DNA from: Patescibacteria group bacterium
Lineage (GTDB): Bacteria > Patescibacteriota > Gracilibacteria > UBA1369 > JAHKBB01
Direction: 5' to 3'
Length of the DNA: 35,444 bases
NCBI GenBank assembly: GCA_018826445.1
Contig: JAHKBB010000140.1
Coordinates: 1 to 35,444 of the forward strand
The translations under genes were made by a program, and so were the position numbers. The notes beneath the pieces are model-generated. The model saw only the letters and a list, made by a program, of their open reading frames with translations, was not told the DNA's origin and ran no database searches. Shown here one piece after another: positions 1-35,444 of this stretch (position 1 is its first letter; every line of letters starts with the position of its first letter).

Positions 1-62
1 AAGACGCAAGGATTATTTTCCAGCTGAGCGATCTGTTCGCTCGAGAAGATTGTTCTCATGTG

Positions 63-98
63 TTCTTTTGTTAATTGATATTAATTCTAACAAAAGAA
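63..98. terminator. AT-rich inverted repeat downstream of tRNA-Gly
   Basis: Positions 63-73 and 88-98 form a perfect 11-bp inverted repeat around a 14-nt loop. It lies about 35 nt past the 3' end of the minus-strand tRNA gene. The stem is rich in A and T, so it could serve as a weak terminator in either direction. No strong U tract lies outside the stem. The call rests on symmetry and position only. I see no gene in bases 1-133. Confidence 0.4.
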
Positions 99-133
99 AA
101 CCGACCTGTGTCCACTTTTTGGGGTACAGATCA

Positions 134-208
134 TGGAGCGGGTGACGGGACTCGAACCCGTATCAACAGCTTGGAAGGCTGTGGTAATAGCCCTTATACG
201 ACACCCGC
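134..208 (-). tRNA. tRNA-Gly (anticodon UCC)
   Basis: The minus strand folds as a complete cloverleaf. The acceptor stem is GCGGGTG paired with CACCCGC, with discriminator U and an encoded CCA end. There is a short D arm, an anticodon stem ACAGC/GCTGT around loop CTTCCAA, and a T arm ACGGG/CCCGT with loop TTCGAGT. The anticodon is UCC, which reads glycine GGA and probably GGG codons. It lies 53 nt downstream of the stop of the ribonuclease gene on the same strand, so the two could be cotranscribed. CCA is encoded although the window also carries a CCA-adding enzyme, which would then act in repair. Confidence 0.95.
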
Positions 209-261
209 ATGTTTTCAAAAATAGAAGTTGGGATACGAGGGCTATTCTAGCTGAGTCGAAA

Positions 262-1659
262 TTAAATTTCAACGGTTTCCCCTGTTTTTGGAACGTGGAC
301 AGACTTGTAGCCTTCGCCGGCGAGGATCTTTGAGAAGGCATCTGTGCTTTCTTTTTCGCCGTGCACGAGGAAGATTTTCTTTAGGTTTTTCACTTTGCTG
401 ACGTAATCCAAGAGATCCGAGCGATCCGCATGGGCGGAGAATGCGTCGAGGACGTGTACGTCGCACCTGAGTCTGTGAGGTTCACCGAATATGTTTACAA
501 CAGGTTGTTTTTCGAGGATTTTGCGGCCGAGTGTGTGTTCTGCCTGGTATCCAACGATCAGCACCGCGTTGCGTTTGTCTTCGATATTGTTTTTGAGGTG
601 GTGCAAAATCCGCCCATACTCACACATACCGGATGCGGAGATGATGATCGCGGGAGTTTTTAGGTTGTTTAGAGCTTTGGATTCGTCCACGCTGTGTGTG
701 TATTTAAGTTTGCCGAAACCAAATGGGTTCTCGTTGTTATCTAAAAACTCCCGATATGTTTCCTCATCGAAACATTCCGGGTGAGACTTAAACACCTCGG
801 TTACATTACCTGAGAGTGGGCTGTCTACGAATATCGGAATTTCCGGAATCCTTTTGTTTTTCCATAGAACATTTAGGTAGTATACAATTTCTTGTGTTCG
901 TTCCAGTGAGAACGCCGGAATGATGATTTTCCCGTTCCTTTTTGCTACTTCATTCACTATTTCCGCAAACTTGTCTTCGATATCCAAAACAGATTTATGC
1001 AATCTGTTGCCATATGTAGTTTCTGTGATTAAAACATCGCTTTCCGGCATTACAACCGGATCCTGGAGAATTGGGATGTTTTTTCGTCCCAAATCGCCTG
1101 TAAAGCCGAATTTTATGTGTTTTTTTGTCTTTTTATCATAAATAATCAAATGTACGATAGCGGACCCGAGAATATGCCCTGCATCATAAAAACATCCAAC
1201 AACTCCATCTGTTACCACAAAACATCTCTCGTACGAAACTCCAACAAATCTTGTCAGAATTTCACGAGCGTCCTCTTCCGTATACAGTGGTTCTATCGGC
1301 GCTTCTCCTTTCTTTCTTTTCTTTCTATTGTAGTACTCTGCGTCTTTTTCTTGGATGTATGCGCCATCCAAAAGCATATAGTTGCAAAGATCTCGCGTAG
1401 CAAATGTGGAGTACACGGGACCATCGAATCCCCCCTTTGCCAGGAGTGGAAGTCTCCCTGAGTGGTCAATGTGCGCGTGTGACAAAATCACTGCGTCTAT
1501 TTTTTTTGGATCAAATAAGAATTTTCTGTTTTTTGCGTCCGCCTTTTTTCGGCGGCCTTGGAACATCCCGCAATCTAAAAGGATTTTCTTTCCATTAACT
1601 TCGATCAAGTGCTGAGACCCGGTCACTTCACCTGCTGCACCGCAAAACTTGATTTTCAT
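262..1659 (-). CDS. beta-CASP metallo-beta-lactamase-fold ribonuclease
   Basis: This 465-aa protein belongs to the zinc-dependent RNA-processing family of MBL-fold plus beta-CASP enzymes (the bacterial YSH1/CPSF73-like group, COG1236). The N-terminal MBL domain has the signature SHAHIDHSGRLP at residues 60-71, giving zinc ligands H61, H63, D65 and H66. DAGHILGSA and GFTGDLGR supply further ligands. The beta-CASP insert is marked by ETTYGNR and by SASGMCEYGRILHHL, and a C-terminal FSAHADRSDL closes the MBL fold as in the RMMBL motif. Length matches the family. It should act in the cytoplasm as an RNA endo- or exonuclease; which one cannot be read from sequence. There is no Shine-Dalgarno site. 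An extended -10 lies 21 nt upstream of the start. Confidence 0.9.
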   Translation of the reverse strand: MKIKFCGAAGEVTGSQHLIEVNGKKILLDCGMFQGRRKKADAKNRKFLFDPKKIDAVILSHAHIDHSGRLPLLAKGGFDGPVYSTFATRDLCNYMLLDGAYIQEKDAEYYNRKKRKKGEAPIEPLYTEEDAREILTRFVGVSYERCFVVTDGVVGCFYDAGHILGSAIVHLIIYDKKTKKHIKFGFTGDLGRKNIPILQDPVVMPESDVLITETTYGNRLHKSVLDIEDKFAEIVNEVAKRNGKIIIPAFSLERTQEIVYYLNVLWKNKRIPEIPIFVDSPLSGNVTEVFKSHPECFDEETYREFLDNNENPFGFGKLKYTHSVDESKALNNLKTPAIIISASGMCEYGRILHHLKNNIEDKRNAVLIVGYQAEHTLGRKILEKQPVVNIFGEPHRLRCDVHVLDAFSAHADRSDLLDYVSKVKNLKKIFLVHGEKESTDAFSKILAGEGYKSVHVPKTGETVEI

Positions 1660-1680
1660 AATCTATGTTTATTTTTTGGC

Positions 1681-1689
1681 ATTATACCA
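1681..1689 (-). promoter_or_regulatory. extended -10 promoter of the ribonuclease gene
   Basis: The minus strand reads TGGTATAAT, a perfect extended -10 element. Its downstream end is 21 nt from the ATG at 1659, so the 5' UTR would be about 15 nt. No good -35 hexamer is visible at 16-18 bp, which is usual for extended -10 promoters. Confidence 0.6.
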
Positions 1690-1706
1690 TATTCTGTCTG
1701 GAAAAT

Positions 1707-2615
1707 CTAGTGCGGTTCAGGAGTAAAACGCGGCTGGCTCGCCTCGCTTTTCATCGGATATATCTCGTATTTAAATTCATCATTTTCAATGGTTATTCCG
1801 ATCGCCAGCCCTTCCTGCACATCCTGCCTGAAGTATTGATCAAACACATAATTCCCGAGCGAATAGAAAATCTTCTTGCCGTTGTATTCTCCCACATCCT
1901 GCACAACGTGTGGATGGTGGCCTAAAACAGTATCCGCGCCCGCATCGATAAATTTCTTTGCCAACTCCTCCTGCCTCTTATCGTGCACTCCTTGATATTC
2001 ATGACCCCAGTGAGGAAAAACAATTATATAATCCACGCCCGGTTTTTCTCTTTCAATGAGTGCCAGGGCCTTATCCACGTCCAATTTCCCAAAGGTGTCA
2101 TTGAGACCGATGAAGGCGATCTTCTTACCCTTAACTTTCTTGTAATATACGGGAGACAGATCCACATCCTTGTAGTGCCCATAGTACCCGACTCCCGCCT
2201 CGGAAAGGAACTTTTTTGTCTCTTCGTATCCCGCATCTCCCCTGTTATTTGTATGATTATTGGCCAAACTGACCGCATCAAACCCCAAATTGCTTAAAAT
2301 TTGCGCTGTATCGGGCGGGAAACCGAAAGTAAGGGAAAGTCCGCCTGTAATGTACCTCTCGGTTATAGGGCCCTCTAAATTAGCCGTAATTAGGTCAAAT
2401 TGGCCTATCCACTCCTTATTCCCGAAAGTCTTCTTAAACGGATAATACAGGTCATCATTGCGCTCCATTAGAACCCTCACATACCGGCCGAGCATTATAT
2501 CCCCAAATGCCAGAATCCTCACCGGCTCCTCCTTAATTGTGAAAATCTTCTGCGGCGTAAAAAACAACGCAAAATTCATCAAACAAACCAGCGCCAATAC
2601 CACAATCTTTTTCAT
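1707..2615 (-). CDS. CapA-family (poly-gamma-glutamate synthesis type) metallophosphatase-fold protein
   Basis: This 302-aa protein resembles CapA/PgsA, a family with a calcineurin-like phosphoesterase fold. It starts with a hydrophobic signal or anchor segment (residues 1-20), so it is exported or membrane-tethered. Family motifs appear in order: FGDIMLGRYV, TANLEGPIT, LANNHTNNRGDAGYEETKKF, FPHWGHEYQG, GADTVLGHHPHVVQ and IFYSLGNYVFDQ. The Asp, Asn and His residues in these are the usual metal-site ligands. CapA homologues occur in capsule or polyglutamate synthesis clusters, but no capB or capC neighbours are seen here, so the substrate is unknown. The AGGAG before the ATG is only 1 nt away, too close for a normal Shine-Dalgarno interaction. 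Promoter and start lie so close that a leaderless mRNA is likely. Confidence 0.85.
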   Translation of the reverse strand: MKKIVVLALVCLMNFALFFTPQKIFTIKEEPVRILAFGDIMLGRYVRVLMERNDDLYYPFKKTFGNKEWIGQFDLITANLEGPITERYITGGLSLTFGFPPDTAQILSNLGFDAVSLANNHTNNRGDAGYEETKKFLSEAGVGYYGHYKDVDLSPVYYKKVKGKKIAFIGLNDTFGKLDVDKALALIEREKPGVDYIIVFPHWGHEYQGVHDKRQEELAKKFIDAGADTVLGHHPHVVQDVGEYNGKKIFYSLGNYVFDQYFRQDVQEGLAIGITIENDEFKYEIYPMKSEASQPRFTPEPH

Positions 2616-2623
2616 ACTCCTAA

Positions 2624-2652
2624 TATATACGAAAAGAGCCCTTATATGTAAA
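2624..2652 (-). promoter_or_regulatory. sigma70-type promoter of the CapA-like gene
   Basis: On the minus strand, -35 TTTACA (2647-2652) is followed by a 17-bp spacer and -10 TATATA (2624-2629). Only 8 nt separate the -10 from the ATG at 2615, so transcription would start at or next to the start codon. Confidence 0.5.
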
Positions 2653-2661
2653 GGCCCTTTT
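2632..2661 (-). terminator. terminator-like hairpin after the TSP3/SLH gene
   Basis: On the minus strand AAAAGGGCC and GGCTCTTTT pair with one mismatch around a 12-nt loop. The 3' arm ends in TTTT, about 30 nt past the stop of the 2692-4437 gene. It overlaps the promoter of the next gene. Confidence 0.45.
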
Positions 2662-2691
2662 CGCTTCGCTAAATGAATATAGTCAAGTGAA

Positions 2692-4437
2692 CTATATACT
2701 CGTTGCTTCCGTGTATTTCTTGAGCAGGTATACGACTTTTGCCGCTTCGGCTCTTGTCATTGGTCTTGTCGGCTCGAAAACAGTTCCTCCAACTCCTTTG
2801 ACGATTCCAAGAAGTCGTGCCTTTTCAACCCATGGTTTTGACCAATCGACTACGTCCGAGAAGTATGATTTTTTGTAAGTTCCCGGATCAACATCAAATC
2901 CCGCCAATGCGATTTTTGTCGCCTCCGCTCTTGTCACAAGGTCATTAGGCCTAAAAACTCTCTTGTCAATGTGTCCGTTTGGATACCCTTCAACTACTTC
3001 AAGCATGTACGCTTGAGCAATCCAAGGCTTTTGCCAATAATAGAGATCGGGGAAGAATCTAGGACAGGTTGCTCCCGTACAGTCATATGCCCCCGCTCCT
3101 GATGCGGCCATCACGAGCTTCACCATTTCGGCTCTTGTAACATACTGACAAGGTTTAAATTTGTCATTTCCGTACCCAATCATAATTCCTTCCGCTCTCA
3201 AAGCGGTGATATACTGGTTTGACCAAGGCGCGCATGAAAAATACAGATCAGAATTATATGGGGGAATGTACTGACATCCTTTTTCTTCATCCCAAGCGTT
3301 TGAATATTGACTACATGTACAAACCGGAGCGTTTCCTTTAAATGACAACTTTCCGCCGGAGTTTTGACATACGCTTATGTACTTGGATTGATCCACGTTC
3401 TTGATATAATACTCGTTTGCGTTCATTGCGGTTAGATTGCTTTTCGTTTTCTTTGAGCTGTCCACTCCTCCACCTCCACTACCTGATGGTCCACTACTGA
3501 AATTTGCCGTACCGCAGCCCCCGCAGCCTGTTTGTCCGCCGCCGGTTGGTGGTGGAGTCACACTTTCACACGCATCCCCGATTCCGTCACCGTCCGTATC
3601 TTTCTGATCTGCATTGGGAGTGTTTGGACAATTATCTGTTGCGTTTGGAACTCCGTCGCCATCTGTATCTGTAGGAGTCACACTTTCACACGCGTCGCCG
3701 ATTCCGTCACCGTCTGTATCCGCTTGATCCGGATTTGCTATTGTTGGACAATTATCTGACCTGTCCGTAATACCGTCACCGTCTGTATCAACAAATCCTC
3801 CATCTTCGTCGCATGCGTCTCCGATCCCGTCATTGTCTATGTCTGACTGATCTGGATTTAAATTGTTCGGACAGTTGTCCGTTGTGTCCGGAACACCGTC
3901 ACCGTCTGTATCAGTGGTTCCGGGGTCTGATCCGCAATTATTATTGTAATAATTACTTAGTATGTTTTGAGTTGGTACGTCTACTCTATATGTACCCGGG
4001 TTGTTCAAAATCGCTTGAATCGCATCGCAACCTATAGAAAAACTGAGCTGTGTACATGCTGTTCCTCCAAGAGGAAGATACCAACCTGGGGGACAAACAT
4101 CTGGAATTTCCGGGTCGTTATCGTTTACCGGATCACAAGCGTCTCCGATTCCGTCATTGTCCACGTCCGCTTGATCTGGATTTGCTATCCTTAGACAGTT
4201 GTCGTCTTTATCCGGAACTCCGTCACCGTCTGTATCGGTCGGGTCTGGATCCCCGGTTCCTCCGAGATCACAGTATTCAACGATTTCCTGATAGGTCATT
4301 TGACCTGTCGTTAGCCACTCTTGCATCTCCTGATATGTACAGAAAACAGCGTTCGCTTGTGGAACGAGCGGCGCGAGCGGCAGTACGAGCATTGTGATGC
4401 CCGCGAGCAAGGAAACGATTTTATTCATTTTACGCAT
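2692..4437 (-). CDS. secreted surface protein with thrombospondin type-3 repeats and three SLH domains
   Basis: This 581-aa protein has a signal peptide (about residues 1-30, ending PQANA). It then has four thrombospondin type-3 calcium-binding repeats of the form DTDGDGVPD...DNC...DNDGIGDACD. The first is near residues 66-100 and the other three run tandemly near 175-295. A Gly/Ser-rich linker follows. The C-terminal third holds three SLH domains (TRAEMVKLVMA, TRAEATKIALAG, TRAEAAKVVYLL). SLH domains bind secondary cell-wall polymers, so the protein should be displayed on the surface with a calcium-stiffened stalk. Two nearby Met codons are possible starts; the second gives MNKIVSLLAG. There is no Shine-Dalgarno site. 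Cys-rich segments between the stalk and the SLH domains match nothing I recognise. Confidence 0.88.
   Translation of the reverse strand: MRKMNKIVSLLAGITMLVLPLAPLVPQANAVFCTYQEMQEWLTTGQMTYQEIVEYCDLGGTGDPDPTDTDGDGVPDKDDNCLRIANPDQADVDNDGIGDACDPVNDNDPEIPDVCPPGWYLPLGGTACTQLSFSIGCDAIQAILNNPGTYRVDVPTQNILSNYYNNNCGSDPGTTDTDGDGVPDTTDNCPNNLNPDQSDIDNDGIGDACDEDGGFVDTDGDGITDRSDNCPTIANPDQADTDGDGIGDACESVTPTDTDGDGVPNATDNCPNTPNADQKDTDGDGIGDACESVTPPPTGGGQTGCGGCGTANFSSGPSGSGGGGVDSSKKTKSNLTAMNANEYYIKNVDQSKYISVCQNSGGKLSFKGNAPVCTCSQYSNAWDEEKGCQYIPPYNSDLYFSCAPWSNQYITALRAEGIMIGYGNDKFKPCQYVTRAEMVKLVMAASGAGAYDCTGATCPRFFPDLYYWQKPWIAQAYMLEVVEGYPNGHIDKRVFRPNDLVTRAEATKIALAGFDVDPGTYKKSYFSDVVDWSKPWVEKARLLGIVKGVGGTVFEPTRPMTRAEAAKVVYLLKKYTEATSI
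3554..3915 (-). repeat. about 120-nt tandem coding repeats (TSP3 units)
   Basis: Three consecutive units of about 40 codons encode DTDGDG...GDAC modules. The plus-strand string ggagtcacactttcacacgc recurs at 3554 and 3674, a 120-nt period. A fourth, diverged unit lies near 4130-4245. High nucleotide identity suggests recent duplication or homogenisation. Confidence 0.8.
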
Positions 4438-4464
4438 GTTAATAAGTGTTAGTTAATAGGTTGC

Positions 4465-4493
4465 GTTATATAAAGGAAACAGTTCTATCACAA
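4465..4493 (-). promoter_or_regulatory. sigma70-type promoter of the TSP3/SLH gene
   Basis: On the minus strand, -35 TTGTGA (4488-4493), a 17-bp spacer and -10 TATAAC (4465-4470) precede the ATG at 4437. The predicted 5' UTR is about 20 nt and has no Shine-Dalgarno site. Confidence 0.6.
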
Positions 4494-4523
4494 AAGTTGG
4501 GGATATGTCAAGTGTTTTTATGA

Positions 4524-4838
4524 GGTGTTCCGGAACACTCGTTTCCTAACCTGCAAAAAATCGTATTCCGGAGTTGTCAGAAATTTTTCAACGTTCAGAT
4601 CGAAGCCTATACCATTCTTTCGAATCATTTCCATTTTATACTTAGGCAAAGTTCAGACAACGTTGGTATTCAATGTTTCATGAGCAGGTCTCAGCAAGTC
4701 TTCTCCCTATATTACAATAAGAGACATCGCCGAACAGGACCGGTTTTTGATGGTAGGTACAACGCGAAGTTGATCGACGACGACAAGTACTATGCGAACA
4801 TTTGGAATTATATTTTGAATAATCCAATTAAGCCTTAG
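4524..4838 (+). pseudogene. remnant of a REP-associated (Y1/IS200-like) transposase
   Basis: An open frame without its own N-terminus runs from 4524 to a TAG at 4836-4838. It encodes the conserved core of a Y1 HUH transposase. First comes AYTILSNHFHFILRQSSDN, containing the His-hydrophobic-His metal motif. Then come FSLYYNKRHRRTGPVFDGRY and AKLIDDDKYYANIWNYILNN, followed by PIKP. These match the usual order of REP-associated tyrosine transposases. The N-terminal part and the usual C-terminal extension after the NPI motif are missing. The reading frame stops where it meets the 3' end of the cca gene, overlapping it by 4 nt. It is therefore truncated at both ends and probably inactive. Small ATG-initiated forms (52 aa from 4680) are possible but unlikely to function. 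Confidence 0.8.
4525..4538. other. 14-nt perfect palindrome GTGTTCCGGAACAC
   Basis: The sequence equals its own reverse complement over 14 bases. It sits at the upstream edge of the transposase remnant and upstream of the TSP3/SLH promoter. It could be an operator, or a leftover of the palindromic target repeats served by this transposase family. No other exact copy was noticed in the window. Confidence 0.35.
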
Positions 4839-6139
4839 TTTCGTTTCCGCAGCCATTTCAGAGCCGCTTTGCGGTCTCGGATCTCTCCGGCGAGTTGCCG
4901 CTCGTAGAGTTCGTCAAGGATTTCGCCGACGGCGGGGCCGGGCTTGATCCCGAGTTCTTTCATGACGTTTAAACCTGTTAGGAGAGGTTTTGGGGCGTGG
5001 GGCATGTGGGTGAGATCGTGTTTGTAGAGTTCGAGAAGCCGGTCGTACATACCGAGATCGACGGGTTCTATTCCGGCGGCGTCGACGCGGAAGAGTTCGA
5101 GTAGGTGTGGAAAGCGCGAGCCGAGGAACCATTTGCGGCGGGTGCCTGTTCCCATTTCAAAGAGTGGGACGACCATCATGTGGTGGGAGATGAGCCAGCA
5201 GATCTCATCGACGTCTTTTTTAGGTAAGCGCAAGCGCCCGAGAATCCCCCTGGCGATTTCTGCGCCTTTTTCACAGTGGCCGTCGTACCGGATGCGTTCG
5301 GTAAGTTTTATGGTTGAGGGTTTGCCGATGTCGTGGAGTAGTGCGGCCCAGCGAAGGATCAGGCTGGCATCGGGTTTCAGCGCCCCAAATACCGCCATCG
5401 TGTGGTCCCATACGTCCCCTTCCGTATGGAATTCAACGGGTTGGGGGCAGCCTTTCAGCTCTTGGAGTTCGGGCAGGATTTCGTGAAGTAGTTCGAGGTC
5501 GCTTAGCTCTTCCAGTGCGCAGGTCGTGTTTGGGTTCAGGAGAATTTTGTTTAATTCGTCGCGAATCCGTTCGTTTGAGACTTTGTTGGCCAATTTTGCG
5601 TGCTTCTCGAGAGCTTTGTACGTTTCTTGGTCGTATTGAAAATTGAATTGGTTTTTGAATCGGACTGCGCGGAGAATTCGTAAATGGTCCTCAAGGATTC
5701 GTTCATGCGGGTCGCCGATGAACCGGATTAGACGTGCTTCCAGGTCTTTTTCGCCGCCGACGTAGTCGATGACTTTGTCTTCTGTTGGATCGTAGAATAT
5801 GCCGTTAATTGTGAAGTCTCTGCGGAGCGCATCTTCTTTTGCGTTGGTGAATTCGATTTTGCTTGGACGGCGTCCGTCTTTGTGTTCGATATCAGAGCGG
5901 AATGTCGCAATTTCAAAGTGATGCCTGTTTTGAACAGCTATAATTACACCGAATTGTTTGCCTACGGGAATGGTTTCCTCGAGGAGATCCTCGATTTCAT
6001 CGGGCTTGGCGCTTGTGGCAATGTCAAAATCCTGCGGCTCGATCCCAAGAAGCATGTCGCGAACACACCCGCCCGCCCAGTATGCTATGTGGCCGGCTTT
6101 TTTGAGAATTTCAATAATTTGGATTGAAGTTGGCTTCAT
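4835..6139 (-). CDS. cca: CCA-adding tRNA nucleotidyltransferase with HD domain
   Basis: This 434-aa enzyme adds or repairs the 3' CCA of tRNAs from CTP and ATP. The N-terminal nucleotidyltransferase head has AGGCVRDMLLG (GG at residues 23-24) and the catalytic DFD at 37-39. It is followed by RRDFTINGI and by FIGDPHERILEDHLRILRAV, the usual neck motif with the RILRA(V/I)RF arginines. A C-terminal HD domain is shown by RWAALLHDIGKPS near residue 265. Class II CCA enzymes and poly(A) polymerases share this head; the head plus HD layout favours the CCA enzyme. The stop overlaps the plus-strand transposase remnant. A -10 box TATAAT ends 7 nt before the ATG, and no Shine-Dalgarno site is present. 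Confidence 0.9.
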   Translation of the reverse strand: MKPTSIQIIEILKKAGHIAYWAGGCVRDMLLGIEPQDFDIATSAKPDEIEDLLEETIPVGKQFGVIIAVQNRHHFEIATFRSDIEHKDGRRPSKIEFTNAKEDALRRDFTINGIFYDPTEDKVIDYVGGEKDLEARLIRFIGDPHERILEDHLRILRAVRFKNQFNFQYDQETYKALEKHAKLANKVSNERIRDELNKILLNPNTTCALEELSDLELLHEILPELQELKGCPQPVEFHTEGDVWDHTMAVFGALKPDASLILRWAALLHDIGKPSTIKLTERIRYDGHCEKGAEIARGILGRLRLPKKDVDEICWLISHHMMVVPLFEMGTGTRRKWFLGSRFPHLLELFRVDAAGIEPVDLGMYDRLLELYKHDLTHMPHAPKPLLTGLNVMKELGIKPGPAVGEILDELYERQLAGEIRDRKAALKWLRKRN

Positions 6140-6146
6140 TTGTCAC

Positions 6147-6152
6147 ATTATA
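6147..6152 (-). promoter_or_regulatory. -10 box TATAAT giving a predicted leaderless cca mRNA
   Basis: The consensus -10 hexamer lies directly after the stop of the methyltransferase gene and 7 nt before the cca ATG. Initiation at the usual distance would fall on the start codon itself. The -35 region is weak. Confidence 0.5.
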
Positions 6153-7064
6153 CTATGCCTCCGCTGTGACTGCGAACATTCGGACATTTCCATCAGGAGA
6201 TAGCGGATCTCCTTTCTCGTTTGGAACTAATTTAATATTTTTAAAGCCCGCTTCTTCAAGCATACGTTTGAGAATCGGGAATGCGTCTTTCTTCATGTAA
6301 TCCATAGCCTGAACTTTTCCCAAATCATGTTCTTCTCCCTGTTCATCAATGTATATTCTGTTAAACACGTTTTTCCTGATTTTTCCAAGATCGGAATAAG
6401 GTTGTAGTTGCGTGGATTCTTGATCTCCATATTTAAAATAAAAACCATCACCCCTGTCCTCATCTCTTAGCAAATCGAGTCCCGGATTATAACTAACTTT
6501 TGTTCTTTTACTCAAATTTGCATCTACTTTAAAATCACCTGCTACTGACCTCATGTCGTTCCTCCACTGTATAGCCAACTTTCCGCCCGGGACCAGTAAT
6601 TTGTGCCAATCTGATAATGCCTTACAATGTGCTTCATGTGTTCCGAGATACATGAATGAAGTCCCCATGCATGTGATTGCTTTATATTGCTTCTTGGTTT
6701 CTAAATCTCCCATATCTCTTACTTCATAGTTAACATTTCCTACTATGTGATAGGCATCTTTTCTCGTCTGTTGTTGCAAACTATCAATGTCTTTTGCCTG
6801 ATTAATGAGGTTTTCACTTAGGTCGGTAGCGGTTACGTCTGCTCCAGTTCTTCTGGATATCAGCCTGGCGTGCTCTCCTATACCTGACGCAACGTCCAAC
6901 ACTTTATCCCCAGGTCTTAAGTTTAGATTCCCTTTTTTTAAGACGAAATTTACTTCTCTTTCGTATCTCTCTTTTATTGGAAGCCCGTGAAGCACTAAGC
7001 TCTCTATTTCAGCGGTTCTTTGATACCACGTGTTATTGTAATGGTCATTACTTTCTGCTCTCAT
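6153..7064 (-). CDS. class I SAM-dependent methyltransferase, substrate unknown
   Basis: This 303-aa soluble protein has a Rossmann-type SAM-binding core. Motif I is VLDVASGIGEHARLIS near residues 57-72, followed by the acidic VTATDLSENL. YKAITCMGTSFMYLG corresponds to motif II, and PGGKLAIQWRND follows the next strand. The order suggests the small-molecule Methyltransf_11/25 type rather than an RNA methyltransferase, but the sequence does not reveal the substrate. No signal peptide or membrane segment is visible. The gene ends just before the cca promoter. It has its own extended -10 and no Shine-Dalgarno site. Confidence 0.8.
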   Translation of the reverse strand: MRAESNDHYNNTWYQRTAEIESLVLHGLPIKERYEREVNFVLKKGNLNLRPGDKVLDVASGIGEHARLISRRTGADVTATDLSENLINQAKDIDSLQQQTRKDAYHIVGNVNYEVRDMGDLETKKQYKAITCMGTSFMYLGTHEAHCKALSDWHKLLVPGGKLAIQWRNDMRSVAGDFKVDANLSKRTKVSYNPGLDLLRDEDRGDGFYFKYGDQESTQLQPYSDLGKIRKNVFNRIYIDEQGEEHDLGKVQAMDYMKKDAFPILKRMLEEAGFKNIKLVPNEKGDPLSPDGNVRMFAVTAEA

Positions 7065-7085
7065 TTATTTTTATTAAATCTTTAT

Positions 7086-7094
7086 ATTATACCA
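7086..7094 (-). promoter_or_regulatory. extended -10 promoter of the methyltransferase gene
   Basis: The minus strand reads TGGTATAAT, identical to the element before the ribonuclease gene. It lies 21 nt from the ATG at 7064. Confidence 0.6.
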
Positions 7095-7181
7095 AAAAAT
7101 TGCCTTTTTTTCGAGTTTCGAATAACATGGTCGCGCAGTCTAACCCTCAGATTGCAACATTATGGTTTTGTGTTGTTTCTG

Positions 7182-7191
7182 GGAACGTTCC
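7182..7191. other. 10-nt palindrome GGAACGTTCC upstream of tsaD
   Basis: A perfect palindrome lies 21 nt before the preferred tsaD start, where a promoter or operator would be expected. Any regulatory role is a guess from position. Confidence 0.25.
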
Positions 7192-7212
7192 GAAATTTTA
7201 ACCTGTAGAATT

Positions 7213-8196
7213 GTGAAAATTCTCGGGATCGAAACATCTTGTGACGAAACAGCATGCGCGGTTGTTGAAGACGGAACGCGGATTTTGTCAGACGTTATTT
7301 ATTCACAGGTTGATCTGCATGCGAAAACAGGAGGGGTCGTACCGGAAGTTGCCGCGCGTGAACATGTTCTCAAGATGATTCCGGTTCTGGAGGAAGCGAT
7401 ACGGGATCACGCGCCGGATACGATCGCGGTTACGAAGGGTCCGGGACTCGTCAGTTCCCTCATTATCGGGACAACGACGGCCTCCGTGTTTTCTATGGTG
7501 CAAAGGCTGCCAATCATTCCTGTAAATCATATAGAAGCCCATATTTACGGCAACTGGCTCGGCCGCGAAAATGATCTCCCGGAATTTCCTATCCTTATAC
7601 TGACGGTTTCCGGCGGGCACAATGAACTGTATCTGATGCGCGGCCACGGAGATCTTGAGATCGTAGGTGAAACGCGGGATGACGCGGCCGGGGAGGCTTT
7701 TGATAAGGTTGCGCGACTCCTTGAGCTTGGGTATCCGGGCGGGCCGGCTATCGCGAAGGCTGCTATTAATGGAGATCTGAAAAAGTATGATTTCCCGCGC
7801 TCGTATTTGGAAAAAGGCAGTCTGGACTTTAGTTTTTCGGGGCTAAAGACGTCTGTGTTGGATTTGGTAAAGAAGCAGGACGGCCTAACACCTGAATTTG
7901 TTAATGATTGCGCGGCTTCATTCCAGGAAGCTGTCTGCGAAGTTTTGAGCGACAAAGTTTTGACGGCGATTGCGAAATACAATCCTAAGGAAGTGCATCT
8001 GGCAGGTGGAGTTTCCGCGAATTTGCGGCTTAGAGAAATGATGGAGGAGAAAATTGGGGGCCGAGCCATATTTAGGTATCCGAAGGAGCTGTCATATTGT
8101 ACTGACAACGCGGCGATGGTAGCCGCGTGCGGATATTATTCTTATTCGAAAGAAAAACATAAAGCTTCCAATGTGACCCCGGTGGCGAACTTTTAA
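7213..8196 (+). CDS. tsaD: tRNA N6-adenosine threonylcarbamoyltransferase TsaD
   Basis: TsaD (Kae1/Qri7/YgjD family) transfers the threonylcarbamoyl group to A37 of ANN-decoding tRNAs, working with TsaB and TsaE, which are not in this window. I place the start at the GTG at 7213, which yields (M)KILGIETSCDETACAVVED, the canonical N-terminus, and 327 aa. An ATG at 7162 in the same frame would add 17 residues unlike the family. Further motifs are VVPEVAAREH, HIEAHIYG with two metal-binding His, ILTVSGGHNELYL, DDAAGEAFDKVARLL, GGVSANLRLR and CTDNAAMVA with a metal-binding Asp. All catalytic features look intact. There is no Shine-Dalgarno site before either start. It is the first of the plus-strand genes before the GC-rich cassette. 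Confidence 0.93.
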   Translation: MKILGIETSCDETACAVVEDGTRILSDVIYSQVDLHAKTGGVVPEVAAREHVLKMIPVLEEAIRDHAPDTIAVTKGPGLVSSLIIGTTTASVFSMVQRLPIIPVNHIEAHIYGNWLGRENDLPEFPILILTVSGGHNELYLMRGHGDLEIVGETRDDAAGEAFDKVARLLELGYPGGPAIAKAAINGDLKKYDFPRSYLEKGSLDFSFSGLKTSVLDLVKKQDGLTPEFVNDCAASFQEAVCEVLSDKVLTAIAKYNPKEVHLAGGVSANLRLREMMEEKIGGRAIFRYPKELSYCTDNAAMVAACGYYSYSKEKHKASNVTPVANF

Positions 8197-8216
8197 TATA
8201 TTTTGTCTAATTCTTC

Positions 8217-8245
8217 TTGTGTTAATTAATTACAACCTTTAAAAT
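8217..8245 (+). promoter_or_regulatory. candidate promoter for the peptide-transporter leader
   Basis: -35 TTGTGT (8217-8222), a 17-bp spacer and -10 TAAAAT (8240-8245) lie in AT-rich sequence between tsaD and the GC-rich cassette. Initiation near 8251-8253 would place the first leader hairpin at the 5' end of the mRNA. The hexamers are only moderate matches. Confidence 0.4.
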
Positions 8246-8250
8246 TAACT

Positions 8251-8551
8251 CCTTTTGTGTGCAAAAGGGCGAACTCTGGCTTGTGGCCAGTGGTTTGCCG
8301 TCGCTACAAAAGTTCCATTGTTTTCCAGGAGCTCTCTAAGGAGAACTTCCTGTGAAGATATGATCATTGACAAGCAGTTAGATAAATTCAGACACCTTAC
8401 TATTTTCGGTGTCGTGTTGAGGGACACGATTCACCGAATGGATACAAACGTTGGTTCCGAGGTTTCGGGACCACGACACACATTCTCCACAATCACATGG
8501 CCTGTGGTGGAGAGTAAACATTGTCCGGAAGGACAAAAGGAGGTAAGGGCC
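8251..8551 (+). promoter_or_regulatory. highly structured 5' leader of the POT transporter, candidate riboswitch-like element
   Basis: About 300 nt between the predicted promoter and the transporter ATG hold consecutive strong inverted repeats. 8251-8268 is a 7-bp stem. 8268-8299 joins GGCGAAC/GTTTGCC and CTGGC/GCCAG. 8323-8356 is about 12 bp with internal loops. 8405-8438 is 13 bp with a 2-nt bulge. 8453-8472 is about 8 bp with one G-U pair. 8484-8513 joins TCTCCAC/GTGGAGA and CACA/TGTG. 8521-8536 is TTGTCC/GGACAA around a GGAA tetraloop. CTCCTTTTGT at 8249-8258 is the exact complement of ACAAAAGGAG at 8533-8542, which contains most of the Shine-Dalgarno site. The loop of the sixth hairpin (CATGGCC, 8496-8502) complements GGCCATG at 8548-8554, the start codon. 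I recognise no known riboswitch consensus. The frame is open but the translation resembles nothing. Confidence 0.55.
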
Positions 8552-10609
8552 ATGCCTATGCTCATGTTATTCACATTCGCGCTCACGGACAAGCTCAAGA
8601 ACTTGTTCGGGCACGACCCGAAGTGGCGGACTAAGCCGCTTCCGACAACGGGGCACCCTCCCGGCGCCCCATTCATCATCGTCAACGAGGTCATGGAGCG
8701 ATTCTCGTACTACGGCATGAGGGCGGTCCTCATGATCGTGATCACCACCCTGCTCCCCTTCGACCAGATCATGACCGAGGAGGAGGCGAACGAGCTGTTT
8801 CACGGCTTCATCGTGTGGAACTACGCGTTTCCTATCCTCGGAGCCATCATCGCGGATGCGTTCCTGGGGAAGTACCGGACCGTCTTGTACCTCTCCCTGG
8901 TCTACGCCGCAGGATGCTTTGTTCTCGCCAGCGACCAGTCGATTGGCTCGATCAAGCTGGGCCTCATGTTGATCGCCATCGGCAGTGGCGGGATCAAACC
9001 GTGCGTGGTCGCCTACCTCGGCGATCAGTATGGGGAGGAGAACAAGAGTCTGGTCAACAAGACCATCACCCGTTTCTACCAGGGCATCAACCTCGGTGCG
9101 CTTCTGTCTATCTTCCTGACTCCATTGCTCCTGCAATGGTTCGGTCCGGAAGTGGCCTTCGGCGTCCCGGCGGTGGGCATGCTGCTCGCGACCTTCGTCT
9201 TCTGGACTGGTCGCAACAAGTACGCCCACAGTGTCCCGAAGGGGTTCAGCCAGGTTATGACCGAGTTGCGCGTGGGGCTGAAGCCCCTCCTGAAGCTCGT
9301 CGGCCTGTACCTCTTCATGTCCGCCTTCTTCTGCATCTACGACCAGAGTGGCGGCGAGTGGATACTTCAGGCCAGAAAGATGGACCTCAACTTCTTGGGG
9401 TTCGAGTGGTTGGCGGCACAAGTGCAGATGCTCAACCCGCTGATCATCGTTCTGTTTTCGGGCTTCCTTGAGGACAAGCTTTACCCACGCATCAAGAAGC
9501 TCCTCGGTTCGGAGCTCTCGGTGATCACCGTGGGGCTGGGCCTCACCTGCCTCTCCTTCATGATGGTGACGTTTGTCGAGATCAAGCTCGAAGACGACAT
9601 CCTCATGAGCATCGGCTGGCAGTTGGGCGCCTACGTCCTGCTGACCATCGGAGAGGTCTTCGCCTACCTCTCGGCCATGCAGATCTCGTACAGGAAGGCA
9701 ATGCCCTCGATGAAGTCCTTCGTCCAGGCCGTCTTTCTCTTATCGGTCGCCCTTGGCAACCTCTTCACGCAGCAGGTCAACGGCGTGATCCAGCAGGATC
9801 CCCCGACCTTCGCGCCCGACGTGATCGGTGAGTACGTTCTTAGCCTCACCGCTTCCGACGGCCAGAGCGAGAGCACTTCCGAGTGTACCCTCGTCGTAAT
9901 GTCCGACGCCGACTACGCGGTCCACGATGCGAAGGTGAAGGAGGGCCAGAAGGCAGATCAGCTCGACAAGAGCCTGAAGGGAACGGCTGGCAGGGACCGT
10001 GCGGTTAAGCTCGGGCGCACCGATGTTCCTCTGTACGGCAGTGCCGGATCTGGCAAGTTGGGCATCAAGACCTTCAACTACGCCTGGTCCATCAAGAGCC
10101 TGCCGGAGGGGAGTAAAATGACCCTCACCGACATGGGCGGTCTTGACCGGCGTCTTGCTTCCTTCACCCCGGACGTGTTTGGGCTGTACACGTTCGGCTT
10201 CGAGGCCCGCCTCGACGCCGAGAAGATCACCGACGAAGTGGTGGTCAACGTGACAGACAAGAACCTTCCCCCGGTCGTTCTCGCCAGCGCGAGTCCAGTG
10301 AAGTTCGGCGATGAGGATCACCCTGTGATCCTGAACGGGGGCGCTACCTACGACCCCAACGGCGACGATCTTGAGTATCGCTGGGATATCGTCAAAACCC
10401 CCGAGGGGAGCGCGATCACCAGCGATGACGTCAAGCATCGCTTCGTCGCCAGCAAGGGGAGCATCATCAAGGGCTCCGAGCGCTACCTCTTTTTCACCAT
10501 CCTGATCATCCTGGTCACACTCGGGTTCATTCCCTTCGCACGGAAGGTTGACCTCGGGTCCGACTACTACCAAGGAGACAAAGAAGAGGACTCCGCTGGC
10601 ACGGCGTAG
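8552..10609 (+). CDS. POT/PTR2-family proton-coupled oligopeptide transporter with PKD-type periplasmic insertion
   Basis: This inner-membrane MFS transporter (685 aa) imports di- and tripeptides with protons. The proton-coupling motif NEVMERFSYYG gives E46, E49 and R50. PTR2 signature 1 is GAIIADAFLGKYRTVLYLSL and signature 2 is FYQGINLGALLS. About twelve membrane helices can be read. Between helices 11 and 12 lies an unusual loop of roughly 230 residues (about 411-643) with PKD-like segments. The start at 8552 is set by AAAAGGAGGT at 8535-8544 with ideal spacing. The frame stays open upstream to 8255, but that extension lacks a ribosome site and homology. The gene is about 60% G+C in a sampled line, against about 47% in tsaD, and is rich in CTC, GTC and ATC codons, so it looks acquired. 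No partner genes flank it. Confidence 0.9.
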   Translation: MPMLMLFTFALTDKLKNLFGHDPKWRTKPLPTTGHPPGAPFIIVNEVMERFSYYGMRAVLMIVITTLLPFDQIMTEEEANELFHGFIVWNYAFPILGAIIADAFLGKYRTVLYLSLVYAAGCFVLASDQSIGSIKLGLMLIAIGSGGIKPCVVAYLGDQYGEENKSLVNKTITRFYQGINLGALLSIFLTPLLLQWFGPEVAFGVPAVGMLLATFVFWTGRNKYAHSVPKGFSQVMTELRVGLKPLLKLVGLYLFMSAFFCIYDQSGGEWILQARKMDLNFLGFEWLAAQVQMLNPLIIVLFSGFLEDKLYPRIKKLLGSELSVITVGLGLTCLSFMMVTFVEIKLEDDILMSIGWQLGAYVLLTIGEVFAYLSAMQISYRKAMPSMKSFVQAVFLLSVALGNLFTQQVNGVIQQDPPTFAPDVIGEYVLSLTASDGQSESTSECTLVVMSDADYAVHDAKVKEGQKADQLDKSLKGTAGRDRAVKLGRTDVPLYGSAGSGKLGIKTFNYAWSIKSLPEGSKMTLTDMGGLDRRLASFTPDVFGLYTFGFEARLDAEKITDEVVVNVTDKNLPPVVLASASPVKFGDEDHPVILNGGATYDPNGDDLEYRWDIVKTPEGSAITSDDVKHRFVASKGSIIKGSERYLFFTILIILVTLGFIPFARKVDLGSDYYQGDKEEDSAGTA

Positions 10610-10620
10610 CGCCCATCAAC

Positions 10621-10680
10621 CGGGAGCACTGACCATTAACCTCGGCCTGGTCAGCCAAAAGAAGGTGTCCTTTTCTCCCG
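10621..10680 (+). other. three-way-junction-like structure after the transporter stop
   Basis: CGGGAG (10621-10626) pairs with CTCCCG (10675-10680). It encloses two hairpins: CTGACCA/TGGTCAG (10629-10654) and AGAAGG/CCTTTT (10660-10674, one G-U pair). It begins 11 nt after the TAG. It may terminate transcription or protect the 3' end. There is no strong U tract after the closing stem. The rest of 10681-10830 holds no gene that I can see. Confidence 0.4.
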
Positions 10681-10748
10681 CTTCGCGCGATGAGAATCGA
10701 TTTGGCGGAGCCCTCACTCCAGTCAATAAGTAGTCTAACTGCTTGTCA

Positions 10749-10813
10749 CCTTCTATATGTTTTTCAATTCCTTAGAAATCGCAAAATCAAAGGACTGGAA
10801 GATATATAGAAGG
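10749..10813. repeat. 10-bp inverted repeat around a 45-nt spacer
   Basis: CCTTCTATAT (10749-10758) and ATATAGAAGG (10804-10813) are exact reverse complements. A nested TCCTT/AAGGA pair lies inside. It sits where GC-rich cassette sequence gives way to AT-rich sequence, just before the shared terminator. The function is unknown. Confidence 0.4.
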
Positions 10814-10831
10814 GATAAGATCATTAAATGA

Positions 10832-10857
10832 AAGAGCCCCGCCGTAGCGGGGCTCTT
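10832..10857. terminator. bidirectional intrinsic terminator
   Basis: AAGAGCCCCGC and GCGGGGCTCTT form a perfect 11-bp stem around loop CGTA. T-rich sequence follows on the plus strand (CTTTGACTTATTTATT) and on the minus strand (TCATTT). It serves the giant minus-strand gene, whose stop is 23 nt away, and can stop read-through from the transporter. Confidence 0.85.
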
Positions 10858-10879
10858 CTTTGACTTATTTATTGTGAAG

Positions 10880-13800
10880 TTACATTTCCATCACTTTGAC
10901 CACGATCTTGGACATTTCGGCGCGTGTGATGCTTTGACCGGCTCGGAATGTGCCATCGTCGTAACCTTTGACAATTCCTTTGTTGTATGAGGTTAGGACG
11001 TAAGGCGCATACCATCCGCCCGCATCGACATCTGAGAATGGGTTCTCTGTGACTTTGCCGACTTCGACACCGCCCGTGATGAATAACATCTTAAGTGCTT
11101 CCGCACGGTTTACGTTTTGATCCGGTCTGAATGTTCCGTCTGTGTATCCGCCGATTATTTTCATGTCTTTCGCTTTCTTGACGACCGGTGCGTACCACGC
11201 GCCCTTGTCTACGTCCGGGAATGGGTTTGCTGATACGGACGCCGGAACGGTTTCTCCGAGGCCGAGCAGGATGATCTTTAGGGCTTCCGCTCTGGTTATC
11301 TGAGCATTTGGCTCGAATGTCGTCGCGGAGCGTCCTTTGATCACTCCCTTATTGTATAGCTTGGCGATGAATGATTCTCCCCAGTGTCCGATAGTGTCTG
11401 TGAATGGTGGTTTTGCTTCGGCTTTTTCTGCTTTTTTCTTGGCTTCTTCAAGCTCTTCACCTTCTAGGATTTCGATGTCTTTCACCTTCAATGTGACCTT
11501 CTTTGGCTGTGAAGGTGTGTCACCGGCGCCGCCTCCACCGCCGCCGCCGCCTTGGTCACCTCCATCGACTGGAGGTCTACAGATAGGGTTGGTATCGCAT
11601 TCGGGATCTGCGCAGTCTTTGTGTCCGTCACCGTCATTATCTACTCCATCATTACATATTTCCTGGCCACACGGACTAACTCCCGTACAGTCGCTATCCG
11701 CACAGTCCACGGCAAGATCCCCGTCGTCGTCTACTGAATTGTTACATGTCTCTGTAGCTTCTGCTGTTATCACAACCGGCACAGAACTTGATCCCGTGGA
11801 TTCATTACCCGATGTGTCGACCGCTGTAACGGCGTAGTATACGGTTCCCGTTGCCGGTGGAGTTAGGTCTGCCCATGCGCTGTCTGTGACAATTCCGAGG
11901 TTGACTTGATTTCCTTGAATTATCGAGACCGGAGTTGTTGCGCTTCTGTACACTTCGTACTCAAGGAAGTCAACTTCTGTATTGTTGTTCCAGTCGAGTA
12001 GGACTGTGTTTCCGCTCTTTTCTCCGGATAGTCCGGTTGGAGCCGCTGGAGGGTCTTCATCTGTTGGGATCACCTCACCATATATGGTCAAGTGGTCTGT
12101 CCATACGATTATCTTGCTGTTTACGGCGTCTTTACTGAATGATACGTTGCTCCATTCTCCATTTGCTGAGTCGTCCACGTATCCGATATTTACAGTGTTG
12201 ACGTCATCGACTGTTATTTCAATTTTGATTGATGAATTAAGGCTTGTGACGGTTTGTCCGCTTGAATCTGTGATCGCAATGTCGTATCCAAGTCCGTCTT
12301 CCGTCTTAGCCACACCTGTTTCGGGAGCGGCAATTTTTGCTACAGAAAGTCTGTATGTCGTGCTGGCTGAACCCGTTAGGGCTCCACCAGGGATCGTTAC
12401 AATCACTTTGCCGTCTGTTGATGTCAGCGTTACTCCCGTTGTCGGATTAAATGTTGTGGTTGCCGGCCTTTGACTTGTGAATCCTGCTACTGCCGTCATT
12501 GGTATAGTTTTTGCTCCGGGGCTGGTAGTGTTTGCGATAGTTACAGTCTGTGTGTTTCCGGCAGTTGTTTCGTATCCAACATAGAACGCCTTAAGGGCGT
12601 ATGTACCATTTGGCAGACTTAGGGTGACCTGTCCGTTACCGTTACTGTTCGTGTTTCCGGAAATAGAGTTACCCTTTGCGTCTGTGGCAACAACTCTTAC
12701 TACGTCGCTAGGTTGTGATCCCGCAAGTGTTACCGTCACAGCCTGTGAAGCCGCGTTTGTTGCGGATGTTATTACGAGGTTCTTTGTAAGGTTAGCTGCC
12801 GCGACACTTAGACTTGCCGCTTCGGAAGGAGTGTAATTTGTCTTTCTGGCTGTAACTATTACTTTTCCTAGGTTTGCGGGTACATACATAGTGTACGCTC
12901 CGGTGGAATTCGTTTCAGCATTTCCCGCGATGAAGCCTTCGACAGGATCTTTTGCCTGTACTTTTGCTCCACTTACACCGGTTCCGCTTCCATCTTTCAC
13001 TGTACCGCTGATGGTTACAGGTGATGGAACTGTAAACGCTAATGACGTTCCCTCTGACACGACCACTCCGGCTTGAGTTGTAATTGGACCTGCCCCTTCC
13101 ACAAATCCTCTGATTGTGTATGTACCAGGCTCCAATCCCATAGTGCTTGAACTTGCACCTTTTATCTGAAAGTCGGACCGTTTGCCTGTGATGGACTCTA
13201 CGTTTACAAATGCATTTGTGACCGTGACCGCGGATCCACCTTCATTTATAAATGATATCGGAACTGAAACTGTACTGCTTGCAAGACTTGTGGTTCCAAG
13301 CGCAACTGTATCCCCTGATGACGTGTCTACCGAACAGCTAATATTTTTATTGATATTAATCTTCTTTCCGTCGATGATCTTGGAGACAAACGCTCGTACA
13401 CAATACTGACCGCTTGGAACTGACAATGAATATGCACCATTTACGTCTGTTACTACTCCTCCATAGTACGGAGTACTTGTATTGCTTTCTATGGACACAT
13501 ATGCATCTGGAACTCCTGTTCCGCTTATTTCTAATGTTCCCGTTACACTTACGAATCCTTGTTTTACGTAGATTGTATTCCCTGTAGAATCCGCAGTTCC
13601 CACTACGACCTGATCCGGCAAGCATGTTTCGGCAGTACCATCAAATGCGCAGATTTGCCATCTGGTGTTATCTCGTACTCTGAATGAGTACGAACCGTCA
13701 GTAGAGAATATCTCTTTGTGTCCAGGCATTGGATTGCCATTTGAGTCTCTTTCGTTGGCAAACACAAGTGCGTTTTGCTGGAGTGTGTTTGCGTCCGCTT

Positions 13801-16800
13801 TTACAGATCCGCTAAGTGTCCTTCCAGGTACCACCATAGGAACCGTTACTGTGGCGGGACTATTTTCCGTATTTGCGGATGCAACCTCTACGGGTATACC
13901 AAATACTTCTCCAACTCCGGGTTTGATAACGTCAACAAACACAAGTCCTTCAAATGCGATAAGTTTTGCTTTACCAAGTGCACCTGTCGCCTTTGGCATT
14001 CTTCCCGCCGCGGTTACCATGGCATTTTGCACTGCGTTTCCGGATGCGTCCGTTACCGTTACTTCAATATACTTCATGTCGCCGGTACCTAGATTGAATG
14101 TAATGGTGTCTGCGGTTGATTCATCTGCGTCCTTGAATCCATTCGCAAACAAGTTCTTAGGTGGAGGCGGCATAAATCCGAAGTCTTTTGTTGTCGTTGT
14201 TTTAGCCATAAACGGCATGATTTCCATCCAATACTGTTCGTCTTCTATAACATTAAATGTCATGGAAGCGGCTCCTGATGCATTCAACGTAACTTCTTGT
14301 TCGTATGATTCTCCGTACATATTGCCTCCTCTAAACTGGACTTTTGAATTTGCATTACCTCCGGTTATGTTGACCGCTACCGGAACTGTTGAACGACCAT
14401 TCATCGTACTTGCGTCTGTTGCATGTAGCGTAATAGATTCCGTACGTTGAGCGCTTGGATTTACTATTTGTATTCCTCTTCCTTCGTCATAGTATCCTGA
14501 AGGGCCTTTTACCTGTATGTCGTAGAACATTGGGTTGAGTCCGCTAAACGTGTGGGTTGCCTGACCGCTTGTGAATGTGAGAGTAACGGCTTTACCTCCA
14601 AGGTATGCGGTTGTCGTTGTACCATCACCTATATCAGGCGCACTTACGTTCAAGGTTATAGATGCGTTACCTTGTGGTGAAATATTCGTTTTCGCTATCT
14701 TTTGCTCGGCGGAAATAGGCCTTCCTTCCGCATTTAACGGCTGAAGCGTTACGTCATAAGTACCGGGACCCGGGTTTCTGATACCCTTTATGTCTATCGA
14801 CACAAAGTCTCTTGCGTTTGTAGTCTCAGAGAACGTCAAAACCAGTTTCTTTGCGCTATTATTCTTTGTCATGCCGGACACCGTAATTGATTTTGGCGCG
14901 GGTCCGTTTATGTCGCAGTTCATCGGACTGCTCTCCGCGCTTTGTGTTGTGAACATACAAGGAAGCATTGCCGCGTTGGACACATCGAAGCCCGAGTTTC
15001 CAAATGTGATTTCGAGTCCCTTAGCGGCCTGATCCACAGGCATGTTTATGAAGTATGTACTCGTAGCGGCCGCTGTTGGATCTTGAGCGTTTGCCTGCCA
15101 TGGAGAGAAGTCATAGAACATTTTGTCTCCCGTGGCCATAACGCTCTTATCAAATTCATTTACGAAGCTGTAAGTAGATTCTATGTATCCCTGGAATGTT
15201 CTACTAGAGTTGTCAATAGGATTTCCGGAATTATCTTCTACTTCTCCGGCGTCTATCTCTATGTAGTATTCCGTGTTCGCTTTGAGCGACAAATCTCTGA
15301 TTTTCAACATATGAGGTTGAGGCCATTCAAATGGCTTACTGCTCAAGTTCACGCTTGGTCCACTGCCATTTGAATATGGGTTTTTGATTGAAAGGTTCTG
15401 GTAGTTGATATCTCCTGTAGATGCGCTCACAATCGGTTCACTGAAGAACAATCTACATTCGAATTCTTCACATTCCACCCAATCCAATCTAGGAGCTTCC
15501 GTGTCCGTTGCCTCACTTGTTGTGAATATCCTTTCAATATTACCGCTCAGACTTCCTCCGGTTAACGTTGTTAAACTTGAATCGACGATGATCTTGTACG
15601 TTTTATCCGGCTGTAGAGATTCCCTAGGGGTCCATGTCACTTTTTTGTCCCGCGAGAAGTATTCCTTGTATCCTTTTACAGTTGTATTTCCCGCAAGAAC
15701 GTCTACTATTTGGATCTTGCTGGAATCGAAGTTTATCGGATCCTTGAAGAATAGTTCAATGTACGGTTGATATGAGGGTACTCCTGTGAACGCCTGCAGT
15801 GATCCATCCCATAACCAATCTATGTTTGTACCCATTATTTCCGGTGCATTCGCCTGTGTTGTTCCGGATGTATAGAAACACGTCATTGCTATCACCCCCA
15901 GATCTTTTGGCAGATCCGGCGGAGATATTATCGCGTTTCCGTTTGCATCCAAAACTTCATTTGTTAGCGCGAAACAGTAGAAATAATTATTTTTAAGCGC
16001 TGTATTAACGCTGAGCGATATTTTTCGAGTTCCGGATGAGTAGCTTACACCGACTTCCGTCGCGTTACCGGACAATAAGTATTCGACCGGGTTGAAGCCC
16101 GATGCCGAACCTTGCGCTCCCATCTCGTATAGTCCGCTGTCTCCGGCAAGCGCCGTTGTAAGAGTTGATGTGTCAATTTCGTTGTTAAACGCAATTTCTA
16201 TGTTTGAAAGGTTGTTTGGAATTCCCCTCATCATTGGACCCGGATATATATATTCCATGAAAGTGTTATCGTGCTTGTCTGAAGAGTTTATCAGGTAGTT
16301 TTGACACGAGTTGTATGCCAGAATTCCACATCCACGCGTATTGCTTGAATCGCTTGAAGTGGATAGCGCATTTCCCGCAAGGTCTTTGATCTTGCTGCTT
16401 GCGGTCATCTTATAGCTTCCTCCGGATGCGGCAAACTTGTTTAGATCCAGCCCGTCGATCCGGATTTCGCTCTTGCCGTCCCATACTTCGGAGCGGTAAT
16501 TTTTCCCCGTCAGCGGGATTGTAATGCTTGGACTTCCATCGTTTGAAACGAGCAACGTATAGTTGTCCAGGTTGCTGGCCAGATCTTTCTTTACCACTTC
16601 CGAGAAGATTATTCTGCATCCAAATGTATCACATTGCACCCATTCCACATATGGCGCCACCGTATCGCCTGTACCGGAAGTCGTGAATGTAAAGCTTGTC
16701 TGACTTCCGAGTACACCTCTGCTGTTCGGGAAGTTGTTTACAACCCTTGCCGTATATTCCGTACCTACCGACAGCGGTGCGCGCGGGAATATTGTCACCC

Positions 16801-19800
16801 TCTTTTCCGGCGGGAAATATTCGTAGTCCGCCGCTACAAATGTGGAAGCGTTTCTCGTGTCCACTGACCCGATACTGGCCGTAGGCGCCAGATATATGTA
16901 GTTCGATGAAGCAATTGCCGCCGGTATTGGCGTTGAGAATCTTATTTCTATAGGCGCCGTTGTGGAAACTCCGGTTGCTCCATTTTGAGGTGATACGATG
17001 CTTGCTGTCGCGGCCGCTGTATTTGTTCCCGAGCTTGTCGCAAAGTTCATCCATAATGAGAATGGGATGCAGTTGCCTTGATCACTTTGGACGCAGTTTG
17101 AGTAATCCGATTCGGGACCTACCAGCTGAAGTTTGTACTCCGTACTTGCTTCAAGCAGTGAAGCCGCCAATGTGATGTCTAATCCTTTTTTCTTCTCGTA
17201 GTACGTAAATGACAAATCGCTTGACTCATCCGATACCAATGTTTGTGTTCCATTTACAAGCTTGTACAGTTTCACGCTGTCTTTATCCAAACTATTCGAA
17301 TTGAGTCCCCTGTTGAACAATAGAGTAATTGTCTTCAAGTTTGTTGGAACATTCCAATTATTGAAGAATGGATGGCTTTCTATAATGCGCATCTCGAAGA
17401 ATTGGTCGCTTATGTCATTTACACGGCTTATGAATGAATTTGCGGACTGGTCGATTATATTTCCTCCACCGAAGTCCGTTACATTGCTTACTATGATCTG
17501 ACATTCACTGCCTTTTTGTAGAGTTATACCGCTAATCCTCAAAACATTGAGTTGACCATCATAGTTGAAGGATGTATTGGTCAGACTTTTTGAGGTTCCG
17601 ATAGGGCTTTGCAGCGAGTAATTTGCCCTATTTGCCACTTGAGCGTCATTCATCGGCTCACTAAATCCGATCTCCACAACGGATGTCGTGCAAGACATAA
17701 ATTCCACTCTTGGAGCTGTCGTGTCTGCTATTTGTGTTTCAAACGTTTTTGTGTACTGGTTGGCAAGCGCGTTTCCCGCGGCATCTTTAACACTTTTTGT
17801 TACAGTGAATGTGTATGATGTATTTGCTTTCAATCTTTCCTGGATTGCAAACACCGCGCATTTACCGTTGGTATTGTAGGAGGTATTTCCCGCGGCATAC
17901 GAAACACTTCCACTTACTATTGTTGTCAATATGATTGGAGCGCTTGCGGTTCCGGCATTTGTACTATATATGCTTCCCGCGTCCATATCTTCGTTGAAGC
18001 ATACTTCCAAGTGTTTGGTCGCGACCGGCATAGTGTTTTCAATTCCTACGTATGAAACTAATGGAGCTGTGCCATCCGCCGCTGTCGCAAAGAAGCTGAG
18101 TCTGTACATGCCTCCCCTTATCATGTTGCCGGCGTAATCGGTTGTGTTCATGATCTGGACTTCATACTCATGTCCCGCTGTCATGCCTATATTCACCATT
18201 AAGATTTTTTGTGATTCTAAGTATGTGTAATTATCACTTGTTATGGCTGTGAGAGTTACTCCCGCTGACGAGAAGTCATACAGGTATATGTTGTTTTCAA
18301 AGCTGTTATAGTCCACGGGTTTATTGAAGTACAGCATCACAGCGGTTGCGCTGGCCGAGATGGATCCTCTTTCAAAAGGAAGTGTCTTTACTATCTCTAG
18401 AGGTTGTCCGTCGTCGAACGTCGCGAGATTTATCGGTGTTATTGTCACTGTGTTATTAGGCGACGCGAGTATATTTGCTGTAGGCATCGCGAAGTCCGTG
18501 ATTCCCGTGAGAGTAATTGTGTATGTAACTCCGGCAACAAGTCTCTTGTTGAACTCAATGTTCATTCCATTAAACATCTTCCATTTTCCGGTTACAGCCA
18601 AATCATTCACTCCGTCTTCCGTATCCGTTGGAGAGATTTGAACATTGTGCCCTGTTCCCCATATTTCCACATCTTCGTTGAAAAAGATCTCCACATTCCT
18701 TCCCCCGTTCATGTATGCGTCTATAATTTCCGGAGGGCTTGTATCTTCCTCGTACCCTCTAAAGTAGAATTCTCTATTGGTGACATTCAATCCCGTTCCG
18801 CCTTCGTCGTGCAAGTTGCCGGATATGGTTATTAGATAGTTTATATCCCCCTGCATTCCGGACAAGCTTAACACCACCGTTCTTCCACCTGTTCCTTCTT
18901 CTATCTGCGCGCTTGTTACTGTCAATGTTTGTTGTCCGTCTGAAGATTGAACTGAGAAGTTTCCCGGAAGGATGGTTGCTGTGTCTAACGGTTTTGTGAA
19001 ATCAATGCCGACACTTCCTGCTCCCATTGGGAATACACCAAACACTTTCAATTCTGATTCATATGCGTTTACCGCTCCGATCGATGGATTTTCAGCGCTA
19101 AAGTCGCATGTGTGACAGAACGTATTTGTGGAGAATTTGTCTCTTTGCAGGGACTGTCCCGTATTCGGAGCGGATAGTGTTTCCCAGTTTGAATCCGTGC
19201 TATCTCCCATTGATCCCCACATGACTCCGTCGACCCACTGGAAGTATCCATTAATCGTAAATATTTCCAGAGACCCTTTTGACTTGTCCCCGAGACTTAC
19301 CGTTGGGTTGCCAAGTACCAGGTACGCTCCTTTCATCGCATTTGTTACGCTTTCGTTGAGCAGTGTCGTTCCTTTTGTAAAGACGCCCGCATCAAATCCT
19401 CCTTTGCCGTTTTGACCGACACAAGTTACCGCCGATCCGTTATAGGTGATCCTGCATTCAATGGTTGGACCGGTGTTCCAGCCTGTGTCGAAGTATTGTA
19501 CGTAGTAGTTTGTTAGGCTTACACTATCTTCCGCTATATATATTTCAATCCATTCGTCCTCAGCGGCCGTCGCTGAGCCTCCCGGACTATTATTATTAAA
19601 GCCGCCCGTACTGTAGTCTACAGCCGGGCTGAACATGACTTCGTTAACGACCAATGGGCTCATGTACATTCCGTACTGTTCGTCTATTGTTGTGCCTTCA
19701 CCGACATTTACGACTAGCGCGTTTGAGTACGTAGATCCGTTGTATACTCTTACGTACAGAGTTTCATTTGGCGGAAGGTATTGTGTATCTATCTGGAACA

Positions 19801-22800
19801 TGTTCCCCTGGTTTTCTTCTATGTGGAATTGTGTTCCGAGCTCTACGGTAGAGCTATTTCCGAATAAGAACGTACAGTTGGAGTCACAACTTTCCTCAAC
19901 TACGTGAGCCGTCATTATGTCTCCCTGGACAGCGCTTGTATAGTCCGCAAACCATTCGAGGGTGAGTGCGCAATCGCTGTCCGCTCCGTCCACCATGCCG
20001 TCTGCGTCGTTGTCGAATCCGTCGCTACATGCTGTCTCTATTCCGTACTGGCATGTAAATCCTCCCGGACCCATTTGTCCGTTACAGTCTGAGTCGGCGC
20101 AGTCTATAAATGTATCTGAATCATCGTCTATCGTATTATTACAAATTTCGCTTGGTGCGCAATCGGTGTCCGCTCCGTCCGCCAAGCCGTCTGCGTCGTT
20201 GTCGAATCCGTCGCTACATGATGTCTCTGTTCCGTACTGGCATGTAAATCCTCCCGGACCTAATTGTCCGTTACAGTCCGAGTCGGCGCAGTCTGTAAAC
20301 GTATCACTGTCATCGTCTACTGAATTGTTACATGTTTCTACAGCGCAATCGCTGTCCGCTCCGTCTGTCATTGTATCTGCGTCATTGTCGAATCCATCGT
20401 TACATGTTGTCTCTGTCAAGTACTGGCATATTCCTCCTGAACCTTGTAGTCCATTACATTCTGAGTCCGCACAGTCCGTGTACCCATCTCCCTCGTTGTC
20501 TATTGAATCTGTACAACTAGTTTCGGTTGTAGCGACGTTTATCGTAATCTGCATTTGTTCCGTGTTGGACAAACTGTCTGTAATGTGGAGGTAGTATGTT
20601 CCGTTTGCTATTGACGAAATTGCGTCAGAGAATGAACTTCCTGATGCAAATGTTCCCGTAATATCTTGTCCTCCGTCCTGAACCGTAGTCCCGGCCCCGT
20701 CTTTCAATGCGTATGTCAAAGTTCCTTCATTTATACTGGCGGCCGTACCGGCTAGTGTTATCGGCGCGCTGGTGTATGAACTTGAACTTGTTATCAATAT
20801 CGGTGTTCCCGCCTCATATACATAGAACGTTACTGTACCAATCAAAAATCCTGAATCGGCAACAGTGATTACGTATCTTCCAGCTGACATGTTTGTCAGA
20901 GTTGGTGTATAAGGGAATGAACTTACGCCACTATAACTTGCGACAGGGTTCATAGCGGGATCTGAAATCGCTATGCTGTATGGAGGTGTTCCGCTTCCCG
21001 TTACCGTGATCGAGAGAGCAACGTCATTTGATCCCGAAAAGTTTATTAATCCTACCTCGGACCATAAGTTGTTTGTAGTATCTCTCATTATCACAAAGTA
21101 CACACCTGAACCGTCCAAGTTGCTTGTGTCGAATGTTAGCGGGTCCGCGCTACTGCCTATAGATGCATACATTTGAGCTCCGCCGTTTGCCGTAACTATT
21201 CCGTCTGCAAGATCAGATGCCCTAAAGATGTAGTAGTCACAACCCACTACGGAACAATCTATTTTATTATCATCCCCTATGTACAGGGTGCTTGCTGTGG
21301 TAGTTGTATAGGAACTGAGATTTCCTTGCGTTCCTCCCGTTCCGGCGCTAAAGTTTCCGGAAGTTTTATTCCATTCTGTTATTGCTGTCTCATATGAAGT
21401 TATGTTGAGATCGCCGGGAGCTCCTGTAATCGTAACTGTTGCCGGTAAGTTTGCTCCTATGTCCAGACTGCTTCCAAAGTCTACGTACCATATAAATTGT
21501 TCCTGGCCTTGAACTCCAGCCCTTGCATCCGTCGCTCCTACGACCTCATAATCACCACCCATGTGGAGCGTGAATGTTGCCGTTGATATGTCTGTAGGTG
21601 AATTGAATTCCACATACATTCGATCCGTTGGTTCTGAAACATCAACTTCACATTCTTCCCCGCCGCATTCGTATATCATTGGATATGTCGTATCGGTAAC
21701 TTGTAGCTGTGCAGGCCGTGACCATTCGGCTCCTCCGGTATCGTATAGAGCCGCTAAATAATATCCCGCGGTCCACGTTCCGGTAGTTGCACCACCAATT
21801 CTGTATCCCTCGGCGGTCGTTTCGATTGTTTCAAAGGCAGTGTCCATTATGCCGGCTATTTTGTATGTGTAGTTTGTATCAATACCCCCTAAAAGGGATA
21901 GATCTGAAGGCTCAAAGATGTATAGATCGCAGCCGCTTGCACATGTCGTTTCATCGCCGCCTATGCCAATTAGAGTGTCTTCTCCCACTTCAGCGTATCT
22001 GCGTCCACTACTTGCGGTACTTGAATACCAAACGCTAATTTCCGGTTCCGCCGCTCCGCTGATTTGAAAACTACTTACTGCTAAGGAAGCTGTTATTGAT
22101 GGAGCCGCACATGCCGGGTCTGCGCTGCAGTCTGAGTCGCTGCAGTCCGTACTGCTGTCGCCATCATTATCAAGAGTGTCCTCACAATAACCGGCTTCGC
22201 TTGTAATAGTAAAGATAACGTTCCCAATCTCCGACCACACGCTGTTTGTCGTATCTTTAACGAGAACGTAATAAGTGTCTGCCACTCCACCGAGATTGCT
22301 TGTTGCAAAATTATATGGATTACTGCTGTTGCCGGACAGATTATATGTACCGTTTGCGGTTAAGCCTCCGCCCAGTTCGTCAACGGTAAAGAAATGATAA
22401 TCACAGCCGACTACGGAGCAGTTTTCCACTCCTTCGACAGTATTATCTTTTGATATGTAGAAGCTGGCTGCTGAAGTCGAGAGCATAGATGTGTTACTAC
22501 TAAAATCAGTGGTTTCACTTAGGTCCAGGTCGAATGATTCGGAAGCGCCGCCTGATATTGCCATTAGTGCTTCAAGCGTAATGATTTCCAGCCCCTGCGG
22601 ACCATCCGTGACGTCTATGGTCACAGCTGCTGCCGCGTTAATACTGTTTTTAATATTCACGCTGTTGTCAAAATCCAGATACCACATCTGATTATCGGTA
22701 TAACTTCCCGCTAGCTCAACCGGATTGCTGGCCGCATATGGCGCCGCGTCTATATTAAGGGTCATGCTAGCCCCTGTAAGATCATTGCCGGCCGGGAACC

Positions 22801-25800
22801 AGAAGAAGACTCTGAATGGAGGTTCTCCCCAGTAGCTCCATGTTCCGGCGAGTGTGGAGTCGTCACTCAAATACAATGAGTTACTGTCTCCAAGTTCATC
22901 TGATAATGCCCATACGCTATCGGTAGAGACCCAGTATATATAGTATGAACCGTATTGGTAATAACTTTCGCCGCCGTATGTACCTCCGGCAACATACGTA
23001 CCATCCATGCCCGGATTGTGAGGTATACTGCCGGACGCAGAAAATATGTAATCGGATCCCGATAGGGTCGCCGTACCGGTTTCGCCCGTTACTGCTCCGT
23101 CACAATCAAAACCGCCGCATTCAAAGAATGTGTTTGATGCCGGCATACCGCCGCCGCCTGTATCTCCATACATTATTTTGATAATATTTGACCCACTTCC
23201 CGCTGATGTGTCGTATATCATCGCCAAATAATATCCGGCACTCCATCCTGAAGTTGTGCCTGTGCCAATCACATATCCTTGATCAGTACCTATTGCGGTG
23301 AACTGTCCGCTTGTAATTCCCGATTGGTAAAACAGTCTGTTGACAGTAATACCATCTAACGCGTTTTGAGGTGAGAATACATATAAGTCACATCCGCTCG
23401 GACACGTTGTGTTAGTGAATACTACCGATACGGGATCTCCCAAATTGTACGTCCCCCAATTATTTGTTGCGTTGTTCCCGATTATCGGGTCGTCATTGTC
23501 TTCAATTGTTATTGTCGCCGATTCGCTTCCGCCGGTGATGTTGTACGTGGCGTCTGTTGTAATTGTTATTATTATTGTTTCGTTTGCTTCTACGTCATTG
23601 TCCTCTGTTATGGATATATTTACAGTTGCCTGACTAAAGCCTGTTATAATCGTTGCCGTTCCGGATAGGGCACTAAAATCCGTACCGCTTGTCGCTGTAC
23701 CCGATACTGTGTAATATACGTTGAAGTTGCCCTCTACCGCTTCTGTCGCAGTGACGGTAAACGATGCCCCTATTCCTTCGTTCACGCTTGTCGTTCCCGA
23801 GATCGCGACTTCAGGCACAGCATCGTTGTCCAGAATCGTTATTGTCGCGGATCCTTGTCCGGCCGCGATTGTGTACGCCGGATCTGCTGTAAGGGTGAGG
23901 ATGACTGTTTCATCATCTTCCATATCGTAGTCCTCTGTCGTAGTAAGGGTAAGACTGGACCCGGTACTTAACAACAGATTCGCACTTCCAGTGAAAGCTG
24001 AGTAGTCAACTCCACTCGCAGCCGTACCGGTCATTGAGTAGAGTACGGTGATAGGACCCACAACGTACCTGTCAGCACTGATTACGAAAGCTGTTACGGC
24101 CATGCCCTCAACCGTGGTTACCCCTCCCGTTGTTGATACTGAAAGTTCCGGCGGTGTTTCGTCATCTCCGAGATTCATTGTTGCCGCCGGATTTGCCTGA
24201 TTGATGCCATAATTGGCGTTGCTTGTGAGAGTCAGAATGATTGTTTCAAGACCTTCTGTATCCCCATCATCCGTTGGAGTCACTGTGAGGGGGCCACCGG
24301 AGTTTCCTGCCGTGATCGTTGTGCTGCCTGACAATGCTTCGTAGTCCGTTCCATTTGTCGCTGTTCCGGATATTGTATAATAAATTGTTAAGTTACTTGC
24401 TAATACCTGATCGATTTGTAAAGTAAATGTTCCGTTGTGGCTCGGTTCGGACGCGTGATCATTTGCGCTGTTTACGGAAACTGAAATTTCCGGCAGACCT
24501 GCTTCGTTATCTATGATCGTCAATGTGTCCTGTCCGGAAACGATGCTGTACGCGGGGTCCGCTACCAGAGTCAATATCACCGTTTCGTCATCTTCGGCGT
24601 CTTCATCATCAGTCACAAATAAGCCTATCGTTGTACTGCTGGTTCCGGATGTAATTATTGCCGTACCGGAGAGGTTTGTGTAGTCTATTCCGTTCGTCGC
24701 TGTTCCGGACATTGTGTAATGAACCGCCAAATCCCCGCTTACCGCAACGAGATTTGCATTGCTAATGGTGAATTGCCCATTAGTGGACGGCTCCGCCGGA
24801 CTGCCTGATGTTGTAACCGACAGTGCGGGTCTTGTGTAGTTGGTATTTAAAGTTCCATCGTCATATGTTGGCATTTGTCCAGCCACTATGGTCACAGTGT
24901 CTGTCAAACAAGAAGCCCCATTACTGTCCTCGCATATGTTTGTAACCGCCAAATTAACATCTCCGCCGCCCGTGACCGGGTGCGAACTATTGAAATAATA
25001 CATTGCCTCATAAAGAGTGGGTTGGTATACACTATCCGGAGTACTGCCCCCGAAGGAAAATTTTGAAGTATCATTCAAGTCGATACCGCTAACCGCTCTT
25101 GAGAAAAGTACAGTGACTGCGTCTCCTGTCGTGTTGTATACCGATCCGGTTGCCCGAAGGATTCTAAAGACGCCATCATCTGTCGGATATATGAATCTTG
25201 CCGTGTGACTCGACGACTCCGTTTTTCCTCCGTTTTGCAAAGCCGCCGCGGTTGTGGAGGCAATGCTGTCGCTCACATATAAGTAGCCAGAGTACATTGA
25301 CCTGTTAAAAGTCACATCCACGCACGTATAATATCCGCTTCCCGAATCGCATCGGGCCGGAACATCCACGCTCACAACCCCGTCTCCCCAATTGGTTGAT
25401 GCATAACCATTATTATGCATAACCGCATAACTCGCCGTGGAATTTACAGTCGCATCGGCCTGCGCGACTCCTCCGCCCGTAAAGGTGATCGTTACAACCT
25501 CCAAGTTGGTTGATGTTGATCCGTTCGCTTGCACTGTACTGACACAGAAACCGGTACAGCCTCCGCCGCCGCCGAATAACTCACCCATCGCGTCCGCGTA
25601 AGAATTGATTCCTCGCGCCGTAGCGATCCCATTATTAACCGTGATATCCACGGTGTAGCCCGCGGTTGTTATGTCCACTCCTCCAGCAAATTCTACTAAC
25701 CACATCCCATACTGTACCTGACCGGGATCCGGATACATGTCCGTAGCGGACAGAGCGGTATCCACCGGAGTTCCTCCATTGTCCTTCAAAATATATGTTC

Positions 25801-26332
25801 CCGTTGCCGCGTCCGCGTTTGGCACATCAAACCACACAATCAGTTGATTTGCCGCAAGTCCGCCGCCTGTTGCTTCAAACGGATACACTCGTCCTATGTC
25901 TGTCTGTACATCTTCAACCATCATCGCATTACTGAACGAATCGACTGTTTCCCCGAGCGAACTTTGTGCCCCGATCGTAATATCCACCGTCGTATTCGCC
26001 GCGGTCACGTCGTTCCCCTCCGTGAATGTAACCGAGAATACCGTGTTATCCGGAGTTTTTAGCATAGCCGATATATCGGTCGCCGTCGTTTGTGTGTCCA
26101 CTGTGCTTCCGTTTACTTTCAACACGTAAGTACCTGTCGCCGCGTCCGGATTAGCTGTATCAAACGCGACCACTGCTATATTATTGGGGTAACTGCCGCA
26201 GTTCGCGCCGCAACTGTATAACTCAAATACATACGGATAGGTTATTGCCGCGGTCACGATCTTCAAAGATCCGAATAAAAGCAACAACAGACCAATAGCG
26301 AGCATGTAAAAAACGTACTTGGATTTACTCAT
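10880..26332 (-). CDS. giant (5150 aa) multidomain SLH-anchored surface protein, candidate adhesin
   Basis: One uninterrupted frame of 15.4 kb. Approximate order by residue: signal peptide 1-29; beta-rich N-terminal modules 30-500 with two copies of a [12 protein letters not shown]-like unit; four Calx-beta domains 500-950; two copies of a GCDLY(I/V)F / CSVVGCDY super-repeat near 970-1375 and 1447-1765; SprB-like repeats near 1770-1935; Cys/Asp-rich DNDGD repeats resembling MopE metal-binding motifs 1938-2129; a lamin-tail-like domain 2220-2426 ([16 protein letters not shown]); about eleven Big_5/SbsA Ig-like domains 2427-3725 (forms such as [10 protein letters not shown]); carboxypeptidase-regulatory/CnaB-like domains 3810-4620; a ZU5-like domain to 4754; FN3 4757-4854; two more MopE-like repeats; a Gly-rich linker; three SLH domains 4977-5150. 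It should be secreted and held to the cell wall by the SLH end, with adhesive or calcium-binding modules projecting outward. No enzymatic domain was recognised. No Shine-Dalgarno site is present. Confidence 0.88.
19968..20519 (-). repeat. three tandem 186-189-nt coding repeats (Cys/Asp-rich metal-binding type)
   Basis: The plus-strand phrase gcgcaatcg(c/g)tgtccgctcc recurs at 19968, 20157 and 20343, periods of 189 and 186 nt. Each unit encodes two half-repeats of the form CxDxxDNDxDxxxDCADSDC followed by a CQYGTET linker. The first two units are nearly identical in DNA, which suggests recent duplication. Regular Cys spacing and Asp clusters suggest disulfide-stabilised metal sites. Confidence 0.85.
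21040..23420 (-). repeat. two-copy super-repeat of about 320-400 residues within the giant protein
   Basis: Copy A (about 23420-22210) and copy B (about 21990-21040) share an ordered set of segments. These are SGCDLY(V/I)F(S/E)P, then GYYLA(M/A)(I/L)YDT, an ECGG(F/E)(D/E)C segment, NCSVVGCDY(H/Y)(F/I)F and DTTN(S/N)(V/L)WSE(V/I)G. A single MopE-like Cys/Asp unit (22190-22105) separates them. The module matches no domain that I can name. Confidence 0.7.
23480..24835 (-). repeat. four tandem Calx-beta domains in the giant protein
   Basis: Each unit of about 110 residues starts like PEISVS or PALSVT. It contains a YT(M/I/V)SGTA(T/S)(N/S)G(I/T)DY segment and ends DDETVILTL...DNxA. These are the hallmarks of Calx-beta calcium-binding domains of extracellular adhesins. 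Confidence 0.85.
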
Positions 26333-26439
26333 TTTTTCAGGTTTTAAATGGATTGTATTAATTTGTATTTATATTAAATTGCTTCGACTTGAAATTTTAA
26401 TCGTTTCACTCCTGATTGTACAGATGTATGTATTGACGG

Positions 26440-26449
26440 ACTCGCGAGT
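26440..26449. other. palindrome ACTCGCGAGT in the divergent giant gene/hisS intergenic region
   Basis: A 10-bp perfect palindrome lies in the 229-nt region between the giant gene and hisS. It could be an operator shared by the two divergent genes. No convincing promoter for the giant gene was found; its upstream sequence is AT-rich. Confidence 0.25.
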
Positions 26450-26495
26450 TATTTCTTGACTTAATGTCGGGTTTGTCAAACCTGTTTTTGCAACC

Positions 26496-26523
26496 TTGCT
26501 TCTCGTAAATTTTCATGTATAAT
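26496..26523 (+). promoter_or_regulatory. promoter of the hisS-lgt-SLH operon
   Basis: -10 TATAAT (26518-26523) is preceded at 16 bp by TTGCTT (26496-26501). The predicted 5' UTR is about 32 nt and carries no Shine-Dalgarno site. Confidence 0.5.
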
Positions 26524-26561
26524 TGATGATTGCTTAAATTTTAGATCAATAATCAGTAAAA

Positions 26562-27875
26562 ATGGCGGATAAATTTCAAACACCTAAAGGAGTACACGAC
26601 ATCCTTCCCGATGATCACGATTACTACACTTTTATCAAGAAAGTGGTGCGTCACAGGTTGAGACAGGCGGGTTTTCGGCGTATTTCCACCCCTATTTTTG
26701 AGGCTACCGAGGTTTTCCAAAGGTCCATAGGAAATGACACGGACATTGTGCAGAAGGAAATGTACACATTTTCGGATAAGAAGGGGCGCAGTCTAACCTT
26801 AAAACCGGAGGGGACTGCGGGGGTTGTACGCGCATATATTGAGCATGGCATGGCGCAATGGCCCCAACCTGTTGAGTTATATTACGTTGAACCTCATTTC
26901 AGGTATGACAGACCTCAAAAAGGTCGATACAGACAGTTCTGGCAATTCGGGTTTGAGGTTATTGGCGAAACGGATCCGGCTCTGGACGCTCAGGTTATAA
27001 AACTGGCTTATCAGATACACGAAGATTTGGGGGTTGCGGATCTCCTTAGTTTGCAGATAAATACTATTGGGACCCCTGAGTCTCGAGAAAAGTATCAAAT
27101 GGCGCTGAAAGACTACTATATTGGCAAGGAGAGATCTCTTTGTGAAGACTGCAATAACAGGTTACACACCAATCCGATGCGGCTTTTGGACTGCAAGGAG
27201 GAAGATTGTCGGATTTTGGCTCAACTTGCGCCAAAAATGGAGAATTTCCTTGATAGTGACTCGAAGGAATTTCACGAGGATCTGAAGGATTTTCTCGATG
27301 GAATGGGCATAAAATATGAAGAAAATCCGCAACTCGTGCGCGGACTCGATTATTACACCAAAACCGTGTTTGAATTCTGGGATGCAAAGGAGGGAGCGCA
27401 GAATTCTGTTGGAGGCGGCGGCAGATATGATGGGCTTGTTGAGCTGATGGGTGGTCAGCCTACGCCCGCGGTTGGTTATGCGGGTGGAATCGAGAGAATT
27501 ATTGCGAATATGAAGAGAGAGAAAATCCGTGTCCCAAAAAAGGACAATCTGCATGTTTTTGTGGTTCAGCTTGGAAAAGACGCGAAATTGAAGTGTCTGC
27601 CCCTGATAAATAAGATGCGGGAGAGGGGGATAAAGACCATGGGAGCTATAGGGAAGGATTCCCTTAGAATTCAGCTTGGAATCGCGGATAAATTCGAGAC
27701 TCCGTGGGCGGTTATTGTTGGATTAACAGAGGTACGTGAAGGAGTGGCTATTATTCGCGATATGGAGAAAGGCATCCAAGAAACTGTTGATTTTGAAGAT
27801 ATTATCCCTAGTATTATAAAGAAGATTGGGGATAAAAGTTTAGATAAATATTCACCGGGAGAATTAATCTATTAA
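26562..27875 (+). CDS. hisS: histidyl-tRNA synthetase
   Basis: This 437-aa class II aminoacyl-tRNA synthetase charges tRNA-His. Motifs are KGVHDILPDD at the N-terminus; class II motif 1 region FEATEVFQRSIG; motif 2 MYTFSDKKGRSLTLKPEGT; the histidine-specific LVRGLDYYTKTVFEF; and GGGGRYDGLVELMGG with the motif 3 region GGIERII. A C-terminal anticodon-binding domain of about 90 residues follows (VFVVQLGKDAK to the end). Length is typical. A paralogue such as HisZ is unlikely because the His-specific motifs are intact. lgt starts 3 nt after its stop, so the two are in one operon. Confidence 0.95.
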   Translation: MADKFQTPKGVHDILPDDHDYYTFIKKVVRHRLRQAGFRRISTPIFEATEVFQRSIGNDTDIVQKEMYTFSDKKGRSLTLKPEGTAGVVRAYIEHGMAQWPQPVELYYVEPHFRYDRPQKGRYRQFWQFGFEVIGETDPALDAQVIKLAYQIHEDLGVADLLSLQINTIGTPESREKYQMALKDYYIGKERSLCEDCNNRLHTNPMRLLDCKEEDCRILAQLAPKMENFLDSDSKEFHEDLKDFLDGMGIKYEENPQLVRGLDYYTKTVFEFWDAKEGAQNSVGGGGRYDGLVELMGGQPTPAVGYAGGIERIIANMKREKIRVPKKDNLHVFVVQLGKDAKLKCLPLINKMRERGIKTMGAIGKDSLRIQLGIADKFETPWAVIVGLTEVREGVAIIRDMEKGIQETVDFEDIIPSIIKKIGDKSLDKYSPGELIY

Positions 27876-27878
27876 ATT

Positions 27879-28634
27879 ATGAACATTCCTTTTCAAAAAA
27901 TTATCATTTTAGACCTGGGTTTGGTCCATATTCACATATGGGGCCTTATGGTCGCGCTTGGCCTGCTTGCCGGTCTGCTTGTAACCTTGAAGTTGGCCAA
28001 AAAGTATAAAATTTCAGAGGTGCATGTGTACGACATTTTTCTCCTGTTATTCGCGTCTTCGATGATTGGCGCGCGATTTTTGTACGTTTTGTTGGAATGG
28101 GACTATTTTGAGGATAATTTGGTGGATATTTTTAAGGTTTGGGATGGCGGAATGGTCTTTTATGGCGGTTTCTTGGCGGCGGTTCTCGTAATTTGGCTTT
28201 ATTTGAAGAAAAAGAAAATAGATTTCTGGAAAGTTACAGATATGATGGCTCCCGGAATGGCTTTGGGGCTTGGAATCGGCAGGATCGGATGCTACCTGAT
28301 CGGCGATCATTTGGGCGCGAAAACAAGCTTCTTTTTAGGATCGATGTTTAAAGGAGAGCTTCGTCACGAACCCGCACTCTATTTGTCGGTTAACGGGTTT
28401 ATTTTATTTGTTGTATTGTGGATTTTGAAGGATAAATTAAAGGAAACCGGAGCGCTGACTTATGTGTTTCTAATACTATATGGAATCGTGAGATTTTTCT
28501 TGGATTTCACCCGCGCGACAGATCTCCCGGGTTTGTCTGACCCGAGATTTTTCTCACTGACAATTTCGCAATGGATTTCGATTTTGCTCGTTATAACTTT
28601 TGTACCATTATTCGTAAAAAAACTGCGTAAATGA
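27879..28634 (+). CDS. lgt: prolipoprotein diacylglyceryl transferase
   Basis: This integral membrane enzyme (251 aa, about seven membrane segments) transfers diacylglycerol from phosphatidylglycerol to the lipobox Cys of prolipoproteins. Characteristic segments are GARFLYVLLEW, GGMVFYGGFLAAVLV and GLGIGRIGCYLIGDHLG, the last being the conserved GRxGN(F/Y)xNGExxG-type signature in a diverged form (Cys instead of Asn after GRIG). A late segment near YGIVRFFLDFTRA matches the family's second conserved arginine region. The gene lies 3 nt after hisS and its TGA overlaps the next ATG by 4 nt (ATGA), implying translational coupling to the SLH protein. It implies that lipoproteins are made; lsp is not in the window. 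Confidence 0.9.
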   Translation: MNIPFQKIIILDLGLVHIHIWGLMVALGLLAGLLVTLKLAKKYKISEVHVYDIFLLLFASSMIGARFLYVLLEWDYFEDNLVDIFKVWDGGMVFYGGFLAAVLVIWLYLKKKKIDFWKVTDMMAPGMALGLGIGRIGCYLIGDHLGAKTSFFLGSMFKGELRHEPALYLSVNGFILFVVLWILKDKLKETGALTYVFLILYGIVRFFLDFTRATDLPGLSDPRFFSLTISQWISILLVITFVPLFVKKLRK

Positions 28635-29932
28635 ATTATCGTAGACTTTGGGCTTTAATCCTCCCATTTTTATTAGTTGCAAATACGGCTTACGCAAGCG
28701 CTTTCCCGGACGTGCCCGAATACAACGAGCACTTTAGGGCTGTTGAATATCTAAAAGATAATGGTATCGTCGGCGGCTACAGCGACGGCACTTTCCAGCC
28801 TGACAAGGAGATAAATCGTGTGGAGGCGTTGAAGATTATTTTGCTGAGCACGGACATAGAAATCCGTACAGAGTTCGAGACGGAGGTTAGTTTTCCGGAT
28901 GTGGCCGAGGATCAATGGTTCTATTATTACGTACTGGAGGCGCTTACGCGAGGTGTTGTTTCCGGATACAGTGATGGGACTTTTCAGCCCGGGAATCAGA
29001 TCAACCTGGTTGAGACGTTGAAGATGTCGATCCTGGCTTTTGGGCTTGAAACAGAGCAAAATGACAGTGGAAATTGGTACGATCCTTATTTGAACTTCGC
29101 TTATTCCAAAAATATTTTGGTTGACGAAGTTCAGCCGGACACACTCATGACACGCGGAAGTTTCGCGGAGATTTTATATCGCTTTGCGTTCATGCAGGAT
29201 CATGGGCTCGACTCATTTCCGCTTTCGCAAGACTGGGAATCCTACGAAAAGTCCGCGGATTATTACAAATTAAAGCTGCCGCCGGACTGGCTTGTCCGCG
29301 AAGAAAATACGCGGACTGTAATTTGGAAAAAGACGGAAAATCAGCTCGACTACAATCGTCTCACGCCGAACTCCGCTGTCTTGATTTTACACAAAAAAGA
29401 CAATTTAGAGGGACTTGATAAAGCGCTTGCCTTTGCGGAAATCGAAGAATTGACTAATCAAATTTTCTACCCTCGCGAAGTTGCAAAAAACGAGTTTGTG
29501 ATAAACGATATGCCGGTCATTTCGTTTGACGTTCCGGAGCGAAATATTCGCGATTATTATTTTTATTTACCAAACTCGAAAATCCTAATTGCGTATGGCG
29601 AGACGGGGAATGGCGGCTCAAAAGACAAGAACATGAAATACATTGAAACGGCTGTGAAAAATATTACTTTTGTGGACAGCGGACAGCCGGACGAAGCCGC
29701 GGAAAAGCAAGCTCTCCGCACACAAATCAATCAAAATCTGCTCGTGGAGGGAGTTGGGATGTCGATTGTCAATGCTTTGCCGGATGCCAGTCTTTTTGAG
29801 ACCGATGCTATTGGGGTTGGGACGGGGCCGGTGGATTATTACTATAGCGCGTACTTGAATTTAACGTTAAAATACGAGCGTGCATCGGACATTATATTAA
29901 ATACCCGTGATGGCAAAACATCTAAGTTCTAA
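28631..29932 (+). CDS. secreted SLH-domain protein with C-terminal domain of unknown function
   Basis: This 433-aa protein has a signal peptide (about residues 1-23, ending AYA|SAFPD). SLH domains follow: FPDVPEYNEHFRAVEYLKDN with GGYSDGTFQPDKEINRVEAL, then FPDVAEDQWFYYYVLEALTR with SGYSDGTFQPGNQINLVETL. A third, weaker copy ends near residue 190. The C-terminal half (about 210-345) is mixed alpha/beta with YYKLKLPPDWLVREENTRT, reminiscent of PsbP-like lipid or protein-binding domains seen in similar surface proteins. That resemblance is weak and I assign no function. It is translationally coupled to lgt. N-terminal SLH domains would anchor it to the cell wall with the C-terminal domain free. 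Confidence 0.82.
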   Translation: MNYRRLWALILPFLLVANTAYASAFPDVPEYNEHFRAVEYLKDNGIVGGYSDGTFQPDKEINRVEALKIILLSTDIEIRTEFETEVSFPDVAEDQWFYYYVLEALTRGVVSGYSDGTFQPGNQINLVETLKMSILAFGLETEQNDSGNWYDPYLNFAYSKNILVDEVQPDTLMTRGSFAEILYRFAFMQDHGLDSFPLSQDWESYEKSADYYKLKLPPDWLVREENTRTVIWKKTENQLDYNRLTPNSAVLILHKKDNLEGLDKALAFAEIEELTNQIFYPREVAKNEFVINDMPVISFDVPERNIRDYYFYLPNSKILIAYGETGNGGSKDKNMKYIETAVKNITFVDSGQPDEAAEKQALRTQINQNLLVEGVGMSIVNALPDASLFETDAIGVGTGPVDYYYSAYLNLTLKYERASDIILNTRDGKTSKF

Positions 29933-30104
29933 AATTTTGAAACGGTTGCTTTTAGCTTTCGTACTCGCGGTTGTTATCGTCCTCGGCTCGATTCTTATTC
30001 ACAATTATCCGCAGGGAGACGAGGTAGATTCAAATGCCCCATTCACGGTTGGGCCATCTACTCCTCCCGATTCTAAAGGACCTACCTCTCCGCCGCCTTT
30101 TTAA
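29910..30104 (+). CDS. small single-span membrane protein with Pro-rich tail
   Basis: This 64-aa frame (ATG at 29910; a GTG at 29907 would add one residue) overlaps the end of the SLH gene by 23 nt. A basic N-terminus (AKHLSSKILKRL) precedes one hydrophobic helix (LLLAFVLAVVIVLGSILI). A short outside tail rich in Pro, Ser and Thr ends SPPPF. The layout predicts N-in topology. I do not recognise a family. Position at the end of the hisS-lgt-SLH operon and the charge/hydrophobic pattern argue that it is real. Its stop overlaps the stop of the convergent gene. Confidence 0.6.
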   Translation: MAKHLSSKILKRLLLAFVLAVVIVLGSILIHNYPQGDEVDSNAPFTVGPSTPPDSKGPTSPPPF

Positions 30105-30439
30105 TTGCCGCTCTGGTCTTTTTTCTTTTGTTCCACGCGTCCCGCGATGTAGTTTACGTCCGCGAGAAGTCTTTCACGGAATGATGTCGCTTCTTCCAAT
30201 GCGATCGCGTTTAGGTTAATCCCCTTTTCGCTTAAGAACTTTTCTTTTTCTTCGTCGGAAGTCATGGCTTCAAACTTTTTCTTTTCCTCTTCGCTAAGCA
30301 TTTTTGAAATCTTCGCGATTACTCCCATCCCGACCACTTCCTGCATCTCAGCGAAAAATTTTTCTTGCTCTTCAGCCGGAAGATTGCCTATTCCCAGGTC
30401 ATCGAAGATATTTTTGAACTTGTATTTTGGATCTGACAT
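30101..30439 (-). CDS. small helical protein resembling DUF5663
   Basis: This 112-aa, charged, probably all-helical protein opens MSDPKYKFKNIFDDLGIGNL, followed by PAEEQEKFFAEM and a second half rich in E and K. Short proteins with an IF(x)DLGI(x)(N/D)LP start recur in candidate-phyla genomes and are grouped as DUF5663. That assignment is from memory of the pattern and is moderate. No signal peptide or membrane segment is visible. It follows the 1100-aa gene by 30 nt but has its own good promoter. The convergent stops with the small membrane-protein gene overlap by 4 nt. Confidence 0.7.
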   Translation of the reverse strand: MSDPKYKFKNIFDDLGIGNLPAEEQEKFFAEMQEVVGMGVIAKISKMLSEEEKKKFEAMTSDEEKEKFLSEKGINLNAIALEEATSFRERLLADVNYIAGRVEQKKKDQSGN

Positions 30440-30461
30440 TTGTTGTTTGTTAATTTATGAG

Positions 30462-30490
30462 ATTATACCTTAATAAGTTCGTGACTGCAA
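30462..30490 (-). promoter_or_regulatory. internal promoter of the DUF5663-like gene
   Basis: On the minus strand, TTGCAG (30485-30490), a 17-bp spacer and TATAAT (30462-30467) lie across the 3' end of the 1100-aa gene. The ATG is at 30439. Confidence 0.5.
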
Positions 30491-33400
30491 CGCCGCAACG
30501 ATTTCCGAATCCTTCCATCCGGTCGCCTGTCTAAGCGCTTGAAACGCTTTTTCCGGCACTTTGTACCCTTCTCCCTTGTAAATCTTCTCTATCGGCAGGT
30601 GTCGTTCAACTCCCAGAGAATCCACGTAGTCCGATCTATCTGACAAAACTCCGTTTCCGTCTACGAAACTTTTACCAAATCCTCCGTCTGTGAATACTTC
30701 TCTTGCTTCAGTCGGAGAAAGATTGAATTTCTCTTGCAGGATTTGAAGCATTCCCGGATCCGGATCACCGTTTAATGATGCTTGTGGAATGTACAGCTCA
30801 ACACCTGGCGGTGTTTCTGCGCCTATTGGCATTTGTGAGTTCTGTATAGTTGTTAGTACTGGGTTTTTGGATTGTACTAGTTGATCTGGTAGTGTATTTG
30901 GTGTCGGTGTCGCGCTCACTACGGCTGGCTCTACAATCCGTTCCGGCATAATGCTCGAATCCGGCCCGGCCATTGTTGGTATGTCCAGTGGGCCTGGTTC
31001 CGGAGTCACTGGTCCTGGTTCCGGAGTCACTGGTCCTGGTTCCGGAGTCACTGGTCCTGGTTCCGGTCCCGGCTGCGGCTCGTGCGGCCAGCTCCAACAT
31101 ATTGTTGTTATTCCCCAAGTAAGTCCGGCTATCAGTGCTGTTGTATTTTTAATTCTGTTAAATGTTCTTAAGCTTCTTTCCCTTTCTTCTACCGCTTTCG
31201 CAAAGTCTTTCTCCATCTTTATAGCAAGTTCTGTAGATCTTTTGATGATGGATGCTTTGTCAGCCATATATTTCTCTTCCGGCTGCCAATTGGCTTTTTC
31301 CAATAGTTCTTGTTCCATCGCTCTCGCTTGGTAGTCCCAGAATTCGGCTGCGTCATTTCCGGCATCTTCGGCTTTATCGAATCCGACGTCTTTGAAGAGT
31401 TCGGGGGATATTACATAAGCCGTTTCTCCAGACAGTCCAGGGATTTTACCCGCCACATTTAGGCTTGTTCCCTCTCTGTAATCTGTTACATCTTCTTTCT
31501 TCATATTATTCGTACCTGCCTTTACTTGTGGTCCGCTTTTGATCTTCGGTAGTGCTTCTGAAGCAAAACCAAAAGCTTTTCCAGGTTTCTTCCGTATTGA
31601 AAGGTTTGTAAATGCGGCAAGTCCGCGGTTATAGTCTGCTATAGAGTACGATCCTGTTCTCATTTTTTGTATGTGATCGTGGCCGGTTTGCCCCAATCTT
31701 TTTGAGAAGAATTGATTACCTACGTCAAATCCTCCTTGAACTGTGCCCGCCATGGCTCCGGCTGATAATAGTGCTCTCAGCGCTAAAAGTCCTATTCCTG
31801 CGGTTCCCGGGATGGCAAGTCCACCCGCTAGCAACGCCACACCGGCTATTGTCCGAGTCAAAGCGTGTTTTCTCCAGAATGTTTTGAATTTTGTTGTAAA
31901 TTTACTTTCGTGAACTTTTATTTCTTCTAAAAGGAGTGTTTTTCTTTCTCCAAGAAGCCCTGGAAGCATTTTTTTAACCGTTGCTTTTCTAAAGTTTTTC
32001 TTTTCCTTCAGTGTGTTGAATGGTTTGGCTGGGTTCATTAAAACTGTATCGCTGTATAATTGATTCGCTAAGAAATTTCTGTATTGATCCAGGTATGTTT
32101 CTCGAGAGTTGTTGAGTTTCCCATCGCTAACACTTAGACCAAAGTATCTGTCTATGTTTCTTCGGTTTTCCGCATAATCCCTTCGAAGTCGTGCCAGTTC
32201 CATTGTTGTTGGAGGAGTTAGATCCATCTTTCCTTTGTCCTTGTCCTTGTCCTTGTCCTTGTCCTTGTCCTTGTCTTCAAGATCTTTGACTCTTTTTTCT
32301 AGGTCAGTGATTCTTACTTCCAGCGCTTTGATTTTCTTTTCAACTTCTTCGAGTTTTGCTTTTAATTCTTCTATTGCTTTCGTTAGTTCTTCTTTCAGTT
32401 TTGTAATTTCATCTGTCAGTTTTTTGTCTAGGTCTGTTAGCTTTCCTTCTATTTCTGTTTTTAATGCTTCTATGCTTGCTTTTATTGCGGCTATTTCCGC
32501 TTCGAGTTGTTTTTTTAAGTCGCCTATTTTGTCTTCGATACCTTTTAGCGCCGCTTCAATTATTGCAATTTTGATAGTCAGCTCGGCTAATTTTCCGTCG
32601 ATTATTGCTTCGATTGCTACGATATCTATTTTCCCGTCGCCGCCTAATTTAATATCTATATCACCTATGCTGATGCCCGCGCCGATGTCTATTGGACCAG
32701 TGATTCCGCCACCTCTTCCTCCTCCTCCTCCTCCGCCACCGCCGCCGCCGGTCCCACCTTCTCTAGGGACGATTGTTAGCCCGAGGTCGTCCAGGAATTT
32801 TTTAAATGAGTCTAATGTTACTCCTTCATTTCTTATTTCTACTGTTTGTGTGTTGTTTCCTATGTTTTCAAATTTTCCGCTTGCGTCGCCGCCTTCCGAT
32901 GTGTTGTCTATGTCTGTTTTTGTGGTTGATTCTGCTTTGCCTGAACTCCCGGGTGTTCCTTTTTCCGGGCCTTTTCCTCCCCCGCCGCCACCTTTTTTGA
33001 TCTCTTTGTCAATGTCAGCGGAGAGTTTATATTTACCGTATTCTCCTCTTTCCAGACGTTCTACTATTCCTATTACTGAGTTAACTCCGTTTAAGGATTG
33101 AAGGCCTATCGTTGCAAGCTTTTGATATGTTGGATCAGTTTTGAAATGATCTTTGAAGAAATAATAATTTCTGACTACTCTAGCGAGATTTTTTACATTT
33201 TTGTAGAAAGTTTCCGTAAGCCATTTGTTGTAAGCGGTTAGATCCTCCGGTGTCATTGTGAGACTTTCCTGTTTGAATCTGTTTTCTATGAGGATTTTTC
33301 TATATTTCGGGTAGTCTTTGTCCTTTGTAAATATTGCGCTGTATACTTTGTCGAATTCTTGAATCATTGGATCCACTTGCTCTCTGTTTCTTTCAATACT

Positions 33401-33772
33401 CTTTTCCCCGCCCCATTCTCCGATCTTTCTTACGGAGATTCCGAACGTATTGAATACCGCCGTTAATAGTGTTGGCATGTCTCTGCGTTTGAGAGTTAGT
33501 CCATGCTTCTCCGCAAACTTACCGATTTTTTCCGGGTTGGTGTTTCCGTCCAGCCCCAAAAGCTGTTTTTCAAGTAGAGCTTGTGCGATTTCTTTGTATG
33601 AAGTTCCATCTCCCAGTTTTTCCCGGATTTCTTTTTTTAGCGCTTCTTCCAATGCCGCTTTGGCAGTATTTGCTTTTGCGTCCGATTCTTCAGCGGTTTC
33701 GGCACCTTCATCGGTGTCCTCCGGGCCTTTTGCGAAAAATATCAATCTTTTTTCTTTGAAATTATTTTCCAT
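30470..33772 (-). CDS. large Gly-rich coiled-coil membrane protein, function unknown
   Basis: I prefer the ATG at 33772 (MENNFKEKRLIFFAKG, 1100 aa). A frame open to 33826 would add 18 unlikely residues and overlap the upstream gene more. Approximate order: acidic helical N-terminus; helical region 60-255; Gly-rich linkers near 262 and 337-361, the latter with eleven Gly in a row; a long heptad coiled coil 378-505 (AEIAAIKASIEALKTEIEGK style) ending in a Lys-Asp dipeptide run; helical domain; hydrophobic Gly/Ala segment 637-680; a second hydrophobic segment 875-895; three PEPGPVT repeats near 900-920; and a C-terminal domain with FNLSPTEAREVF and LRQATGWKDSEIVAAL. There is no signal peptide. 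It is probably a membrane protein with large soluble parts. The upstream 125-aa gene overlaps it by 11 nt, indicating coupling. Confidence 0.8.
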   Translation of the reverse strand: MENNFKEKRLIFFAKGPEDTDEGAETAEESDAKANTAKAALEEALKKEIREKLGDGTSYKEIAQALLEKQLLGLDGNTNPEKIGKFAEKHGLTLKRRDMPTLLTAVFNTFGISVRKIGEWGGEKSIERNREQVDPMIQEFDKVYSAIFTKDKDYPKYRKILIENRFKQESLTMTPEDLTAYNKWLTETFYKNVKNLARVVRNYYFFKDHFKTDPTYQKLATIGLQSLNGVNSVIGIVERLERGEYGKYKLSADIDKEIKKGGGGGGKGPEKGTPGSSGKAESTTKTDIDNTSEGGDASGKFENIGNNTQTVEIRNEGVTLDSFKKFLDDLGLTIVPREGGTGGGGGGGGGGGRGGGITGPIDIGAGISIGDIDIKLGGDGKIDIVAIEAIIDGKLAELTIKIAIIEAALKGIEDKIGDLKKQLEAEIAAIKASIEALKTEIEGKLTDLDKKLTDEITKLKEELTKAIEELKAKLEEVEKKIKALEVRITDLEKRVKDLEDKDKDKDKDKDKDKGKMDLTPPTTMELARLRRDYAENRRNIDRYFGLSVSDGKLNNSRETYLDQYRNFLANQLYSDTVLMNPAKPFNTLKEKKNFRKATVKKMLPGLLGERKTLLLEEIKVHESKFTTKFKTFWRKHALTRTIAGVALLAGGLAIPGTAGIGLLALRALLSAGAMAGTVQGGFDVGNQFFSKRLGQTGHDHIQKMRTGSYSIADYNRGLAAFTNLSIRKKPGKAFGFASEALPKIKSGPQVKAGTNNMKKEDVTDYREGTSLNVAGKIPGLSGETAYVISPELFKDVGFDKAEDAGNDAAEFWDYQARAMEQELLEKANWQPEEKYMADKASIIKRSTELAIKMEKDFAKAVEERERSLRTFNRIKNTTALIAGLTWGITTICWSWPHEPQPGPEPGPVTPEPGPVTPEPGPVTPEPGPLDIPTMAGPDSSIMPERIVEPAVVSATPTPNTLPDQLVQSKNPVLTTIQNSQMPIGAETPPGVELYIPQASLNGDPDPGMLQILQEKFNLSPTEAREVFTDGGFGKSFVDGNGVLSDRSDYVDSLGVERHLPIEKIYKGEGYKVPEKAFQALRQATGWKDSEIVAALQSRTY
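30990..31067 (-). repeat. 21-nt tandem repeat encoding PEPGPVT
   Basis: The plus-strand unit cctggttccggagtcactgg recurs about 3.5 times with no visible divergence. It encodes a rigid Pro-rich linker just after the second hydrophobic segment. The period is a multiple of three, so copy-number change would keep the frame. Confidence 0.85.
32235..32275 (-). repeat. hexanucleotide ttgtcc repeat encoding Lys-Asp dipeptides
   Basis: Nearly seven perfect copies of ttgtcc encode a (DK)n run at the end of the coiled coil. Slippage would change length without a frameshift, making this a probable length-variable site. Confidence 0.85.
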
Positions 33773-34139
33773 ATTTTTGGTTGTAGTGCTTTGCGAATTC
33801 CGGTGAAAATTCAAACAATTCCTCAAGTGATATGTTGGGATTCATTGCCATTTCGCCAAGCTTTGCGGCTTGTACCGGATCTTGTTTGATGAATGTTGGA
33901 ATGAATTCCTGAACGATATCTTGAAGATTTCTTTGCTTTATTTGGCGTTCTGCCATGAATGCGTCTTCCAGAAACGGATGTTTCTTTGTGAGTTCTTGGG
34001 CGGCTGCTCTGAGCTCTTCTTCGTTCTCTGCCTGACCGAGCTTCAGAGTGATTTCAAGAAGATCATCTTCCGAGAGAAGGTTCTGTCCAAGACGCTCCGA
34101 CAAAAGCTGTCTTAATTTCACGTCAATTTCACCGTACAT
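33762..34139 (-). CDS. hypothetical helical protein, first gene of the coiled-coil operon
   Basis: This 125-aa, acidic, mostly helical protein begins MYGEIDVKLRQLLSERLGQN and contains LLSEDDLLEITLKLGQAENE and a QDIVQEFIPTFIKQDP segment. It has no membrane helix or signal peptide. I do not recognise it. Its last 11 nt overlap the preferred start of the 1100-aa gene, so the two are probably translated together and may interact. Its promoter is well defined, with TATAAT and a TG extension. The leader is A-rich without a Shine-Dalgarno site. Confidence 0.72.
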   Translation of the reverse strand: MYGEIDVKLRQLLSERLGQNLLSEDDLLEITLKLGQAENEEELRAAAQELTKKHPFLEDAFMAERQIKQRNLQDIVQEFIPTFIKQDPVQAAKLGEMAMNPNISLEELFEFSPEFAKHYNQKYGK

Positions 34140-34171
34140 TTTTTTGTTTTTATTTTTTGATTTTTCATAGA

Positions 34172-34200
34172 ATTATATCATTTTTCCGCTTCTTGTGCAA
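34172..34200 (-). promoter_or_regulatory. promoter of the coiled-coil operon
   Basis: On the minus strand, -35 TTGCAC (34195-34200), a 17-bp spacer and extended -10 TGATATAAT (34172-34180) precede the ATG at 34139. Confidence 0.6.
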
Positions 34201-34221
34201 TCCTTTCTATCGTGATAAATT
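34193..34221 (+). promoter_or_regulatory. promoter of malic enzyme, divergent and overlapping
   Basis: -35 TTGTGC (34193-34198), a 17-bp spacer and -10 TAAATT (34216-34221), preceded by TGA, lie 9 nt before the ATG at 34231. The -35 shares bases with the -35 of the divergent operon, so the two promoters should compete for polymerase. Confidence 0.45.
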
Positions 34222-34230
34222 CTTTGCGTC

Positions 34231-35361
34231 ATGAATAGCGAAAAATCACTACATTTGCATGAGAAGCTGAGGGGGAAGATCGAGGTCACTTCTCGCGCGA
34301 AAATCAGGACAAAAAGGCAGCTTGGCACTTTGTATACACCGGGGGTGGCCGAGCCGTGCAAAGTGATTCACAAGAATCCGAATGCGGTATACAAGTACAC
34401 CCGCAAGTGGAATTCGGTCGCGGTCGTCACGGACGGCTCGGCCGTGCTTGGACTTGGAAACATTGGGAGCAGAGCGGGCCTTCCTGTTATGGAGGGAAAG
34501 TGTATGCTTTTTAAGCAATTCGCGGATATAGACGCGTTTCCAATTTGCTTGGAAACGCAGGATACGGAAGAAATTATCAAAACCGTGAAAAATATCGCTC
34601 CGGGGTTTGGAGCGATAAATTTAGAGGACATTTCCGCTCCGAGGTGTTTTGATATAGAGAGAAGGCTTGCAGAGGAGCTTGATATACCTGTTTTTCACGA
34701 TGACCAGCACGGAACCGCTGTGGTACTTCTGGCAGGACTGATAAACGCTTTGAAAGTTGCCGGAAAGAGAATCGAGGGTGTGAAAATCGTCATTAGCGGA
34801 GCCGGAGCCGCCGGGATCGCCATTGCCGATCTTCTTCTGAAATACGGGGCAAAACACATGACTTTGTTTGACAGCAAAGGCGCTGTTTTTGACGGACGGG
34901 TCGGCCTTGATCCGGAAAAAGCCCGTCTTGCGAAGATGACGAACAAAAATCATTTCGAAGGACCTCTTCCTGAAGGAATTGCAGGCGCCGACGTCTTTAT
35001 CGGCGTTTCTGTTCCGGGTGTTTTGACCACTGATATGGTTAAGAGTATGGCCGGGAAGCCAATAATCTTCGCTATGGCCAATCCAAAGCCAGAAATCTCT
35101 CCTGAAGACGCCAAAGAAGGCGGAGCGTACATCTATGCCAGCGGCCGCAGTGATTATCCGAATCAAATTAATAATGTGCTCGCTTTCCCGGGTATAATTC
35201 GCGGACTCTTAGACTCACGGGCCCGCCATTTAACAGATGAGATGAAGATCGCGGCCGCCGAAGCGCTCGCACGCATCATCAAAAATCCTTCCCCAAAAAA
35301 GATAATTCCGGATGTTTTTAACAAAAAAGTCGTTTCTTCCGTTGCCAAGGTTATAAAATAA
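34231..35361 (+). CDS. malic enzyme (NAD(P)-dependent, oxaloacetate-decarboxylating)
   Basis: This cytoplasmic 376-aa enzyme decarboxylates malate to pyruvate with reduction of NAD or NADP. Motifs are LYTPGVAEPCK with the catalytic Tyr; VTDGSAVLGLGNIGSRAGLP; EGKCMLFKQFADIDAFPI with the catalytic Lys; NLEDISAPRCFDIE and VFHDDQHGTAVV, which carry the metal ligands; and the dinucleotide fold VVISGAGAAGIAIADLLL. The length fits the short bacterial form without the phosphotransacetylase-like tail of MaeB. Cofactor preference cannot be decided by eye. In a cell with limited central metabolism it may link C4 acids to pyruvate and reducing power. It stands alone between a divergent promoter and a terminator. 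Confidence 0.93.
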   Translation: MNSEKSLHLHEKLRGKIEVTSRAKIRTKRQLGTLYTPGVAEPCKVIHKNPNAVYKYTRKWNSVAVVTDGSAVLGLGNIGSRAGLPVMEGKCMLFKQFADIDAFPICLETQDTEEIIKTVKNIAPGFGAINLEDISAPRCFDIERRLAEELDIPVFHDDQHGTAVVLLAGLINALKVAGKRIEGVKIVISGAGAAGIAIADLLLKYGAKHMTLFDSKGAVFDGRVGLDPEKARLAKMTNKNHFEGPLPEGIAGADVFIGVSVPGVLTTDMVKSMAGKPIIFAMANPKPEISPEDAKEGGAYIYASGRSDYPNQINNVLAFPGIIRGLLDSRARHLTDEMKIAAAEALARIIKNPSPKKIIPDVFNKKVVSSVAKVIK

Positions 35362-35363
35362 CG

Positions 35364-35372
35364 TGGTATAAT
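35364..35372 (+). promoter_or_regulatory. extended -10 element downstream of malic enzyme
   Basis: TGGTATAAT lies immediately after the malic enzyme stop. TTGCCA at 35342-35347 lies 19 bp before its TATAAT, a slightly long spacing. A promoter here would drive whatever lies beyond the window, with the 35383-35406 hairpin at the 5' end of its transcript. Confidence 0.45.
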
Positions 35373-35382
35373 TCACAGGTTC

Positions 35383-35406
35383 AAAACCCCAAACGGTTGG
35401 GGTTTT
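35383..35406 (+). terminator. hairpin terminator after malic enzyme
   Basis: AAAACCCCAA and TTGGGGTTTT form a perfect 10-bp stem around loop ACGG, 22 nt past the stop. The run of four T is inside the stem and no further U tract follows. It could alternatively be a 5' structure of a downstream transcript. Confidence 0.6.
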
Positions 35407-35444
35407 ACGGGTGAGGATTAAACTATTTCTATTTTTGCCCAAAC

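Follow-up and report, generated by a model that had tools for sequence, protein, structure and literature searches.

The long RNA leader preceding a peptide transporter gene in a 35,444-nt contig of a Patescibacteria group bacterium (the window, from a genome of 1.05 Mb in 148 contigs) raises the question of which of its parts is the conserved signal and what this signal might do. To our knowledge, how bacteria of the Candidate Phyla Radiation regulate their genes has hardly been described at all. The leader was calculated to fold at −117.6 kcal/mol, compared with −87.4 kcal/mol for shuffled sequences (z −6.1), which, together with the Pfam assignment of the downstream product (Table 1), bore out the initial annotation's description of a structured cis-acting leader before a peptide transporter. 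A search with the Rfam covariance models gave zero matches at the gathering score, the best weak match having an E value of 0.94, in agreement with its statement that no known riboswitch consensus was recognizable. No sense-strand terminators were seen within the leader. The promoter-like element listed in Table 1 was missed by a stricter promoter scan, which gave GTGACC-N18-TATATT at 8173-8202 instead.

Table 1. Coordinates of the features of the leader and its downstream gene in the window.
Feature	Position	Strand	Evidence
Promoter-like TTGTGT-N17-TAAAAT, putative RNA start near 8252	8217-8245	+	Read from sequence
5' arm (8249-8258) of the proposed long-range helix, with local 5' hairpin	8249-8268	+	Arm present; hairpin pairing probability ~0
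Stem-loop GGCGAAC..GTTTGCC	8268-8299	+	MFE and centroid fold
Stem-loop immediately 5' of core	8326-8352	+	MFE and centroid fold
Conserved core TGATCATTGACAAGCAGTTAGATAAATT, boxA-like portion 8362-8372	8361-8388	+	91-94% nucleotide identity, three relatives
Hairpin 3' of core, with its own sequence at the position of the relatives' covarying hairpin	8405-8438	+	Fold
Stem-loop	8453-8472	+	Fold
Hairpin with loop CATGGCC (8496-8502)	8484-8513	+	Hairpin and loop common to window and G063
GNRA-loop hairpin abutting the Shine-Dalgarno (SD) site	8521-8536	+	Core pair probability ~1
SD site AAGGAGG	8537-8543	+	Sequence
POT-family oligopeptide:H+ symporter gene, 685 aa, PKD-like insert	8552-10609	+	PF00854 (E 1e-63), PF22352

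The POT protein scored above the cut-off of TIGR00924, while its match to another POT model, TIGR00926, was split into three stretches; its PKD-like insert showed likeness to a myxobacterial family. Elsewhere in the window, 10880-26332 (−) encodes a giant surface protein of 5,150 aa in spite of the 1-Mb genome size, with SLH, Big_5, CarboxypepD_reg, and Calx-beta domains, and 2692-4437 (−) encodes SLH domains with thrombospondin type 3 repeats, a surface protein of calcium-binding type.

A DNA search of 99 relatives recovered the segment 8345-8388 in three other genomes, all of them Candidatus Peregrinibacteria of other genera or families, and each copy lay ahead of a POT or MFS gene, inside its leader. 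The 28-nt core was 91-94% identical among these leaders, whereas the two POT proteins could be aligned only in part, with 26% amino acid identity. When 84,980 species were scanned for the exact core, these genomes were returned and, outside Peregrinibacteria, only unrelated chance matches; scans of viral contigs likewise gave only unrelated matches, mostly coding, and plasmid DNA searched with two of the leaders gave none. A phylum-wide pattern search recovered the window alone.

A covariance model of the core and the following hairpin built from four training leaders (R1) matched blindly two further genomes, G026 (E 1e-9) and G011 (E 0.003). With a second model (R2), run on 353 genomes, two more were gained, namely G077 (E 0.005) and G349 (E 0.03). 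These E values are per genome, and the matches in G011, G077, and G349 are individually weak; they were accepted on the combination of boxA, hairpin, and downstream gene, judged after the matches had been seen. Most weak matches (E > 0.001, downstream third-position GC content (GC3) of 0.2-0.5) were set aside as chance. The genes following the module encode OPT in G026, a CitMHS/antiporter-type protein in G077, NhaA in G349, and, in G011, a short protein of secreted type with a signal-like N-terminus. Thus, from the gene families at these and the POT and MFS loci, one leader module is common to unrelated secondary transporters (POT, MFS, OPT, CitMHS/antiporter, and NhaA).

In six relatives, the hairpin 3' of the core was paired in 97% of alignment cells and showed double changes in 6 of its 11 pairs. 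Double-change cells numbered 10, against 3.4 in shuffles (0 of 500 as high), and slid controls were much lower. For this comparison, the hairpin arms were aligned by hand with loops removed, and the set consisted of three model founders (G073, G034, and G063), G026 and G011, which had entered via R1 and hence via a model leaning toward structure, and a gene on L113 picked by codon usage as a GC3 outlier. The covariation by which the initial annotation had proposed to check the RNA was accordingly found in the hairpin of these relatives, and the window, whose hairpin differs in sequence, is not among them. Since homologous leaders occur in other genera and families, the proposed new cis-acting RNA is indeed a candidate family, real and previously unlisted, and so far only found in Peregrinibacteria and relatives within the same class. 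As judged from the sequences, its defining parts are the boxA-type site and the hairpin after it, rather than the anti-SD helix on which the original proposal had centered.

The assignment of the core to boxA was based on the rRNA operons of the same order, whose 16S-upstream leaders carry GATCTTTAACA-type boxes. A matrix of these boxes matched all cores (shuffle p 0.0003-0.004); the window core scored 7.7 (p 0.0035), and the rRNA boxA sites themselves scored higher, at 11-24. The canonical boxA GTTCTTTGACA was present in divergent family members, whose copies (TGTTCTTTGACAAGCAG in G026 and G349, TGCTCATTGAAAAC in G011) are nearer the canonical form. The boxA consensus GYTCTTTAANA was described for gamma-proteobacteria, and boxA sites in mRNA are already known (PMC5725501). 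Conservation of the core extends ~15 nt beyond boxA, and its mean unpaired probability was 0.50-0.56 in the window and 0.26-0.36 in the relatives. NusB (PF01029) is encoded in all four genomes. A strong boxA-like site was also noticed in G063 ~190 nt 5' of a polynucleotide phosphorylase-like gene (L065:6990-7007, +).

With moderate confidence, we therefore regard the module as a Peregrinibacteria leader family carrying a boxA-type, Nus-factor signal through which exported-protein genes would be expressed at a high level or in a protected manner. NusB and ribosomal protein S10, with other Nus factors, would assemble on the boxA site of the nascent RNA, and the Nus-bound RNA polymerase would adopt an rRNA-like processive, pause-resistant state. 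The Nus factors may also aid folding of the long leader, whose end, a hairpin next to a strong SD site, would serve as a platform for efficient translation. The binding of NusB-S10 at this site, the direction of the effect, and its purpose, to make exported proteins in high amounts or under protection, are suggested rather than demonstrated by this reading. The Rho RNA-binding domain was detected in 0 of the 4 genomes, compared with 9 of 14 control genomes. Protection from Rho is for this reason unlikely as the rationale, and this form of the model was dropped; the modified polymerase would instead act on pausing, speed, and RNA folding. Against the Nus/boxA reading stand the lower score of the window core, the conservation past boxA, the lack of terminators in the leader that would need read-through, and the absence of the covarying hairpin sequence from the window itself, as well as the GC3 outliers lacking boxA and the outcome in G052 described below.

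The codon usage of the downstream genes was distinctive. Their GC3 was 0.77-0.89 (0.84 for the POT gene of the window and 0.89 for the secreted-type gene of G011), with the exception of NhaA of G349 (0.59), versus ~0.36-0.47 for the genomes (means of 0.36 over nearly the whole of G063 and 0.44 over the 28% of G000 sampled). High expression of the EF-Tu kind was rejected as the source of this bias, as the GC3 of EF-Tu was only 0.30-0.53. Among the other GC3 outliers of G063, found regardless of the RNA, are proteins of secreted, Cys-rich, and BT1/MFS type. In the 450 nt upstream, 3 of 5 outliers in G063 had a boxA-like site scoring 12 or more, versus 0.75% of its other ORFs, in a test that was not fully blind, the motif having been spotted by eye before it was scored with the rRNA matrix. 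One outlier in G063 and one in G000 lacked boxA. In the 400 kb of G052 analyzed (40% of the genome), the single outlier had no boxA, and no module was present; the link is thus a property of genomes bearing such genes, not of the order. Two M23-peptidase/golvesin-type secreted proteins of different genomes (L194:5569-6594 and L134:11523-12590; GC3 of 0.77 and 0.68) were 32% identical, their high GC3 having been either retained or gained twice.

Strong SD sites are similarly out of keeping with the genomes. With simple start calls, AGGAG preceded 1.6% and 2.5% of ORFs, and a permissive scan for AGGAG or GGAGG gave 6-8%, while 9 of the 13 genes with a leader or outlying GC3 in these SD-poor genomes had one of the two motifs; the full AAGGAGG preceded 0 of 163 ORFs sampled in the window's genome. 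A published list of SD-scarce bacteria includes a Peregrinibacterium (PMC10783764). The 16S ends here keep CCTCC; in G071 and G073 (L074 and L077), the 3' ends showed a change of this anti-SD to TCTCC.

Both features would also be explained if the leader, the strong SD, and the GC-rich codons had been imported together with the genes, the donors being GC-rich bacteria that use SDs, possibly hosts, and the boxA-like sites being the donors' signals. The gap in GC3 from background and EF-Tu, the similar codon usage over four genomes, the strength of the SDs, and the myxobacterial affinity of the PKD insert are all in line with such an origin. However, the exact core is confined to Peregrinibacteria apart from chance matches, the leader is common to unrelated protein families, and such relatives of the proteins as are carried on plasmids are only remotely similar (~22-34% identity). 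Import, donor signals included, is accordingly unlikely. Another conceivable account, which we consider improbable, is that the transporter and exported-protein genes form a small set, within SD-poor and AT-richer Peregrinibacteria genomes, written in a foreign style of GC-rich codons, strong SDs, and boxA leaders that was kept through long divergence, that is, a separate expression programme, possibly host-matched or repeatedly captured from hosts.

Sensing of the transported solute (a peptide, amino acid, or ion) by a riboswitch with the core as its ligand site would suit a long, structured leader with a near-invariant core that occurs only before secondary-transporter and exported-protein genes. 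The substrates of these transporters, however, are unlike (peptides or Na+/H+, for example), boxA already accounts for the core, and there is neither an alternating terminator, a conserved anti-SD, nor an Rfam match; this possibility is distinctly doubtful.

The initial annotation had placed the regulatory feature in a long-range helix that would hide the SD region in a translational switch. The complementarity of CTCCTTTTGT (8249-8258) to ACAAAAGGAG (8533-8542) was confirmed, as were the SD and the ATG at 8552, and an exact 10-nt complement to the SD segment arose in only 2 of 5000 shuffled leaders. Its caveat also held, in that a start at ~8252 leaves 7 nt of complement, a length reached by ~5% of shuffles. 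In the partition function, the helix had a pairing probability of ~0.55 with an RNA start at 8246 and 0 with a start at 8252; according to this model it would need transcription to start at or upstream of ~8249, which the nearest −10-like box TAAAAT, with a start at ~8252, does not appear to favor. Of the two local hairpins that were to compete with it, the 3' one (8521-8536) formed with a probability near 1 at its core, and its counterpart in G063 has a GAAA loop, while the 5' one (8251-8268) had a probability of ~0 for both starts, so the ensemble does not show the proposed competition between two mutually exclusive states. In G073 and G034, SD-region complements did not exceed the chance length (5 nt), and the best complement in G063 was a loop-to-start-codon match rather than an anti-SD. 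With the helix dependent on the start and such pairing missing from the relatives, the competing states are not the conserved feature, and a switch of this kind is very unlikely.

Equally slight is the likelihood of a local translational lock in which the CATGGCC loop (8496-8502) would pair with its complement GGCCATG at the start codon (8548-8554): G063 retains both loop and start with the remainder of the stretch 73% identical (over 71 nt around the 8484-8513 hairpin), but only two leaders with identical segments are involved, so that covariation is absent. That the core is a DNA element, a promoter or protein-binding site, is highly improbable despite its TTGACA, which was rejected as a −35 box for want of a −10 box at the proper spacing and is lost in divergent copies (TTTAACA in G077, TTGAAAA in G011), and in view of the covariation of the flanking hairpin.

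On the Nus/boxA reading, this candidate family of leader RNAs has a protein partner, NusB-S10, that can be put to the test, in organisms without a detected Rho domain, and the module marks genes serving uptake and surface functions in these dependent cells; boxA control would be extended to protein genes in a role other than blocking Rho. Like translational riboswitches, the family places a long structured leader ahead of a transporter, but it differs in having no conserved alternative pairing that sequesters the SD and in matching no known family. Like the boxA of mRNA 5' UTRs in E. coli suhB and others, it has a boxA-like site in the leader of a protein gene; the suhB type lies near the SD and is repressive and Rho-coupled (PMC5725501), whereas the boxA of the window is ~190 nt from the start, in a family of long structured leaders of transporter genes in which Rho was not found. 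With the boxA of rRNA operons, the site of NusB-S10 antitermination, it shares a TGNTCNTTGACAA-type motif in the nascent RNA near the 5' end, and its 3' extension bears a loose resemblance to the GTAATAGAGA portion of rRNA leaders in the order. It is distinguished from rRNA boxA by its genomes, apparently without Rho, by its place before protein genes, by its extended 28-nt core, and by the specific covarying hairpin that follows.
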